Positions 1 through 64,000 of a stretch of DNA of 64,000 nucleotides are shown in pieces. The notes beneath the pieces were generated by a model. It made no database searches, had not been told where the DNA came from, and worked only from the letters and a program-made list of their open reading frames with translations. Numbering within the stretch: position 1 is the stretch's first letter; each line of letters opens with the position of its first letter. The position numbers and the translations under genes were made by a program. The DNA lies in assembly GCA_036262055.1 (NCBI GenBank), contig DATAJP010000002.1, forward strand, positions 640,177 to 704,176, read 5' to 3'. This DNA comes from Ignavibacteria bacterium. Lineage in GTDB: Bacteria; Bacteroidota; Ignavibacteria; Tepidaquicellales; Tepidaquicellaceae.

Positions 1-821
1 TTTAATGAAGTTAAAGAAAAATTTGAACGGGATTTTTTAGGCTTATCGGTGACTGTGAGGAACTTGTATATTACTGAATAATTGGATTTTAATATATAAT
101 AGAATAAAAGAAAAATCAGAAAAGATATTAAAATCGACAATGCAAAATATACATAACTGTCCATTCCGAGATAATATAAATTCTGCGGCAGATATTGAAT
201 AATATCATAATCTCTTATTGAACGCTTGTTTTCCAGACCTGCTTTGGAAGAAAGCGAAGAAGTATAAACGATGAAAAAAATAAAACAGAATTGAAGAATA
301 TACTGTAGATATCCGGACTGTTTTTTTGATATTAGAATTACAAAAGTCTGAACAAGAAGAATCAGATATAAAATCGACAAGGTAAAAGCAAAGCAAAGAA
401 CTGCGAACATTAAAGTTCTCAAAATATCGTGACTGTATAAATACACAAAAACTGACTGGGGGATTATGAGGGATATACAGAAAAACGAAATATATGCAGT
501 TGCAGATTTGAGCTTTGCTTTAAAAATTTCGGTGTCTTTCAGAGGAAGTGATGTAAAAATGTCCATCTGGCGCTTTGAAAAAAATAAATCTGCATACTCG
601 GTCAGCGAAACAAATGTTATGAAAAAAATATTTATGCTGAATGCAAGAACAACAAAGCTGTATTCATCGAAACGCATATAGTTGCTCCAACCGATGAATG
701 AATTGGCAAATAAATATGAAATAAAGATACCGGTAAGCTTTTTATATGCAGTTTTTTCCTTATCCCGGTAATCGGTTTTTAAGAATAAGTTGAATAATAT
801 TTTTGATGAATTACTTTGCAT
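1..821 (-). CDS. Membrane permease, ABC-2 exporter-like (partial, runs off left edge)
   Basis: Reading the minus strand from an ATG at 821-819 gives 273 codons without a stop up to base 1, so the 3' end lies outside the window. The start overlaps the end of mltG by 11 bases in another frame, as expected for operon members. The protein has about six hydrophobic segments. After the second comes a polar stretch containing 'KRQMDIFTSLPL' and 'TEIFKAKL', which resembles the coupling region of ABC-2 type exporter permeases ('dLLlSLPIkr..If.sK'). That family assignment is from memory of the pattern and is tentative; the existence of a real coding region is much firmer. No start-to-stop ORF represents it because it lacks an in-window stop. 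Confidence 0.72.
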   Translation of the reverse strand, partial: MQSNSSKILFNLFLKTDYRDKEKTAYKKLTGIFISYLFANSFIGWSNYMRFDEYSFVVLAFSINIFFITFVSLTEYADLFFSKRQMDIFTSLPLKDTEIFKAKLKSATAYISFFCISLIIPQSVFVYLYSHDILRTLMFAVLCFAFTLSILYLILLVQTFVILISKKQSGYLQYILQFCFIFFIVYTSSLSSKAGLENKRSIRDYDIIQYLPQNLYYLGMDSYVYFALSILISFLIFLLFYYILKSNYSVIYKFLTVTDKPKKSRSNFSLTSL

Positions 822-1839
822 CAATTTTTTTACGGTATTCCTGCGCAGCTTTCAAGTGCTGGTCATAAGTTTCCGAAAATTTATGACCGCCCTCGCCTGT
901 TGCTACGAAGAATAAAAAATTATGTTTAGCGGGGTTTAAGGCGGCTTTTATTGCATCAAAACCGGGATTATTTATCGGTCCCGGAGGCAAGCCGGTGTTT
1001 TTATATGTATTGTACGGAGAATCTATTTTCAGGTCGCTGAAAAGAAGCCGTTCTTTGGGACCATCAGGCAGAGCATATTGCACTGTCGGGTCCGCTTCGA
1101 GCTTCATATTTTTTTGCAGGCGGTTATGATAAACACCCGAAATTATTTCAAGCTCATTTTTTAAATACGTTTCGGCTTCGATAATGGATGCAAGAGTAAC
1201 AACATTAAGAATATTTGTCTTATCTGCGCCCATTTTCTGCATCATACCGGAGTTTTGCAGAACCTGTTTTTTAAATTCATCGAATAAAGTTTTCACCAGG
1301 TCTTTTGCATCGGTATTTATGTCAACTATATATGTATCAGGGAACAAAAAACCTTCGAGGTTTTTTATTTTGCCCTCGAGATTAAGCTCTTTTATATACT
1401 TAGGATTTTTTGTTTCAGCAATAAAATCTTTTTGCGGAATTGAAAACCTGTCTTCCGCAACTTTAGCAATTTGTCTGATGGTAAATCCTTCGGGAATGCG
1501 CAGGCGGGTAGTTTGAAAATATGAAGGGTTTGTCAGTATGTCGAGGATTTCGTTATTAGTCAATCCGCCAGAAAAAAAATAGTTGCGGGCGATAATTTGA
1601 GATTCTCTGCCGGTGATTTTGGCTGCAATTTTTAAAGAAAAGTCATCACGAATGATTCCTCTTTCTTTCAGATTACCGGCTATTTCCGAAAAGGATTGTC
1701 CTTTGGTAATTTTGAAAAACTTGTCTTCGGAATAAGTTTTTGTATTGGGAAAATAAAATAAAAAGAAAGAGGATAAAGTTAAAAGAACAATAACTAATCC
1801 TATTGCAATGAATAAAAAAATCCAGATTTGTTTTTTCAT
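811..1839 (-). CDS. mltG: Endolytic murein transglycosylase MltG (YceG-like)
   Basis: A 342-residue inner-membrane lytic transglycosylase that cleaves nascent peptidoglycan strands and helps set glycan chain length. One N-terminal transmembrane helix (about residues 5-28) is followed by a periplasmic LysM-like region and the YceG catalytic domain. The signature 'ASIIEAE' supplies the expected catalytic glutamate (about E221), and 'LEADPTVQYAL' and 'PYNTYKNTGLPPGPI' are family hallmarks. I chose the ATG at 1839 over the TTG at 1848, which would add only three residues. It lies 12 bases after the preceding gene's stop and overlaps the next gene at 821, so the three genes look co-transcribed. 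Confidence 0.95.
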   Translation of the reverse strand: MKKQIWIFLFIAIGLVIVLLTLSSFFLFYFPNTKTYSEDKFFKITKGQSFSEIAGNLKERGIIRDDFSLKIAAKITGRESQIIARNYFFSGGLTNNEILDILTNPSYFQTTRLRIPEGFTIRQIAKVAEDRFSIPQKDFIAETKNPKYIKELNLEGKIKNLEGFLFPDTYIVDINTDAKDLVKTLFDEFKKQVLQNSGMMQKMGADKTNILNVVTLASIIEAETYLKNELEIISGVYHNRLQKNMKLEADPTVQYALPDGPKERLLFSDLKIDSPYNTYKNTGLPPGPINNPGFDAIKAALNPAKHNFLFFVATGEGGHKFSETYDQHLKAAQEYRKKIDAK

Positions 1840-1851
1840 CAGAACCAAAAA

Positions 1852-3864
1852 TTATTTCAAAGTATCTGACTGAGTGTTGCTGTTAACAGTATCAGGTATT
1901 GAATTTAAAAGACTTAGCGCTTTTGAATTACCGGGGTCAATTATAACTGCCCTGTTGAGATATTTTTTAGCATCAGTCAAATTCCCGCGTCTTAAATTTA
2001 TATCTCCTAAAGCTATTAATACTTCTTTAAAGTCCGGAAAATATTGAAGTGCTTTCATCAGATTTGCTTCAGCATTTTTTTCATCACCCCCCAATGCATA
2101 TGCTAACGCAAGCAAATAGTACGTGTAAGAAGAATTGGGTGTGCTTGCAAGGGAACGATTTAACACATTTATTGCCTGTTGATATGCTTTCTGTTGTATC
2201 AAATTGCCGGCGTATATATTCATATTTCTGGAATCATTAGAAAGAATCAATGTGGTTTCGGGAATAAATTTATAAATTTCCATTATTTCAGGCTCTAATG
2301 AATCAGCTGTTGAGTATAAAGGGTTTTGGTTTACAACTCTATACCACTCTTGTAGAAACACCAGATAAGAAACATTCTTCTGTTTCATATATTCGGTCAT
2401 TATAACGTTGTAATTACTTTCTTTAAGTTTTGAGATAACCTCCGGAGAGATAAGCCCTGCAACATCCACTATTTTTCTTTGACTGTAAAATCCTATTGCA
2501 CCTACATCATGAGTGGCAATTATATCATTTTCAGCTGTGTTATCTTTTATCCATAACGCAGCTTTTACATGTCTGTCATAAATATAACGGCATTCTGTGG
2601 CATATAGCTGTTTGTTTTGGTTGTAATTAATAGCAGAAATAACAAGAGTTATCCCAACAATCAGAATAAAAAATCCGTTTGCAAAAGAACGGCTGTTGAA
2701 GGATGAAGCGAGAATTTGTGAAATGTCACGAAATCCGCGCATTGAAACAAGAATTAAAAAAGGAATAAGCGGCATAAGGTATCTGCCGAATCTGTGCGTA
2801 TATGGGAGCTTGAACCAATAAATGAAAACCAGACAGAAACAAAATAAAATATAACCGCTGTTTTGATTATACTTTCTTTTTATTAAATCATATACATACT
2901 TTAATGTTGAAAATAAAAATCCAATCATAATTATTCCATAAGCACCGGTAGTATAGTATCCCCAAACCTCTTCACTAAGAAAATAGTCCCTTGTTCGCAT
3001 CATCGGTGCATCAAGTTTTGCGTTGTATGTGTTCGGCAAGAGAGAACCCGAAAGAACGAGATTCATAATAAAATATAGAATTAATATTCCTCCTGCTACT
3101 CCCGCAATTTTCATTAAATCATTTTTGGTGAAAAGCTGTAATGATTTGTCCGTCTTTGCGAAGTAAGAGACGATGATGTAATCAATTATGATTGCTCCGT
3201 AAAAAGCAACCGCATCGGGACGGGTCCAGAAAGTTAACGCAAAAAGAATTGCAAACGGAATGGCTTTTCGTTTTTTGTAAAAATAAAATCCGGCAATCAG
3301 AAAAAAGATATACATCGTTGTTTCCATTCCGCTGTCGGCAATGAAATTCATCCATTTATCGAGAATGAAAATTCCCGTGCATGCGAGCGCGAAATAATTT
3401 TCCTTGCCGAACTCAAATGAACTTAGCTTATAAAATGCAATGACCGAACAAATTAAAAAAGCTATGCCGAGGACATAGCTGAGAATCATTTCATTTTTAG
3501 TTATGAAAAATCCTGCGGCAAGAAGAATTGTATAAACAGGCGATGTGGAGCCGGCAGTTGCCATTTCGTTTTTGAAATATGAGAAACTTCCGTACTCGGC
3601 GAGATTTTTTGCAAACGTAAGATGAATCCAGGGGTCATCAAGCGGAAAGCTGCTGACTCCGTTCTGCGAATTTGCGTAGCTGATGTAATATATAGAGAGA
3701 ACTGCCGAAATTATCGCAAGAATTACATAAATAAGCAGTTTTTGTGTTTTCTGCGGCTCAAACGGAACAGTTATATTGACTTCTGTTTTCTGAGCTTTAC
3801 CCTGTTTTTGGGATGCCGGTTTCTGTGCTTGTGCTTTTTTCTGTGACGGTTTTTTAGACATCAT
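1852..3864 (-). CDS. Polytopic GT-C-like glycosyltransferase with C-terminal TPRs
   Basis: 670 residues. A short Lys/Gln-rich cytoplasmic tail (1-40) is followed by a first membrane helix (about 43-63) and then an exposed loop with 'PLDDPWIH' (D76, D77). An acidic pair in the first outer loop is typical of GT-C glycosyltransferases that use lipid-linked sugars. About nine more hydrophobic helices follow to about residue 430, then a soluble domain, and about 550-655 has the spacing of two or three tetratricopeptide repeats ('SYTYYLLALAYALGGDEKNAE', 'ALGDINLRRGNLTDAKKYL'). Substrate and acceptor are unknown. It precedes mltG by 12 bases, suggesting a cell-envelope glycan role. ATG at 3864 or 3861 is possible. 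Confidence 0.7.
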   Translation of the reverse strand: MMSKKPSQKKAQAQKPASQKQGKAQKTEVNITVPFEPQKTQKLLIYVILAIISAVLSIYYISYANSQNGVSSFPLDDPWIHLTFAKNLAEYGSFSYFKNEMATAGSTSPVYTILLAAGFFITKNEMILSYVLGIAFLICSVIAFYKLSSFEFGKENYFALACTGIFILDKWMNFIADSGMETTMYIFFLIAGFYFYKKRKAIPFAILFALTFWTRPDAVAFYGAIIIDYIIVSYFAKTDKSLQLFTKNDLMKIAGVAGGILILYFIMNLVLSGSLLPNTYNAKLDAPMMRTRDYFLSEEVWGYYTTGAYGIIMIGFLFSTLKYVYDLIKRKYNQNSGYILFCFCLVFIYWFKLPYTHRFGRYLMPLIPFLILVSMRGFRDISQILASSFNSRSFANGFFILIVGITLVISAINYNQNKQLYATECRYIYDRHVKAALWIKDNTAENDIIATHDVGAIGFYSQRKIVDVAGLISPEVISKLKESNYNVIMTEYMKQKNVSYLVFLQEWYRVVNQNPLYSTADSLEPEIMEIYKFIPETTLILSNDSRNMNIYAGNLIQQKAYQQAINVLNRSLASTPNSSYTYYLLALAYALGGDEKNAEANLMKALQYFPDFKEVLIALGDINLRRGNLTDAKKYLNRAVIIDPGNSKALSLLNSIPDTVNSNTQSDTLK

Positions 3865-3919
3865 TCAAATTATCAATCAAAATATCAATTTGAAAGACGT
3901 ATTTAAACAGAAAAAGGAG

Positions 3920-4462
3920 TTACCCCACACTTACCCAGTCATCTGTACCGGTTGTCCCTTTTGAAATATAGATAGCATCGGTAGCAGTGTCTATATATAT
4001 GCTTCCGGTTTTTGCGGGTGCTGAGCCGGGAGCGCCTTCACCTTCGACAATCAGAGCAAGTCCATCGCGGAGCGTGCTGACCTTAATCATTTTTTTATCG
4101 TTTCCGCCCTCTGAATCTTCAATGAGAAAAATATCGTTTTCATGTATGGAAGTTTTTTCATCAAGCCCGGATATCTGGTCGGATTTATCCATTCTGATGG
4201 TATCGGAAAGAAATTCTTCGCGAGTGATTTTCTTTTTGCTGTTTGCATCGTCCGAATCTTCAATCATAATAATATCATCGTCTGCAATCGCTTCTTTGCT
4301 GTCAACAGATTCAATCTGATTTGGTTTATCAATGCGCACTGCTTTTGCGAGCAGATTGTCGAGGGTGATGCGTTTTGTTTCTCCTCCCGAAACAACGGGA
4401 AGAATATCGCTGTCACCGATTTCGGTGAGCTCGGTTAGTTCTGAAATTTTATTTGCTGCCAT
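3920..4462 (-). CDS. Repeat-containing phage tail/fibre-like protein
   Basis: A 180-residue acidic protein built from about three imperfect repeats of roughly 45 residues. Each has an 'I..L.E...I.D.DI..I.DS' core followed by a basic 'KK.IT...L' segment (around residues 5-38, 47-88 and 94-132). It ends in a Gly-rich segment ('GEGAPGSAPAKTGSIYID...DDWVSVG') like the collagen-like or short C-terminal domains of phage tail fibres. There is no signal peptide or membrane segment. It sits 26 bases after the next minus-strand gene (4489-5082), with which it likely forms an operon. The phage-tail link is from the repeat style only; no structural phage gene is nearby. Confidence 0.55.
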   Translation of the reverse strand: MAANKISELTELTEIGDSDILPVVSGGETKRITLDNLLAKAVRIDKPNQIESVDSKEAIADDDIIMIEDSDDANSKKKITREEFLSDTIRMDKSDQISGLDEKTSIHENDIFLIEDSEGGNDKKMIKVSTLRDGLALIVEGEGAPGSAPAKTGSIYIDTATDAIYISKGTTGTDDWVSVG

Positions 4463-4488
4463 GTTTTTAAATGTGAATTTGTGAGTAT

Positions 4489-5082
4489 TTATAAGAGAAT
4501 TAATTCGTTTGATTGTGTTAAGATATAATCATGCTGCTCGTTGGTCAGAAATTTTACGTTGCTTACCTCTATATTCGGAATGCCGGTATTAACTTCGTGC
4601 CATAATATTGAACTTCCGGGATTAGTCAGTTGAATTTTGCTTTTAAATTTAAAAACCAAATCTTTATTGCCGGGTGAGTTCACGCCGCCGTAATGCTCTC
4701 CAAGAACCAGCTGTTCTTCGGAATCATCTACAACATAAAAAAACCTGGACTGTTCTTTGTGCGGATACAACAGAACAGTAAAATCTTTCTGAAGATAATG
4801 CAAGACCTGAATGAGTTTCACTATTTCAGATGATTGAGCAAGTGTGGAATAATCAAGCGTCCAGAAATATTCGGCATACTGAAATTTTCGAATATAGGTT
4901 CCATTATAAAGCTTATGCTCAGTGTAATTTTGTTGGAGATATTCGGTCAATGCCTGGTATCTTAATGAAAGTGTTATGATTAACCAGTTTTGTGACGACG
5001 GAATCCAGATTTTGAAAAAAGGAGAATCATAACCATTCGTCATCTCCGAGTAAAACGTTCGCTGCAACCGGTCTGAAAACAT
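4489..5082 (-). CDS. Hypothetical protein, partner of the repeat protein
   Basis: 197 residues with no family that I recognise. It is soluble, rich in aromatic residues (many Tyr, Phe and Trp) and has alternating hydrophobic patterns that suggest beta structure. There is no signal peptide. It is transcribed with the repeat protein 26 bases downstream and divergently from the two small genes starting at 5160, with 77 bases between. The pairing suggests a shared function, possibly a phage-derived particle or surface structure, but nothing in its own sequence proves this. Confidence 0.55.
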   Translation of the reverse strand: MFSDRLQRTFYSEMTNGYDSPFFKIWIPSSQNWLIITLSLRYQALTEYLQQNYTEHKLYNGTYIRKFQYAEYFWTLDYSTLAQSSEIVKLIQVLHYLQKDFTVLLYPHKEQSRFFYVVDDSEEQLVLGEHYGGVNSPGNKDLVFKFKSKIQLTNPGSSILWHEVNTGIPNIEVSNVKFLTNEQHDYILTQSNELILL

Positions 5083-5159
5083 TCTTAGAGTAGTAATTAC
5101 TCAAAGCAATTTTACTTAAACCGCCGCGCCGGGAAATTAATCTTAAAACATTTAAATCA

Positions 5160-5408
5160 ATGGAAGCATTAGCAGATACTGCGGTTGAAAAACCGAAGCC
5201 GAAATCTTTTCGCTTAAAATTAAAACAATATTATAATGTTCAGCATCCGGTGCACGGAAATTTTTTCGGACGATTAACTTTCTTAAGCCGAAGGAACAAT
5301 TATGCAGAATTTGAAGTAATCGTAAATAGGACTGAATTTAAATTCATCCCCGCGTCACTCAGCAGTTGCCGAATTAAACAACATTCTAAGGAGGAATTAG
5401 AGCCATGA
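5160..5408 (+). CDS. Small basic hypothetical protein
   Basis: 82 residues, rich in Lys and Arg, not recognised. The middle part ('VHGNFFGRLTFLSRRNNYAEFEVIVNRTEFKFIP') looks like a small beta-sheet domain. The last codons overlap the start of the following zinc-ribbon gene in an ATGA arrangement (ATG at 5405, TGA ending at 5408), which supports translation of both. Divergent from 4489-5082. Confidence 0.5.
   Translation: MEALADTAVEKPKPKSFRLKLKQYYNVQHPVHGNFFGRLTFLSRRNNYAEFEVIVNRTEFKFIPASLSSCRIKQHSKEELEP
5389..5395 (+). promoter_or_regulatory. Strong Shine-Dalgarno for the zinc-ribbon gene
   Basis: AAGGAGG lies nine bases before the ATG at 5405. Most genes in this window have no such site, so it stands out and fixes the start of 5405-5617. 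Confidence 0.75.
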
Positions 5409-5617
5409 AATGTCCTCATTGCAATACTATGCTTATAACTTACCCTAAGACAAAAAGGAATTATAAGATAGTGAAGACAACCCCACTAAGCACAGTCAGA
5501 ATAAGAGTTGCTTTATGTCTGACATGCTGCAATACATTTTTAACAGAAGAAAAAGTTTCCATTGAAGCTCCGGTGAAATATATTTCTGCCGAAGAAGATG
5601 ATGAATTTTATCAATAA
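5405..5617 (+). CDS. Small zinc-ribbon protein
   Basis: 70 residues with two CxxC knuckles ('CPHC' at residues 3-6 and 'CLTC' at about 38-41) separated by a basic stretch, the layout of a single zinc ribbon as in phage or RNA-polymerase-associated small proteins. The acidic tail ends 'SAEEDDEFYQ'. It is translationally coupled to the preceding gene by a four-base overlap and has one of the few strong ribosome binding sites of the region. Function not known; a nucleic-acid or protein adaptor role is possible. Confidence 0.6.
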   Translation: MKCPHCNTMLITYPKTKRNYKIVKTTPLSTVRIRVALCLTCCNTFLTEEKVSIEAPVKYISAEEDDEFYQ

Positions 5618-5891
5618 ATGAATTGGTGAAGTGAGTTGAAAAGATAAATTGCCTGAAGCTTTGTAAGATAGTGTTCGAGAGTTTTCCCAGCCCTTAGTTT
5701 AAGCCAGCCGAAGATTCCCGCCTTACATATTTATACCCCGCTATTCCTCACACAACACTTTGTAACCCTGGTGCTGTAAAAGTGGTCAGGGTCAAAGTTT
5801 CTTTCATATCACGAAACCACAAAAGCACAAAACTGTTTCATAAATAATTAACAATTTCGTGTTTTTGTGGATTTTGTGTTAAACTTAAGCT
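5618..5891. repeat. Intergenic region with a 'gene-end' repeat (TTTTTGTG type)
   Basis: Between two convergent genes. 5618-5805 shows no gene, tRNA or clear hairpin. 5806-5888 is a degenerate inverted repeat: 'CACGAAACCACAAAAGCACAAAA' on the left pairs imperfectly with 'TTTCGTGTTTTTGTGGATTTTGTG' on the right. A relative with the same 'TTTGTG.TTTTTGTGATTTTGTGTTAAAC' right arm is at 38037-38112. The family is moderate in copy number here and its function is unknown. Confidence 0.5.
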
Positions 5892-7160
5892 TTATTTCAC
5901 AAGCATCATGCTTTTGCTCTGAACAAACTTCATGCTCATTCCGTCCTGTGCAAAAACTTCAAGCTTATAAAAATACATTCCGCTTGAAAGATTGTTTGCA
6001 TTCCAGTTAACTTCGTAACTGCCGCTGTTCAAATGTTTATTGACAGGGACATCGGCTATTCGTCCAAGAATGTCAAAAATCGTCAGTTTTACATAAGCGT
6101 TTGTTGTTAAATCAAATTTTATGTGTGTAGCAGGGTTAAAAGGATTAGGATAGTTCTGGTATAAATTAAATTTCTCGGGTTGTGTTGAGCTGATTGGATT
6201 GATAGACATCGGGTTGCCGAACTTGAACGTTGCAAATACGGGAATATGGTCTGCGGCATAATGAAGCGCGTCAGCGATTGAATCTGCGACTGCAAGGTTC
6301 GGACGCTTGTTTATGCTGTCATTATAATGCTGTCCGTCATTGCCGTAAGGCGTGAGCGAATTATTTACATAAATAATTCTTCCGTTTGTTGCCATTGCGT
6401 TGGAATATAAAATCATGTCGAATCTGTCATCCATTCCGCCATTTGACCCGCCACCAAATGCCCGCACTCTTGGTGACTGCGTGTGATATATTGCATAACT
6501 TGGGATGTTCCATGTTCCGGGCATATTCAATGCATCAACAAAATGTCCCTGCTGATTTCCGTTCACTTGCAAAAGCTTTTGGTAAGCAGATTCGGTTGCA
6601 CCGTAAATATTAAAATCACCACACACAAGATAACAGGAATTTACAGAAAGCTGATTTGTAATTTTTCTTAAGCTGTCAACTTCTGCAGCGCGCTGAAGTT
6701 CGTTTGCGCTTCCTTCGCTTGCCTTCAGGTGAACTGCATATATGCGAAGCGTATCCATAGGGTAATTAACGTGAATAATCTTAAATTCGTTTATGTCGCG
6801 CAAAGCGGTTTGTATAACCCTGTTGCCGAGAAAAATAAATTTACCGGTTTTAAAAAAAATTCCGTTATCGGTATCGGGTCCGTTTATGAATGTTCCTGCA
6901 CTCCATTGACTTCCTGTCTGGTTAAGAACGTTGTTTAAAAAATTATCCATGCCTGCCTGTGACTGCATCTCGCCGACTACCAAAACATCGGGATTGGAAT
7001 TTCTTATAATTGTTCTGAAATACGGATTTCGGGTATTGGCATCCGAACCGGGATAGTTAAGGATGTTGTATGACATAATTCTCACGTTTTCCTGCGAATA
7101 GACGCTTCCAACGGTGAAAAAAATCAATAAAATGTAAAAATATTTGCTGTAAAATTTCAA
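5892..7160 (-). CDS. Secreted endonuclease/exonuclease/phosphatase-family protein with T9SS sorting domain
   Basis: 422 residues. An N-terminal signal peptide (about 1-22, ending near 'VYSQE') precedes an EEP-fold catalytic domain with the expected motifs: 'MSYNILNYPG' , 'VVGEMQS' (metal-binding Glu), 'AVHLKAS', 'CGDFNIYG' and 'AADHIPVFATF' (the final Asp-His pair). Residues about 332-422 are a Por/T9SS C-terminal sorting domain starting 'YQNYPNPFNPATHI' and ending in a beta-sandwich that closes with 'KSMMLVK'. It is therefore probably exported and attached to, or released from, the cell surface. The substrate could be extracellular DNA or a phosphoester. Confidence 0.88.
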   Translation of the reverse strand: MKFYSKYFYILLIFFTVGSVYSQENVRIMSYNILNYPGSDANTRNPYFRTIIRNSNPDVLVVGEMQSQAGMDNFLNNVLNQTGSQWSAGTFINGPDTDNGIFFKTGKFIFLGNRVIQTALRDINEFKIIHVNYPMDTLRIYAVHLKASEGSANELQRAAEVDSLRKITNQLSVNSCYLVCGDFNIYGATESAYQKLLQVNGNQQGHFVDALNMPGTWNIPSYAIYHTQSPRVRAFGGGSNGGMDDRFDMILYSNAMATNGRIIYVNNSLTPYGNDGQHYNDSINKRPNLAVADSIADALHYAADHIPVFATFKFGNPMSINPISSTQPEKFNLYQNYPNPFNPATHIKFDLTTNAYVKLTIFDILGRIADVPVNKHLNSGSYEVNWNANNLSSGMYFYKLEVFAQDGMSMKFVQSKSMMLVK

Positions 7161-7243
7161 ATTTGTTTCTTTTAAAATAGCTTTTAAGATATTAATTTAT
7201 GGTATCTATATAAACACCAAAATTTGTTTAACATTCCTGTTAA

Positions 7244-7753
7244 ATGAGTAAAGTTACCTCAAACAAAGAATTATATAAAGCTTCTAAAGAGTATGTAAAA
7301 AAATATTTAATTTGGAGAAAAAAATTAAGAGATTTTGGAGATTCGTGTCATTATTTGTCAGGTAATGATAATATTATTGGTAGAATAGGAGAGATGATTG
7401 TTATGAGATATTATGAAAACAGAGGAATTAAATTAGAAAAACCACCGATAACTAATAATCCAGGTTATGATTTATTTAATAAAAATGAAAAATTATATAT
7501 TTCAGTTAAAACCATTACCGATGAAAATAAAAGAGGAACTGGATCTGGATTAGGTTTAAATAAGAAGTGGACAGATTTAATTATAGTTGAAATTAATGCA
7601 ACATTTAAAGTAAATCGAGTATGTATTATATCAAAGGCGGATTTTAAAAGTTACAACAAACGAAAGCATCCTGTTGTTGACAGAAAATTTTTTGATAAAA
7701 AAGAACTCAAAAAAATTATTATACCTAGTTTTAAATTAAAAACTTACTTATAG
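7244..7753 (+). CDS. PD-(D/E)XK-like nuclease family protein, A+T-rich
   Basis: 169 residues. The pattern of 'GRIGEMIVMRYYENRG' (E50 in a helix), 'NPGYDLF' (D76) and 'YISVKTI' (S87, K89) fits a restriction-endonuclease-like fold, with D-x10-(E/S/Q)-x-K in motifs II-III; the acidic residue of motif III is replaced by Ser. The gene is visibly richer in A+T and in AAA/TTT codons than its neighbours, and it sits alone, four bases before dnaG, without a methyltransferase. This suggests an acquired gene, perhaps a lone nuclease. Family assignment rests only on these motifs. Confidence 0.6.
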   Translation: MSKVTSNKELYKASKEYVKKYLIWRKKLRDFGDSCHYLSGNDNIIGRIGEMIVMRYYENRGIKLEKPPITNNPGYDLFNKNEKLYISVKTITDENKRGTGSGLGLNKKWTDLIIVEINATFKVNRVCIISKADFKSYNKRKHPVVDRKFFDKKELKKIIIPSFKLKTYL

Positions 7754-7757
7754 TTTA

Positions 7758-9614
7758 ATGCTCATACCTCCCGATAAGCTTGATGAAATCGCTTCGGCGA
7801 ATGATATAATTGACGTGATGTCGTCGTATATCCACGTGAAAAAACGCGGAAAGTCGTTTCTTGCGCTGTGTCCGTTTCATCCCGATAAAAATCCTTCGAT
7901 GAGCATCTCTCAAGAGAAGCAGGTTTATCATTGTTTCTCGTGCGGGGCGAGTGGAAATGTTTTTAAGTTTCTCGAGAACTACGAGAAAATAACTTTTGCT
8001 GAAGCGGCGATGAAGCTTGCCGAGCGCGCAGGAATTACAATTCACATAAATAAATCCAAGCCCGACGTATCGAACGAAGTTGCTCTGCAATATGAAATCA
8101 ATAAACAGGCGGCGAAATATTTTTATCATGTGCTGAAAGGGCTTTCGGGAAGCGAGAGGGAATTTGTTTTTAATTATCTGAAAGAGCGCGGGATAAAAGG
8201 ACGAACGCTGATAATTTTCGGACTTGGCTTTGCGCATAAGGACTGGAACTCGCTTTATAATCATTTTGCGGAAGATAATATGTTCCGTCCTGAAGATATC
8301 GAGGCGGCGGGACTTATTATAAAATCCGAAAAAGAAAATTCGCAGAATAAATTTTATGACCGCTTCAGAGGGAGACTGATGTTTCCGATTTTTAATGAAA
8401 GCGGAAAGGTCGTTGCGTTCGGCGGAAGGCAGATGTTTGAAGATGACAAGCTTGCGAAATATATTAACTCACCTGAATCTAAAGTTTATAACAAAAGCAG
8501 AATTTTATACGGACTGAACTTTGCGCGGGATTACATTCGCGCGCTTGATTACGTGGTGCTTGTCGAGGGTTACTTCGATGTGATTTCGCTTCATCAGGCG
8601 GGAATACGCAACGTTGTTGCATCAAGCGGAACTGCGCTTACCGAAGAACAGATAAAATTAATTTCTCGGTATACTAATAATATTGTTCTTATATATGATT
8701 CCGACCTTGCGGGAATAAAAGCATCGAAGCGTGGGATTGAGCTTGTGCTTGAAGCGGGGCTTGACCTCAGCATTGTTTCTCTGCCTGATGGTGAAGACCC
8801 CGATTCTTATGTAAGGAATCACGGAAAGGAAAAATTTGAGGCTGCCATCAACACAAAAAAATCAGTAATAAATTTCATTGCGGATTTATATAAAAAAGAA
8901 AATAAGCTGAGTTCGGTTAATGATAAGGTTGCGTTCATAAAAGAGATTATAAGCTATGTAGTGAAAATGCCGGATAAAATTAAACAGGCGTTTTATATTA
9001 AAGAGCTTGCTGATTTGCATAAGCTTTATGAATCAGATTTGCGTGATGAGTTGATTAAGCAATCGAAAGAACTCAGACCGAGACAAGTTAATCAAAACAT
9101 AAAAACAGAACAAAAACAAACAGTTGCGACGAAGAAAATTGACAAGAATGTTATTCCGGCGTGTGAGCGTGAGTTGATAGAGTTGATTCTTAACTGCGAC
9201 CAGGATGTACTTGATTATATTTTTGACAAAATCGATTTGTCGCTAATTAGCAATAAGCATATTAATATTATTCTGAAAGAGTTCTGGGAAGATTACATTA
9301 ACGAAGGAAAGATTGATGTCGCTAAAGTTATGAATAAGTTACAAGATGATGAGGCAGTGAAACTTCTCGCGCAGCTTTCAAGTGATAAGTTTCAGTTGAG
9401 CGCAATGGAAAACGATTCAAGGTATACATTACTTGCAAATCCCAGCAAGACAAAAACCAACTATATGAAGTTTGCCTTAGACCTGTTAAGAAAATTTATC
9501 GAAGTGGAGTATGATATTAAAAGAGATGAAATGCGAAAAACTCAAGCTGACCCGCTTGAGCTTATGAATCTGGCAAAAGAGAAGAAGAAGAAATTGGAGT
9601 CGCTTACCCTTTAA
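7758..9614 (+). CDS. dnaG: DNA primase DnaG
   Basis: 618 residues. It synthesises RNA primers for chromosome replication. The N-terminal CHC2 zinc finger is complete (C38, H41, C59, C62 in 'CPFHPDKNPS...YHCFSCG'), followed by the primase core and a TOPRIM domain with 'VVLVEGYFDVISLHQAG' and 'LIYDSDLAG'. The C-terminal 170 residues fit the DnaB helicase-binding domain. The ATG at 7758 gives the usual N-terminus ('IPPDKLDEI'). It ends at a tandem-hairpin repeat shared with the converging YceI gene. Confidence 0.97.
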   Translation: MLIPPDKLDEIASANDIIDVMSSYIHVKKRGKSFLALCPFHPDKNPSMSISQEKQVYHCFSCGASGNVFKFLENYEKITFAEAAMKLAERAGITIHINKSKPDVSNEVALQYEINKQAAKYFYHVLKGLSGSEREFVFNYLKERGIKGRTLIIFGLGFAHKDWNSLYNHFAEDNMFRPEDIEAAGLIIKSEKENSQNKFYDRFRGRLMFPIFNESGKVVAFGGRQMFEDDKLAKYINSPESKVYNKSRILYGLNFARDYIRALDYVVLVEGYFDVISLHQAGIRNVVASSGTALTEEQIKLISRYTNNIVLIYDSDLAGIKASKRGIELVLEAGLDLSIVSLPDGEDPDSYVRNHGKEKFEAAINTKKSVINFIADLYKKENKLSSVNDKVAFIKEIISYVVKMPDKIKQAFYIKELADLHKLYESDLRDELIKQSKELRPRQVNQNIKTEQKQTVATKKIDKNVIPACERELIELILNCDQDVLDYIFDKIDLSLISNKHINIILKEFWEDYINEGKIDVAKVMNKLQDDEAVKLLAQLSSDKFQLSAMENDSRYTLLANPSKTKTNYMKFALDLLRKFIEVEYDIKRDEMRKTQADPLELMNLAKEKKKKLESLTL

Positions 9615-9670
9615 CGGGTAGGACAGACATTCCAGTCTGTCCCGACAGGCAAGAATGCCTGTCGTACCCG
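9615..9670. repeat. Tandem-hairpin repeat, family A (copy 1)
   Basis: Two consecutive hairpins: ACAGAC/GTCTGT around 9624-9640 and GACAGGC/GCCTGTC around 9644-9663, enclosed by CGGGTA...TACCCG. Nearly identical copies lie at 34393-34444 (opposite orientation) and 51221-51273. Located between convergent dnaG and the YceI gene, where it may act as a two-way transcription end. Confidence 0.85.
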
Positions 9671-9679
9671 AAGGTTGTT

Positions 9680-10342
9680 TTAATTAGTCATCAAGTCTAA
9701 TTCAATATTAAAGTTATCGTGTATAGCTTTATCACCAATACCTTCAAAAAACTTTCCTGAACCATATTTAATGTCATATTCTGTTCTGTCTATATCAAAA
9801 GTTGCCTTTGCGGTCACTTTTCCGTTGTTCACCTGAATGTTTGCAGGGAACTGAACCGGCTTTGTGATTCCTTTGATTGTAAGGTTGCCCTTAATTGTGT
9901 TTGTTGCACCATTTGTGCCGGGACCAATTTCAGTAATTACAAAACTTGATGTTGGATTACTTTCAACACTAAAAAAATCATTAGACTTTAAATGACCCGT
10001 AAGTTTTTGATTTGACTCGCCGGTTAAATCACTAACGGTTATAGTATTCATATCAATATTAAAATTACCGCCGGTTACTTGTCCGTTCTGAACATAAATC
10101 GTACCGTCTTTTATTTTAACCGTTCCGTTATGCTTTCCCGTAACCTTCGATGCTTTCCAGTTAACAATGCTGTTGTTCACGTCAACAGTTGTTTGTGTTC
10201 CGCTGTTCGATGCTGCAGTTAGAGTTACGTTATCATTGTTTCCGGCTGCATTTTTGTTTGCGTTCTGGCTTTCTCCGCAAGCCATTATGATAAATGCAAG
10301 CAGAACTATGAATGTGCCTAATAAATAATTTTTTGTTTTCAT
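9680..10342 (-). CDS. YceI-family lipoprotein
   Basis: 220 residues. The lipoprotein signal has a cysteine after 'LAFIIMAC' (about C22), then a low-complexity linker rich in Asn and Ala, then a YceI domain (about 50-220). Hallmarks are 'NWKASKVTGKHNGTVKIKDG', 'GESNQKLTGHLKSNDFF' and 'TKPVQFPANIQV'. YceI proteins are lipocalin-like barrels that bind polyprenyl or similar hydrophobic molecules in the periplasm. The lipid anchor is less common than a plain signal peptide but is seen in this phylum. Confidence 0.93.
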   Translation of the reverse strand: MKTKNYLLGTFIVLLAFIIMACGESQNANKNAAGNNDNVTLTAASNSGTQTTVDVNNSIVNWKASKVTGKHNGTVKIKDGTIYVQNGQVTGGNFNIDMNTITVSDLTGESNQKLTGHLKSNDFFSVESNPTSSFVITEIGPGTNGATNTIKGNLTIKGITKPVQFPANIQVNNGKVTAKATFDIDRTEYDIKYGSGKFFEGIGDKAIHDNFNIELDLMTN

Positions 10343-10370
10343 GATTTTTATTATTTAAGTTTAAAAATTT

Positions 10371-10931
10371 TTATTTTTTGAAAATTAAAATCCATTCTTT
10401 GAATCTCTCAATGTATTTCTCTAAAACTTTTTTTGTTATTTCATCGATAAGGTTTCCGTCTTTATCGAATTTTTCCATTGCTCGAGTAACATAAATCTCG
10501 GGTTTCGGCATCACGTTGGTTTCTATGAATAGCGATACAGTTCGCAGATTCGCCTGAGCGCGGATGGTGCCCCCCAGTCCGGTTGTTGCACCGACCATGC
10601 TCATAGGTTTTCCGAAGAAGGGCTTGCTTTCCAAACGTGAAAGCCAGTCGATGAAATTTTTCAATCCGCCGGGAATGCCGTAGTTGTATTCAGGAGTTGC
10701 AAACAAAACTGCATCAGCTTGTTTTATTTTTTCACCGATTTCCGTAATGCTTGCCGGAAAACCTTTTGACTCCTGTATATCATAATTATAAATCGGGATA
10801 TCAGGCATTTCAATTATTTCCATTTCCATATCCTGCGGAAACATTTTCTGAATGTTTCTTAACAGCATTTTATTGTAAGAGTTTTTTCTTAAGCTCCCTG
10901 CAAATCCAATTACTTTAATTTTGTTATTCAT
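10371..10931 (-). CDS. NADPH-dependent FMN reductase (quinone/azo reductase type)
   Basis: 186 residues with a flavodoxin-like fold. 'GFAGSLRKNSYNK' is the FMN phosphate-binding loop and 'PEYNYGIPGGLKNFIDWLSR' is the conserved dimer/flavin segment of the NADPH-dependent FMN reductase family. It follows the esterase with one base between and lies in the same operon as the dioxygenase and under the MarR regulator. Two-electron reduction of quinones or of other electrophiles is the likely role, parallel to MhqN in the Bacillus mhq system. Confidence 0.9.
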   Translation of the reverse strand: MNNKIKVIGFAGSLRKNSYNKMLLRNIQKMFPQDMEMEIIEMPDIPIYNYDIQESKGFPASITEIGEKIKQADAVLFATPEYNYGIPGGLKNFIDWLSRLESKPFFGKPMSMVGATTGLGGTIRAQANLRTVSLFIETNVMPKPEIYVTRAMEKFDKDGNLIDEITKKVLEKYIERFKEWILIFKK

Positions 10932-10932
10932 A

Positions 10933-11559
10933 TCATTTTGAAAAATTTTTCTGAAACCATTTTAAAGACAATTCAATATCTTCATTTGTAAGGTTATGAC
11001 CGCTGTTTATAACATTGTAATCAACCTTAGCCCCGTATGACTGAAGTTCATCAGCCCAGCTTTTGCTTTCAGGAAGCGAGACAGCAAAATCATTTCTGCC
11101 TGCGCTTATGAATACAGGTATTTCCGGAAAATTAATTTTTTCTTGAACATCAAACGGTTTCATTGGTCTGAACTGAATCATTCCCGAAAGAAAATCGGGA
11201 TAAGTAAGCATAATGCTTCCCGCGATGTTTGCACCGTTTGAATATCCGAGTGCGATGATTTTAATTTTGTCAATTCCGAATTCATCTGAAGCAGAAACGA
11301 GATAATCATAAAGCTCTTTTGTTCTGAGCTTCAGATCATCCATATCGAACACACCTTCAGCAAGACGCTTGAAGTATCGCGGCATCCCGCCTTCAAGAAC
11401 TTTGCCTCTGACACTGAGCAGGTTAACATCCTTTCCGAATAATCTTCCTATATCAACGAGGTCATTCTCATCCCCGCCCGTGCCGTGAAGCAAAAGTATT
11501 GTATAACTATCTTTCTTATTTTTCGCAGGTATAAATATATGATGAAATTGTTCTTTCAT
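10933..11559 (-). CDS. Phospholipase/carboxylesterase-family hydrolase (MhqD-like)
   Basis: 208 residues with an alpha/beta-hydrolase fold. 'LLHGTGGDENDLV' forms the oxyanion region, 'ALGYSNGANIA' the nucleophile elbow (Ser in GYSNG), 'AGRNDFAVS' the acid and 'NSGHNLT' the histidine. It belongs to the small carboxylesterase family that includes MhqD, an electrophile-stress hydrolase. Encoded between the FMN reductase and dioxygenase genes (25 bases after the latter), which supports a joint detoxification function. Confidence 0.88.
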   Translation of the reverse strand: MKEQFHHIFIPAKNKKDSYTILLLHGTGGDENDLVDIGRLFGKDVNLLSVRGKVLEGGMPRYFKRLAEGVFDMDDLKLRTKELYDYLVSASDEFGIDKIKIIALGYSNGANIAGSIMLTYPDFLSGMIQFRPMKPFDVQEKINFPEIPVFISAGRNDFAVSLPESKSWADELQSYGAKVDYNVINSGHNLTNEDIELSLKWFQKNFSK

Positions 11560-11584
11560 TTTTTATTTTATCTCTAAGTCTAAT

Positions 11585-12520
11585 TTAATCTAACTTTGGC
11601 AAAACGCTTTCGATTTCTGCGCGCTTGCTTTCATACATCGGAGGAAGCTTTAAAGTGCTTCCGAGATTATCAACGCTTTCATCTACAGTCATACCCGGCT
11701 GGTCGGTTGCGATTTCAAAAAGCACACCGCCAGGCTCTCTGAAATAAACAGACTTGAAATACATTCTGTCTATCTGCGGAGTAATGTTGTATCCTCTGTC
11801 AGCCAAAATTTCTCTGAACGCCATTTGTTCTTCATCATTCTTTGCTCTGAAAGCAACATGATGAACCGAACCGCCTGCAACGTTACCTATGGACTCACCG
11901 GGAACAGCAACAAGGTCGATGTAGTTTGCATTTTCATTTGAATCAGCCGCAAATCTGAAGCGGTTAACTTTTTCATCTATGAGCTTATAACCAAAAACAT
12001 CAGTTAACAGTTTTGCAGTTTTATCGATATTTTTCAAAGTAAGGGTTGTTCCGTAAAAACCTTTGATTGCGGCTTCTGCAGGAACTCCGCCTTTAACGTA
12101 TTGCTCTCTGTCGTCTTCTCTGTCAGAAATTACGAACTCAAGCTTAAGACCGTCAGGGTCAAGGACAACGAGATAACTTTCGTTGAATCTGTCAGAAGGT
12201 TTATTGTATAAAACATTATGTTCATCAACTCTCTTAAGCCAGTAATCAAATGAACCCTTAGGAACTGAAAATTGAATTTCAGTTGCCTGTGCTATGCCTC
12301 TTCTTCCGACGGTAATTCCTTCCCACGGAAAGAAAGTAAGCAATGTTCCGGGTTCGGCAGGTTCGTTGCCATAATAAAAATGATAAGTATATGGGTCATC
12401 GAAGTTCACGGTTTTCTTAACGAATTTCATTCCGAGCACTTTTGTATAGAAGTCATAGTTTCGCTGAGCGTTTCCGGATATAGCCGTTATGTGATGAATT
12501 CCACTGATTTTGTTTTTCAT
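11585..12520 (-). CDS. Ring-cleaving dioxygenase of the VOC fold (MhqO-like)
   Basis: 311 residues made of two glyoxalase/VOC modules (about 1-145 and 150-311). 'GIHHITAIS' at the N-terminus, 'LDPDGLKLEFV', 'SVHHVAFRAKND' and 'FREPGGVLFEIATD' provide metal-binding His and Glu positions. It matches the hydroquinone-specific ring-cleaving dioxygenases (MhqO/MhqA, LinE-like). It heads the minus-strand set dioxygenase-esterase-FMN reductase and is preceded by a candidate operator shared with the upstream MarR gene. Confidence 0.9.
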   Translation of the reverse strand: MKNKISGIHHITAISGNAQRNYDFYTKVLGMKFVKKTVNFDDPYTYHFYYGNEPAEPGTLLTFFPWEGITVGRRGIAQATEIQFSVPKGSFDYWLKRVDEHNVLYNKPSDRFNESYLVVLDPDGLKLEFVISDREDDREQYVKGGVPAEAAIKGFYGTTLTLKNIDKTAKLLTDVFGYKLIDEKVNRFRFAADSNENANYIDLVAVPGESIGNVAGGSVHHVAFRAKNDEEQMAFREILADRGYNITPQIDRMYFKSVYFREPGGVLFEIATDQPGMTVDESVDNLGSTLKLPPMYESKRAEIESVLPKLD

Positions 12521-12532
12521 TTTCGTAATTTA

Positions 12533-12550
12533 TTTGTTGTAACACATATT
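12533..12550. promoter_or_regulatory. Candidate MarR/MhqR operator before the dioxygenase gene
   Basis: In the 43-base gap between marR and the dioxygenase. The minus strand reads ATGTGTTACAACAAA, a 15-base exact match to the site at 13047-13061. Its core TGTT-AC-AACA is palindromic, as expected for a MarR dimer. A possible -10 (TAATAT) lies directly before it on the minus strand. Confidence 0.6.
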
Positions 12551-12563
12551 AACAGAAATTTTT

Positions 12564-13031
12564 TTAATTTTGTTCCGAATATATTTTTTCGCATATATTC
12601 GAGAGTGTTTCGCACTCTTTTTCCGAAATACTCTCGAATAACTTATTTGTTAAAGCAGAAACTTTCTTGTTAAGCTCATCGAGAAGCTCTATGCCTTTCG
12701 GAGTTATGACTGCAACGGACATTCGCGCGTCTTCTTTTCCTTTTACTCTTTTGACGAGCTTCTTTGTGATTAAACGGTCGATTAATCTTGTTATATCCGG
12801 AGAAGGGTCAATCATTCGTGTAATGATTTCACATCTCGGATGACCGTCAGGATAAACCCCTTTTAATATTCTCAGAACATTAAACTGCGACATTGTTAAA
12901 TCATATTGAGAAAAAAGTTCATCGTGCTTCTTCCTAATAAAAGTATCAACAACAGCAAGGTTCAAGATTGCCTCGACTCTTTTGTCAGGAGTCTTACTCA
13001 TTTTTAACCATTTATTTAAACCTTCACCCAT
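12564..13031 (-). CDS. MarR-family transcriptional regulator (MhqR-like)
   Basis: About 155 residues (145 if the ATG at 13001 is used). Winged helix-turn-helix with 'YDLTMSQFNVLRIL', 'DITRLIDRLITKKLVKRVKGKEDARMSVAVITPKG' (recognition helix and wing), the classic MarR layout. A longer reading from 13121 would pass through a sigma-70-like promoter and operator and adds a hydrophobic, non-family segment, so I reject it. Located just upstream of the dioxygenase operon on the same strand, with matching palindromes before both. It is probably an autoregulated repressor released by electrophiles, as known for MhqR. Confidence 0.9.
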   Translation of the reverse strand: MGEGLNKWLKMSKTPDKRVEAILNLAVVDTFIRKKHDELFSQYDLTMSQFNVLRILKGVYPDGHPRCEIITRMIDPSPDITRLIDRLITKKLVKRVKGKEDARMSVAVITPKGIELLDELNKKVSALTNKLFESISEKECETLSNICEKIYSEQN

Positions 13032-13043
13032 ATAAAATATATA

Positions 13044-13097
13044 ATTATGTGTTACAACAAATATATATAAAATAAATGTGTGTGTCAACACATAAAT
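13044..13097 (-). promoter_or_regulatory. Promoter and paired operators of the MarR gene
   Basis: On the minus strand a -35 TTGACA (13088-13083) and a -10 TATATT (13065-13060) are 17 bases apart. Two palindromic sites overlap it: TGTGT-TG-ACACA over the -35 and TGTT-GT-AACA (13051-13060) downstream of the -10. The outer arms form the inverted repeat TTATGTGTT...AACACATAA. Binding there would block transcription, consistent with autorepression. Confidence 0.65.
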
Positions 13098-13138
13098 CAA
13101 TGTGCAATTAGCAATGAACAATGTGCAATGGAAATTGT

Positions 13139-14806
13139 TTACTTGTTTTTGAAAAGCAGACTGCTGTCGCCGAAGCTGAATAGACGGTAGTCTTTTTCCA
13201 AGGCGTGTTTATAGATTTTTCGCCAATTTTCGCCTATAAATGCGGAAACGAGGAGTAAAAGTGTACTTTGCGGCTGATGGAAATTGGTGATTAAAGCATC
13301 AACCATTTTAAATTTATATCCCGGCACTATTAATAGAGAGGTAGATGCGGTTATTTTGTCCAGGTTATTCTTTTCCATAAAATCGAGAATGGTTTTTAGC
13401 GCAAATTTTTTCGGGACATCATACTCTGTTTCATAAGGCATCCATTGGTTTATTTTAATTTCTTGTGCTTCGTCCGTGATTTTTTTATTGAGAATCAGAT
13501 AACTAATCCAATACAAGCTTTCAAGTGTGCGCAGGCTTGTGGTTCCCGTGCTTATGACAAAATCACGTTCATATAAATCTTCGATGATTTTTTTGTTAAT
13601 GATAATCCATTCGGGATGCATTTTATGTTTCCCGATTGTTTCGCCTTTCACAGGCAGAAACGTTCCAGCGCTTACATGAAGCGTAACAAAATCCTGTTTA
13701 ATATTTTTTTCATTAAGCTTGTTCATAAACTCGGGTGTGAAATGCAAACCTGCGGTGGGTGCAGCAACAGAACCCTCCTGATTTGCATAGATGGTCTGAT
13801 ATTTTTCATCATCGGATTTCTCTGCATCACGCTTTATGTATGGCGGTAGCGGAGTCATTCCGAAGATATTTACAATTTCACTGAAGTTCAGATATGCCGG
13901 CTCCCATATAAACTCAACAATAAATTTATTAGATAGAAAGTTCTTTTTTGCTTTCAGTATTATTTTTGTATATCCGTTGTCAATTATTTTTGTAAGAACG
14001 GGCTCTTTCCATTTTCTCAAATTCCCGACCATGCATTCCCATTTTGCATGTCCCTTTGTGTTGAATGCTTTTGTATAATCTTTTGTATCGAAAGGTTCAA
14101 TAATAAATAATTCAATCTTGGTTCCTTCTGATGTTTCAAAGAAAATCCGTGCATGAACGACTTTTGAATCGTTAAAGACAATCAAGGAATCTTCCGGAAA
14201 GTAATTTAATGCATTATAAAATTTATCATCGATAATTTTTCCGTCTTTATATATAAGTAGCTTTGCATTATCGCGCTTTTCTTCGGGGTAGTAGGCAATT
14301 TTTTCAAACGGAATTCTATAAGAATATTTTTTTATTTCGATGTCACGGACAGATTTTGATAAAGAGGATTTTTTTAAGCGGAGCATCATTACAAAATGCG
14401 GACCAATGTCTGGCATACCGAATTCATCGGAAATAATCTCAAAATTATTTTTCAGATAAAAATTTACAGCCGTGCTTCTTGCGTTGCACCATATATAGTC
14501 ACCGTTAAGCTCTTTAACTTTTTCAATTAAGTTGTTCAGAATTGCATTTCCATAACCTTTATTCTGAAGTTCATTTTCAGTTGCCATTCCGCGCAGACGG
14601 TAACCGGTTCCCGTAGTATTTTTATAATTTTCTTTATATAAAGAGGCAATCGAAACAACATTATCGTTTTCTATTACACCGAAATGAATCGTTGTTTCGT
14701 CTTCATCGTGAGGAAAACGGGACTTTTCAGTAATGCCATTGCGGAGAATTTTTGCCCGCAGAGGAATTATTTGTTCTATATTTATCTGTTTTATCAGCAA
14801 ATCCAT
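13139..14806 (-). CDS. queA: GNAT acetyltransferase fused to S-adenosylmethionine:tRNA ribosyltransferase-isomerase (QueA)
   Basis: 555 residues. Residues 1-145 form a GNAT N-acetyltransferase domain: 'RGMATENELQNKGYGNAIL' carries the Q-x-x-G-x-G acetyl-CoA loop, followed by 'ARSTAVNFYLKNNFEI'. Residues about 157-555 are QueA, which transfers and rearranges the ribosyl of AdoMet onto preQ1 in tRNA to give epoxyqueuosine. Landmarks are 'ALNYFPEDSLIVFNDSKV', 'AAPTAGLHFTPEFM', 'LHVSAGTFLPV', 'STGTTSLRTLESLYW' and 'LITNFHQPQSTLLLLVSAF'. A single unbroken frame with no internal start signal supports a true fusion. QueG, the next enzyme, is encoded at 60663. What the GNAT domain acetylates is not known. 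Confidence 0.9.
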   Translation of the reverse strand: MDLLIKQINIEQIIPLRAKILRNGITEKSRFPHDEDETTIHFGVIENDNVVSIASLYKENYKNTTGTGYRLRGMATENELQNKGYGNAILNNLIEKVKELNGDYIWCNARSTAVNFYLKNNFEIISDEFGMPDIGPHFVMMLRLKKSSLSKSVRDIEIKKYSYRIPFEKIAYYPEEKRDNAKLLIYKDGKIIDDKFYNALNYFPEDSLIVFNDSKVVHARIFFETSEGTKIELFIIEPFDTKDYTKAFNTKGHAKWECMVGNLRKWKEPVLTKIIDNGYTKIILKAKKNFLSNKFIVEFIWEPAYLNFSEIVNIFGMTPLPPYIKRDAEKSDDEKYQTIYANQEGSVAAPTAGLHFTPEFMNKLNEKNIKQDFVTLHVSAGTFLPVKGETIGKHKMHPEWIIINKKIIEDLYERDFVISTGTTSLRTLESLYWISYLILNKKITDEAQEIKINQWMPYETEYDVPKKFALKTILDFMEKNNLDKITASTSLLIVPGYKFKMVDALITNFHQPQSTLLLLVSAFIGENWRKIYKHALEKDYRLFSFGDSSLLFKNK

Positions 14807-14905
14807 TATGTTTCAGAATAATGTAATTGTAAAATATATGTAATTTAGGGAATTTGATTATACTTATTTAGTCGCTTATATATTCTCATATACAAAATTT
14901 AATTT

Positions 14906-15292
14906 ATGAAAGCTCAATTTATTCTTTATGTAAAAGACCAGACCCGGAGTAAAAATTTTTATCAAAGATTACTCAATATAAAACCAAGTCTGGACGTTCC
15001 GGGAATGACTGAGTTTGAGTTATCAGAAGAATGTAAAATAGGTTTAATGCCTGAGGACGGGATTGCAAAAATATTATCGGGACAAGTCCCGCATCCTTCT
15101 GAAGGAAACGGTATTCCGCGCTGTGAATTGTATCTGTATGTTCAGGATATTCAGCAATATTTTGACAGAGCAATTAAGTCATCCGCTAAATTAATAAGTG
15201 ATATACAAAACCGTGACTGGGGAGACAAAGCGTGCTATTTTGCAGATCCTGATGGCCATATAATTGCATTTGCAGAAAGAATTTCAGAATGA
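14906..15292 (+). CDS. Glyoxalase/bleomycin-resistance (VOC) family protein
   Basis: 128 residues, a single VOC module: 'FILYVKDQTRSKNFYQRLL' opens it and 'RDWGDKACYFADPDGHIIAFAE' closes it, with the usual metal-ligand Glu near the end. Substrate unknown; such proteins handle methylglyoxal adducts, antibiotics or small aromatics. Single gene between divergent queA and the phosphatase gene. Confidence 0.88.
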   Translation: MKAQFILYVKDQTRSKNFYQRLLNIKPSLDVPGMTEFELSEECKIGLMPEDGIAKILSGQVPHPSEGNGIPRCELYLYVQDIQQYFDRAIKSSAKLISDIQNRDWGDKACYFADPDGHIIAFAERISE

Positions 15293-15372
15293 TTGAACAT
15301 TTCACGGTTGATTTTTGGATTTTATCTGCGCGCAGGAGTTATTATGTTAACATTTTATAACAAAATTTTTAC

Positions 15373-16023
15373 GTGAAAATTAAAAGCCTGATTGTTTTTT
15401 TATTCTTTCTATTTACTTCAGCAATTTATGCTCAGGATTATTTTCTTCTGACCCAGGAAGGAGATGTTTTTAATTATTATAAATCCGGCGGCCACGATGC
15501 TGAACTCAATGTAATCATTGATGAAGTAATTCCTTATCTCGATAAAATTCCCATTGACACCGGAAAAACCGCGATTGTTTTTGATTTAGATGAAACACTG
15601 CTCTCGAATGTTATGCTTTATGAACGCTTATATCTAAACAATGAACAGTTTTATGATACTACCTGGTCAAATTGGGTCGAAGGATTAAATTCTTTTGCGC
15701 TTCCAACAAAAAGATTATACGATTATGTTGTAAGTAGAGGTTTTGTAATCATCTTTATCACAGGCAGTAACGATAATCTCCAGCCATACATTGCAAAAAA
15801 CTTAACCCGCAACGGTTATAATACTTATGCTGAATTCATTTGCAGACCCAAGGAATTTTATAACTCAACCGCTCTTGAATATAAAAGTTATTTCAGAAAA
15901 AAATTAACGGAAGAAAAAGGATATAATATAGTCGCAAATGCGGGCGACCAGTACAGTGACATGGGCGGCGGTAACAGCGGAATGTTCATCCGCATTCCGA
16001 ATTATTTATATTATATAAAGTAA
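15373..16023 (+). CDS. Secreted HAD-superfamily acid phosphatase (class B / e(P4)-like)
   Basis: 216 residues with a GTG start. A signal peptide (about 1-20, cleaved near 'IYAQD') precedes a HAD phosphatase core with 'VFDLDETLLSN' (catalytic DxD), 'IIFITGSND' (motif II) and 'NAGDQYSDMGGG' (motif IV acids). This resembles plant-type/class B acid phosphatases and lipoprotein e(P4), which dephosphorylate nucleotides or sugar phosphates in the periplasm. Confidence 0.87.
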   Translation: MKIKSLIVFLFFLFTSAIYAQDYFLLTQEGDVFNYYKSGGHDAELNVIIDEVIPYLDKIPIDTGKTAIVFDLDETLLSNVMLYERLYLNNEQFYDTTWSNWVEGLNSFALPTKRLYDYVVSRGFVIIFITGSNDNLQPYIAKNLTRNGYNTYAEFICRPKEFYNSTALEYKSYFRKKLTEEKGYNIVANAGDQYSDMGGGNSGMFIRIPNYLYYIK

Positions 16024-16035
16024 TTTTTAAATAAA

Positions 16036-16087
16036 AATTCCCCTCTTGAGAGGGATGGCACCGATGTAATCGGTGACGGGGTGTGTA
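16036..16087. repeat. Tandem-hairpin repeat, family B (copy 1)
   Basis: Two hairpins: CCCTCTTGAGAGGG and CACCGATgtaATCGGTG, ending in GACGGGGTGTGT. It is the reverse orientation of copies at 27351, 31014 and 41611. It stops one base before the ispF start codon, so the ispF leader is made of the repeat. Confidence 0.8.
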
Positions 16088-16088
16088 A

Positions 16089-16565
16089 ATGGCATACAGA
16101 ACAGGACTTGGATATGACGTTCATAAACTTGCAAAAAGGCGCAAACTTATTCTGGGTGGAGTTGAAATCCCGCATACGATGGGACTGGACGGGCATTCCG
16201 ATGCAGATGTTTTGCTTCATGCAATATGCGATGCAATACTGGGAGCGGCAGGGTTTGAGGACATAGGACATCAGTTTCCGAATACCGATGTAAAATATAA
16301 AAATATTTCGAGCTTAATTCTTTTAAAAGAATCATATAAACTTGTTAAGAAAAAATGGAAAGTTGAAAACATAGACTGCATGATAATTCTCGAAGAGCCG
16401 AAGATTTATAAATACGTTCCCGAAATGAAAAAAAATATTTCAAAGATTTTAAAAACAAAAAACATTTCCATCAAAGCAACTACATCCGAGGGACTCGGGT
16501 TTGTCGGACAAAAAAAGGGATGCGCTGCATATGCGACCGCGCTACTTAAAAACAACTCAAAGTAA
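16089..16565 (+). CDS. ispF: 2-C-methyl-D-erythritol 2,4-cyclodiphosphate synthase
   Basis: 158 residues, full length. It cyclises CDP-methylerythritol phosphate in the MEP pathway of isoprenoid synthesis. 'RTGLGYDVHKL' (metal-binding D10 and H12), 'GLDGHSDADVLLHAICDAILGA' and the C-terminal 'ATTSEGLGFVGQKKGCAAYA' are diagnostic. The ATG follows immediately after a family B repeat. Followed closely by a PAP2 phosphatase gene. Confidence 0.97.
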   Translation: MAYRTGLGYDVHKLAKRRKLILGGVEIPHTMGLDGHSDADVLLHAICDAILGAAGFEDIGHQFPNTDVKYKNISSLILLKESYKLVKKKWKVENIDCMIILEEPKIYKYVPEMKKNISKILKTKNISIKATTSEGLGFVGQKKGCAAYATALLKNNSK

Positions 16566-16576
16566 CTGATTAATTA

Positions 16577-17128
16577 ATGCTCGAATTTCTCAACTCAATA
16601 GATACTTCTGTATTTTATTTCATAAATAAGACTCTCGCCAATCCTGTAACGGATAAGCTGATGCCGTTCATTACGGAAAATAATCACTGGACAATTTTTT
16701 ATGTTATCATTTTACTCTATCTGTTAATTAAAGGCGGAGCAAAAGGACGTGTTGCGGTTATTCTTGTTCTGATTTTGATTTTTTTAACCGACCAGTCAAC
16801 TAATTTTCTTAAAGAATTTATCGGGCGGCTTCGTCCTTGTCAGGCATTGCCGGATGTTAATTTGTTAGTCGGATGCAATAGTCCGTATGGCTTGCCGTCA
16901 AATCATGCAGTAAATAATTTTGCTGCGGCAACTTTATTTTCTCATTTTTACCCAAACTTTACATTTGTTTTATATCTCACGGCATCGATTATGGCTCTTG
17001 CGCGCATATTCGTCGGAGTTCATTATCCGTTTGATGTTATTGCCGGTGCGGTATGGGGTTCAATAGTTGCTTTAATTTTAATCGCACTATGGAATTTAGT
17101 GAACTCAAAACTGAAGATTGTTAAATAG
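16577..17128 (+). CDS. PAP2-family membrane phosphatase
   Basis: 183 residues with five or six membrane helices. The three PAP2 motifs are present: 'KEFIGRLRP', 'LPSNHAVNNF' and 'RIFVGVHYPFDVIAGAVWG' (catalytic His residues in the last two). Proteins of this type dephosphorylate undecaprenyl diphosphate or phospholipid phosphates. Twelve bases after ispF and just before lnt, in an envelope/lipid context. Confidence 0.93.
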   Translation: MLEFLNSIDTSVFYFINKTLANPVTDKLMPFITENNHWTIFYVIILLYLLIKGGAKGRVAVILVLILIFLTDQSTNFLKEFIGRLRPCQALPDVNLLVGCNSPYGLPSNHAVNNFAAATLFSHFYPNFTFVLYLTASIMALARIFVGVHYPFDVIAGAVWGSIVALILIALWNLVNSKLKIVK

Positions 17129-17141
17129 AATTTAAATATAT

Positions 17142-17166
17142 GAGACGCAAAATTTTGCGTCTCTAC
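17142..17166. repeat. Palindrome of the RAYT-associated family (solo copy)
   Basis: A GAGACGCAAAA.TTTGCGTCTC palindrome plus TAC. It differs by one base from the copy at 50251-50275 that flanks the transposase gene. Located between the PAP2 gene and lnt. Confidence 0.85.
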
Positions 17167-17179
17167 CAAAAACGAATTT

Positions 17180-18898
17180 TTGAATTTAATAAATTTTTTT
17201 AAATCTCGTCCGTATTTACTTTGCATTCTTACGGGAATTTTATTCGGCATATCATTCCCTCCGCTTAATATATATCCCGCTGTATTTATTGCTGTTGCTC
17301 TTTATATATACATTTTGACTCAATGCGAAAGCTATAAACAGGTTATCAGGCGAACCTATATTTTGTTTTTTGTATTTGAGCTTATTGCAGTGTCGTGGAT
17401 TATGCTGAGCGCCTTTAATGAAGGCGCAGACTGGTTCATCGCAATCGGCGGGTTTTTCACGCTTATTATTCATCCGTTTTTATTTTATGTAATACCTTCG
17501 ATAGTTTTATTTTTCTTCTACCGAACCCTTAAAAAATATAATCATCAAACTCTTTTCATATTTATTTTTCCGTTTGTATGGGTTGGGTTTGAATATTTCC
17601 AGACACTCGGGCAGATAAATTTTCCGTGGCTTTTCCTTGCATATACGCAGACATATAATCTCAGTAAAATTCAGTTCATCGAAGTTACTGGAATGTTTGG
17701 TCTTTCATTTTGGATTTGTATCATAGGGTGTTTGCTTTATAAACTTTTATTTTTTATTTACAGCGGAAGAAAGAACACAGCTAAATTAATTATATTAATT
17801 TCTTTTATAGTAGTCATATACTTGCTTCCCGATTGTTTTAATTTTTTATTTATTAATAGAACGAGTTTATCAAATGTTGAACAAAACCCGATAAAAGAAG
17901 AAATTCAGGTAAGCATAATTCAGCCAAATGTTAATCCATGGAAGAAATGGGGCTCACAGATAAATCAAATCACCGAAGATTATGCGAACCAAATTCGTGA
18001 AGCCGCGTCACAAGAACCAAAACCGGATTTAATAATACTTCCCGAGACTGCTTTTCCATATTATTTACGGTATGATTATTATGATTCGCACTATAAAATA
18101 ATTCAGAATGTTGTTGACAGTATTGATATTCCTGTGCTTACTGGAACACCTGATTTGTTTGTTTATCCTGATGTTAACTCTGCTCCTCCCGATGCAAGAA
18201 CGCTCAACAGCAAAGGAGAGAAATATGATGTGTTTAATTCTGCTGTTTTAATTGAACCCGGCATGCATAAGGATTCATTGATGGTTCATAATAAAGCAAA
18301 GCTTGTGATTGCAAGTGAGCGAATGCCATATCAGGAAAAGCTTACTTTTCTTCAAGACATGATTAAATGGAGCGTGGGTCTGAGTTCGTTTCAGATGGGA
18401 CAGGATACAACCGTTTTCAGCATTATCGTACCAAGAGAAGCAGACACCGGTATTATAAGGACATTTGAAATGGATACTGTGTATAACTTTAATGCTGCTA
18501 TTTGTTATGAGTCGGTTTACCCCGAGTTTGTTGCAGATTATGTCCGCAAAGGATCGGAGTTCATTGTCATAATCACAAACGACGGTTGGTGGGGAAAGCT
18601 GTTTGGAGTTTATCAGCATAACCAATATGCCGTTCTTCGTGCAGTAGAAAACCGCAGATGGATTGCGCGTTGTGCTAATACAGGTATTTCCGATTTCATT
18701 TCTCCTTATGGGGACATGTTTGATGCAACAGAGGTTAATGTTAAAACAATTATCTCAAAAAAAATCGAAGCAAGAGATTTTCAAACTATATATACGATGT
18801 ATGGTGATATACTCGGAAGATTTAGCATGTATTCAATTGTTGTATTATTTCTTTTCTTTATGTTTCTTCGATTCAGACATAAGAATTCTCAAAACTAA
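17180..18898 (+). CDS. lnt: Apolipoprotein N-acyltransferase
   Basis: 572 residues. It adds the third acyl chain to lipoproteins in the inner membrane. The N-terminal 230 residues hold six or so helices ('GILFGISFPPLNIYPAVF' is typical), followed by a nitrilase-like periplasmic domain with 'DLIILPETAFPYYL' (catalytic Glu), 'VHNKAKLV' (Lys) and 'AAICYESVYPEF' (Cys). A last helix near the C-terminus completes the family layout. It begins with TTG at 17180; no ATG is available near the conserved N-terminus. Confidence 0.95.
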   Translation: MNLINFFKSRPYLLCILTGILFGISFPPLNIYPAVFIAVALYIYILTQCESYKQVIRRTYILFFVFELIAVSWIMLSAFNEGADWFIAIGGFFTLIIHPFLFYVIPSIVLFFFYRTLKKYNHQTLFIFIFPFVWVGFEYFQTLGQINFPWLFLAYTQTYNLSKIQFIEVTGMFGLSFWICIIGCLLYKLLFFIYSGRKNTAKLIILISFIVVIYLLPDCFNFLFINRTSLSNVEQNPIKEEIQVSIIQPNVNPWKKWGSQINQITEDYANQIREAASQEPKPDLIILPETAFPYYLRYDYYDSHYKIIQNVVDSIDIPVLTGTPDLFVYPDVNSAPPDARTLNSKGEKYDVFNSAVLIEPGMHKDSLMVHNKAKLVIASERMPYQEKLTFLQDMIKWSVGLSSFQMGQDTTVFSIIVPREADTGIIRTFEMDTVYNFNAAICYESVYPEFVADYVRKGSEFIVIITNDGWWGKLFGVYQHNQYAVLRAVENRRWIARCANTGISDFISPYGDMFDATEVNVKTIISKKIEARDFQTIYTMYGDILGRFSMYSIVVLFLFFMFLRFRHKNSQN

Positions 18899-18976
18899 TC
18901 ATAATTTTTAAACTTTAATTTTTAATCTGTTAATCCAATATTCTCTCATAATATTTTGGTAATTATTAATAATTAA

Positions 18977-20179
18977 TTGAAACGACCCAAACAAATTGTA
19001 GCGCTTGGCGGCGGAATGTTTTCCATGGAGCCGGAAAACGGTTTATTGGATAAGTATTTGCTTAACCTTGCTATGGTTGAGAAACCTAAAATCTGCTTTC
19101 TTGGAACCGCAAGCAATGACGGACAAGAATATATTGATTTGTTTTATAAATTTTTCCGGGAGCAGAACTGCATACCGACACATCTTCCTTTAGCTGAGAC
19201 AACGAAAACTTTAAAAGAGATTGAGAAGATTATTCTTGAACAGGATATTATTCACGTTGGCGGTGGCAACACAAAACTGATTATGGAAACATGGATGAAA
19301 TATGGTGTCGATAAAATTATGAAGAAAGCATGGCAGAGAGGCGTGATACTTTCGGGGATGAGCGCAGGCGCAATCTGCTGGTTTGAGGACGGAATTACAA
19401 ATCCTAATCCCGGTGAGCTTGACCGCCTTGAATGTGTCGGACTTCTCAAAGGAAGTTTTTGTCCGCACTATGATGACAGACCGGAATTGAGAGAGGTTTT
19501 TAAAAAATTAATTCTTGAAGATGTGATTGATGAAGGATATGGTGTTGAAGACGGTGCGGCACTGCATTTTGTAGATTCGAAACTGCTTCGCATAGTTGCA
19601 TCACGTCCCGGTAAGACGGCTTTCAAAGTTAAAAAAGTAAAGGATAAAATTGTCGAAGAGAAACTTGAATCGATTTATCTCGGGAAGGAATCCGATTTCA
19701 AATCTGTTTCAGTTGATAAAGCAAAGTATGACACAATAAAAACGACATACGAATTTATTTCCGTTATAAACTCTCATGATGCAAAAAAGATTATCGAGAT
19801 GATTACCGATGACCATTCATTCATCGATTCAATGGGAACGATTGCAAAAGGAAAAGATACTCTACTGAAGGCATGGAAAGGTTACTTTGACTGGTTCCCT
19901 GATTATAAAATAACACTCGAGCATACTTATGTCGATGATACTTCGATTGCAATTTTCGGCAAGGCAAGCGGAACGTTTGATGTTAACGGAAAGCTGTTGA
20001 AAGAAAACCGTTTTGAAATGCCTGCTGCATGGCGTGCAGAAGTAATTGAGGGAAAAATTTCCTTATGGCAGGTGTATGCGGATAATCATCCCGTTTGGCA
20101 AATCATCGAGCGCAATGAACGCGAACCCGACGGCGAAATTCTGACCAAAATAAAATTGCTTTCTGCAATTGAGCATTAA
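18977..20179 (+). CDS. Peptidase S51-like protein fused to a SnoaL-like domain
   Basis: 400 residues with a TTG start. Residues 1-235 are a dipeptidase E/cyanophycinase-type S51 peptidase: 'IVALGGGMFS', 'IIHVGGGNTK', 'ILSGMSAGAICWFEDG' (nucleophile S129) and 'GSFCPHYDDRPE' (H164). Residues about 255-385 look like a SnoaL/NTF2-like alpha+beta domain ('FISVINSHDAKKIIEMITDDHSFIDSMG', 'FEMPAAWRAEVIEGKISLWQVYAD'). The first domain should cleave Asp-containing dipeptides or act as a hydrolase on related substrates. The attached NTF2-like domain is unusual. The GH57 operon begins 11 bases downstream, so co-transcription is possible. Confidence 0.85.
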   Translation: MKRPKQIVALGGGMFSMEPENGLLDKYLLNLAMVEKPKICFLGTASNDGQEYIDLFYKFFREQNCIPTHLPLAETTKTLKEIEKIILEQDIIHVGGGNTKLIMETWMKYGVDKIMKKAWQRGVILSGMSAGAICWFEDGITNPNPGELDRLECVGLLKGSFCPHYDDRPELREVFKKLILEDVIDEGYGVEDGAALHFVDSKLLRIVASRPGKTAFKVKKVKDKIVEEKLESIYLGKESDFKSVSVDKAKYDTIKTTYEFISVINSHDAKKIIEMITDDHSFIDSMGTIAKGKDTLLKAWKGYFDWFPDYKITLEHTYVDDTSIAIFGKASGTFDVNGKLLKENRFEMPAAWRAEVIEGKISLWQVYADNHPVWQIIERNEREPDGEILTKIKLLSAIEH

Positions 20180-20190
20180 TTAAAAATTAA

Positions 20191-21726
20191 ATGAGTGCAA
20201 AAAAATATCTGTGCATACACGGTCATTTTTATCAGCCGCCTCGCGAGGATGCATGGACAAACGAAATAAGCCCCCAGCCATCCGCAGCGCCTTTTCACGA
20301 CTGGAACGAAAGAATTTTTCAGGAATGTTATAAACCAAACGCACACGCAGTAATTGTGGATGACTCCGATAACGTAATTACTAAAGTTAACAACTACGAA
20401 TATCTCAGCTTTAATTTTGGTTCGACTCTTATTCACTGGATAAAAAAAATTCATCCCAAAACATATCAATTAATAATAGATGCCGATAAAATAAGCGTTA
20501 TAAAACGCAAAGGGCACGGTAATGCAATCGCGATGGTGTATAATCACATCATTATGCCGCTTGCAAATGAACGCGACAAAATAACACAGATAAAATGGGG
20601 AATTGAAGATTTTAAATTTCACTTTAACCGCGAGCCGGAGGCAATATGGCTTTCAGAAACTGCATGCAATCAGGCGACTGTTGAAGCTTTAATTAATGAG
20701 AATATAAAATACATTATTCTTGACCCTTCGCAGGCAGAAAAAACCAGAAAAGCAAAGCGTGGCAAGTGGAAAGATGTAAGCAACGGTAGTATAAATTCCA
20801 AGATTGCATATCGTTGTTATTCGGAAAAACTAAAAAATAAATTCATAAACATTTTTTTCTATGACGGACCGCTTTCACGAAACATTGCATTCGATGACCA
20901 TATATATGATGCAACAAAGCTTGCAAACAGAATTATGCAGAATGTTGATGCTAAATGCAAAACAGACCAGCTTATTTCAAGTGCAATAGACGGTGAGACC
21001 TTCGGTCATCATAAAAATTTTGCTGAAAGAACTCTTGCATATTTGTTTTATGAACTTGCGCAGAGGTCAGGATTAACAGTTACAAATTTCGGTGAGTATC
21101 TTGAAAACCATCCTTCAGAGTATGAAGTAAAAATTAAAACAGGTCGCGACGGTGAGGGAACTTCGTGGAGCTGTATGCACGGTGTCGGAAGATGGAAAGA
21201 AGACTGCGGATGCTCGGGAGGGGGAATAAATGGATGGAATCAGGAATGGCGCTCGCCTTTACGTGACGCATTGAACTGGCTGCGTGACAAGATTGCAAAA
21301 ATTTATGAAGATGCGGGAAGTCACTTTTTAAAAGATGTATGGAATGCGAGGAACGATTACATAAAAGTTATTTTAACCCCTGATTTAAAGACCGGCTCTG
21401 AGTTTTTTTATCATAATGCGAAAAGGTATCTGAGTTCGGAAGAATCTGAGTTTTGCATTAAACTTCTTGAGATGCAAAGATATGGTTTACTGATGTTCAC
21501 AAGCTGCGGATGGTTTTTTGCGGACATTTCAGGAATAGAAACGATTCAAATACTTCAATATGCTGCTCGAGCGATTGAAATTGCTTATGAAGTTTCGGGG
21601 AAAAATTTGGAGAATCAATTTTTGGAAAAGATTGCTGAAGCAAAGAGCAACAAACCCGAAGAAAAAAACGGACGTGAAATTTATCTGAAGCATTTCGCTA
21701 AACGAGTTCCTGATTTTCATAACTAA
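20191..21726 (+). CDS. Glycoside hydrolase family 57 protein (DUF3536 type)
   Basis: 511 residues. GH57 enzymes act on alpha-glucans (amylase, glucanotransferase or branching activity). 'IHGHFYQPPRED' opens the catalytic barrel; 'AIWLSETACN' (E156) and 'SSAIDGETFGHH' (D267) fit the catalytic pair. The C-terminal part, with a Cys-rich 'CMHGVGRWKEDCGCSGG' segment, is the DUF3536 extension. It heads a set with malQ and the dikinase fusion, pointing to storage-polysaccharide turnover in the cytoplasm. The precise activity cannot be read from the sequence. Confidence 0.9.
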   Translation: MSAKKYLCIHGHFYQPPREDAWTNEISPQPSAAPFHDWNERIFQECYKPNAHAVIVDDSDNVITKVNNYEYLSFNFGSTLIHWIKKIHPKTYQLIIDADKISVIKRKGHGNAIAMVYNHIIMPLANERDKITQIKWGIEDFKFHFNREPEAIWLSETACNQATVEALINENIKYIILDPSQAEKTRKAKRGKWKDVSNGSINSKIAYRCYSEKLKNKFINIFFYDGPLSRNIAFDDHIYDATKLANRIMQNVDAKCKTDQLISSAIDGETFGHHKNFAERTLAYLFYELAQRSGLTVTNFGEYLENHPSEYEVKIKTGRDGEGTSWSCMHGVGRWKEDCGCSGGGINGWNQEWRSPLRDALNWLRDKIAKIYEDAGSHFLKDVWNARNDYIKVILTPDLKTGSEFFYHNAKRYLSSEESEFCIKLLEMQRYGLLMFTSCGWFFADISGIETIQILQYAARAIEIAYEVSGKNLENQFLEKIAEAKSNKPEEKNGREIYLKHFAKRVPDFHN

Positions 21727-21741
21727 ATTATTTATTATCGA

Positions 21742-21770
21742 AGTCATTTCCGTGCAGACGGGAATCCCCG
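21742..21770. repeat. GTCATTCC-type palindromic repeat (copy 1)
   Basis: GTCATTTCCGTGCAGACGGGAATCC forms a short hairpin (CCGT/ACGG region) in the gap between the GH57 gene and malQ. Related copies are at 60624-60651 and 62742-62775. Confidence 0.65.
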
Positions 21771-21776
21771 GTTGAA

Positions 21777-23405
21777 ATGGATTACAGTTATTTATTAAAT
21801 ACTCATACCGCCGACAAATGGCAACGAATCGGAATCAACCGCCGCGCAGGAGTATGCGCGCCTCTTTTTCATATTTATTCACAACAAAGCATAGGGATTG
21901 GTGATTTTTCAGATTTGAAACGACTTGTTGACTGGTGCAACATAACGGGTCAGACAATAATCCAGCTTTTACCTTTAAACGAACTCAGCCACGATTTCTC
22001 TCCATATAATTCCATCAGTACATTTGCGCTTGAACCTTGCTATGTTTCTCTCAGACATCTCAGAAGAGTTGAAATAAAAAGTTATGCAGATAACATTGCA
22101 AAGCTGAAAAAAAAATTCCCTGCTGGAGAAAAAAGAGTTAACTATGAAATTAAAGATGCAAAGTTAAAGCTTTTAAGAAAAATTTTCTTGAAGCTTAAGA
22201 ATTTTAACTCAAGAAATTATAACAAATTTATCAGGACAAATATTTATTGGCTAAAAAGTTATGCTGCATTTAAGATTTTAAAACAAAAATCGGGTGATAA
22301 AGACTGGAGCAATTGGAATGAAATAAATAAAAATTTTTCTGAAGAACTCATAAAGAAAACCGAAGAAAAAAATAAAAAAGAATTTGAATTTTACTACTGG
22401 CTTCAGTGGCAGTTATATGAACAGCTCAAATCTGCAAGGCGATATGCAAACAGAAACAATGTTTTGCTTTTAGGCGATTTGCCATTTCTTGTTGCGCGTG
22501 ACAGCGTCGATGTATGGTCACAACAAAATTTTTTTATACTGAACAAACAAGCCGGTGCTCCTCCTGACATGTATTTTGCCAAAGGACAAAAGTGGGGTAT
22601 GCCGCCTTATGATTGGGGCAACATAGCAACCGATAACTGGGCATATATAAAAAACCGCCTTAAGTATGCGGAAAATTTTTATGATATGTTCCGAATTGAC
22701 CATTTTGTGGGGTTGTTCAGATTATGGACATTATCTTATGAAGAGAATAAGTTGAAAAAAACCGGGGGTTCATTTGAACCCCAACAAGAAAATCTCTGGG
22801 AAACTCACGGAAGAACAATTATTTCCGAAATGAACTCTGCGACGGATATGCTTCCATGCGCGGAAGATTTGGGAACGGTGCCTCAGTGTTCATACACTGT
22901 TTTAAAAGAATTTGGAATTCCCGGAATCGATGTTCAGAGATGGAACAAGGTTTATCATGACGGATTTCACTTTAAAAATCCTCTCGAATACAGAACAAAT
23001 TCCATTGCAACGGTCTCGACACATGATTCGAGCTTTCTGCCTGTGTGGTGGAAGTATGAAGCGGGATATATTGATAAGCTTGAAAGAAAATTTTTTTTAA
23101 ATTTTCTTGGTTTAAATGAAGATCAGTTTGATACAGGATTTATTTATTGTGCATTGCAAAAAGTTATGGAAGCGGCTTCCATATTCAGCATTCAACTTTT
23201 ACCTGAGTATCTTTATCTCGATGAAAATATTTTAGAAAAATATTCAGACTGGACTTACAGAATTAATTTTCCGGGATATGTAAGTCAGGATAATTGGTCA
23301 ATTACTTCTCCTTGTTCACTCGAAGCTTTAAAAAGACTTGAGATAAACGATACTATTTTGAAAATTGTAAAAGAGAATAATAGATATGTAACGAAAGATG
23401 AATAA
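21777..23405 (+). CDS. malQ: 4-alpha-glucanotransferase
   Basis: 542 residues, family GH77. It transfers alpha-1,4-glucan segments between chains. 'RRAGVCAPLFHIYSQQSIGIGDFSDLKRLVDW', 'GDLPFLVARDSVDVW', 'FRIDHFVGLFRLW' (nucleophile Asp), 'PCAEDLGTVP' (acid Glu) and 'VSTHDSSFLPVWW' follow the GH77 motif order. The last codons overlap the next gene by eight bases, so the two are translationally coupled. Confidence 0.94.
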   Translation: MDYSYLLNTHTADKWQRIGINRRAGVCAPLFHIYSQQSIGIGDFSDLKRLVDWCNITGQTIIQLLPLNELSHDFSPYNSISTFALEPCYVSLRHLRRVEIKSYADNIAKLKKKFPAGEKRVNYEIKDAKLKLLRKIFLKLKNFNSRNYNKFIRTNIYWLKSYAAFKILKQKSGDKDWSNWNEINKNFSEELIKKTEEKNKKEFEFYYWLQWQLYEQLKSARRYANRNNVLLLGDLPFLVARDSVDVWSQQNFFILNKQAGAPPDMYFAKGQKWGMPPYDWGNIATDNWAYIKNRLKYAENFYDMFRIDHFVGLFRLWTLSYEENKLKKTGGSFEPQQENLWETHGRTIISEMNSATDMLPCAEDLGTVPQCSYTVLKEFGIPGIDVQRWNKVYHDGFHFKNPLEYRTNSIATVSTHDSSFLPVWWKYEAGYIDKLERKFFLNFLGLNEDQFDTGFIYCALQKVMEAASIFSIQLLPEYLYLDENILEKYSDWTYRINFPGYVSQDNWSITSPCSLEALKRLEINDTILKIVKENNRYVTKDE

Positions 23406-25962
23406 TGGAAAAAACATATTGTATCTGCTTGGCGGAAACGGGAGCAATAAAATATGGTGGAATTATACGCTTCCGTATTTTGAAACTATTACTCCGGTGC
23501 CAATAGATTTTTCTCACCTTGATAATAAATCAAAAAATTTTAATTCTTTTAACTTTCTCGACAAGCTTGCTGATGATTTAGTTAAGCAAACCAAGCAGGG
23601 CTGTAACATTCTTGCATGCGGAATAAACGCTCTTGTTGTTTTGCGCGTCTGTGTTAAATATCCCAAGTATTTTAATAAAATAATTTTGTTTGCTCCCATC
23701 GGAGCGAATTTGTGGAAAAGCAAATATGGAAATTTGTTGTCGTCAGCCATTCCAAGAAAGATTGCGAAATATATTTTGTCAAACCATCCAAGAAGAATTT
23801 CAAAAAGACTTACAGACAGATACTGGAGCAAAAACATAATTAAAAAATTTACAGACGGCTATAAACAAACTCAGATTTTTGAGGAGTATTTTAAATATGT
23901 AAAACCATATAACGCTCTCGACCTAACCGAATGGATTGAAAATGACATTGAGATAATCTGGGGAGAGAAAGATAAAGTTGTGAGCATTGAAAATCTTCCT
24001 GCGTGGGATGCGATACTTGCGCGAGCGAACTTGAATATAACTGTAAAAAATAACTGGGGACATTATCCTTATTTTGAGCAACCAGAAGAATTTGTAAATA
24101 CTATTCAAGAATCATTAATTACTAATAAAAATTCTTTTTCATCTCATACAAAATCAGGGAGATTAAAACTTGCAACAATTGAATCCAGTGCAAAAATAAA
24201 AGTCCCTGAATTTTTTACAATTAAAAATTCTGAGTTATCAGAATTTTCAATCAGTGCAGTTGAACAACATCTTTCAATTACTAATTACTCAATATTAAGT
24301 ACTCATTCGCTGTATGCGGTTCGCTCGTCTTCATCAAATGAAGACAACATCGATTCATCGAGCGCAGGCCAATACGCTTCATTTATTAGTGTAAAAAAGG
24401 AAGAGCTTGCGGAAAGAATTTTTAATGTGTTTGCAAGCGGTGGAAAAGAACAAGTGAATGAAGTAATTGTTCAGGAGTTTATCGAGCCGATGGTTTCGGG
24501 TGTTGCGTTTGTAAGAAACATAAGCTGTGAGATCGAATGGGTCGAGGGGCATCTTGAAGAGCTTGTCAGCGGAAAGAAAAAACCTTTTCGTGCGATTGTT
24601 TCGGATATGAAAGGTGAATGGCAGAAAAACTGGAACATGTATGTCGAGGATGCACCGTTTGTTTTAATGCTTTCTAATCTCACGGATTTTTTAAATAAAT
24701 GTATAAGTGTTTTTCAGTATCAGCATTCGGATATCGAGTGGGCTTGGGACGGAGAGAGTTATTACTTGTTGCAAATAAGACCTGTGACTTCATACAACTG
24801 GCACCGCGCTTTGACATCGGCAAATCTCGATGAGATTCTGCCAAAGCAAGTGAGCAAACTCATGGATTACGCGCAGGTTGGAGCGGCGGCGAGTATCAGC
24901 AGGATTTATTCTCTTTGGGATACGCGTGTTCTTGAAGACAATGAACCGTTCACGGTTTTGTATGAAAATGCATCGTACATAAATCTTGATTTGTATATGT
25001 CGTTGTTCAAAAGATGGGGATTACCCTCATCGGTTTTATCAAAGGACATTGGAGGAACAGCACCTGAATTACAATTTAATTTCTTTAAGTTCATAAAAAA
25101 CACTCCGCGATTTTATAAAATGATTTGTGTTACCAGAAAATATATTTTATCGACTGAGCAACACATAAAAGAATTTGAGAAAGAACTTTTGTCGTTGAAA
25201 GAAACCGGTGAGTATATTAATTGGTTTGTTAGGTATTATATGTTCATTGTCCGCACGAACATAATCATAAAAGCGGCGAATTCGAGCTCGCGGGGAGCAT
25301 TTCTTTATAAGAAAAATAAAATTTACAGTGAGCTTAATGAAAGCTCTAAGCACCGCACTTCTTTTGAAAGCGACCCTGCATCGCCAAGAAACACATCGGA
25401 TTTTAAAAGTGTTGTTGAGCTTGAACAGCCACGAGGAACTGCGAAGCTGTTTTATGCTGCGGGTTTTTTTGGATTCAATAATTATTTTGTTTATGTCCGC
25501 GAGTGGTTTCGCGATAACAACATGCGGCTGTTTCAAAGACTGCATGCGGGTTTGCAAGGCACAGAACAGGGACGGGAGTGGCTTAAGAAATTCGATGCAG
25601 TGCGGAGCATTACGGGAACATTCTGGGCTGATGAAGGTGATGTATATGAACAGGATTTTTCATTTGTGATTTATCCCGGCTCGGCTGAAGGAGTTGTAGG
25701 TGAAGGGAAAGATATTTTGATTGTTGATTATCTTGACCCGGGAAAATACAGTGAGTATAAAAAATATAAAGCGGTCATCAGCAAAACCGGCGGTAAGTTT
25801 TCTCACGGCGCAATTCTTTTGAGAGAATTAAAAATTCCGTCAGCGATTGTAAGTAATGTTGAAAATGATTTGGAGGGTAAGAGGGTGAAGTATGAGAATG
25901 GGAAGGTATTTACTAATGAAAAGGATGACCCAGAGGGTACCCCTTTGCTACGCTCAGAATGA
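23398..25962 (+). CDS. Alpha/beta-hydrolase fused to a rifampin-phosphotransferase-like dikinase
   Basis: 854 residues. Residues 1-240 have the alpha/beta-hydrolase pattern with the acid (D192 in 'WGEKDKV') and histidine (H222 in 'WGHYPYF'), but the nucleophile elbow reads 'LACGINALVV' with no Ser, so it may not be a working esterase. Residues about 255-464 form an ATP-grasp of the PEP-synthase/PPDK type ('AVRSSSSNED', 'SAGQY', 'DIEWAWDGESYYLLQIRPVT'). About 470-780 include 'ANLDEILPKQVSKLM', like the substrate domain of rifampin phosphotransferases. Residues 790-825 form the swivelling domain with phospho-His H803 ('GGKFSHGAILLREL'). There is no PEP-binding barrel. Being coupled to malQ and GH57, it could be a glucan or sugar dikinase. 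That role is inference. Confidence 0.82.
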   Translation: MNNGKNILYLLGGNGSNKIWWNYTLPYFETITPVPIDFSHLDNKSKNFNSFNFLDKLADDLVKQTKQGCNILACGINALVVLRVCVKYPKYFNKIILFAPIGANLWKSKYGNLLSSAIPRKIAKYILSNHPRRISKRLTDRYWSKNIIKKFTDGYKQTQIFEEYFKYVKPYNALDLTEWIENDIEIIWGEKDKVVSIENLPAWDAILARANLNITVKNNWGHYPYFEQPEEFVNTIQESLITNKNSFSSHTKSGRLKLATIESSAKIKVPEFFTIKNSELSEFSISAVEQHLSITNYSILSTHSLYAVRSSSSNEDNIDSSSAGQYASFISVKKEELAERIFNVFASGGKEQVNEVIVQEFIEPMVSGVAFVRNISCEIEWVEGHLEELVSGKKKPFRAIVSDMKGEWQKNWNMYVEDAPFVLMLSNLTDFLNKCISVFQYQHSDIEWAWDGESYYLLQIRPVTSYNWHRALTSANLDEILPKQVSKLMDYAQVGAAASISRIYSLWDTRVLEDNEPFTVLYENASYINLDLYMSLFKRWGLPSSVLSKDIGGTAPELQFNFFKFIKNTPRFYKMICVTRKYILSTEQHIKEFEKELLSLKETGEYINWFVRYYMFIVRTNIIIKAANSSSRGAFLYKKNKIYSELNESSKHRTSFESDPASPRNTSDFKSVVELEQPRGTAKLFYAAGFFGFNNYFVYVREWFRDNNMRLFQRLHAGLQGTEQGREWLKKFDAVRSITGTFWADEGDVYEQDFSFVIYPGSAEGVVGEGKDILIVDYLDPGKYSEYKKYKAVISKTGGKFSHGAILLRELKIPSAIVSNVENDLEGKRVKYENGKVFTNEKDDPEGTPLLRSE

Positions 25963-25964
25963 CA
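25934..25964. repeat. 'GTCATTCTGAGCG' repeat arm at the end of the dikinase gene
   Basis: On the minus strand this reads GTCATTCTGAGCGTAGCAAAGG, a known style of dispersed repeat. The last nine or so codons of the dikinase gene ('EGTPLLRSE') are encoded by it, so the protein's tail was probably extended by insertion. Confidence 0.55.
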
Positions 25965-25969
25965 CACTT

Positions 25970-26638
25970 TTATTCTGTCCACACCAAAGAATATCTCCAG
26001 AATAATTGTCTTTTTATTTCGGCCCCGGGAAAATATTTATTGGCAAGTTTTATAAGCTCGCGATAAGTTAAATACACATCAGTTGCGCTGTGTTTTTTCC
26101 ATTGGTCACGCTCGGTTTTCGGCGTTCTTATAAATCCGTTATGATAAATATTTTTTGCAATGCCGAGCGGAATGGATACACTTGCATTCAGTGCGTTTTC
26201 AATGAAGCTGTTTTGAAGAAGATCGATTATTATGAGTCTGCCGTTCGGCTTTAAATTATGTTTTACTTTTTCTGCGAATGAATCAAAATTAATATGATGT
26301 AAAACTGCCATGGTGATAATACATTCTAAATGATTTTCAGGAAAATCATAATTAAGATAATCCGCAGTAAAATATTTTATATTGTCTGAAGAGTTTAATT
26401 TTTGCGCATGTTCAGTCATTCTTTGAGACAAATCCAAACCTATTACCGATTCCGAATATTTTGCAACTTCTTTGCAGAGCTTACCCTGTCCGCTTCCGAT
26501 TTCTAAAACATTTTTACAATTCGCAGGAAGATTTTTAATAACAAACTTATAAAATTCTTTGTTATGGTCCCATTTCTTTGCAGGAAAAGCGGAGATGACA
26601 TCAAAGTCCTGCCGGATTGTTGAAGTGTATTCGGACAT
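25970..26638 (-). CDS. Class I SAM-dependent methyltransferase
   Basis: 222 residues. Motif I 'VLEIGSGQGKLCKEVAKYSESVIGLDLS' binds AdoMet, followed by 'FTADYLNYDFPENHLECIITMAVLHHI' and 'LKPNGRLIIIDLL'. Substrate unknown; the pattern suits a small molecule or quinone/lipid-type methylase. Its start shares bases with the stop of the YiiX-like gene (TAATG), indicating translational coupling. Convergent with the dikinase gene, eight bases apart. Confidence 0.9.
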   Translation of the reverse strand: MSEYTSTIRQDFDVISAFPAKKWDHNKEFYKFVIKNLPANCKNVLEIGSGQGKLCKEVAKYSESVIGLDLSQRMTEHAQKLNSSDNIKYFTADYLNYDFPENHLECIITMAVLHHINFDSFAEKVKHNLKPNGRLIIIDLLQNSFIENALNASVSIPLGIAKNIYHNGFIRTPKTERDQWKKHSATDVYLTYRELIKLANKYFPGAEIKRQLFWRYSLVWTE

Positions 26639-27324
26639 TAATTTGATTTTACTGTATAGAGTAACTCCGAATCATAAATATCTGCGGGTGAGATAACATC
26701 TTCGTTGTAAGGAATGTTGCTTCCATAACGTTCGCTCATTATGCGTTTAACTTCATCACCTGATAAGTCAAAGTCTTTTAATTTTTTTAATTTTCCGACT
26801 TCGATGTTTGCGGCATCTTTATAAATTTTCCAGACAAGCTCGGAGCAGTAAATTTTATCATCGCTCCATCCGAAGTATATATCATAATTTTTCCCAACAA
26901 AACTTTCTGCTTCGCTTTTCATATTTTTCACAATCTCAGAATTCAAAACTTCGCTGGCGTTGTTTAACCTTTTGATTACATAATGTTCATCGTTGCCGCG
27001 TGCAATCCATTTGTTTAGAGGCGTAATCTTAACTGGCTGAACGGCTTCATAAACAAGAAACTCGTTTCCGTTTTTAAAGATTATTCCGCAGTGAGTGTAT
27101 TTCGATTTTGTTGCATCTTTAATTGCCTGACACTGCTTTGAGTTTAGCGATTGAAAAATTATATCACCTTCTTTAATGTTGTTTTGGTCAACAAGTGCAG
27201 TGATTTCTTCGTTGGCATTATTTAATCTTGTTTTCGGGTCATAATATTTTCTTTTGAGATAATATCCTGCTCCGAGCAGAAATAAAATTACGACTGTAAT
27301 AATTATATATTTCCATTTTTTCAT
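26638..27324 (-). CDS. YiiX/YaeF-like permuted papain-fold amidase, membrane-anchored
   Basis: 228 residues. One N-terminal membrane helix (about 5-23) precedes a domain of the circularly permuted NlpC/P60 type: 'EGDIIFQSLNSKQCQAI', 'SKYTHCGIIFKNGNEFLVYEAVQPV' (His) and 'KIYCSELVWKIYKDA' (catalytic Cys). These enzymes cut amide or ester bonds in cell-wall or lipid substrates. The coupled methyltransferase downstream suggests a joint step, not identified. Confidence 0.88.
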   Translation of the reverse strand: MKKWKYIIITVVILFLLGAGYYLKRKYYDPKTRLNNANEEITALVDQNNIKEGDIIFQSLNSKQCQAIKDATKSKYTHCGIIFKNGNEFLVYEAVQPVKITPLNKWIARGNDEHYVIKRLNNASEVLNSEIVKNMKSEAESFVGKNYDIYFGWSDDKIYCSELVWKIYKDAANIEVGKLKKLKDFDLSGDEVKRIMSERYGSNIPYNEDVISPADIYDSELLYTVKSN

Positions 27325-27350
27325 ATGAAAAAAATATGTCCTCCCCCTAA

Positions 27351-27394
27351 CACACCCCGCCTCTTCGAGGCACCCCTCTCAAGAGGGGATTTAT
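27351..27394. repeat. Tandem-hairpin repeat, family B (copy 2)
   Basis: CACACCCC followed by the hairpins GCCTCttcGAGGC and CCCCTCTCaaGAGGGG. The first stem differs in sequence from the other copies but still pairs. Located between the YiiX-like and the sterol-desaturase-like genes. Confidence 0.8.
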
Positions 27395-27450
27395 TTGTTC
27401 TTTTTATAACAGCTGGTGAGACGGAGCATTCCGTCTTAAAATAGAAAAAT

Positions 27451-28392
27451 TTACTCTCCCACATATTTATCATCTTTGAAGCTGCGGAAGGCGAAGAGGT
27501 GCTGCTTGAGATAGACGAATGAGTCTATGAAAATGACTTTGAAGAAATGAACTATTCGACCGCCAAATGTTCGCCTGTTGTTTGCTTCAGCGGCGTTGTG
27601 CATATCTTTCCCGGCGGTGTCCATGTTTTTAAAATCGTGCCAGGTCAGGTGCGAGAGCGGGTAGTCGGGAGTGTCGCTCAGCCCGTATTTAATGGGTTTG
27701 CGCTCGTCCGGGTTTGGATAAAATGCAGTGCCGAACATCCAGTCCCAGATTGCAAGCTTGGTTCCGTAGTTGTTCTGATACTCGCGACCTTCGTCATCGG
27801 AGTGATGCCAGCGGTGCATTTCGGGACCGTTGATAAAATACTGCAGCTTGCCGAGACGAACATCGATGTTTGAGTGAATAAACATTCCCCAGACTGCATC
27901 GACTGTTCCTTTCATGATTGCAATTTCAGGAGCAGCACCGAGAAGAATTATCGGAGCAAACTCAACGGTCTGGTTAATTAAAATTTCGAGAGCGTGCGAG
28001 CGAGAGCCGGAAAGCCAATCGACTGTGCGCGGGGAGTGATGCGCTTCGTGAGTACGCCACAGAAAAGAATTGTTATGCTGCCAGCGGTGAAACCAGTAAA
28101 TGTATAAGTCATGCGTGACAAAGAAAAAAAGAAACTGCGCCCAGATTGGAATGCCGAGATTTTCCATCACGCTGTATTTGTAAAGGTCGGTATCGGCTTT
28201 AATCCAGTTAAGAAGTCCGAAGATGATAAGTCCAAGCAGATAACTCTGAACGACGGTGTATAAAATAAAATCGTAAAAAAATCCTTCACGAAAAAGCTTC
28301 TGCCCTTTCGTGTAAGGAAACAGTCTTTCGAGAATGACCATCAAAACGGCCGAGCCGCCGACTATGATATATGAAATTGTTTGTAAGTCCAT
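27451..28392 (-). CDS. Sterol desaturase / fatty acid hydroxylase family protein
   Basis: 313 residues, integral membrane di-iron enzyme. The histidine clusters are complete: 'HDLYIYWFHRWQH', 'HEAHHS' and 'EMHRWHHSDD'. Four to five helices carry the His motifs on the cytoplasmic face. In bacteria these proteins hydroxylate or desaturate fatty acyl chains, carotenoids or ether lipids; the substrate here is unknown. Divergent from dnaN. Confidence 0.92.
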   Translation of the reverse strand: MDLQTISYIIVGGSAVLMVILERLFPYTKGQKLFREGFFYDFILYTVVQSYLLGLIIFGLLNWIKADTDLYKYSVMENLGIPIWAQFLFFFVTHDLYIYWFHRWQHNNSFLWRTHEAHHSPRTVDWLSGSRSHALEILINQTVEFAPIILLGAAPEIAIMKGTVDAVWGMFIHSNIDVRLGKLQYFINGPEMHRWHHSDDEGREYQNNYGTKLAIWDWMFGTAFYPNPDERKPIKYGLSDTPDYPLSHLTWHDFKNMDTAGKDMHNAAEANNRRTFGGRIVHFFKVIFIDSFVYLKQHLFAFRSFKDDKYVGE

Positions 28393-28624
28393 TAAAAAAT
28401 ATTCAGTTGAAAAATAATTATAAGGAAAGTTTTTTTAAATGAAATTAAAAAACCTAAGCCACGAATTTGCACGAATTAACACAAATTTCACGAATGAAAA
28501 TGAATAGCAAAAATTCTCTCTTTATGACCACTTTAAGCCGAATTACCAACTTTTATTTCATTGTATATTCTGCAAAATATGAGTATTTTTGTAGATAAAT
28601 AATTAAATTTATAAAACTTACCGG
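28393..28624. other. Divergent intergenic region before dnaN
   Basis: 232 bases between the desaturase-like gene and dnaN. It holds a degenerate 'CCACGAATTTGCACGAATTAACAC' repeat fragment near 28457-28490, and a possible dnaN promoter with a Bacteroidota-style TAnnTTTG element (TATTTTTG near 28580). I see no DnaA box (TTATCCACA type) and no dnaA gene, so I do not call an origin here. Confidence 0.4.
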
Positions 28625-29764
28625 ATGAAATTCAAAACCACTTCCCAGGAGTTTGTAACAGCTTTTAATAAGCTAAATTCAGTAATCCCTACACGCTCTA
28701 CGCTTCCGATTTTAGATAATGTTTTGTTCGAGTTAAGTGGAAATAAATTGACAATGCTGGCATCGGATTTGGAAATTTTTGTTAAATCATCGCTTGAAGT
28801 TACCGGCGGTGAGGACGGAAAAATTGCGGTCGATGCAAAACGCCTTTTGAATTTCGTGAGAACTCTTTCGAAAGAAGAATTGACTTTTGAGAGCTCCGAC
28901 AACACAAAGCTTCTTGTTAAGACAAAGAAGAGTAAATATTCTTTTCCTTGCCAGGAAGCAGATGAGTTTCCATTGCCGGAAGAAACAAAATTGAAAAATG
29001 TAGTTAAGATGGACGGGGGCGTTCTGAAAAGATTTATCAGCAAAGTGATTCATTCGGTTAATACTGATGCTATCAGAAGAAACATGTCGGGAGTTTTGTT
29101 TGACATAAGAAAAGACCAGCTTCGTATGGTTGCTACTGACGGTTTCAGACTCGGAAAAATCATAAAAGAAAATTTTAATCATCCTGATATTCGCGACAGC
29201 AAGCTTGTTGTTCCGACAAAGACATGCAATTTATATATCCGCTTGAATGAAAATGAACCTGCAGAGCTGAGCTTCGATGAAAATATGCTGAAGATTGTTT
29301 TCGGTGATGTTGAGATTATTTCAAAATTGATTGATGATACATTCCCGAATTATGAATCGGTGATACCAAAGGATAACGACAAGACTTTAAAGACGAACAC
29401 AAGTGATTTTCAGCAGTCGCTTAAAAGAGCGCAGATTGTTTCTGACAATATCACTCACAGAGTTAAATTGGAAATTAAGAATGATACGATTACGGTGAAA
29501 GCCGATAATCCTGAAATAGGCGCAGAAGGTGAAGAATCATTCGACTGCAGTTTTGTGAATAATGATGCCGAAGAAGATTTTGATAAGAAGCCGTTCTCGA
29601 TTGCGTTCAATGCGGAGTATCTGCTTGAATGCCTGAACCAGATTGAAACGGATGAAGTGCTGATGAACTTTACGACGTCTTCGAAAGCCGCAATTGCAAA
29701 TCCGACCGAGCAGAAGGAAGATGAAAACTTCATGGAGCTCGTAATGCCGGTAAGAATAAGTTAA
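28625..29764 (+). CDS. dnaN: DNA polymerase III sliding clamp (beta subunit)
   Basis: 379 residues, made of three clamp domains. 'FKTTSQEFVTAFNKLNSVIPTRSTLPILDNVLFE' is the typical N-terminus, and the protein ends in 'ELVMPVRIS', matching the conserved 'MPM/VR' C-terminus. The clamp encircles DNA and tethers the polymerase. It is followed after five bases by recF. No Shine-Dalgarno precedes the ATG. Confidence 0.97.
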   Translation: MKFKTTSQEFVTAFNKLNSVIPTRSTLPILDNVLFELSGNKLTMLASDLEIFVKSSLEVTGGEDGKIAVDAKRLLNFVRTLSKEELTFESSDNTKLLVKTKKSKYSFPCQEADEFPLPEETKLKNVVKMDGGVLKRFISKVIHSVNTDAIRRNMSGVLFDIRKDQLRMVATDGFRLGKIIKENFNHPDIRDSKLVVPTKTCNLYIRLNENEPAELSFDENMLKIVFGDVEIISKLIDDTFPNYESVIPKDNDKTLKTNTSDFQQSLKRAQIVSDNITHRVKLEIKNDTITVKADNPEIGAEGEESFDCSFVNNDAEEDFDKKPFSIAFNAEYLLECLNQIETDEVLMNFTTSSKAAIANPTEQKEDENFMELVMPVRIS

Positions 29765-29769
29765 ATACA

Positions 29770-30951
29770 TTGGTTTTAAAGAAGCTATTCCTCAAAAATT
29801 TCAGAAACTACATTTTTTTAGAAGCTGCATTTAACGGCAAATTCAATTTTATATACGGCAACAACGGCAACGGCAAGACGAATATTCTTGAGGCAATTTC
29901 GCTGGTTAGTCTTGCGAAGAGCTTTATAGGTTCGGGTGAGTCCGATTGCGTTAAGCAGGGCGAGAAAAGTTTTATTGTAAAAGGTGATTATGTAAATGAC
30001 CTTGATAACGATGAGATTGTAAGTGTTGAGTATGACTCGGATGCAAAAAAGAAAACGTTCTTTCTCAATAAAGAAAAAATTACAAGTGTTTCATCGGAGC
30101 TGTTCGGAAAGTTTCCGGTTGTTTATTTAACTCCGCACAGCTTGAATATTTCTTACGGTAATCCTTCTGACAGAAGAAAGTTCTTTGATATTCTGATTTC
30201 ACAGACAAGCAGAGTTTATCTCGACAGACTTAAAGAGCTGAACCGTTTGCTTCAGTTGAAGAATGCTTTGTTGAAAGATTATGTAATCTTCAAAAGGTAT
30301 TCAAATGATGAGTTTAATTCGCTGTTTAATACATACAACGAAAAGCTTGTAGAGGTATCGGCGAACATAACTTTTAAGCGACTGAATTTTTTAAGAGAGT
30401 TTATTGCTGACTTCGAGAAAAGCTATGCGCTGCTTGTAAAAGACGGTGGTAAAGGGGAGATATGTTATTACTCGGAGTTCATTGGCGAGATTGATGTTTT
30501 AAAAGATAAAGAGCTTAGTGTCGAGGATCTGGAGAGTGTTTATAAAAAACGTCTTGCTGAATTCAAGAAAGAAGAAACCGGTAGAGTGCTTTCGCTTGTC
30601 GGTCCGCAGAGAGATGATTATGTTTTTAAGATTGCGAAAAGCGGTGATGTTTTTGATTTGAAAAATCACGGTTCGCAAGGTGAACATAAGACGTTCATAG
30701 TTGCAGTGAAACTTGCAGAGTATGAATATCTGAAGAGTAAAAAAAATACCGACCCGGTGTTGCTTCTCGATGATATTTTATCTGAGCTTGATGAGAACAG
30801 AGTATCGCAGATTATATCGCACTTGAAAGACTACGGGCAGATTTTTTTGACGACGATTGACAGGAATTATTTGAATAACATAAAGCAGTTTTATAAAGAT
30901 AATGAAATTTCCGTTTTTAAAGTAACAAACGGAGAGGTGGTGCAGGAGTAA
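29770..30951 (+). CDS. recF: DNA replication and repair protein RecF
   Basis: 393 residues with a TTG start. An SMC-like ABC ATPase that helps load RecA at gaps. 'LKNFRNYIFLEAAF' , Walker A 'IYGNNGNGKTNILEAI', the signature 'NHGSQGEHKTFIVAVKLAEYEYL' and Walker B 'PVLLLDDILSELDENRV' are present. The C-terminal 'QIFLTTID' switch segment completes it. It follows dnaN as in many bacteria. Confidence 0.96.
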   Translation: MVLKKLFLKNFRNYIFLEAAFNGKFNFIYGNNGNGKTNILEAISLVSLAKSFIGSGESDCVKQGEKSFIVKGDYVNDLDNDEIVSVEYDSDAKKKTFFLNKEKITSVSSELFGKFPVVYLTPHSLNISYGNPSDRRKFFDILISQTSRVYLDRLKELNRLLQLKNALLKDYVIFKRYSNDEFNSLFNTYNEKLVEVSANITFKRLNFLREFIADFEKSYALLVKDGGKGEICYYSEFIGEIDVLKDKELSVEDLESVYKKRLAEFKKEETGRVLSLVGPQRDDYVFKIAKSGDVFDLKNHGSQGEHKTFIVAVKLAEYEYLKSKKNTDPVLLLDDILSELDENRVSQIISHLKDYGQIFLTTIDRNYLNNIKQFYKDNEISVFKVTNGEVVQE

Positions 30952-30954
30952 AGC

Positions 30955-30981
30955 GTTGGAGTCCCTTGCGGAGACTCCAAC
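30955..30981 (+). terminator. Hairpin after recF
   Basis: GTTGGAGTC pairs perfectly with GACTCCAAC around a nine-base loop, four bases after the recF stop. There is no T-run, so it is a structured 3' end rather than a classic intrinsic terminator. Confidence 0.5.
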
Positions 30982-31013
30982 AGGAGAGTTAAAAACATTA
31001 ACATGGTGTTAAA

Positions 31014-31064
31014 CACACCCCGTCTCCGACAAGTCGGAGCCACCCCTCTCGAGAGGGGAATTTA
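31014..31064. repeat. Tandem-hairpin repeat, family B (copy 3)
   Basis: CACACCCCGT, then CTCCGAcaagTCGGAG, then CCCCTCTCGAGAGGGG. Same design as the copies at 16036, 27351 and 41610, with a changed first stem. Confidence 0.85.
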
Positions 31065-31101
31065 TTTGTTTAGAAGGGGTAAATTATTAAACAACCCCCT
31101 G

Positions 31102-31121
31102 ACCCCCTTTATTAAGGGGGA
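31102..31121. repeat. CCCCCTT/AAGGGGG hairpin
   Basis: CCCCCTT pairs with AAGGGGG around a short loop, 16 bases before the start of the DUF721 gene. The C-rich flank recalls the family B arms. Possibly part of a separate insertion. Confidence 0.55.
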
Positions 31122-31136
31122 ATTATAAATGAGATT

Positions 31137-31445
31137 ATGCCAAGAATAGATCAAAATCGTTTTAATAAAACAGTTTGTCTGAAAGACGAACTGAATGATT
31201 TTATGAAACACATTGGTCTTGATGACAGGATGCAGGATTTGAAAATCTTGAACGTGTGGGAAGAATGCGTAGGAAGCTCGATTGCAAAATTTTCCGAGCC
31301 GATAAGGATTGTTAAACATAAATTATACGTGAAAGTTGAAAACTCGGTTTGGCGTTATGAATTATCGGTGAGAAAAGATGAAATCATTCCGCGTTTAAAC
31401 CAAAGCTTAAATAAAAAATTAATAAGAGAAATAGTATTTATATAA
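31137..31445 (+). CDS. DciA-like DUF721 protein
   Basis: 102 residues. DUF721 proteins include DciA, the ancestral loader of the replicative helicase DnaB. The family core is 'ILNVWEECVGSSIAKFSEPIRIVKHKLYVKVENSVWRYELS', with a KH-like fold and a conserved Trp. Encoded between recF and gyrB, as in Actinobacteria and others; this supports a replication role. I use the ATG at 31137. Confidence 0.88.
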   Translation: MPRIDQNRFNKTVCLKDELNDFMKHIGLDDRMQDLKILNVWEECVGSSIAKFSEPIRIVKHKLYVKVENSVWRYELSVRKDEIIPRLNQSLNKKLIREIVFI

Positions 31446-33455
<2,010 letters not shown>

Positions 33456-33493
33456 TAATAATGCATAGTTCAAAAATTTAATTTAAACTTATG

Positions 33494-33530
33494 AACCCGT
33501 TTGCTTTTTATCGCGAACGGGTTTCTTTTA
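33494..33530 (+). terminator. Intrinsic terminator of gyrB
   Basis: AACCCGTT (33494-33501) pairs with AACGGGTT (33516-33523), followed by TCTTTTA. It ends the dnaN-gyrB gene set. Confidence 0.75.
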
Positions 33531-33550
33531 TACTGTAACATTTATAACAT

Positions 33551-34381
33551 TTGGAAGAAATAATTAAAGCTATTGTGTTCGGGATCGTACAGGGAGCGAC
33601 GGAATTTATTCCAATCAGCAGCACCGCGCATTTGAGAATTGTGCCGGCATTGCTCGGTTGGAAAGATGAAGGAGCGGCTTTCACTGCTGTGATACAGCTG
33701 GGGACGTTGCTTGCGACGTTCATTTATTTCAGAACCGACATAAAAAATTTATGGAAAGGTTTTTTGCAAGCGTTCAAGAATAAAGATTTTTTTTCAAATC
33801 CAGAATCGAGAATTTTTCTTTTAATCATAATCGGCACGATACCGATTTGTATTTTCGGTTTGCTGTTAAAAGACTTTATCGAAGGCGATGCGAGAGGATT
33901 GTATGTAATAAGCGCTTCGTTGATTATACTTGCTATAATCTTATATATAGCGGAAAAAGTCGGAACGCGAACTAAGGACATGAAAGATATTACAATTAAA
34001 GACGGTATTGTCATCGGGCTCGCGCAGGCATTGGCGTTGATACCGGGAAGCTCGCGAAGCGGTGTTACGATTACTGCAGGATTATTCAGAGGGTTAAGGC
34101 GTGATGTATGCGCGAGATATTCGTTTTTGCTCAGCATCCCCGCAATTACACTGAGCGGGTTATATGAACTATATTCCGAGCGGGCAACATTATTGGATTC
34201 AAATTTGACATCGCTGATTATAGCAACTATTGTATCCGGAATTGTTGGCTATGCATCGATTAAGTTTCTTTTGCATTATCTCCGCACACACAGCAACATG
34301 GTTTTTATTATCTATAGAATTGTACTTGGAATAATAATTATTCTTTTGGTTTCAAATGGCGTTTTAAGTAATTTGGATTAA
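33551..34381 (+). CDS. uppP: Undecaprenyl-diphosphatase UppP (BacA)
   Basis: 276 residues with a TTG start and eight or so helices. It recycles undecaprenyl diphosphate for peptidoglycan synthesis. Diagnostic motifs are 'GATEFIPISSTAHLRI' (motif 1) and 'LIPGSSRSGVTITAGL' (motif 2, catalytic Ser/Arg region). The conserved start 'EEIIKAIVFGIVQG' requires the TTG at 33551. Confidence 0.96.
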   Translation: MEEIIKAIVFGIVQGATEFIPISSTAHLRIVPALLGWKDEGAAFTAVIQLGTLLATFIYFRTDIKNLWKGFLQAFKNKDFFSNPESRIFLLIIIGTIPICIFGLLLKDFIEGDARGLYVISASLIILAIILYIAEKVGTRTKDMKDITIKDGIVIGLAQALALIPGSSRSGVTITAGLFRGLRRDVCARYSFLLSIPAITLSGLYELYSERATLLDSNLTSLIIATIVSGIVGYASIKFLLHYLRTHSNMVFIIYRIVLGIIIILLVSNGVLSNLD

Positions 34382-34392
34382 GAGTCGTTTTA

Positions 34393-34444
34393 GTACGACA
34401 GGCAGGAATGCCTGTCGGGACAGACAAGAATGTCTGTTCTACCT
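34393..34444. repeat. Tandem-hairpin repeat, family A (copy 2)
   Basis: GTACGACAGGC...GCCTGTC, then GGGACAGACAAGAATGTCTGT. It is the reverse complement of the copies at 9615 and 51221. Between uppP and cysS. Confidence 0.85.
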
Positions 34445-34460
34445 AGTATAAAATATAAAA

Positions 34461-35867
34461 ATGAAATTATATCTTCATAACACATTAACTCGCTCGACTG
34501 ATGAGTTTATTCCGATTGAGCCGGGAAAAGCAAAAATGTATTGCTGCGGACCGACTGTGTATAATTATCAGCATATCGGGAACCTGCGCACGTATTTGTT
34601 CGAAGATATTTTAAAGAGAGTTTTGGTTTATAACGGTTATGAAGTTACTCACGTGATGAACATTACCGACGTCGGGCATCTTGTTTCTGATGAAGATGAG
34701 GGTGAAGATAAAATGGAGCTTGGCGCAGCGCGTGAAGGGAAAACTGTCTGGCAGATTGCGGAGTATTATACCGATATTTTTAAAAAAGATTTAGAACGGA
34801 TGAACATTCTTGCTCCGGATATTTACAGCAAGGCGACCGATTACATAAAAGAGCAGATCGAGATGATTCAATGTCTCGAGAAAAAAGGTTTTACATATAT
34901 AACGAGCGATGGAGTTTATTATGATACGGCAAAGTTTCCTGATTACGGCGCAATGGCGCGTCTCGACATAAAAAATCTCCGCGCAGGCGAGCGTGTAGAG
35001 TTTTCTGCCGAGAAAAGAAACCCAACCGATTTTTCTTTGTGGAAGTTTTCACCGAAAGACCAGCAAAGAGCAATGGAGTGGGAATCCCCATGGGGAAAGG
35101 GTTTCCCGGGATGGCATATCGAGTGTTCGGCTATGAGTGTGAAATTTTTAGGAAATCATTTTGATATTCATTGCGGAGGAATTGACCATATTCCCGTTCA
35201 CCATACGAATGAAATTGCGCAGGCGGAAGCATGCACAGGCGAAAAGTTTGTGAACTACTGGCTGCATGGTGAATTTTTGAATATGGGTGATGAGAAAATG
35301 TCGAAGTCGAAAGGAGAATTTTTGACCATAGATGTTTTGAATCAAAAAGGATACACGGCGATTCATTACAGATACTTTTTGTTAAATGCACATTATAGAA
35401 CGAAGCTAAAATTTTCTTTTGAAGGGCTTGACTCTGCAAAAAGTGGGTATGAAAATCTGAAAGGAAAAATTTTAAGATTAAAACAGGCAGCATCGGATAA
35501 AACTGAAAGCTCCGAAAAGACTTCTGAAGTTGTTAGGTTGTTTAATGAAAAGATTAATGACGACATGAATATTCCCGAAGCGCTTGCATTGCTCTGGATG
35601 ACATTAAAAAATGAAAAGCTTTCAGATAATGAAAAACTTTTTCTTGTTTATGAATTTGATAAAGTTCTTGGGTTAGGATTTAAAGATTTGAAGGAAGAAA
35701 AGGAGGAACTTGATGTCCCTCCCGGAATTATTGAGCTTGCTGAAAAAAGAATCGAAGCAAAAAAATCAAAAGATTTCAAGCTTGCCGATGATTTGCGTGA
35801 GCAAATCAAACAGGCAGGTTACGAAATCATCGACAAAAAGAACGAATACGAATTTAAAAAATTATAA
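34461..35867 (+). CDS. cysS: Cysteinyl-tRNA synthetase
   Basis: 468 residues, class I synthetase. 'YCCGPTVYNYQHIGNLRTYL' holds the zinc Cys and the HIGH motif, 'WHIECSAMS' and 'DIHCGGIDHIPVHHTNEIAQAEA' supply further zinc ligands, and 'KMSKSKGE' is the KMSKS loop. The C-terminal helical domain ends with 'RIEAKKSKDFKLADDLREQI'. Between a family A repeat and a convergent secreted-protein gene. Confidence 0.97.
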   Translation: MKLYLHNTLTRSTDEFIPIEPGKAKMYCCGPTVYNYQHIGNLRTYLFEDILKRVLVYNGYEVTHVMNITDVGHLVSDEDEGEDKMELGAAREGKTVWQIAEYYTDIFKKDLERMNILAPDIYSKATDYIKEQIEMIQCLEKKGFTYITSDGVYYDTAKFPDYGAMARLDIKNLRAGERVEFSAEKRNPTDFSLWKFSPKDQQRAMEWESPWGKGFPGWHIECSAMSVKFLGNHFDIHCGGIDHIPVHHTNEIAQAEACTGEKFVNYWLHGEFLNMGDEKMSKSKGEFLTIDVLNQKGYTAIHYRYFLLNAHYRTKLKFSFEGLDSAKSGYENLKGKILRLKQAASDKTESSEKTSEVVRLFNEKINDDMNIPEALALLWMTLKNEKLSDNEKLFLVYEFDKVLGLGFKDLKEEKEELDVPPGIIELAEKRIEAKKSKDFKLADDLREQIKQAGYEIIDKKNEYEFKKL

Positions 35868-35882
35868 CCCGCCCGAGATTTT

Positions 35883-36362
35883 TTATCTTAGTCTTTTAGA
35901 AACCGGACACTCCATTGCTTTATAAACATTATTCATTTTGGAAGACCATGCTTCATTCTGTTGCGATGGGAACGTTTTTATTTGCGGCGGCTGGTCATAA
36001 TTTGGATTTGTATTCATTATCGTAATCTTAAGCGTATAAGACGGACCTCCGATTTTTTGCGATGTTGTTTCCATATCGCTTGGGTTTACAGTTATTAAGT
36101 CATAATTTTTAATGTAATTATTTAGTTTATTGAAACATTTAGGACCGAGTGTGAAAGAAAATGAAGTGTCTTTTCCCGCGCCTGTTCTTGTGAACATTGC
36201 GCTCCTGTCATTGTTTATTGTAACTGTCCACCTGTACTGATACTCAGGCGAAACAGGTCCGGAGTAATAACTCAACTCGGCAACTGTCCATACCCATTTA
36301 TCCTGGGCAAAGCCCGGCACTGTAAAAGCAAACACAAAAAATAATAAGAATAGTTTTTTCAT
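35883..36362 (-). CDS. Secreted hypothetical protein
   Basis: 159 residues. A signal peptide (about 1-19, ending 'PGFAQD') precedes a single domain with alternating polar and hydrophobic residues ('YRWTVTINNDRSAMFTRTG', 'YTLKITIMNTNPNY'), suggesting a beta-sheet periplasmic or surface protein. It has two Cys (in 'GPKCFNK' and 'AMECPV') that could pair. Family not recognised. Divergent from the UPF0173 gene. Confidence 0.7.
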   Translation of the reverse strand: MKKLFLLFFVFAFTVPGFAQDKWVWTVAELSYYSGPVSPEYQYRWTVTINNDRSAMFTRTGAGKDTSFSFTLGPKCFNKLNNYIKNYDLITVNPSDMETTSQKIGGPSYTLKITIMNTNPNYDQPPQIKTFPSQQNEAWSSKMNNVYKAMECPVSKRLR

Positions 36363-36495
36363 ATTTTTCTATTTTTTCTATTGAGGTTGTTTTTGAGATT
36401 AATTGCACTAAATTCAATTAATTAATTTAATAATTCAATGTATTTTTCATTTAATTAAATTCGAAAATAGGGTATTTTGTTTCAAAAGCAGCAGG

Positions 36496-37170
36496 ATGAA
36501 AATCACGTATCACGGTCATTCATGTATTCAGATAAATTCAGGCAAAGATTCCATAATAATTGATCCGTTTATTACAGGAAACCCTGCAGCAAAGGTTAAG
36601 GCAAAAGATATTGAATGTAATTATATAATTCTCACACACGGGCACGCAGACCATTTTGGTGATACAATAGAAATCTCGGGTGAAAATGATGCAACAATAA
36701 TTGCTACTGCCGAGATTGCATATTATTGTGACAGGATGCACAGGAAAACTCACGCAATGAACCTGGGTGGATGCTATGAATTTTCATTCGGAACAATAAA
36801 ACTTACTCTTGCTCATCATTCATCTTCATTGCCCGATGGAAGCTATGCGGGCGAGCCGGCAGGCGCGATTGTTAACATTGACGGTAAAACTATTTATCAC
36901 GCAGGAGACACTGCTTTGTTTTATGATATGAAGTTGATTGGTGAATTAAATAAAATTGACTATGCTTTTCTGCCGATTGGAGATAATTTTACAATGGGAC
37001 CTGATGAAGCGGTAAAAGCTGCTGAGTTTATTAATGCAAACACCATCATACCAATACATTATAATACATTTGATGTAATAAAACAGGATGCACAGAATTT
37101 CAAAAGAAAAATCGAAGCGATTGGAAAAAAATGTATTGTTATGAATCCTGAAGATTCTTTTGAAGTTTAA
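36496..37170 (+). CDS. Metal-dependent hydrolase, UPF0173 / UlaG-like
   Basis: 224 residues, metallo-beta-lactamase fold. '[10 protein letters not shown]' and '[14 protein letters not shown]' (HxHxDH metal site), '[10 protein letters not shown]' and '[11 protein letters not shown]' follow the family order. Substrate uncertain; relatives include lactonases and phosphodiesterases. It ends just before parA (16 bases to the parA ATG). Confidence 0.92.
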
Positions 37171-37186
37171 CGGCCAAGCAAATTTA

Positions 37187-38032
37187 ATGACAAAAATAAT
37201 TTCCATATCAAATCAGAAAGGCGGAGTCGGAAAAACCACAACCGCAATAAATCTTTCTGCATCTGTTGCAAGCTTAGGCATAAAGGTTTTGTTAATCGAT
37301 GCCGACCCGCAGGCAAATGCGACCACGGGTTTAGGTATTGAAGCAAAAGATGACGGCAAGACGATTTATGAAGTTCTGATTTCAAACCAGTCAATCGAAA
37401 ACTCGATTAAGAACACACAAATTGAAAATCTCGATATCATTTCATCGAGCATAAACCTTGTTGCGGCAGAGCTTGAGCTTGTGGAAATTATCTCGCGTGA
37501 AAGAGTTTTGAAAAATAAACTGCAATCTTTTATTGCAAACGCTTCTGCTGATAAGAAATATGATTTTATAATCATCGATTGTCCGCCGTCTCTTGGGTTG
37601 ATTACGCTCAATGCTTTGACTGCGGCAAATTCAATTTTGATTCCTGTTCAATGCGAGTATTATGCGCTTGAGGGATTGTCTCAATTATTGAATACAATTA
37701 AGAATGTTAAAAACACTTTTAATCCGGAGTTAAGCATCGAGGGATATTTGCTTACGATGTTTGATTCCCGCTTGCGTCTTGCAAATCAGGTTGAAGCAGA
37801 GCTAAGAAAATATTTTGATGATAAAGTTTTCAGAGCTAAGATTGCAAGAAACGTAAAAATTGGTGAAGCACCAAGCTTCGGCAAACCGCTTATTAAATAT
37901 GATGCGGAATCGGTCGGGGCAAAAAATTATATGTCGCTTGCAAAAGAATTTTTAATTAAAAACGGTTTATCTTCATACATTAAAGAAGAAAATCCTGCTG
38001 TAGAAGAGCAGCAAGAACAACAGGAAGGATAA
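37187..38032 (+). CDS. parA: Chromosome-partitioning ATPase ParA (Soj)
   Basis: 281 residues from the ATG at 37187, which fits the usual '[23 protein letters not shown]' start better than the TTG at 37160. The deviant Walker A (KGGVGKTT), '[16 protein letters not shown]', '[18 protein letters not shown]' and '[16 protein letters not shown]' are diagnostic. Together with ParB and parS it segregates the origin region. It is separated from parB by a repeat. Confidence 0.96.
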
Positions 38033-38036
38033 TTTT

Positions 38037-38112
38037 TTTTAAACACATAAACACTAAAGCAAAAAAAAAAATTATAATTAAACTTTGTGTTTTTGTGATT
38101 TTGTGTTAAACA
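38037..38112. repeat. TTTTTGTG-type repeat between parA and parB
   Basis: 'AACACATAAACACTAAAGC' on the left, 'AACTTTGTGTTTTTGTGATT' and 'TTGTGTTAAAC' on the right; an imperfect inverted repeat related to 5806-5888. It lies in the gap between the two partition genes. Confidence 0.55.
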
Positions 38113-38124
38113 AATAACAAAATT

Positions 38125-39018
38125 ATGGATACCAAAAACGACAGGTTAGGGAAAGGGCTCTCGGCAATTTTCGGAGAGAAGAATGTTGACGTGAGCGCAA
38201 TTGAAAATGCAAGTAAAAAAGATTCACTTGAAATCGAGATTGAAAAAATTGATTTAAACCCATATCAGCCGAGAGAAGAATTTACCGATTCTGAAATTAA
38301 CGAGCTCAAAGAATCGATTAAAAACTACGGGCTTCTGAATCCGATTACAGTTAAAACTTCGGTTGAAAATAAAGACAGATATATTCTTGTTGCCGGTGAG
38401 AGGCGACTCAGGGCGTGCAAGCTTTTGGGAGAGAGAACAATTAAGGCGAATCTTCTTACCAAAGAGGACATCAGCGCGCTTGAAATGACCGTGATGGCAA
38501 TAATCGAAAATATTCAAAGAGCTGACTTAAATGCAATAGAGCTTTCAAATGCATATCAAACATTAATGGACAGCTACGGCTTGACGCAGGAGCAGCTTGC
38601 GGAGAAAGTTTCAAAACAGAGAAGCACGGTTGCAAACATTCTGCGTCTTCAGAAGCTTCCGTCTGAAATAAAAGTATCCCTCAGAAAAAATGAAATCTCG
38701 GAAGCTCACGCAAGAATTTTATTGAGGGTTGAGAATAAAGAACACCAGCTTGAGCTATGGAAAAAAGTTGTTATAGAAAAAGTTCCTGTGAGAAAGCTGG
38801 AAGAAATGACAAAAGGAAACCTGCGTGAAAAGAAAAAACGAGCAGTCATAAGCCCGTTATGGAATCCTTCGACTGAGCGTCTTGAAGACAAGCTTAGGAA
38901 ATTCTTTGGAACACGGGTTAAAATAAATCAGAAATCGAAAGACTCGGGTGAAATTGTTATCGAGTATTATTCAAACGATGACCTCGACAGAATCTTAGAA
39001 AAATGTGACGCGACATAA
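38125..39018 (+). CDS. parB: Chromosome-partitioning protein ParB
   Basis: 297 residues. It binds parS sites and spreads with CTP. 'RLGKGLSAIFGE' is the N-terminal ParA-contact region; 'IEKIDLNPYQPREEF', 'YILVAGERRLRACKLLG' and 'VMAIIENIQRADLNAIE' (CTP-binding GERRxRA and ENIQR boxes) and the helix-turn-helix 'YGLTQEQLAEKVSKQRSTVANILRL' follow. The dimer domain ends 'DLDRILEKC'. I did not find a clear parS (TGTTTCACGTGAAACA) in the window. Confidence 0.96.
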   Translation: MDTKNDRLGKGLSAIFGEKNVDVSAIENASKKDSLEIEIEKIDLNPYQPREEFTDSEINELKESIKNYGLLNPITVKTSVENKDRYILVAGERRLRACKLLGERTIKANLLTKEDISALEMTVMAIIENIQRADLNAIELSNAYQTLMDSYGLTQEQLAEKVSKQRSTVANILRLQKLPSEIKVSLRKNEISEAHARILLRVENKEHQLELWKKVVIEKVPVRKLEEMTKGNLREKKKRAVISPLWNPSTERLEDKLRKFFGTRVKINQKSKDSGEIVIEYYSNDDLDRILEKCDAT

Positions 39019-39402
39019 ATGAAAACAAAACTTGTATCTAAAAAAATAGCGCCTGCAATTGGACCTTATTCCCAGGCAATAAAATACAGCGACCTTATTT
39101 ATACATCAGGGCAGATAGCAATGGATGCTGAAGGGAAAGTGCTGGGTCCCGACATTGAAATACAGACAAGAAAAGTTTTACAAAACTTATCAAGCCTGCT
39201 TGAAGACCATGATTCATCACTTGAGAACGCAGTCAAGGTTACGGTTTATCTTACCGATATGAATAACTTCGCTAAGATGAACGGAGTTTATAATGAATTT
39301 TTCGGAACGTCACTTCCTGCACGCTCAACTGTGGAAGTTTCAAGATTGCCGAAAGATGTGTTAGTGGAGATGGATGTGATAGCCCACGTGAACAAAAAAT
39401 AA
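39019..39402 (+). CDS. RidA-family enamine/imine deaminase
   Basis: 127 residues, begins directly after the parB stop. 'IAPAIGPYSQAIKYSDLIYTSGQIAMD' and 'NAVKVTVYLTDMNNFAKMNGVYNEFFG' plus 'RSTVEVSRLPKDVLVEMDVIA' (the conserved Arg) are the RidA pattern. RidA hydrolyses reactive 2-aminoacrylate-type imines. Linked to parB by position only. Confidence 0.95.
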   Translation: MKTKLVSKKIAPAIGPYSQAIKYSDLIYTSGQIAMDAEGKVLGPDIEIQTRKVLQNLSSLLEDHDSSLENAVKVTVYLTDMNNFAKMNGVYNEFFGTSLPARSTVEVSRLPKDVLVEMDVIAHVNKK

Positions 39403-39418
39403 CTAGCAGAAATAAAAA

Positions 39419-39449
39419 AACTAATGTCTCTTTTGAAACATTAGTTTTA
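39419..39449. terminator. Bidirectional terminator between ridA and rpsT
   Basis: AACTAATGT (39419-39427) pairs with ACATTAGTT (39438-39446), flanked by an A-run on the left and TTTTA on the right, so it can serve both converging genes. Confidence 0.8.
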
Positions 39450-39496
39450 TTGAAATAAACTTTGTGTCTTTTCGCCTTTGAAGCAAATAAAAAATC

Positions 39497-39754
39497 TTAT
39501 CCGAGCTTGTTAACTTTCTTGGTAAGCTTTGATTTTGTGTTGGCAGCTTTGTTTTTATGAATGATGCCTTTTGCAGCAGCTCTGTCGAGCAGCTTTGTAG
39601 TTTTCTTCAGCTCATCCGAACCTTTTGCTTTATCTTTTGCATCAACTACATTTTTTACAGCTCTCTTTAATAAAGCTTTATACTTCTTGTTTCTCTCGGT
39701 TCTTTTTACCGTCTGTCTTGCTCTTTTCTGAGCTGATTTATGTCTTAATGGCAT
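39497..39754 (-). CDS. rpsT: 30S ribosomal protein S20
   Basis: 85 residues, very basic and all-helical. 'PLRHKSAQKRARQTVKRTERNKKYKALLKRAVKN' and 'LLDRAAAKGIIHKNKAANTKSKLTKKV' match S20 closely. Binds 16S rRNA in the small subunit. Single gene. Confidence 0.95.
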   Translation of the reverse strand: MPLRHKSAQKRARQTVKRTERNKKYKALLKRAVKNVVDAKDKAKGSDELKKTTKLLDRAAAKGIIHKNKAANTKSKLTKKVNKLG

Positions 39755-39859
39755 ACTATAAAATTTAAATAAACAACAAATTACGCATTTTCACCCGTAA
39801 TTTCAATGTCTGAAATGAGGGTTAATAGATTGAATTTGTTAAAAATCTGCTATTTTTAC

Positions 39860-40282
39860 TTATTTCCAGTTTATCAGGATTATGCTGCAGATAAATATAC
39901 CAACGAACATATGAGAAAAATCAATTAAAAATGATTTTAAAGATTTTCCTTCCCAGTTATAATTTATCATTATGGTTGCGGCTGAAATTCCGACTCCCGC
40001 AAGAAGCGCTAAATGAAATGCACCGCTAAGCGTTTGCAGGTTCAGATATTTTATAATGACAGCCAATGCAAGAGCAATTAAAGTATTTGCAAAAAGAGAT
40101 ATAAGCATTTTTTTGACCATCTCGCCTTTGCCTGGTTCGTTGAATTTCAAACCTAACTTCTCTAATTCTGCTGCCCACATTTTTCCGAACAGCTGTGAGT
40201 ACCAGAGGAAACCGAGAAAAAAGAATGCAATACCTGAAACGATGATTGCCAAATAATTTAAGCCCATGAAAAATTGCATCAT
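39860..40282 (-). CDS. DUF1761 membrane protein
   Basis: 140 residues with four helices. 'FFFLGFLWYSQLFGKMWAAELEKLG' is the DUF1761 signature. Function unknown. First of a run of small minus-strand membrane protein genes. Confidence 0.85.
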   Translation of the reverse strand: MMQFFMGLNYLAIIVSGIAFFFLGFLWYSQLFGKMWAAELEKLGLKFNEPGKGEMVKKMLISLFANTLIALALAVIIKYLNLQTLSGAFHLALLAGVGISAATIMINYNWEGKSLKSFLIDFSHMFVGIFICSIILINWK

Positions 40283-40363
40283 ATGTTTTGGTTTAGTTTA
40301 GTAAAAATAAACAAAATGAATTTAAAACCAAAAACTATCCGGTAAAAACGCTAAAAAGAGATA

Positions 40364-40900
40364 TTATATTCGTGCCTGAGCAACAGTATTTGCCTTTAGA
40401 AATATTCCCAGAATTAACGCAACAATTACCCCTATAACGAATATTCCTAAGAAACAAAATATTCCCGCCATCACAGGATTTGCCATCCATCTTAAATCTT
40501 CCCTCATTTTACGCTCTTCGGCAATTCCTTCGGGCGATACTCCTTTTTCTTGTAAACTTTGAATTTCCATTTCTCCGTATTTATCATATAAGCCGGGGTT
40601 CAAAGCAGTATAAACAGTTTCTCCTATTCCGATAAATACGGAGACTATTAATGCTACCATAAGTCCTGTTTTGACTACAGACATATAAGTTGAATTATTA
40701 GGGTCTTTCCTGAGTGATTTCATTGCGAAGAATATTGCAATTATAAGAGTTATAATGCGGAGGTATCCGAAGACTTCCATTACTGTCATTTTTCCAGGTG
40801 TCATCGTATTAACATCTCCAAATATCAAATAAAAAATGAAAGAGTAAAAAATTATGATTGCACTTGCAATCAATCCAAAAGTCAAAGCTGTTTTTTTCAT
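40364..40900 (-). CDS. DUF4199 membrane protein, paralogue 1
   Basis: 178 residues with four helices. Shares with the next gene the N-terminus 'MKK.ALTFGLI' and the layout helix-'FGD'-helix, a central polar segment and 'DLRWMANPVMAGIFCFLGIFVIGVIVALI'. DUF4199 is a Bacteroidota family of unknown function. The two arose by tandem duplication and are 25 bases apart. Confidence 0.85.
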   Translation of the reverse strand: MKKTALTFGLIASAIIIFYSFIFYLIFGDVNTMTPGKMTVMEVFGYLRIITLIIAIFFAMKSLRKDPNNSTYMSVVKTGLMVALIVSVFIGIGETVYTALNPGLYDKYGEMEIQSLQEKGVSPEGIAEERKMREDLRWMANPVMAGIFCFLGIFVIGVIVALILGIFLKANTVAQARI

Positions 40901-40925
40901 ATCTTTAAATTTTTAATTATAATAA

Positions 40926-41477
40926 TTATGCCTGAGCCATACTAACTTTATTCTTCGGTCTCAGAAATATTCCGAAAATGAATGCAATTACTGCGCCTAT
41001 CACAAATGATTCGAAGAAATAAAATACACCGCTGCCTATCGGGTTTTGCATCCATTTAAAATCTTCCATTGACTGCCTGAGGTCGGTAATTTCCTGTGCG
41101 GAGGCTCCGCCGGCTTCAAGTTTCCTTACCATCAAATCACCATACTGATTGAAAAACTCAGGATTTATGGATATATAAATGAACTCTCCGATTCCCACAA
41201 ACAATGCAACAATAAATGAGACCATAAGTCCCACTTTTACAATGCTCATATACTTCATCGATTGTCCGGATTCACTCCACTCTTTTTTCTGAGCTCTCAT
41301 TGCGAAAAAGATTGCAAGTATCAGTATCAGATAATTGAGATAGCCCATTACTTCGAGAATACCGAGCTTATCTAAAGGCATGTTTCCGAAATCCCCAAAA
41401 GTCATAAAAAGAATTGCAGAATAAATGATAACTAATACGCCTCCGATTAAACCGAATGTTAAAGCTGCTTTTTTCAT
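40926..41477 (-). CDS. DUF4199 membrane protein, paralogue 2
   Basis: 183 residues, same four-helix layout as its neighbour ('MKKAALTFGLIGG', 'DFKWMQNPIGSGVFYFFESFVIGAVIAFIFGIFL'). Lies after a family B repeat that separates it from the LuxR-type gene. Function unknown. Confidence 0.85.
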   Translation of the reverse strand: MKKAALTFGLIGGVLVIIYSAILFMTFGDFGNMPLDKLGILEVMGYLNYLILILAIFFAMRAQKKEWSESGQSMKYMSIVKVGLMVSFIVALFVGIGEFIYISINPEFFNQYGDLMVRKLEAGGASAQEITDLRQSMEDFKWMQNPIGSGVFYFFESFVIGAVIAFIFGIFLRPKNKVSMAQA

Positions 41478-41609
41478 ATTTTATAATTTAAATTTTAAAC
41501 TATACAAAAATAGCATATCAGACTGCCCTTGCGCATCACACTTTAGTATAATTTTTTGTAATACTTTGGTATAATTTTAAGAATTTTATGAAAATTCATA
41601 AATATTGAA

Positions 41610-41663
41610 ACACACGCCGTCTCCGATTTCATCGGAGCCACCCCTCTCATAGAGGGGATTTTA
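41610..41663. repeat. Tandem-hairpin repeat, family B (copy 4)
   Basis: CACACGCCGT, CTCCGATttcATCGGAG, then CCCCTCTCatAGAGGGG. It ends exactly at the stop codon of the LuxR-type gene. Confidence 0.8.
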
Positions 41664-42098
41664 TTAAGCGGTTATTCCCAGTTCCTTTGCTTTTGAAATT
41701 GCCTGGGTTCTGCGGCTGACGCCGAGCTTGCTGTATATATTATTAAGATGTTTTTTGACGGTGTTTTCGGAAACAAAGAGCTTATCTGCGATTTCTTTAT
41801 TTGAATAGCCCTTTATAATGCAAACGAGGATTTCATTTTCGCGGTCAGTCAGGATATCATTTTCAGCAATATTGATGGCTGGCTCTTTCTCTATATATTG
41901 AATTTCAGTTTTTACAACTGTTTTTCGCCGGGCAAGCTTTATCCCAACTAAAGCGCCTATTCCCAAAAAAATAATTCCGATTATAGTTATATAAGTCTTT
42001 GTAGAAATTTCACCCATGAAAAACGAGTTTTCAAAATAGTGAAGAGCAATAATAAGAAGGGCAGTTAAGAACGATATGAAGAAAACTTTCTTATACAC
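41664..42098 (-). CDS. Membrane-anchored LuxR-type HTH regulator
   Basis: 144 residues. Two predicted membrane helices (about 5-22 and 35-56) precede a basic linker and a LuxR/GerE helix-turn-helix (about 80-144): 'LTDRENEILVCIIKGYSNKEIADKLFVSENTVKKHLNNIYSKLGVSRRTQAI' style, read in parts. There is no receiver or sensor domain. The DNA-binding domain is therefore tethered to the inner membrane. It is adjacent to the DUF4199 pair, which it may regulate. Confidence 0.88.
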   Translation of the reverse strand: MYKKVFFISFLTALLIIALHYFENSFFMGEISTKTYITIIGIIFLGIGALVGIKLARRKTVVKTEIQYIEKEPAINIAENDILTDRENEILVCIIKGYSNKEIADKLFVSENTVKKHLNNIYSKLGVSRRTQAISKAKELGITA

Positions 42099-42113
42099 TT
42101 AATTCAAACTTTG

Positions 42114-42698
42114 TCAAACTTTATCCAGCCATCTGAATTTTTCTCCGGCAGGTTTAATTCTTTTTCCTTCAAATTTTTCATCGGAGTAACCAAGATATAA
42201 AAACCCTAAAAATATATCATTCTCATCAAGTCCGAAATATTCTTTCATCTGCGGTTTGTACGTCATCCCGCCTGAACCCCAATAAACAGCAAGACCATAA
42301 GCAGTTGCGGTGAGCCAGATATTCTGAACGGCGCAGGCAGTTGCTTCGATTTCTTCAATTTCGGGGATGTTTGGTTTGCTTCCGCGCTTCATACCTATTG
42401 CAATCATGTGGGAAACCATATTTCCATTATTATAAATCTTTTCATAACTCGCTTCTTTAAAATTTTCAGCCGGTGTGTAAGTTTTATACATCTCAGCATG
42501 CAACCGGCAAAACTTTACGACATTTTCACCGCTTATGACAGTTAAATACCAGGGTTCAGTGTGTCCATGCGTCGGTGCCCAGTCTGCCATTGATAAAAGA
42601 TTTTTTATTATTTCATCAGGGATTTTTTTACCGTTCATCTTTGCAGGTTTAGTCGTTCTGCGGTTCTTAATTATATTTTCGATTTCTTCGGAAGTCAT
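42114..42698 (-). CDS. Nitroreductase-family flavoprotein
   Basis: 194 residues. 'IENIIKNRRTTKPAKMNGKKI' (FMN-phosphate Arg residues), 'LLSMADWAPTHGHTEPWYLTVI' and 'YGLAVYWGSGGMTY' fit the nitroreductase (YdjA-like) family. It uses NAD(P)H to reduce nitro compounds or quinones. 15 bases upstream of the LuxR-type gene on the same strand. Confidence 0.9.
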   Translation of the reverse strand: MTSEEIENIIKNRRTTKPAKMNGKKIPDEIIKNLLSMADWAPTHGHTEPWYLTVISGENVVKFCRLHAEMYKTYTPAENFKEASYEKIYNNGNMVSHMIAIGMKRGSKPNIPEIEEIEATACAVQNIWLTATAYGLAVYWGSGGMTYKPQMKEYFGLDENDIFLGFLYLGYSDEKFEGKRIKPAGEKFRWLDKV

Positions 42699-42725
42699 TA
42701 AAAAGTAGTTTTAATATTTTTAAGG

Positions 42726-43400
42726 TTATGTATGCAAATTTTTATAATTTTCTTTCATTCGTTTTTTTTCTACAAAACGATAGAATGGGAATAAAATCGG
42801 CATTATATAAAGAACCGAAATACTCATTCTTAAATTCCAGAATGAAATAATTATCGAAACAACAAATAAAAGGCAAGCCACAAGATTCATATAAAAACCT
42901 TTTCTGATTAAATCAGGCGTAAGTTCTTTTACGATAAGGTTGGGATTTATTTTTGTTATATAATGCCAATGCCAGATAAGAACCAAACTTATAAGAAGAT
43001 TATTTATTAAGTACAGCTGAAGCGGTATCTGATTAGAATTATAAGTCATTAAAAAAGCTGTTGTAGCGGGAATCAAAGCGACAAATAAAAGAAAAATTAT
43101 ATTGATATATAAAAGTCCGCGTGTTGCAAATTGAATGAAAGTAAACTGTGCCTGATGCCGCATCCAATAAATTCCAAGAACCAAAAAACTGATAAAATAT
43201 TTTTCAAGCGCCGGTAAAGACTCAAGAAGTCCGTTAATAAGCTCTTGATGTGTCGGATTCGAAGGAAACTGGTCGGGAAATTTGAGACTCAAAACCATGA
43301 GCGTCATAGCAATTGCAAAAACGCCGTCACTAAGCGCCTCGATGCGTGAAATCTTTAATTTATCCGTAAATTCAATGTTTTTGGTACGTTTTTCTTCCAA
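42726..43400 (-). CDS. TMEM175-family (DUF1211) potassium channel-like protein
   Basis: 224 residues with six helices. The signature 'RIEALSDGVFAIAMTLMVL' on the first helix is diagnostic of the TMEM175 family of K+-permeable channels that lack a GYG filter. 'FLVLGIYWMRHQAQF' is the next conserved helix. Only one repeat of helices is present, as in bacterial members that work as tetramers. Confidence 0.92.
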   Translation of the reverse strand: MEEKRTKNIEFTDKLKISRIEALSDGVFAIAMTLMVLSLKFPDQFPSNPTHQELINGLLESLPALEKYFISFLVLGIYWMRHQAQFTFIQFATRGLLYINIIFLLFVALIPATTAFLMTYNSNQIPLQLYLINNLLISLVLIWHWHYITKINPNLIVKELTPDLIRKGFYMNLVACLLFVVSIIISFWNLRMSISVLYIMPILFPFYRFVEKKRMKENYKNLHT

Positions 43401-43480
43401 ATATGCCGCTTTATGAGATTAGTTTTGAATAGTTCAAATTAATGGATTTAAAACGAAATTTCAATTTTTTAAATTGTTTA

Positions 43481-44278
43481 ATGCGGATATGTCCAAATTG
43501 CGGTAGCAATGAATATTCTATCGAGCTGACGGAAAAAGAATTTAAAGTTGTTAAATGTAAAAAATGTTCTTTGATTTATTTGCTCAATCCGCCCGATGAA
43601 TCCGAGATTTATGAGGAATATTATGATATTCAATACTTGAGAAGTGATTATAATGCTCATTCAAAGTTTCCGCACCTTGCAGAAATTTTTGCAATCAATG
43701 AGCAGAGAATTCCTTACTTGAAGAAGTATAAATCAGGAGGAAAACTTCTTGATGTCGGCTGCGGAAGCGGATTATTTATGAAAACTGCTTCTGATTCCGG
43801 TTATGAATGTTATGGAATCGATGTATCAAATAAAGCGCTTGAATTTGCAAGCAAGCAATTCGGGTTGAATGTATCGAACAAAAAAGTCGAGGATTTAATA
43901 AATGAAAAAAAGAAGTTTGATGTTATAACTCTGTGGCATGTTCTTGAGCATTTTTGGAATCCTGTTGATGAGTTAAAAAAAATACGCTCTTTGTTAAATG
44001 ATGACGGGATTTTATTCCTTGAAGTCCCTAACTGGAACAGCTTGAAGTTCAGGCTTTCAAAGTCAAAATGGAAAGGCGGCAATCATCCGCTTTACCATAG
44101 AAGTTTTTTTACGAGTGATATATTGAAAGAAACATTGAGACTCGCAGGATTTGAAAAGGCGGAAAGAGTAAAAGTTTCATATAAGCTGCCGGGAAAGTCC
44201 GGCGCTTATAATGCAATCAAAGATGTATCTAATTTATTTGCAATGGATGCTTTTCTTGATTTTGCTGCTTACAAATAA
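43481..44278 (+). CDS. SAM-dependent methyltransferase with N-terminal zinc ribbon
   Basis: 265 residues from the ATG at 43481 (an ATG at 43442 would add 13 residues with no domain support). 'CPNCGSN' and 'CKKCSLIY' form a zinc ribbon; 'KLLDVGCGSGLFMKTASDSGYECYGIDVSNKALEFA' style motif I, 'FDVITLWHVLEHFWNP' and 'LLNDDGILFLEVPNWNS' form the class I methyltransferase core. Similar proteins modify glycans or O-antigen sugars; substrate unknown. Confidence 0.87.
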   Translation: MRICPNCGSNEYSIELTEKEFKVVKCKKCSLIYLLNPPDESEIYEEYYDIQYLRSDYNAHSKFPHLAEIFAINEQRIPYLKKYKSGGKLLDVGCGSGLFMKTASDSGYECYGIDVSNKALEFASKQFGLNVSNKKVEDLINEKKKFDVITLWHVLEHFWNPVDELKKIRSLLNDDGILFLEVPNWNSLKFRLSKSKWKGGNHPLYHRSFFTSDILKETLRLAGFEKAERVKVSYKLPGKSGAYNAIKDVSNLFAMDAFLDFAAYK

Positions 44279-44312
44279 AAATTTTATCATAATAAATTAA
44301 CTTAACAAAAAA

Positions 44313-44834
44313 ATGAAATCATTAAAATTATTTTTACTTATTTTTTCTTTGTTCATTACTGCTTCGGTTTCTGCACAGGATGCAAGCGGAGAGGGACAAC
44401 TTTACGGCAAAGAGTTTCCCGAGGGTGTTCAAACCGTAACGCTAACAGAATTATTTGCTAACCCTGAAACATATAACGGTCAGGAAGTGGTTGTAACAGC
44501 TTCAATTGTTGACGTCTGTCAGAAAGCAGGTTGCTGGATTACTTTTATGGAAGGTGACAAAGAAATCAGAGTTAAAACAGACCATAACTTTGTTCTTCCA
44601 AAAGACAGCTTTAATCAGACTGCCACCGTCAATGGTGTTTTTGCTATAAAAGAAATTTCAGAAAAAATGGCTAAGCATTTTAATGAAGATGCAAAAAACA
44701 AAAAAGATGTTTCTAACATTGTCGGACCACAAAAAGTTTATGAGATTAAAGCAACAGGAATAGTGCTGACAAATGATGGAACGGAATCAAGCAATAAAAC
44801 GAAAACAAAAGACGCGAACAACGTAAGCGAATAA
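44313..44834 (+). CDS. Secreted DUF4920 protein
   Basis: 173 residues. A signal peptide (about 1-21, 'SVSAQD') precedes a DUF4920 domain, an OB-like beta-barrel: 'LFANPETYNGQEVVVTASIVDVCQKAGCWITFMEGDKEIRVKT', with a Cys pair 'CQKAGC' that may bind metal. Found in many FCB-group bacteria; function unknown. Ends at an intrinsic terminator. Confidence 0.88.
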   Translation: MKSLKLFLLIFSLFITASVSAQDASGEGQLYGKEFPEGVQTVTLTELFANPETYNGQEVVVTASIVDVCQKAGCWITFMEGDKEIRVKTDHNFVLPKDSFNQTATVNGVFAIKEISEKMAKHFNEDAKNKKDVSNIVGPQKVYEIKATGIVLTNDGTESSNKTKTKDANNVSE

Positions 44835-44847
44835 ATTTTTCCTCCCC

Positions 44848-44876
44848 CTTCCCCCCTCCAAAGGGGGAAGTTTTTT
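44848..44876 (+). terminator. Intrinsic terminator after the DUF4920 gene
   Basis: CTTCCCCC pairs with GGGGGAAG, followed by TTTTTTC. A strong G+C stem and T-run. Confidence 0.85.
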
Positions 44877-44917
44877 CTTGCCTCTGTGAACTCTGTGTCA
44901 AATTTTTTATAAATTAA

Positions 44918-45460
44918 ATGAAAAAACCACTCTGGGAAATTTTAAATTCCAAACCTGTATTTGACGGCAAATGGATATCAATGCGTGTGGATGACATTAA
45001 ACTTCCTGATGGAACGCAAATCCAGTTTGAAGGTGTGCATTATCATTTTGAAGGTGCAGGCGTTTGCGCAAAAGATGAACAGGGAAAAATTGTATTGGTG
45101 CAGAATTATAGATATTTAACGGATTTATATAGCTGGGAAATTCCTGCCGGTGTAGTCGATAAAGGATTTGAACCTGATGATATTATCATAAAAGAGTTAA
45201 AAGAAGAAGCGGGCTGTGAGGTAAGGAAAGGGAATATTAAAAAGTTAGGCATTGTTCATCCTTCGATTGGTTCAAGCAATCAACTGCTCCACTGTTTCAG
45301 CGCAACAAATGTTAAGCAGGTATCAGATGAGCTTGACACAAATGAAATTACAAACAGAGGTTGGTTTACCAAAGAAGAAATTGCCAAGATGATTAAAAAC
45401 GGAGAAATAAAAGACCAGTTTTCGATTTCAGTTTTGCTATGGGACTTGTTTTTAGTTTAA
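44918..45460 (+). CDS. NUDIX hydrolase (ADP-ribose pyrophosphatase-like)
   Basis: 180 residues. The Nudix box reads 'GVVDKGFEPDDIIIKELKEEAG', close to G-x5-E-x7-REUxEExGU with Lys in place of Arg. 'VLVQNYRYLTDLYSWEIPAG' is typical of ADP-ribose/NDP-sugar hydrolases. Its last nine bases overlap the end of the convergent membrane gene. Confidence 0.9.
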   Translation: MKKPLWEILNSKPVFDGKWISMRVDDIKLPDGTQIQFEGVHYHFEGAGVCAKDEQGKIVLVQNYRYLTDLYSWEIPAGVVDKGFEPDDIIIKELKEEAGCEVRKGNIKKLGIVHPSIGSSNQLLHCFSATNVKQVSDELDTNEITNRGWFTKEEIAKMIKNGEIKDQFSISVLLWDLFLV

Positions 45461-45910
45461 GAAAACGTTTTGCGCATCTTCCTGTTTCGGGAAATTAATA
45501 TACAGATATAATAAAGTAATCAACGTTCCGAAGCTTGCATAAATTACGTTTTGATTTACGAACAAGTTTGTGGTTATGCAAAACAATCCTCCGGCATCGC
45601 ACATTGCAAATGCTACAATATGAGCTGTAAAATATTTTGTCTGGAAATTCTGCATAGTAACTTTTTTCAGCAATGCTTTGCGGACATAAACAGAGCTTAT
45701 GCACATTACAGAACAAAATAGAAGCGAAGCAAGATTCAATGCCGCCAGGTCTTTGTTTATGTTAGACGTGGAAACAAAAACGCCAAGCAGATAAATTGCA
45801 AAAATCCCTATCATTATGGCAATTCCCAGAACCTTGATTTTCCGGGCAATCACCACCATTTGAACTTCATGAACAAGACCTGATGGTTGGTTTGTATCTT
45901 TATTTTCCAT
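45452..45910 (-). CDS. Hypothetical four-helix membrane protein
   Basis: 152 residues with four hydrophobic segments (about 29-50, 60-80, 95-115, 122-140). No family recognised. Its 3' end overlaps the NUDIX gene tail to tail. Divergent from ruvB. Confidence 0.65.
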   Translation of the reverse strand: MENKDTNQPSGLVHEVQMVVIARKIKVLGIAIMIGIFAIYLLGVFVSTSNINKDLAALNLASLLFCSVMCISSVYVRKALLKKVTMQNFQTKYFTAHIVAFAMCDAGGLFCITTNLFVNQNVIYASFGTLITLLYLYINFPKQEDAQNVFLN

Positions 45911-45975
45911 ATTAATACAAATAAATTAATATTATTTTTATACATAAGTGATTAATAAATTTTACTCTCAACCGT

Positions 45976-47013
45976 TTGAGCAGAAAAGGCGCATTAAATA
46001 CAACTGAGCTTATTCCGGAGGACAAGGATTTTGTAAGCAAAGTCCGTCCGTCGTCATTTAATGATTTCATCGGACAGCAGAAAGTTAAAGATAATCTCAA
46101 AATTTTTATTCAAAGCTCGAAGAAGCTTGGCGAATCGCTTGACCATGTTTTATTCACGGGACCTCCGGGACTTGGCAAGACTACTCTTGCGCTGATAATT
46201 GCACATGAGCTCGGGGTAAATCTTGTTTCAACGTCGGGACCTGTCATAGAAAAACCGGGTGATCTTGCAGGAATGCTTACGAAGCTTCGTGAGAACGAAA
46301 TTTTATTCATAGATGAAATTCACCGCATACCGAAAATTGTTGAAGAGTTTTTGTATTCTGCGATGGAGGATTACAAGCTGGACATAATGATTGACCAGGG
46401 ACCTGCAGCGAGAAGCATACCGATAAAGCTTGAGAGATTTACGTTAATCGGAGCAACAACGAGACAGGGATTACTTTCATCTCCAATGCTTGACAGATTC
46501 GGAATCACAGCACATCTTGATTATTACAGCACGGATAATTTATCAGATATCGTAAAACGTTCCGCAAGAATTTTGAATTTAAAAATAGATGAAGCGGGCT
46601 GCAGAGAAATTGCACAGCGAAGCCGGGCAACACCAAGAATTGCAAATCGTTTATTAAGGCGCACACGCGATTTTGCTATCGTTAAAGGCGATGGAACAAT
46701 CACTGAAGACATTGCACGATATGCGCTGGAATCTTTAGGCGTTGATGAATACGGTTTGGATAAAATAGATAAACGAATTCTTGAAACTATTATTTTGAAG
46801 CACAATGGCGGACCTGTGGGACTTTCAAATGTTGCGGCTTCGGTCGGGGAAGACCCCGGAACAATCGAAGATGTTTATGAACCTTTTCTTATTGTTGAGG
46901 GTTTTATAAAGAGAACCCCAAAAGGTCGTGAAGCTACGGACTTGGCTTATAAACATTTAGGAATAAAAAAGAACCGAAAATCTCCTCAAAAAGGGCTTTT
47001 TGATGAGAACTAA
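45976..47013 (+). CDS. ruvB: Holliday junction helicase RuvB
   Basis: 345 residues with a TTG start. The AAA+ motor drives branch migration with RuvA. 'RPSSFNDFIGQQKVKDNL', Walker A 'FTGPPGLGKTTLALIIA', Walker B 'ILFIDEIHR', sensor 'LIGATTRQGLLSSPMLDRFGI' and the winged-helix 'GPVGLSNVAASVGEDPGTIEDVYEPFLI' are present. The 3' end overlaps the DUF3829 gene. ruvA and ruvC are not nearby. Confidence 0.97.
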   Translation: MSRKGALNTTELIPEDKDFVSKVRPSSFNDFIGQQKVKDNLKIFIQSSKKLGESLDHVLFTGPPGLGKTTLALIIAHELGVNLVSTSGPVIEKPGDLAGMLTKLRENEILFIDEIHRIPKIVEEFLYSAMEDYKLDIMIDQGPAARSIPIKLERFTLIGATTRQGLLSSPMLDRFGITAHLDYYSTDNLSDIVKRSARILNLKIDEAGCREIAQRSRATPRIANRLLRRTRDFAIVKGDGTITEDIARYALESLGVDEYGLDKIDKRILETIILKHNGGPVGLSNVAASVGEDPGTIEDVYEPFLIVEGFIKRTPKGREATDLAYKHLGIKKNRKSPQKGLFDEN

Positions 47014-48058
47014 ATCTTTTGGTTTTGTCCTTTCGATTTTAGTTTTGCTCTTTACCATATCGTGCGGAAAGCTGAAAGAAAAGATTACTGAACTTAAAAA
47101 AAGAGAAGCAGGAAAAAATTCGGGTGAAGAACAGCAGGCAGATTATGAAATGAAGCCTGTAAGCGGACCTGATGGACAGGTAATATTTTCATTAAGTGAT
47201 TTACAATTTTATAACCGTTATATTTCTTATTATAATTCTTTATATGCTGATGTTGAGTTTGCGGAAAATGAGTATTTCAGAATAATTCCTACACCAACAG
47301 AACTTGCAAACGACCCGGTTATTAGTGTGCATGACATAACGTCAGACCAGATATTAAAACACAAAATTGAAACATTAGAAAAAGAAAATAATTCAGACGA
47401 ATTTAGACCTGACGACACCCTAATGGAGACGAATTTTAAGAACGGGCTTTCAAATTTATTGCACGAGACAAAATCTTATCTTTATACTCTTAATACTGCA
47501 TATACGTATTATAAAAATTCAGAATATAAAGAAGATATTTTACGTGCGGACAAGTTAAACGATAAAGTTGGGAAAGCGTTTGAAGAGTTTAACAAACAAG
47601 CGAAAGGGTTTGGACGTTTAATTGATTTATACGTTCCGGTTAAACTAAGAATTCCGAATCAGAAAAAGTTTGAAGCAATTGTAGCAGGATACAATTCTTT
47701 TTTAAATGAAGCTGCTATCGTATTTGAAATTGTGAAGGGCCAACAACCTGGCTATAAAAAAGAATCTTTGAAAGGTCAGCTTGAAGCACTAAAGAGAAAA
47801 TATATAAACTATAAAGCCGGAATGTTGAGTTTATGTGAAAACGAATCGGTTGCAAAAAGTGATTTTGAAAGTATTTTCGATTTAGCATTTGAATCTTTTA
47901 TAAGCTCAACGCAATTGTTTGCAAATTATAACGGGTCGGAAGATTACGCATTTAAAAGACTCAAGAATGACGTTATATCGAAGTATGCAGAATTGATTAA
48001 TGCCTATAATACATGCGCTTCGGGTATTCAGGCAACAGGAGTAAAAATAAAATATTAA
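47003..48058 (+). CDS. DUF3829-family lipoprotein
   Basis: 351 residues from the ATG at 47003 (a TTG three bases before would add one residue). The lipobox 'LLFTISCGK' places the lipid on a Cys near residue 22. The rest is largely helical with 'FYNRYISYYNSLYADVEFAEN' and 'YKAGMLSLCENESVAKSDFE', like DUF3829. Overlaps ruvB by 11 bases, so translationally coupled. Function unknown. Confidence 0.8.
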   Translation: MRTKSFGFVLSILVLLFTISCGKLKEKITELKKREAGKNSGEEQQADYEMKPVSGPDGQVIFSLSDLQFYNRYISYYNSLYADVEFAENEYFRIIPTPTELANDPVISVHDITSDQILKHKIETLEKENNSDEFRPDDTLMETNFKNGLSNLLHETKSYLYTLNTAYTYYKNSEYKEDILRADKLNDKVGKAFEEFNKQAKGFGRLIDLYVPVKLRIPNQKKFEAIVAGYNSFLNEAAIVFEIVKGQQPGYKKESLKGQLEALKRKYINYKAGMLSLCENESVAKSDFESIFDLAFESFISSTQLFANYNGSEDYAFKRLKNDVISKYAELINAYNTCASGIQATGVKIKY

Positions 48059-48068
48059 TTTTAATTAT

Positions 48069-48620
48069 ATGGGAAAACAAATTTTATTCATTCTCGGAAT
48101 TTGCATTGTAGTCGGACTTGCTATAAACTTTGTCCGTCCGGGAGGATTGCCTTTGGTTATTGATGAAAGCATGTATTCGGAAGAAAACAGTGACAAGCTT
48201 AAACAACAGTATGAACAGGGTCAGATAAAAACTCAAAACATAATGCAGAATCCGAACTATGACCCAAAGACCGGTATAGTAAAACCACAAAATATTAAAA
48301 TGGATTTTGCAAAATTGCTTCATGAAAAAGGAGCTTTGTTCATAGACGGACGACCGAAACACGAATATGATGCGGGGAAAATAAAAGGTGCAATAAGCAT
48401 TCCTTATGAAGAGTTTATGAAAATCAGCACAGAAGATAAAAGACATTTTCTTTCAAATATCGGAAAGGACGATATAATAGTTGTATATTGCAGCGGAGGA
48501 GAATGTGAAATCAGCATTGATTTGGCTTATGAGATTGCAAGACTTGGATATACAAGCTTGAATATTTACCGAGGCGGTTATAAAGAATGGGAAACCGCAG
48601 GTTATCCTGTAGAAAAATAA
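48069..48620 (+). CDS. Membrane-anchored rhodanese-like protein
   Basis: 183 residues. An N-terminal helix (about 4-22) is followed by a long linker and a rhodanese domain (about 78-180): 'ALFIDGRPKHEYDAGKIKGAISIPYEEF' and the active-site loop starting 'YCSGGECE' (C141). It should carry persulfide sulfur on C141 outside the inner membrane. Followed by MauE-like and DUF1573 genes. Confidence 0.9.
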   Translation: MGKQILFILGICIVVGLAINFVRPGGLPLVIDESMYSEENSDKLKQQYEQGQIKTQNIMQNPNYDPKTGIVKPQNIKMDFAKLLHEKGALFIDGRPKHEYDAGKIKGAISIPYEEFMKISTEDKRHFLSNIGKDDIIVVYCSGGECEISIDLAYEIARLGYTSLNIYRGGYKEWETAGYPVEK

Positions 48621-48643
48621 ACTTATAATTTATAATAATAATA

Positions 48644-49147
48644 TTGAAAGAATTCTTCCAAAACAAAACTGTTCTTTTTATTTTAAGGTTGATAATCGGC
48701 GGCTTGTTTATTTATGCTGCCATACCCAAAATCACAGACCCGAAAGCATTTGCATCTATTGTAAAAGGATATCATCTTTTCCCGATATGGTCTGTGAATT
48801 TAATAGCAATAATTCTGCCGTATATTGAGGCAATTTCGGGTTTATTGCTGATTTTTGGAAAGTGGACTAAAGCAAATGCTGCTATTATTGGCACATTGCT
48901 TTTTTTCTTCATAATCGGGCTAGCACAGGCATATGCAAGGGGGCTTGAAATCAATTGTGGGTGCTTTTCCACAAGCGCTGCATCTACACCATCAGACATA
49001 ATTTGGCGGATTGTGCAGGATATTTTTATGTTGATTGCTATAATCATTATATTTATTTTTTCAGGTAGGGAAACTACAAAAACGGTTTCCTCACAAAACA
49101 CCGCCACGGCTATGCCGGAGGGAAATATTAACAACGGAGGTAATTAA
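48644..49147 (+). CDS. DoxX/MauE-family membrane protein
   Basis: 167 residues with four helices and a TTG start at 48644. 'RLIIGGLFIYAAIPKITDPKAFA' and 'YIEAISGLLLIFGKWTKANA' are the DoxX/MauE pattern, and a loop with 'EINCGCFST' carries a CGC motif that can form disulfides. MauE assists disulfide formation in methylamine dehydrogenase; here a similar thiol-redox role with the rhodanese is inferred. Confidence 0.87.
   Translation: MKEFFQNKTVLFILRLIIGGLFIYAAIPKITDPKAFASIVKGYHLFPIWSVNLIAIILPYIEAISGLLLIFGKWTKANAAIIGTLLFFFIIGLAQAYARGLEINCGCFSTSAASTPSDIIWRIVQDIFMLIAIIIIFIFSGRETTKTVSSQNTATAMPEGNINNGGN
49136..49140 (+). promoter_or_regulatory. Shine-Dalgarno of the DUF1573 gene
   Basis: GGAGG, nine bases before the ATG at 49150 and inside the end of the preceding gene. 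It is one of only three strong sites noticed. Confidence 0.65.
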
Positions 49148-49149
49148 AA

Positions 49150-49599
49150 ATGAGTAACTTCATAAACACAAAAATCGCAAAAATTTCTTATTTTACTGCC
49201 GGAATGCTTGGCATAATCGCATTGATGTTTTTTGTATTTTCAAATTCTACTTTGACCGCATCTACTGAAGGAAAAGGTCCAAAGCTTCAGTTCAATGAAA
49301 CCGAACATAATTTTGGTAAAGTTCCACAAGGACCGCAGATTCAATATAACTTCAAGTTTAAAAACAACGGTAACGCAACTCTTGTGATTGACAAAGTTCA
49401 GACTTCCTGCGGATGCACCGGAGCAACAGTAGGTGACAAAAAAGAATATGCAAAAGGTGAAGAGGGACAGATTCAGGTAACCTTCAACACACAGGGAAGA
49501 GAAGGACATCAGGAGAAAACTTTGGTGGTTTACTCAAATGATCCTGAGAACGAAAAGATTTTAAAAATCACCTGCGAAATCGACCCAAGCATGCAGTAA
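49150..49599 (+). CDS. DUF1573 secreted protein
   Basis: 149 residues. An N-terminal hydrophobic segment (about 16-35) is followed by a DUF1573 immunoglobulin-like domain: 'FNETEHNFGKVPQGPQIQYNFKFKNNGNATLVI', 'VQTSCGCTGATVGDK' (CGC motif) and 'VTFNTQGREGHQEKTLVVYSND'. Common in FCB bacteria. The shared CGC motif with the preceding MauE-like protein is notable. Ends at a terminator. Confidence 0.9.
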   Translation: MSNFINTKIAKISYFTAGMLGIIALMFFVFSNSTLTASTEGKGPKLQFNETEHNFGKVPQGPQIQYNFKFKNNGNATLVIDKVQTSCGCTGATVGDKKEYAKGEEGQIQVTFNTQGREGHQEKTLVVYSNDPENEKILKITCEIDPSMQ

Positions 49600-49627
49600 G
49601 AGTTCAATTTTAAGTGATAGTCTTAAA

Positions 49628-49656
49628 TAAAAAACCCGCGAAGAGCGGGTTTTTTG
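49628..49656 (+). terminator. Intrinsic terminator after the DUF1573 gene
   Basis: AAAACCCGC (49631-49639) pairs with GCGGGTTTT (49645-49653), followed by more T. It closes the ruvB-DUF1573 gene run. Confidence 0.9.
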
Positions 49657-49685
49657 TTTTGGGTATTAAATTGATAAACCATATA

Positions 49686-49710
49686 GTAGAGACGCAATAT
49701 TTTGCGTCTC
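49686..49710. repeat. Left end palindrome of the RAYT unit
   Basis: GTAGAGACGCAATATT followed by TTGCGTCTC. The stop codon of the transposase gene (49709-49711) overlaps its last two bases. Confidence 0.9.
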
Positions 49711-50242
49711 ATTCATTTTTTATATAATTTTCATCTAAAGTCCATTTTAAAATATTTTCACTTATATATTTCCTTATATTTTCCAATTCCATATCTGATT
49801 TAATAATATGATCATAATATCTTTCTTGCCATTCAAATTTTATCTTGTTAAGAGTTGAATATTTTTTTACAGCAGCTTTATAACTACGAATAATTGATGC
49901 TAAGTTGCTTGATTGGGGACCAAATTTATTTTCAAACCATTGAACTTGAGGTTCTTTGTCCATGAATATAATACCATGAATATGGTTTGGCATTATTATG
50001 AATTCATCTAATTTGACAAATGCAAAATGTTTTGGAATTTCTGTCCAAAAATTTTCTGCAATTAATCCCAATTTTGTTTTTTGTATAGACGCTGTGTCTT
50101 TTGCCTCATCGAATTGTATATTTCCAAAATAAGGTACTTTATTTTTTGTACAGATTGTAATGAAATATAATCCTGAAGAACCATAGTCCCAGCCTTTTAA
50201 TCTGGATGTAGGTATTCTGTATTTGTTCTTAAATTTTAACAT
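49709..50242 (-). CDS. REP-associated tyrosine transposase (Y1/IS200-like)
   Basis: 177 residues. A single-strand HUH transposase domain: 'YFITICTKNKVPYFGNI' opens the fold, 'IIMPNHIHGIIFMD' holds the HxH metal site, and 'LASIIRSYKAAVKKYS' with 'WQERYYDHIIKS' follow, containing the candidate catalytic Tyr. 'IRKYISENILKW' near the end is typical of RAYTs. These enzymes recognise REP-type hairpins. The gene is full length and appears intact. Confidence 0.93.
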   Translation of the reverse strand: MLKFKNKYRIPTSRLKGWDYGSSGLYFITICTKNKVPYFGNIQFDEAKDTASIQKTKLGLIAENFWTEIPKHFAFVKLDEFIIMPNHIHGIIFMDKEPQVQWFENKFGPQSSNLASIIRSYKAAVKKYSTLNKIKFEWQERYYDHIIKSDMELENIRKYISENILKWTLDENYIKNE

Positions 50243-50250
50243 TAAAAAAG

Positions 50251-50275
50251 GAGACGCAAAATATTGCGTCTCTAC
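50251..50275. repeat. Right end palindrome of the RAYT unit
   Basis: GAGACGCAAAATATTGCGTC followed by TCTAC. Exact reverse complement of the left end; eight bases before the transposase start codon. Confidence 0.9.
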
Positions 50276-50319
50276 CGTGCGCTAATTAATTGTTAAGAAA
50301 ATAGGCTATATTATATTAA

Positions 50320-51177
50320 TTAACTATAACTCTTCACTATTTCTTTCGCCCGTTTCACAACTTCGTCTTTTAATATTTTTGGAGAGACTATCTTCACACT
50401 TCCGCCCCAGCCCATAACCCACGAGATAAATTCATACGATAGTTTAACCTTCATTTTCAAAACATATCCGTCAGAGGTTTCTTCGATTTCCTGTTCCTCG
50501 ACAAAAATTTTATCTTTAAGTGACTCACCGGTTTTTTTATCGAATAAAAGCTTTACTTCAACGGCTTCGCCCCCGAAATAGCTCCCCCATGAGTATTTAT
50601 AAACTTCACTGAGATTGGGAAGCTCTTTCAATGCGGATTTTTTATTTGTGAATTTTATCGAGATAATTTTCTCAAGAAGAAAAAATTTGAGATTATTAAT
50701 GTCATCGTTTTCAAGTGCAATGAGGTGGAAGGTTTTTCCAAGATTATTGAGTCCGATTGGAGTAATGAGACGCTTGACCGGCTGATTGTATTTATCATGT
50801 CCGTATTCCATTTCGATTATGCTTCGCGAATTTATAGACTTAACAATTTTTATGAACGTAATAAGAGTTTCATCCTTAAAGACTTTTTGTATCGGCTTAA
50901 GATTGCGTATTGTATAATTGTCATTAACGGCAATGTAAGAGCTTATGAGGTTATTCAATGTTTGCAAATCGAGCTTTCGGTCGATGACGAAAACTTTTTT
51001 TGTTGAGTGAATATCAACACCTTTCTCACGCAGGATTTGCATATCGAGACGCAGGTTCTGCACGCTGTAACCGAAATGCTCGCAGAAATCATTTTCAGTA
51101 TAATATCCCGGCTTGTCGAGAACCATCCCGACAATTTCAATTCTGCGTAAAAGTTCTTTTGTGATTTCTAAAGGCAT
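50320..51177 (-). CDS. WYL-domain transcriptional regulator
   Basis: 285 residues. The N-terminal HTH ('LLRRIEIVGMVLDKPGYYTENDFCEHFGYSVQNLRLDMQILREKG', in parts) is followed by a WYL ligand-binding domain (about 125-215: 'SIIEMEYGHDKYNQPVKRLITPIGLNNLGKTFHLIALEND') and a WCX C-terminal domain ('FISWVMGWGGSVKIVSP'). WYL regulators respond to nucleic-acid or nucleotide ligands and often control defence or DNA-damage genes. No defence gene is adjacent. Confidence 0.88.
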   Translation of the reverse strand: MPLEITKELLRRIEIVGMVLDKPGYYTENDFCEHFGYSVQNLRLDMQILREKGVDIHSTKKVFVIDRKLDLQTLNNLISSYIAVNDNYTIRNLKPIQKVFKDETLITFIKIVKSINSRSIIEMEYGHDKYNQPVKRLITPIGLNNLGKTFHLIALENDDINNLKFFLLEKIISIKFTNKKSALKELPNLSEVYKYSWGSYFGGEAVEVKLLFDKKTGESLKDKIFVEEQEIEETSDGYVLKMKVKLSYEFISWVMGWGGSVKIVSPKILKDEVVKRAKEIVKSYS

Positions 51178-51220
51178 TTATAAAATTACTGTAAATATTT
51201 TTTCATGTTAAGCTAAAAAC

Positions 51221-51273
51221 CGGGTAGGACAGACATTCTTGTCTGTCCCGACAGGCAGGAATGCCTGTCGTAC
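51221..51273. repeat. Tandem-hairpin repeat, family A (copy 3)
   Basis: CGGGTAGGACAGACATT, CTTGTCTGTCCCGACAGGC and AGGAATGCCTGTCGTAC, almost identical to 9615-9670. Between the MATE gene and the WYL gene. Confidence 0.85.
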
Positions 51274-51287
51274 TTACATTTTTATGT

Positions 51288-52622
51288 TTATGAAATCCTC
51301 ACTCCTCTTGTTTTCCATTTGCCGAGCTTGAACCAGATTGTTATGGCAACACCTTTCAGTAAAGCAGAAAAAGATATTGCAATCCATACGCCGGTTAATC
51401 CCCAGATAGGAGACAATAAGAAGCATAAAGGAATACGGATTATATTAAAAGTAAAACTTATAACTGCAGGAGGCATTGTATCACCTGCGCCTGAAAATGC
51501 ACCGCTTAAGATTACATCGGCAGCAGTGAAAATCAAAACAAGCGCGGCGAGCTTGTTGTAGTCCGATGCTGCTTGAATTACCCCTGCATCCTGAGAAAAT
51601 ATTGCGGCAATATCCGCGCTGAAAATAAACAGAAAAATTGAATAAGCAACAATAAACGCACCCGATAGTTTTAAAATCTTCCATGTATAGTGTTCTGCTT
51701 TTTGGGGAAGACCCGCGCCGATGCTCTGCCCGACCATAATCGTCGCAGCAAGCGCAAAACCTACAGTTGTCTGATATGCAAGCGACTCTGAACGGTGTCC
51801 GATTCCAAGCGCAGCAAGTCCCGTGCTTCCATATTCAGCAACAAAACTTGCTACGAAAACATATATCATTGAAAATGCCACTCCGTTAAGTCCGAGCGGA
51901 AATCCGATTTTAAACGTATCGGAAATTATTTTTGTATCGAATGTATAGCTTAAAATTTTATCTGCGAGCTTTCGTTTCAGCAGAATATAAAACCCGATTA
52001 AGAATGCAAGAAAATATGATAAAATACTTACAAGAGCCGAACCTTTGATTCCATAATTCAGAATTAGTTCATCTCCGATTTTAATTCCAAAAATAAATAC
52101 GGGATTTAAAACAAAATTTAATATTGCTGCAAACATCAAAAGATAAAAAGGAGTTTTTGTGTCTCCATACCCGCGGAACGCAGCACTCAAAGTCGAGAGC
52201 AATATAAATGCAGGGAATCCGTAAAGAATAGTATGAAAATATTCATCGGCAAAATAACGCTGCTCGGCATCAAGATGTATGAGGTCGTATAAATATGGAG
52301 TCAACGGTACAACGAGATTACCGAGTATGACAGAATAGAAAAAAGCATTAACAATGTTTATTATGGAAATTTTTGCCGAGAGCGCATTGTTTTTTGCGCC
52401 GGTTGACTGCGCAACGAGCGCGTTTGTTCCTGTTGCAATCATTTCGCCGACAGACATCATTCCCCAGACAAGAAAGGTGGCTACCGAAATCGCAGCGAGG
52501 GGCACACTCCCGAGTTTTCCAACCCAGTATGCATCGGATAATGTAAATGAAGATTTTACGACAGTCTGAAGAACCGCCGGAATAGCAAGAGCAAGAATGA
52601 GTCGGTTTTCAGATTTTGGCAT
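51288..52622 (-). CDS. MATE-family efflux transporter
   Basis: 444 residues from the ATG at 52622 (a TTG at 52628 would add two). Twelve helices in two homologous halves: 'ALAIPAVLQTVVKSSFTLSDAYWVGKLG' opens the first and 'IGFPLGLNGVAFSMIYVFVASFVAEYG' the second. It exports cationic drugs or metabolites in exchange for Na+ or H+. Substrate unknown. Confidence 0.93.
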   Translation of the reverse strand: MPKSENRLILALAIPAVLQTVVKSSFTLSDAYWVGKLGSVPLAAISVATFLVWGMMSVGEMIATGTNALVAQSTGAKNNALSAKISIINIVNAFFYSVILGNLVVPLTPYLYDLIHLDAEQRYFADEYFHTILYGFPAFILLSTLSAAFRGYGDTKTPFYLLMFAAILNFVLNPVFIFGIKIGDELILNYGIKGSALVSILSYFLAFLIGFYILLKRKLADKILSYTFDTKIISDTFKIGFPLGLNGVAFSMIYVFVASFVAEYGSTGLAALGIGHRSESLAYQTTVGFALAATIMVGQSIGAGLPQKAEHYTWKILKLSGAFIVAYSIFLFIFSADIAAIFSQDAGVIQAASDYNKLAALVLIFTAADVILSGAFSGAGDTMPPAVISFTFNIIRIPLCFLLSPIWGLTGVWIAISFSALLKGVAITIWFKLGKWKTRGVRIS

Positions 52623-52817
52623 TAACAAAAATACACAATCGATAAGTAATTAGTAATGAATATACTTATGTAAACGTGAAAGCGGGAGAGTTAAAAGAGA
52701 GAAGTAAAAACACCTTTGCGTCTTAGCGTCTTTGGGGCTAATTTATAAAGACAAAAGAACAAAAAAACCATTTCAAATAAGGAAATATTCTCTTAATTTT
52801 GATAAATTGGCTTCAAG

Positions 52818-53315
52818 TTGGCGAAAACCGTTACAGTAGATTTTGACCAGTCTAAAAAAGAAAAATACGAATCATTAATCCCCCAGATTGTCTCGCTCAT
52901 TTCGGACGAAACAAGTTTAGTTGCCAATTTAGCAAACATCACAGCAGCATTAAAGCAATCATTTGAAATATTTTCATGGGTTGGTTTTTATTTTATAGAC
53001 GAAGAACATCAGGATGAGCTTGTGCTCGGACCGTTTCAGGGAAAAACAGCCTGCACACGGCTTAAAGAACGAAAAGGCGTATGCTGGGAATCCATAAAAC
53101 AGCAAAAAACTTTAATTGTGGATGACGTGCATGAGTTTCCGGGACATATTGCCTGTGATGCAGGTTCGAATTCGGAAATAGTTGTTCCGATAATGCTCGA
53201 TGGAATGGTCAGCGGAGTTCTTGACATAGACAGCTATAAGTTTGCTTCGTTTGATGAAACCGACAAAGAGTATCTCGAAAGATTAATTTCAGAAATTAAA
53301 TATATCTTTTATTAA
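52818..53315 (+). CDS. Free methionine-(R)-sulfoxide reductase (fRMsr, GAF domain)
   Basis: 165 residues with a TTG start. A GAF domain with all three conserved cysteines: C79 ('GKTACTRL'), C89 ('KGVCWESI') and C113 ('GHIACDAGSNSEIVVPI'). It reduces free Met-R-sulfoxide with thioredoxin. The stop codon lies inside a RAYT-type palindrome. It is followed by HU genes. Confidence 0.93.
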   Translation: MAKTVTVDFDQSKKEKYESLIPQIVSLISDETSLVANLANITAALKQSFEIFSWVGFYFIDEEHQDELVLGPFQGKTACTRLKERKGVCWESIKQQKTLIVDDVHEFPGHIACDAGSNSEIVVPIMLDGMVSGVLDIDSYKFASFDETDKEYLERLISEIKYIFY

Positions 53316-53338
53316 GACGCAAAATATTGCGTCTCTAC
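53314..53338. repeat. Palindrome of the RAYT-associated family (solo copy)
   Basis: AAGACGCAAAATATTGCGTC followed by TCTAC; it differs by one base from 50251-50275. It begins inside the stop codon of the fRMsr gene and may serve as its 3' hairpin. Confidence 0.85.
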
Positions 53339-53348
53339 ATTTATATTA

Positions 53349-53630
53349 ATGAATAAAAATTCTTTACTTAATAAAATTATTTTCAAGGTTCGTTTAAACC
53401 GTCAGATTTCTTCTAAAATCATAGACAGGGTTTTTGAGCTTGTAAAGGAAGACGTTATTAACGGCAATGCCGTTGAAATAGAAGACTTTGGAAAATTCGA
53501 GAAGATTCACAAACCGATGATGCGCCGCGTTAATAAAAAGAAGAAGACTGAAGAGCTTTTACCGCCGAGAGATAAGGTTAAATTTTTCCCCGAAGAAAAA
53601 ATGGTTGAAGAAATAAAGAAAGAGTCCTAA
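53349..53630 (+). CDS. HU/IHF-family DNA-binding protein
   Basis: 93 residues. 'LLNKIIFKVRLNRQISSKIIDRVFELVKEDVINGNAVEIEDFGKFE' is the helical and first beta part of HU; 'MMRRVNKKKKTEELLPPRDKVKFFPEE' matches the arm and last strand. The usual 'NPxT' arm tip is altered. It precedes the HU-SPOR gene by six bases and resembles its first domain, so the two probably work together. Confidence 0.85.
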   Translation: MNKNSLLNKIIFKVRLNRQISSKIIDRVFELVKEDVINGNAVEIEDFGKFEKIHKPMMRRVNKKKKTEELLPPRDKVKFFPEEKMVEEIKKES

Positions 53631-53636
53631 CCAGCA

Positions 53637-55958
53637 ATGAAGAAAGAAGACATTATAAATAAAATAATGGATGAGTTCGACGTTGCACGGATTGATGCCG
53701 CTGAAATTGTCAATAATATTTTTTCCATTCTCAGAAACTCTCTCATCAAAGGGAAACACATAAACATAAGCGAATTTGGGAAGTTTGATGTAAATTATAA
53801 AAAAGGCGAGAGCGGAAAAATTCTTCAGACCGTTTCGTTTTCCCCCGTTAAGAAATTTTCTTATGACGTAAACGACTCATTCAATAATCTCGAACCGGTT
53901 ACAGTTGCTTTCATAACTAACTTCAAAGAAGAAGATTATCCTGACGTGGATATGGAAGATTACGAGGAAGTAATCGATGAAATTGAGGAGAAAGAATTTA
54001 TACAATCACGCGTCAGCGTTGTCGAAGGAAAACTTACAGAAAAAGATAAAGCTAAAGAAGAGACAAAAGAAAAGTTTAAAGAGATTTTCAGGGAAGAATC
54101 TAAAGAAGAATCAACTGAGAAAAAAATTGATAAACTTGCTGATGACCGCAGAAAATCTTTCTTTGATTCCGAAAGATATAGATTAGCCAAAACCGAACCA
54201 ACCGAAGAAACTATCTCCGATAAAATACTTTCGGGTACGATTGACGAAATTGAAGCCAGGAATGTAATTGAAAAACAAGAAATAATCGAAACCCACAAAG
54301 AAGCGCTTCCTGATTTTAGTTTCATTGACAGGGAAGAGCCAGAAGAACCGCTGGTCGTTGAGCTTAAAGAGCCGATTGAAGATATTAAAGAACCCGAAGC
54401 AACAATTGAAACAGAGACCACCGAAATACATGGCTACATTCCGAGTGAAAAAGAAATACTCGACTTTGAAAGAATAAGAGAAGAGTTAAACAACAAGATT
54501 AAGGAAACTTTCGGGGATATTGTATCTCCCGAACCTGTAGCGGAAGATGAGATTCAAGAAGAGATTCAAGAGGAGGTTCAACCGGCATTAACTGAAGATG
54601 TTTCTGAAATAGAATCAAAAGAACCCGAAATAAGAACTCCTGAAGAATCGAATGTTCTTGAAGAAGATTTAATAACCCAGCAAGACACATCTGAAGAAAT
54701 AAAAGATGAAACAAGGATTGAGGAGCCGAAAAGCGAAGAGCAATCTTTCAGGGATATGTTTGAAGAGAAAGAAAAACTTTTTGATGAGCGCGATGAAATC
54801 CTAAAAGAAATCGAAAGCAAAATCTCTGAAGATTTTGCAAAGCTCGATGAAGATGATTTTAATGATATAGACAGCGATACAATAAAGAAAATTGAAGACA
54901 TTAACAAAGCAACAGAAGAAAAGCTAAAAGCACAGACACCGGATGACGATATAAAAATCCCTGATTTTGACTTCAAAAATTTATTTAAAGACAGTGTCTC
55001 CGAGTCGGGCATTCCAGAAGCAGAGCTTCCGCAGGAAGAAGAATCTGAAGAAGTCATAGAAGAAGAAATCAAAGCCGAAGCTGAAAAAAATAAGCAAGAA
55101 GAAGATTTTTCATTTGAAGGGTCTGATATTTTAATACCTGAGGAGATAAAACAGCTTCACGAAGAAATTCAGAGTGTAAAACCATTCGAAGGGCTTGAAG
55201 CAAAGAAAGATGAACAGGTTTTATTTAAAAATGGCGATGATGAGGATGTGAAGTTTGATTTCTTTAAAGATTACAACGATATTTTTGAGGATAAAGAAGG
55301 TGGACATGGAATGAAAACTGTTCATCCCACTCCGCACGAACAAATGCCATACCCTAAACGAGACGTTACAGACGAACAAAAAGAAGGTAGCAAAATATTT
55401 TCGTTATCAATAATGATTTTAATCGGAATTGTCATCGCTGTATTTGCTGGAATATATTTCCTGTTGTCATCAGATTTATTCAAACCGAAATCCGTGCCTG
55501 TTCTTGTAGATTCAGTTAAAAAAGAACAGCAGGTTATTCCTGCCATAACAGATTCTTCAAAACAAAATCAGCAATCAAAAGATACAACAAACAGAAAAGA
55601 TACTGTAAAAACTTCATCACAGCCACAAACACCACCTACGCAAAATAATCAAACCACTTCAACTCAGGAAGACTCACAATACAGAAAATTGAATCCCGGT
55701 GAAGAGGAACAAATAAACGACCCTGCAAACAATGTAGTTTACATAAGAACCACGGACGGAGTTTACATCCAGACCGGCTCATATAAAGACAAAGCTATCG
55801 CAGAAGGTAAAGCCAACGCTCTTAAAAAAGCGGGAGTTCAAAATGTCAGTGTAGTTGAAGCAAATCTTGGAGCAAAAGGGATTTATTACCGTGTCAGAGT
55901 TGGAAAATACCCCACGGTTCAGGAAGCAAAAAACAATTCACAAAAGGTCAAAATCTGA
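53637..55958 (+). CDS. HU-domain / acidic linker / transmembrane / SPOR protein
   Basis: 773 residues. Residues 1-95 are an HU-like domain ('EDIINKIMDEFDVARIDAAEIVNNIF', 'NISEFGKFDVNYKK'). About 100-580 is a strongly acidic, Glu/Lys-rich, low-complexity region, probably extended or coiled. One helix at about 586-608 ('SIMILIGIVIAVFAGIYFLL') crosses the inner membrane, and about 700-773 is a SPOR domain ('YIQTGSYKDKAIAEGKANAL'). The SPOR part should bind denuded septal peptidoglycan outside and the HU part DNA or a partner inside. Related HU-CCDC81-SPOR proteins with two HU domains are known in Bacteroidota; here the second HU is a separate upstream gene. Confidence 0.85.
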   Translation: MKKEDIINKIMDEFDVARIDAAEIVNNIFSILRNSLIKGKHINISEFGKFDVNYKKGESGKILQTVSFSPVKKFSYDVNDSFNNLEPVTVAFITNFKEEDYPDVDMEDYEEVIDEIEEKEFIQSRVSVVEGKLTEKDKAKEETKEKFKEIFREESKEESTEKKIDKLADDRRKSFFDSERYRLAKTEPTEETISDKILSGTIDEIEARNVIEKQEIIETHKEALPDFSFIDREEPEEPLVVELKEPIEDIKEPEATIETETTEIHGYIPSEKEILDFERIREELNNKIKETFGDIVSPEPVAEDEIQEEIQEEVQPALTEDVSEIESKEPEIRTPEESNVLEEDLITQQDTSEEIKDETRIEEPKSEEQSFRDMFEEKEKLFDERDEILKEIESKISEDFAKLDEDDFNDIDSDTIKKIEDINKATEEKLKAQTPDDDIKIPDFDFKNLFKDSVSESGIPEAELPQEEESEEVIEEEIKAEAEKNKQEEDFSFEGSDILIPEEIKQLHEEIQSVKPFEGLEAKKDEQVLFKNGDDEDVKFDFFKDYNDIFEDKEGGHGMKTVHPTPHEQMPYPKRDVTDEQKEGSKIFSLSIMILIGIVIAVFAGIYFLLSSDLFKPKSVPVLVDSVKKEQQVIPAITDSSKQNQQSKDTTNRKDTVKTSSQPQTPPTQNNQTTSTQEDSQYRKLNPGEEEQINDPANNVVYIRTTDGVYIQTGSYKDKAIAEGKANALKKAGVQNVSVVEANLGAKGIYYRVRVGKYPTVQEAKNNSQKVKI

Positions 55959-56074
55959 CCAACAACGGATTTAACTACTTAAAAAAACAATACTTAATAC
56001 CACACTAATTCCATTGTTAATGCCTTAAAATTTAGGTATATTTAATGCTTTGCTAAAATTTTAATGTAACTATT

Positions 56075-56563
56075 ATGGCACTAAAAGTTGGAGATAAGGC
56101 ACCGAATTTTACTCTAAAATCAAAGAATTTAACGGGAGAGGTGAAAGATATTTCACTCAGTGATTACAAAGGCAAAAATCTTGTTATATTATTTTTCCCG
56201 CAGGCATTTTCAGGCGGATGTACAAAAGAAGCATGTTCAATAAATGAAGGTCTTGGAAATTACAGTTCGTTAAATGCGGATGTACTCGGCATAAGCGTTG
56301 ATTCTGTTTTTACTCAGGAAGCGTGGTCAAAAGCAAATAATCTTAATTTTCCGCTTTTAAGTGACTTCAATAAGAAAACAATTGTTGACTACGGCACAAG
56401 ATATGACGACGGAAAATTTGTATATGACATGAACGGTGTTTCAAGAAGGTCAGCTTTCGTTGTTGATAAAGACGGAATTATAAGATATGCGGAAATTCTG
56501 GATGATGCCGGAAAACAGCCGGACTTTGAGAAAATAAACGAAACATTAAAATCTCTTAAGTAG
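56075..56563 (+). CDS. Peroxiredoxin (BCP/PrxQ or AhpC-TSA type)
   Basis: 162 residues. 'VGDKAPNFTLKSKN' and 'FFPQAFSGGCTKEACSI' carry the peroxidatic C49 and a second Cys (C54) five positions later, as in PrxQ-type enzymes. The usual Thr before the Cys is Ser here. 'GVSRRSAFVVDKDGIIRY' completes the thioredoxin-like fold. It reduces peroxides. 31 bases before ribF. Confidence 0.92.
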   Translation: MALKVGDKAPNFTLKSKNLTGEVKDISLSDYKGKNLVILFFPQAFSGGCTKEACSINEGLGNYSSLNADVLGISVDSVFTQEAWSKANNLNFPLLSDFNKKTIVDYGTRYDDGKFVYDMNGVSRRSAFVVDKDGIIRYAEILDDAGKQPDFEKINETLKSLK

Positions 56564-56594
56564 ATTTTAATCGTGCAGTATGTTCATATAAGAT

Positions 56595-57521
56595 ATGATT
56601 GTTGCAAGAAGCTTAGAAGAGTTAAAGTTTGATAAAAAGAGTATTATAACCGTCGGAACTTTTGACGGAGTTCATCTCGGACATCAGGAGATTATAAAGA
56701 TTTTAAATTCTGTAAAGCAGAATAAAGGATTGCGGAGTGTCATAGTAACATTTGACCCTCATCCGCAAATTGTTCTTAGAAATAAAGATAGAGATATAAA
56801 GATTCTTTCGACTACCGATGAGAAAATAAAAATTTTCGAGTCTTACGGAATTGATTTAGTTTATATAATTAATTTCACAAAGGAATTTTCTCAGACCCCT
56901 GCCCGCGAATTTTATATAAAATACCTTATAAATGGCGTTGGAATGACCGATTTGGTTCTCGGTTATGACCATATGTTCGGAAAAAACCGCGAGGGAAATT
57001 TCGATACGCTCGCAGAAATGTCGAAGGAGTTTGATTTTAATGTCGATAAAGTCGAAGAGTTTACCCTTAACGGTGCTCATATAAGCAGCACGGAGATAAG
57101 AAATTTTCTATTGACAGGCGAGATTGAGAAAGCGAATGACTTGCTTGGAAGGGAATACTCGATTGAAGGTGAAGTTATTCACGGTGATAAACGCGGTAAA
57201 GAACTCGGGTATCCGACAGCGAATTTAAAAATCGATGAGTTCAAGCTGATTCCTAAAAAAGGAATTTATGCTGTGTCGGTAGAGATTGATGGAAAAAGGC
57301 ATAATGGGATGATGAGCATAGGTGTTAATCCGACGGTATCAGATAATGACAACTTGAAAATAGAAGTAAATATTTTTGATTTTGACAAAGACATTTACGG
57401 GAAAAAAATAAAAGTAAATTTCATAGATTACTTAAGAGAAGAACAGAAGTTTAATTCTCTCGAAGATTTAATAGAGGCAATGGCTTCAGATAAAACAAAG
57501 GTTTTAAATAAATTAAATTAA
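56595..57521 (+). CDS. ribF: Bifunctional riboflavin kinase / FAD synthetase
   Basis: 308 residues. The N-terminal FAD synthetase ('[18 protein letters not shown]', '[11 protein letters not shown]', '[24 protein letters not shown]') is followed by the kinase domain ('[13 protein letters not shown]', '[25 protein letters not shown]', '[16 protein letters not shown]'). It makes FMN and FAD. Directly upstream of rpsO, a common neighbourhood. Confidence 0.96.
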
Positions 57522-57534
57522 TTCAAAAACAAAT

Positions 57535-57804
57535 ATGTTAAACAAAGAACAAAAAAAAGAACTTGTTTCAAAATACGGAAAATCTGAAAAAGATTCGGGA
57601 AGACCTGAAGTTCAGGTTGCCATTTTGACAACAAGAATTAACGAGCTTTCTGCTGACCACTTTAACACACACAAAAAAGATAATCATTCAAGAACAGGAT
57701 TGTTAAAAATGGTTGGTAAAAGAAGAAAGCTTTTAAGATATCTTGAAAACAAAGATATCACACGATACAGAGCTATCGTAAAAGAACTTGATTTAAGAAA
57801 ATAA
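57535..57804 (+). CDS. rpsO: 30S ribosomal protein S15
   Basis: 89 residues, the classic length. '[52 protein letters not shown]' in parts is diagnostic. It binds the central domain of 16S rRNA. Followed by a long inverted repeat and then pnp. Confidence 0.96.
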
Positions 57805-57820
57805 AAACTTCGACCGTATT

Positions 57821-57914
57821 GTCATTTTGTCCGTAGGAAAATCCTGCGGGAAGCGAAGTGAAAAATCTCATTTATAACGAGCAAGTGAGATTTTTCGCTG
57901 CGCTTCAAAATGAC
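57821..57914. repeat. 94-base inverted repeat between rpsO and pnp
   Basis: Outer arms GTCATTTTG and CAAAATGAC, inner arms AAGCG...GAAAAATCTCA and TGAGATTTTTCGCT.CGCTT, enclosing a short loop. The RNA would fold into a long hairpin. Its 'GTCATT' ends are of the dispersed-repeat type. It sits where an RNase III-processed hairpin regulates pnp in E. coli. Confidence 0.8.
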
Positions 57915-57954
57915 TAAAAATGACAAATGACAGGTTGATACAAACAAAAACTAA

Positions 57955-60159
57955 ATGATACATAGAAAAAGTATTGAGATTGGTGGAAAGACATTAACAT
58001 TAGAAACGGGAAGATTAGCAAAACAGGCAAACGGTGCCGTGCTCGTTACTCTTGGTGATAATGTTGTTCTTTGCACCGCCACAGCAAAAAACGAAGCTGT
58101 CGAAGGACAGGATTTCTTTCCGCTGACAGTTGACTACCGTGAAAAAACCGCATCATACGGGAAGATCCCGGGCGGATTCTTCAAACGTGAAGGTAAGCCG
58201 CCGGATAAAGAGGTATTAAACTCACGTCTTATCGACAGACCATTGCGTCCGATGTTTCAGGAAGGTTATTTATCCGAAACACAAATAGTTGCAACGTTAT
58301 ATTCATCCGAAGGCAACTTCGATTCAGGAGTGCTCGGATGTATAGGTTCATCTGCAGCATTATTAATTTCAAATATTCCTTTTAACATTCCGGTTTCGGA
58401 AGTAAGCATTACAAAAGTTGACGGAAAAATGATTGTTTTTCCTTCGACAGATGAAAGCGAACAGGGAGACTTTGAGATAATCGTTGCAGGAACGAAAGAT
58501 TCCATTTTGATGGTTGAAGGCGAAGCAAAAGAAATTTCAGAAGAAGAATTTCTTGAAGCAATTAAATTTGCTCATCAGTATATTGCGATGCTTTGCCAGT
58601 TCCAGGAAGACTTTGCAAAGGAAGTTGCAATTCCAAAAAGAGAAGTTAAATTGCCTGACGTTGACCAGCAGTTAATTGAAGAAATAAAAAGCATTATCAT
58701 TGACGAGTTAAGAGCTGCTCAAAGAAGTATTCTTAAAAAAGAAGACAGAGGAAGCAAAGCTAAAGAAATCCATGAAAAAGCATTGGCTGAAATAATTGCA
58801 AGATACCCTGCATACGGTGAAGACCCGACTGCAGAGAAGAAAATAAAAAGCATAATCAACGATATCGAGTATTATGAGATGAGGGAGATGATTCTTAATG
58901 AAGGAAAACGTCTCGATGGAAGAAACACTACCGATATAAGAAACATTACCAGCGAAATCGGTGTTCTTCCGAGAACACACGGTTCTGCATTGTTCACAAG
59001 AGGTGAAACTCAAAGCTTAACCTCGGCAACACTCGGAACGAAACGCGATGAACAGATAATCGATGGATATAAAGTTGATGTTACAAAAAGATTCATGCTT
59101 CATTATAACTTTCCTTCGTTCAGCACGGGTGAAGTTGGCGGAAGACCGGGACCGGGACGCAGAGAAATCGGGCACGGAAATCTTGCAGAGCGTGCATTGA
59201 AAAATATGTCTCCTGATGAGTATGAATTTCCTTATACAATAAGAATTGTTTCCGATATTCTTGAATCAAATGGTTCATCATCGATGGCAACTGTCTGCGC
59301 AGGTTCACTTGCTCTGATGGATGCAGGTGTGCCTATTAAGAAACCCGTAGCAGGTATTGCAATGGGACTTATAAAAGAAGGTGAAAGAACAGCAATTCTG
59401 TCTGACATCTTGGGTGATGAGGATCATCTCGGTGATATGGACTTCAAAGTTGCAGGAACAACCGATGGCATCACTGCGATTCAGATGGATATAAAGATTC
59501 AGGGAATTTCATTTGACATTATGGAAAGAGCTCTTGCTCAGGCAAAAGACGGAAGACTGCATATACTCGGAAAAATGAATGAAACAATTTCAAAAGCTAA
59601 AGAAAATATTTCTACTTATGCTCCGCACTTATATACGATGAATGTTCCGACAGAAATGATTGGCGCAGTAATCGGACCGGGCGGAAAAAATATTCGTCTT
59701 ATTATTTCCGAGAGCGGTGCTGAGATTGACATCGATGACGCAGGTAAAGTTACTATTGCCGCGACGAATTCTGAGTCTGCAGAAAAAGCAAAAGACATGA
59801 TTTCGAAAATTACCGAGCAGCCGGAAATAGGAAAAACCTATGACGGTGTCGTAAAAGGCATTCGTGACTTTGGCGCATTTGTTGAATTCTTACCCGGCAA
59901 AGAAGGGCTTCTTCATATTTCTGAAATAGAACACAGAAGATTGAAAGATGTTAAAGAAGTTCTCAAAATGGGACAGGCGGTAAAAGTGAAATTAATCGGA
60001 AAAGATGACCAGGGAAAACTAAAACTCAGCAGAAAAGCATTGCTGCCGAAACCTGAGGGTTATGTTGAAAGAGAAGAAAGACCACGAACGGATAGAAGAG
60101 ACAGACCCGAAAGAAAAGAAAGAATCGAAAAACCGGCAGAAGATAAAAAAGAAGAGTAA
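57955..60159 (+). CDS. pnp: Polynucleotide phosphorylase
   Basis: 734 residues. Two RNase PH-like domains ('TLETGRLAKQANGAVLVTLGDNVVLCTATA' and 'LPRTHGSALFTRGETQSL', 'SSSMATVCAGSLALMDAGVPI'), then KH ('MIGAVIGPGGKNIRLI') and S1 ('YDGVVKGIRDFGAFVEFLPGKEGLLHISEI') domains. It degrades RNA from the 3' end with phosphate. A basic/acidic tail of about 40 residues follows S1, likely unstructured. Follows rpsO. Confidence 0.97.
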   Translation: MIHRKSIEIGGKTLTLETGRLAKQANGAVLVTLGDNVVLCTATAKNEAVEGQDFFPLTVDYREKTASYGKIPGGFFKREGKPPDKEVLNSRLIDRPLRPMFQEGYLSETQIVATLYSSEGNFDSGVLGCIGSSAALLISNIPFNIPVSEVSITKVDGKMIVFPSTDESEQGDFEIIVAGTKDSILMVEGEAKEISEEEFLEAIKFAHQYIAMLCQFQEDFAKEVAIPKREVKLPDVDQQLIEEIKSIIIDELRAAQRSILKKEDRGSKAKEIHEKALAEIIARYPAYGEDPTAEKKIKSIINDIEYYEMREMILNEGKRLDGRNTTDIRNITSEIGVLPRTHGSALFTRGETQSLTSATLGTKRDEQIIDGYKVDVTKRFMLHYNFPSFSTGEVGGRPGPGRREIGHGNLAERALKNMSPDEYEFPYTIRIVSDILESNGSSSMATVCAGSLALMDAGVPIKKPVAGIAMGLIKEGERTAILSDILGDEDHLGDMDFKVAGTTDGITAIQMDIKIQGISFDIMERALAQAKDGRLHILGKMNETISKAKENISTYAPHLYTMNVPTEMIGAVIGPGGKNIRLIISESGAEIDIDDAGKVTIAATNSESAEKAKDMISKITEQPEIGKTYDGVVKGIRDFGAFVEFLPGKEGLLHISEIEHRRLKDVKEVLKMGQAVKVKLIGKDDQGKLKLSRKALLPKPEGYVEREERPRTDRRDRPERKERIEKPAEDKKEE

Positions 60160-60187
60160 AAATTCTCTTTTTTAAAGAAATATAATT

Positions 60188-60220
60188 AAAAAGGACAGGC
60201 AGGTTTGTCTGTCCTTTTTT
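60188..60220 (+). terminator. Intrinsic terminator of pnp
   Basis: AAAAAGGACAG (60188-60198) pairs with CTGTCCTTTTTT (60209-60220) around a ten-base loop. The loop and stem (ACAGGCAGG...TGTCTGTCC) recall family A repeats and may derive from one. Confidence 0.85.
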
Positions 60221-60246
60221 ATTTGTAAAATTTTTATTTTGATAAT

Positions 60247-60615
60247 ATGTTTGGCAATATCGACAAAAACTTTGTGAAATCTGTAAAAGTATCAGAGCTT
60301 GCGAATAAGCACGGTAAGTTTTTCCAGCTCGATGATGAAACCGAGGTAGCGATTTTTAAGGTTTATGATAAAGTGTATGTTGTTGACAATGTATGTCCTC
60401 ATAATCATTCACCATTGATGCATGAGGGATATATCGATGAAGTTCAGAATGAAAAATATGTTGTTTGTCCGGTACATGGTTTTCAGTTTCATTTAGAAAC
60501 AGGCGAACAACCGCACAAGATGGGATGCAAGCTGAGAACTTTTGAGCATAAAATAGAAAATGATTTTATTTACATAAAAAAACCAAAGAAGAAAATTTTT
60601 AATTTTAAGTTTTAA
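60247..60615 (+). CDS. Rieske [2Fe-2S] ferredoxin
   Basis: 122 residues. 'VDNVCPHNHSPL' (Cys-x-His) and 'YVVCPVHGFQFHLETGE' (Cys-x-x-His) bind the cluster. Soluble, like NirD or dioxygenase ferredoxins. Its partner oxygenase is not in the window. Basic C-terminus. Confidence 0.93.
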   Translation: MFGNIDKNFVKSVKVSELANKHGKFFQLDDETEVAIFKVYDKVYVVDNVCPHNHSPLMHEGYIDEVQNEKYVVCPVHGFQFHLETGEQPHKMGCKLRTFEHKIENDFIYIKKPKKKIFNFKF

Positions 60616-60623
60616 CTAAGAGA

Positions 60624-60651
60624 AGTCATTCCCGCGCAGGCGGGAATCCCA
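60624..60651. repeat. GTCATTCC-type palindromic repeat (copy 2)
   Basis: GTCATTCCCGCGCAGGCGGGAATCCC, with CCCGC/GCGGG stem. Between the Rieske gene and queG. Confidence 0.75.
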
Positions 60652-60662
60652 TTCCGAGTATC

Positions 60663-61589
60663 TTGCAAAACCTCACTTCACATATAAAATCAATTTGTCT
60701 TAAGAACGGGTTTTTTAAAGCGGGTGTTTCAAAAGCTGAAGTTCTCGATAAAGAAAAAATTTATTTCAAGAACTGGCTTGATGAAGGCAGGCACGGAACA
60801 ATGCACTGGCTCGGGAATAATTTTGAAAAGCGGATCAATCCTTTTTTAATAATGGAAGATGTGAAGTCCATAATTTCTCTTGCATACATTTATGATGCTC
60901 CTGTTTCGCATAATGAAGATAAAAACATGCCAAAGATTTCGCGGTATGCATGGGGCTCAAAAGATTATCATAAAGTTTTAAAGAAAAAATTGAAAGAAGT
61001 TTGCAAAGAAATCGAAGAGTTTGACTCAAGTATCAAAACAAAATTTTATGTTGATGATGGTCCGGTGATGGAAAAGGTGTGGGCGGTGAAATCAGGAATC
61101 GGATGGATGGGAAAAAACACTAATGTAATAAATCCCGATGCAGGGAGCTTTTTCTTTTTATGTGAGATATTAATAAATCAGGAGTTGGATTATGATGAAC
61201 CGGCTGAGGATATGTGCAAAACCTGCCGCTTGTGCCTGAATGCATGTCCGACAGGCGCGTTATATGATGAATATAAGCTTGATGCAAATTTATGCTTGTC
61301 ATATCAGACAATAGAAAATCGCGGAGAGATTCCTGATGAAATAAATATGCATGGATGGATTTACGGATGCGATATCTGCCAGGATGTCTGTCCTTATAAC
61401 GGGAAAGGTGTTTTTACAGTTGAAGAAGCATTTTTTCCGCGAGCCGAAATAACTAATAAGTCTTATGACGAATTGCTAAATTATACGGAAGAAAAATTCA
61501 ATGAGACGTTCAGCGGAACTCCGGTTAAGCGGACGAAATACTCCGGCTGGATAAGAAATCTTAAAAAAGCAAAATCAGAAATAAAATAA
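60663..61589 (+). CDS. queG: Epoxyqueuosine reductase QueG
   Basis: 308 residues with a TTG start. It reduces epoxyqueuosine in tRNA to queuosine, using cobalamin and two 4Fe-4S clusters. 'CKTCRLCLNACPTGAL' and 'CDICQDVCPYN' are the cluster motifs; 'MHWLGNNFEKRINP' and 'DDGPVMEKVWAVKSGIGWMGKNTNVI' are family-specific. The substrate comes from the QueA part of the protein encoded at 13139. Twelve bases before the propeller gene. Confidence 0.96.
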   Translation: MQNLTSHIKSICLKNGFFKAGVSKAEVLDKEKIYFKNWLDEGRHGTMHWLGNNFEKRINPFLIMEDVKSIISLAYIYDAPVSHNEDKNMPKISRYAWGSKDYHKVLKKKLKEVCKEIEEFDSSIKTKFYVDDGPVMEKVWAVKSGIGWMGKNTNVINPDAGSFFFLCEILINQELDYDEPAEDMCKTCRLCLNACPTGALYDEYKLDANLCLSYQTIENRGEIPDEINMHGWIYGCDICQDVCPYNGKGVFTVEEAFFPRAEITNKSYDELLNYTEEKFNETFSGTPVKRTKYSGWIRNLKKAKSEIK

Positions 61590-61600
61590 TTAAATAATTC

Positions 61601-62701
61601 ATGTTACAACTCTACTCGTTATTCTTTTTAATTTTACTTTCCCTCGTTTTTGTAAGCAGTTCATTTGCGCAATACAGCTCGCCCGAGAGCGTTACATACG
61701 ACCCTGTCGGGAAGGCTTATTATGTTTCAAATACATCAAGCAGTAACATAGTTAAAAGAACACAGGACGGTACAACTTCCATTTTTAAAAATGTCGGAGG
61801 AAGCATTCACGGCATAACATATTATAACGGAAAAGTTTATGTTGCAAACGGAACCCGCGTTCGCGGATATGATTTAAGCAATGCGAATGAAATTTTAAAC
61901 GTGCAGATAACCGGCGCAACGTTTGTAAATGATGTTGCAATTGATTCAACAAACGGAATGCTTTATGCATCCGATTTCTCAGCAAGAAGAATTTATAAAG
62001 TTAATACTAATACCTCGGAATTCTGGACATGGGTTGGAACAACTGCAAGACAGCCAAATGGACTTTTTGTAGATAAGCCGCGCAATAGAATCCTCGCCTG
62101 CACATGGGGAGCATCTGCGATTGTCTACAGTATTCCGTTGAATGATTCAGCAAACGTTCAGACAATTTTATCGACTTCATATGGAAACTTTGACGGCATT
62201 TCACTTGACAGAAATGACCATGTTTATATTTCAACATGGAGCGCGCAGTCAGTAATTAGATATGACATAAATTTTGCTTTACCGGCTTTTGTAGTTACAT
62301 CCGGTTTATCGAATCCTGCGGATATTTACGTGAACAGATGGACAGACACGCTTGCGATACCAAACGCAGGAAATAATACTTTAGGATTGGTTCAGTTAAC
62401 AATTCCGACGAGTATTTCTGACCCTGTTACGAAGGTTGAAAGCTTTGAGCTTAAACAAAATTATCCGAATCCATTTAATCCAATTTCGAATATCGAATTT
62501 TCAATTTCTAATTTTGGATTTACTCAATTAAAAATCTATAATGATTTAGGGAAAGAGGTTGCTGTATTGGTTAATGAAGAGTTACCGGTTGGAAATTATA
62601 AAGTTCAATGGAGTGCAGAAAATCTTCCAAGTGGGATTTATTATTATACTCTTTCAACTAAAGATTTTTCGGAAACAAAGAAGATGATTTTAGTTAAGTA
62701 A
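61601..62701 (+). CDS. Secreted SMP-30/NHL-like beta-propeller with T9SS sorting domain
   Basis: 366 residues. A signal peptide (about 1-24, ending 'SSFAQ') precedes repeated beta-propeller blades ('YYVSNTSSSNIVKRTQDG', 'LYASDFSARRIYKVN', 'VYISTWSAQSVIRYD') and a Por/T9SS C-terminal domain from about residue 280 ('LKQNYPNPFNPISNI' to 'KKMILVK'). It is likely surface-bound. Substrate or partner unknown. Confidence 0.88.
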   Translation: MLQLYSLFFLILLSLVFVSSSFAQYSSPESVTYDPVGKAYYVSNTSSSNIVKRTQDGTTSIFKNVGGSIHGITYYNGKVYVANGTRVRGYDLSNANEILNVQITGATFVNDVAIDSTNGMLYASDFSARRIYKVNTNTSEFWTWVGTTARQPNGLFVDKPRNRILACTWGASAIVYSIPLNDSANVQTILSTSYGNFDGISLDRNDHVYISTWSAQSVIRYDINFALPAFVVTSGLSNPADIYVNRWTDTLAIPNAGNNTLGLVQLTIPTSISDPVTKVESFELKQNYPNPFNPISNIEFSISNFGFTQLKIYNDLGKEVAVLVNEELPVGNYKVQWSAENLPSGIYYYTLSTKDFSETKKMILVK

Positions 62702-62706
62702 ATTCA

Positions 62707-62775
62707 TCTGTCACCCTGGACTTGATTCAGGGTCAACAAAACGTTTATGGATTCCTGCTTTCGCAGGAATGACAA
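62707..62775. repeat. Two GTCATTCC-type repeats (copies 3 and 4)
   Basis: 'GTCACCCTGGACTTGATTCAGGGTC' (62710-62734) and 'GGATTCCTGCTTTCGCAGGAATGAC' (62750-62774) are two hairpins in a row. The second ends in the ATGAC that includes the upstream candidate start of the OsmC gene. Confidence 0.7.
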
Positions 62776-62780
62776 AAAAT

Positions 62781-63194
62781 ATGGTTAACATAGATATTTT
62801 TTATGAAGGCGGGTTTCATTGCGTTGCAACCCACGGTCCGAGTGGAGACAAAATTGCAACAGATGCACCTGTAGATAATAAAGGTCGCGGAGAAGCATTT
62901 TCTCCGACAGATTTGCTTGCAACTTCGCTTGGTGTCTGCTCTATTACAACAATGGACATAAAAAATCCTGATCCCGAAAATATAAATTTATCCGGTTCGC
63001 AGGTCAGAGTTGAAAAACACATGACAACTACTCAACCCCGAAAGCTTGCAGTCATAAAAGTTTTTTATGAACTTTCAGAAAACATTCCTGAAGACAAACG
63101 CGCAATTCTTGAAAATATTGCACGTAATTGTCCTGTGGCTCTCAGCATAAGCAGTGATGTGAAGCAAGAACACTACTTTAATTATAGTCTTTAG
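62781..63194 (+). CDS. OsmC-family peroxidase/reductase
   Basis: 137 residues from the ATG at 62781. The ATG at 62769 would add four residues and lies in the repeat, so the later start is preferred. 'SPTDLLATSLGVCSITTM' and 'IARNCPVALSI' carry the two redox cysteines of the OsmC fold. It reduces organic hydroperoxides. No partner gene is adjacent. Confidence 0.9.
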   Translation: MVNIDIFYEGGFHCVATHGPSGDKIATDAPVDNKGRGEAFSPTDLLATSLGVCSITTMDIKNPDPENINLSGSQVRVEKHMTTTQPRKLAVIKVFYELSENIPEDKRAILENIARNCPVALSISSDVKQEHYFNYSL

Positions 63195-63260
63195 TCTAAA
63201 TTTACTTTTTTAACATATCTATTTTATCTATTTTTATCTGAACGGGGAAAACAAAAAACA

Positions 63261-63267
63261 AAGGAGG
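63261..63267 (+). promoter_or_regulatory. Strong Shine-Dalgarno, GTG start
   Basis: AAGGAGG, six bases before the GTG at 63274. Decides the start of the outer-membrane protein gene. Confidence 0.75.
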
Positions 63268-63273
63268 AACAAG

Positions 63274-63978
63274 GTGAAAAAATTAATTTTTACTTTTTTG
63301 TTAGTAATGATTTTTGGCAGCGCTGCTCAGGCGCAAATTTTTAAACCATCTGTAAACGTTATAGTAAGAGGAAACTATTCTTTATGGCTTTCCGACTCAA
63401 CATGGAAAAATGAGTATAAAGAATTTCCGGGAATCCAGTTAGAAGCAGTTGTCAATCTGACATCAATGTGGGGAATTTCAGGAACTTTTGCTGCGGATTT
63501 TATTTCTGCGAAAGACCGAACTTTAACAATTCCGGGTGCAACCTTTACACAGGAAAGCTCCTCGCAAATTGCTGGATATTTAGGACCAAGATATTATATA
63601 AATCTTCCTGCGAACAAAATGGTTAAAATTTACATAGATGCGGCAGCAGGTTTATATTCATTTAAACCCGGCACTTTTAAAATGACCGAAACTACAAATC
63701 CGCCAAGAGTTACAACAATAACTTTTAATTCGGTTTCACAGTTCGGATTTAATGCCGGCGCAGGAGTGAATGTTGGTTTAGGACCTTCAATGTTTGCAAA
63801 CTTTATGATAAAGTATCATAATGTATTGAAGAAAACAGATGTAGTTTTCAGAGAGAAAATAACTGTTGAACAGCAAGGTACAACAACAACTACTACTACA
63901 AATTCAACTCCCGAAGATATTCCGGCAAGAAGTTATTTACAGTTCGGTATAGGTCTTGGATTTACTTTCGGCATGTAA
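63274..63978 (+). CDS. Outer-membrane beta-barrel protein
   Basis: 234 residues, GTG start. A signal peptide (about 1-20, 'AAQAQI') is followed by alternating beta-strand sequence ('VNVIVRGNYSLWLSD', 'GIQLEAVVNLTSMWGISGTF', 'GFNAGAGVNVGLGPSMFANFMIKYHNVL') and an aromatic-ended final strand near 'LQFGIGLGFTFGM'. The pattern fits an OmpW/OprF-like small barrel. A Thr-rich stretch (about 202-212) is likely a surface loop. Function unknown. Confidence 0.8.
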   Translation: MKKLIFTFLLVMIFGSAAQAQIFKPSVNVIVRGNYSLWLSDSTWKNEYKEFPGIQLEAVVNLTSMWGISGTFAADFISAKDRTLTIPGATFTQESSSQIAGYLGPRYYINLPANKMVKIYIDAAAGLYSFKPGTFKMTETTNPPRVTTITFNSVSQFGFNAGAGVNVGLGPSMFANFMIKYHNVLKKTDVVFREKITVEQQGTTTTTTTNSTPEDIPARSYLQFGIGLGFTFGM

Positions 63979-64000
63979 ATTCTATTTGAAAGAAAGTATT

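Follow-up and report, generated by a model that had tools for sequence, protein, structure and literature searches.

The window analysed here, a stretch of 64,000 nucleotides from an Ignavibacteria bacterium, carries on its forward strand a gene for a GH57/DUF3536 glycoside hydrolase (20191..21726, +; assigned from its open reading frame and Pfam), its downstream partner malQ for a GH77 4-alpha-glucanotransferase (21777..23405, +), and a gene for an 854-residue protein (23398..25962, +). The GH57 gene lies directly upstream of malQ, and the start of the 854-residue frame overlaps malQ by 8 bp, both as recorded in an earlier note on this DNA. Promoter matches in the region showed no excess over dinucleotide shuffles, and terminator-like matches numbered 12, against 6.1 in the shuffles (sd 2.5). 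Further genes of the window genome specify GlgB and two proteins of the GlgA family (Glyco_transf_5), and to judge from them the organism probably makes alpha-glucan. A separate PPDK-like protein is encoded in the same genome as a 924-aa open frame (G000:C2:706779-707816).

On the basis of its open reading frame, Pfam matches, family alignment and predicted model, the third gene was assigned as a fusion of a pseudo-alpha/beta-hydrolase with an RPH-type dikinase, and the domain order that the earlier note had read from the sequence (alpha/beta-hydrolase, ATP-grasp, central domain and phosphohistidine swivel, with no PEP barrel) was confirmed. The alpha/beta-hydrolase-fold domain occupies residues 2-243 (23401..24126, +) and was matched by fold to 5h3h (Z 21.7, 2.9 A, 229 aligned residues) and by the family profile to 6i8w (E 2.7e-10). 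It is followed by the ATP-grasp domain at about residues 247-465 (24136..24792, +; Pfam PPDK_N at 301-467; hhalign to RPH, 98.1%), by a central helical acceptor-type domain at about residues 466-755 (24793..25662, +; a weak match, to RPH only), and by the phosphohistidine swivel at residues 756-841 (25663..25920, +; Pfam PEP-utilizers at 770-816; EI/PPDK swivels at Z 10-11). Pfam placed the hydrolase domain below its threshold and detected only PPDK_N and PEP-utilizers in the window protein, with no PEP/pyruvate-binding barrel. PEP synthase and PPDK share the ATP-grasp and swivel with the fusion but possess the barrel, and identity with either was ruled out for that reason.

The predicted full-length model was of middling confidence (pLDDT 74, pTM 0.63). 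Its best whole-length Foldseek match was RPH (5hv3; E 3.2e-13, 864 columns), judged on alignment coverage and E-value alone; the whole-model TM was low (0.20), probably because the placement of the domains relative to one another differs. Since VIA-align of the full model gave hydrolases only, the central and swivel domains were folded alone, and the best match of this partial model was again RPH (E 1.7e-4), the match of the central domain being weak. Pfam, Foldseek and the central-plus-swivel model agree on the architecture proposed earlier, like that of RPH and not that of PEP synthase. RPH (PDB 5FBS, 5HV1-3) likewise consists of an ATP-grasp, a central acceptor domain and a C-terminal swivel without a PEP barrel, with catalytic K, R, R-E and H in identical order, whereas the fusion has an additional N-terminal hydrolase-fold domain and a shorter link from R-E to the swivel (about 100 residues versus 159 in RPH). 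RPH phosphorylates rifampin at C21; by score the window protein is not a rifamycin resistance enzyme (30.8 bits versus a cut-off of 999 for the NCBIfam equivalog), although the chemistry is alike. The window protein matched no PADLOC model for anti-phage defence, and a defence gene was ruled out.

Catalytic residues were compared in 21 full-length fusions including the window protein, 19 of them from Pseudomonadota. Invariant in 21/21 were K252, R309, E447, Q459 and R461 of the ATP-grasp, R701-E702-x-x-R705 (25498..25512, +) of the central domain, and the phosphohistidine H803 (25804..25806, +) within S-x-x-G-G-x-x-x-H of the swivel. K252, R309, H803 and R701-E702 match K22, R117, H825 and R666-E667 of RPH, in which K22, R117, R666 and E667 are needed, as found by mutation (PMC4844700). 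The pairing of R701-E702-x-x-R705 with RPH R666-E667-x-x-K670 is founded on motif and spacing and not on a full profile alignment: the hhalign alignment to RPH covers the ATP-grasp and stops beyond it, and MAFFT did not bring the R-E blocks of different families into register, which left the motif and its distance from the phospho-His as the means of placing the block. In the split dikinases described below and in RPH, R-E-x-x-[R/K] stands 159-163 residues ahead of the phospho-His, as against about 100 in the fusion. Because all 21 fusions keep the residues that match RPH, dikinase chemistry is very likely in this family.

Precedents for such chemistry on small molecules include HpeHI and the phenol dikinases CreHI and PpsAB, which share the swivel motif T/S-x-x-G-G-x-x-x-H with the fusion but are two-component enzymes of aromatic catabolism without a hydrolase domain (PMC12167813). 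A reading as a ligase or condensing enzyme that uses ATP in the manner of PigC/RedH, whose ATP-grasp and swivel parts are the same, is quite unlikely; in it the phospho-acceptor would be an intermediate and the hydrolase-fold domain would bind a second substrate. Two binding modules would suit two substrates, and the ATP-grasp part is matched by the PigC profile in 20/21 members and by the RedH profile in 15/21; however, the window protein falls far under the NCBIfam cut-offs (38.9 versus 1300 bits for PigC, 31 versus 1350 for RedH), and the ORF maps of its surroundings showed no recognisable biosynthetic gene cluster.

The presence of the hydrolase domain was regarded as certain on account of the family profile, the fold match and one proteobacterial fusion member that exceeds Pfam's hydrolase cut-off. 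Its fold resembles those of BioH, the D14/KAI2 receptors and aryl esterases, BioH and D14/KAI2 being among its fold neighbours; unlike these, the window domain lacks a serine nucleophile and is fused to a dikinase. The nucleophile elbow reads C-G-I-N-A-L, with Asn77 (23626..23628, +) where Ser would be expected and where neither Asp nor Cys is found, while Asp192 and His222, like His803, are present as noted earlier. The loss of Ser reported from the window sequence thus extends to most of the family (Asn in 12 members, Gly in 1) but not to all of it, as 8/21 members have Ser77 and the full Ser-Asp-His triad. Given this distribution, hydrolysis is not a function common to the family, and those members whose sequences keep the triad may have retained a catalytic domain.

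Twenty further full-length members align end to end with the window protein, so that the fusion is not a chance joining, and the expectation that it would recur in other genomes was borne out. Its distribution is sporadic: the full fusion occurred in the window genome only (G000) among 395 genomes of the phylum sample and in 4/200 genomes of one Pseudomonadota order. This sporadic occurrence, and the decay seen in one genus, where a remnant is left, would fit a dispensable gene that arrived by horizontal transfer, sits last in the transcription unit and has no part in what the operon does. Such a gene is very improbable here, as the catalytic residues are fully kept in the window and G011 copies at 46-49% identity, which indicates selection on the protein, irrespective of any tie to the operon.

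A split form of the same pair is newly found here. In four genomes of the same phylum (f46, L166-L169), homologous pseudo-hydrolase and dikinase halves are encoded side by side as separate neighbouring genes, and the adjacent pair occurs in 4/5 sister-group genomes having the dikinase. These genes differ from the fusion in being unfused, in having an AhpC/TSA-like gene in front instead of malQ, and in the Gly that the free hydrolase carries at the nucleophile position in place of Asn or Ser. The association of hydrolase and dikinase thus exists in two architectures, and in neither is the hydrolase a classical one.

The earlier note had placed the enzyme on or near alpha-glucan because of its neighbours. 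Equivalence to the plant dikinases GWD and PWD would be consistent with the GlgB and GlgA-family proteins of the window genome, with the position of the gene at the end of malQ in all four carriers of the window's family, and with the malQ overlap in two genera of that family and a remnant at the same position in a third. GWD and PWD share the chemistry class (ATP to AMP and Pi, through phospho-His), but in them the swivel precedes a C-terminal ATP-grasp and starch-binding modules are present, whereas the domain order of the fusion is the reverse and no carbohydrate-binding module was matched by Pfam in the window protein (nor CBM45 or CBM20 in it and two other members). The surveyed neighbours were not conserved: a search of about 10 kb around each of 21 proteobacterial loci gave no homologue of GlgB, GH57 or MalQ, and the conserved neighbours there are a membrane SDR, DUF4166 and DUF2269. 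The four family carriers group in a GH57+MalQ tree (support only 55), and the malQ/GH57 link, limited to one bacterial family, may reflect a single acquisition event. In one genus of this family the malQ-adjacent gene is a remnant without the catalytic motifs, two sister genomes having only such a non-catalytic stump beside malQ. A glucan-phosphorylating role is thus unlikely, and a bacterial alpha-glucan or maltodextrin dikinase equivalent to GWD and PWD is improbable. Very unlikely too is its variant in which the GH57-malQ operon of this lineage took up the fusion as an enzyme that phosphorylates maltodextrin or glycogen, with the pseudo-hydrolase as a new glucan-binding module and the whole as an independent counterpart of GWD. 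The literature searched yielded neither a paper on glucan dikinases of bacteria nor, in agreement with the earlier note, a description of any enzyme with a hydrolase-dikinase fusion; the accessible part of a review of prokaryotic alpha-glucan enzymes makes no mention of dikinases.

Of the earlier suggestion of a sugar or lipid dikinase, the sugar side falls and the lipid side survives. Distantly related dikinases (27-30% identity over the matched part) of a cyanobacterium and of Bacteroidales have a PlsY acyltransferase gene beside them, which may not bear on the fusion clade; with the membrane/SDR flanks of the proteobacterial genes, these neighbours hint weakly at a lipid-like acceptor.

The g4 remnant has lost its catalytic motifs, yet its reading frame remains open with dN/dS of 0.34, as if kept for binding. 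This and the resemblance of the hydrolase domain to D14/KAI2 ligand receptors would suit a regulatory protein, either a phosphohistidine relay or a ligand sensor, controlling the neighbouring enzymes. Such a role is reported for VadK, a PPDK-derived autokinase of an ATP-binding and a phospho-transfer His domain, which binds methylcitrate cycle enzymes and is reported to control that cycle (PMC13400623). A regulator is nevertheless unlikely for the fusion, which retains the central domain with an invariant R-E-x-x-R that a pure autokinase would not need and has neighbours that differ from phylum to phylum.

The explanation to which we give about an even chance is a small-molecule dikinase of the RPH type that is extended at its N-terminus by a hydrolase-fold domain and acts on a hydrophobic acceptor rather than on alpha-glucan, its placement at malQ being lineage-specific. 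This explanation builds on the observed domain order, conserved catalytic residues, split form and distribution, and takes the reaction by analogy with RPH. The ATP-grasp would split ATP and pass the beta-phosphate to His803 of the swivel, and the swivel would bring this phosphate to the central domain, in which R701-E702 would aid its transfer to a hydroxyl of the acceptor, giving the phospho-acceptor, AMP and Pi. For the acceptor and the hydrolase domain, the evidence tentatively suggests a small hydrophobic alcohol, phenol or lipid-like molecule, more likely than alpha-glucan, which the pseudo-hydrolase domain would probably capture; this domain would most likely bind or present the acceptor, or sense a ligand, without hydrolysis. 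As the last gene after malQ, it would then be a lineage-specific acquisition of the operon.

Few dikinases outside central metabolism have been characterised (RPH, the phenol dikinases, the PigC/RedH ligases and VadK), while homologues are widespread. The glucan link of the present gene, strong-looking in one bacterial family but confined to it and not shared by the wider protein family, illustrates how misleading operon context can be. What makes the family readily testable is its partner hydrolase, which has no conserved nucleophile and occurs either joined to the dikinase or encoded next to it; if this domain captures the acceptor, it would represent a new route to dikinase specificity, and its ligand would point to the substrate.

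The window fusion gene (23398-25962; 854 aa) is the final gene of a run in which it follows the genes for GH57/DUF3536 (20191-21726) and malQ (21777-23405); its start codon falls within the last codons of malQ, and the next gene (25970) is oriented toward it. A gene fusing a cyanophycinase-like peptidase S51 with a SnoaL-like domain (18977-20179) lies 11 bp upstream of GH57, and the same peptidase gene precedes GH57 in G003 and G017, two other genomes of the window's family. The window MalQ has 542 aa versus about 610 aa in relatives, since about 65 residues directly after the conserved STHDSS motif, present in all relatives compared, are absent in frame. A 555-aa ORF (13139-14806, minus strand) combines a GNAT acetyltransferase domain with QueA (queuosine biosynthesis).

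Using Pfam, PPDK_N (301-467) and PEP-utilizers (770-816) were found in the window protein, and neither a PEP barrel nor a carbohydrate-binding module was detected. The N-terminal hydrolase scored under the Pfam cut-off; positions 3-247 of the family profile matched solved alpha/beta-hydrolases (E 2.7e-10), and the remainder matched rifampin phosphotransferase (RPH) and PEP synthases. The AlphaFold model (pLDDT 74, pTM 0.63) reproduced the order of hydrolase, ATP-grasp, central and phosphohistidine domains proposed in the earlier note. Its hydrolase domain resembled esterases and strigolactone-type receptors (Z 20-22), and RPH was the top whole-length Foldseek match and also the top match of the central and swivel part.

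Fusions were sought by a pattern-based scan of genome contigs, so that the distribution is a lower bound. At least 19 full-length fusions were obtained from Pseudomonadota (Pseudomonas, Burkholderia, Iodobacter, Andreprevotia, Chitinilyticum and others), three more from Burkholderia plasmid records, and one from G011, another genome of the window's family. In an alignment of 21 sequences, K252, R309, E447, Q459, R461, R701, E702, R705 and H803 (window numbering) were invariant. Mutation of Lys22, Arg117, Arg666 or Glu667 of RPH abolishes activity or resistance, and in those of Arg117, Arg666 and Glu667 ATP cleavage persists but the drug is no longer modified (PMC4844700). Because the invariant residues include counterparts of these catalytic ones, and because the window swivel S-K-T-G-G-K-F-S-H fits the rule T/S-x-x-G-G-x-x-x-H for small-molecule dikinases (PMC12167813), the family very likely has dikinase chemistry. 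In the hydrolase, the reported retention of Asp192 (20/21) and His222 (21/21) held across the family, but the absence of the nucleophile Ser did not, residue 77 being Asn in 12 members, Ser in eight and Gly in one.

The two parts also occur separately. In another family of the phylum (f46) the dikinase is encoded alone (743-754 aa), and in four of the five f46 genomes with a dikinase its gene is preceded by that of a separate 254-265-aa hydrolase that matches the profile of the hydrolase part of the fusion at E about 1e-27 to 1e-29, with Gly at the expected Ser position of the elbow (G-T-G-I-G-G). An AhpC/TSA-like gene lies upstream of all four pairs (L166-L169). In the dikinase-part tree, two f46 dikinases were sister to all fusions (100/99, to be read with caution given long branches), and the window and G011 formed a clade (95/92). 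The hydrolase and dikinase are thus tied together in two architectures, in neither of which the hydrolase partner has the classical nucleophile, and this suggests that its role is binding or structural; given the eight Ser77 members, residual hydrolase activity is possible in some lineages.

Among 395 genomes sampled across the phylum, the full fusion was found only in the window genome, and a separate dikinase in two f46 genomes. Within the window's family, GH57 was present in 28 of 29 genomes searched, usually as GH57-MalQ and often with GlgB upstream; a complete fusion, adjoining malQ, was found in the window genome and G011 and in no other genome searched. G003 and G017, of one genus sister to the window's, carry directly after malQ a 256-289-aa remnant (L069:8777-9646; L070:33-803, minus strand) that matches only fusion residues about 365-570, lacks K252, R309 and H803, and has altered Q459 and R461. 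Its frame is kept open, and its dN/dS between these genomes (0.34) exceeds that of malQ (0.14) and GH57 (0.07); selection on it is therefore weakened yet still present. The four carriers cluster in the GH57+MalQ tree (support only 55; window with G003/G017, 100), which fits one acquisition beside malQ.

This neighborhood, from which action on alpha-glucan had been suggested, is not shared across the fusion family: no GlgB, GH57 or MalQ homologue was found within about 10 kb of any of 21 proteobacterial fusion loci, some of them shorter on one side. Neighbors there included a membrane-SDR protein (DUF1731), a small membrane protein, DUF4166, DUF2269, DoxX-SDR and a DCC1 thiol oxidoreductase, with no neighbor gene common to the Burkholderia loci compared. 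An inosine-uridine nucleoside hydrolase gene (Pfam) lies immediately 3' of one proteobacterial fusion (L018:12436-13440), and a gene with a similar sequence start directly 3' of another (L026:12436-13440). In a cyanobacterium and in Bacteroidales, genes for distant stand-alone dikinases adjoin or overlap one for a PlsY-type glycerol-3-phosphate acyltransferase, with the gene order reversed (L043:3266-6198; L037:4349-7451; L038:524-3629, assigned by similarity to L037 only). An enolase-like gene, judged by sequence start only, follows two distant dikinases (L040:8332-9744; L055:3012-4274).

The fusion falls far short of the RPH, PigC and RedH cut-offs, and its top match in NCBIfam is PRK05849, a 'hypothetical protein' model without a name, at 75 of 501 bits; it therefore fits no described family. 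Nothing on it was found in the literature searched, which excluded most subscription journals. By analogy with RPH, the ATP-grasp would cleave ATP, His803 would carry the phosphate, and the central domain would pass it to the hydroxyl of an acceptor; the probable role of the hydrolase-fold domain is to capture this acceptor or to sense a ligand. A small, hydrophobic acceptor is probable, as hinted weakly by the D14/KAI2/BioH-like fold, the membrane and SDR neighbors in Pseudomonadota and PlsY beside distant dikinases. Alpha-glucan is conceivable as the acceptor in the window's lineage alone, and is improbable even there. The fusion is a new variant among RPH-type dikinases, with invariant counterparts of the K, R and R-E catalytic residues needed in RPH but, unlike RPH, an extra hydrolase-fold domain in front.
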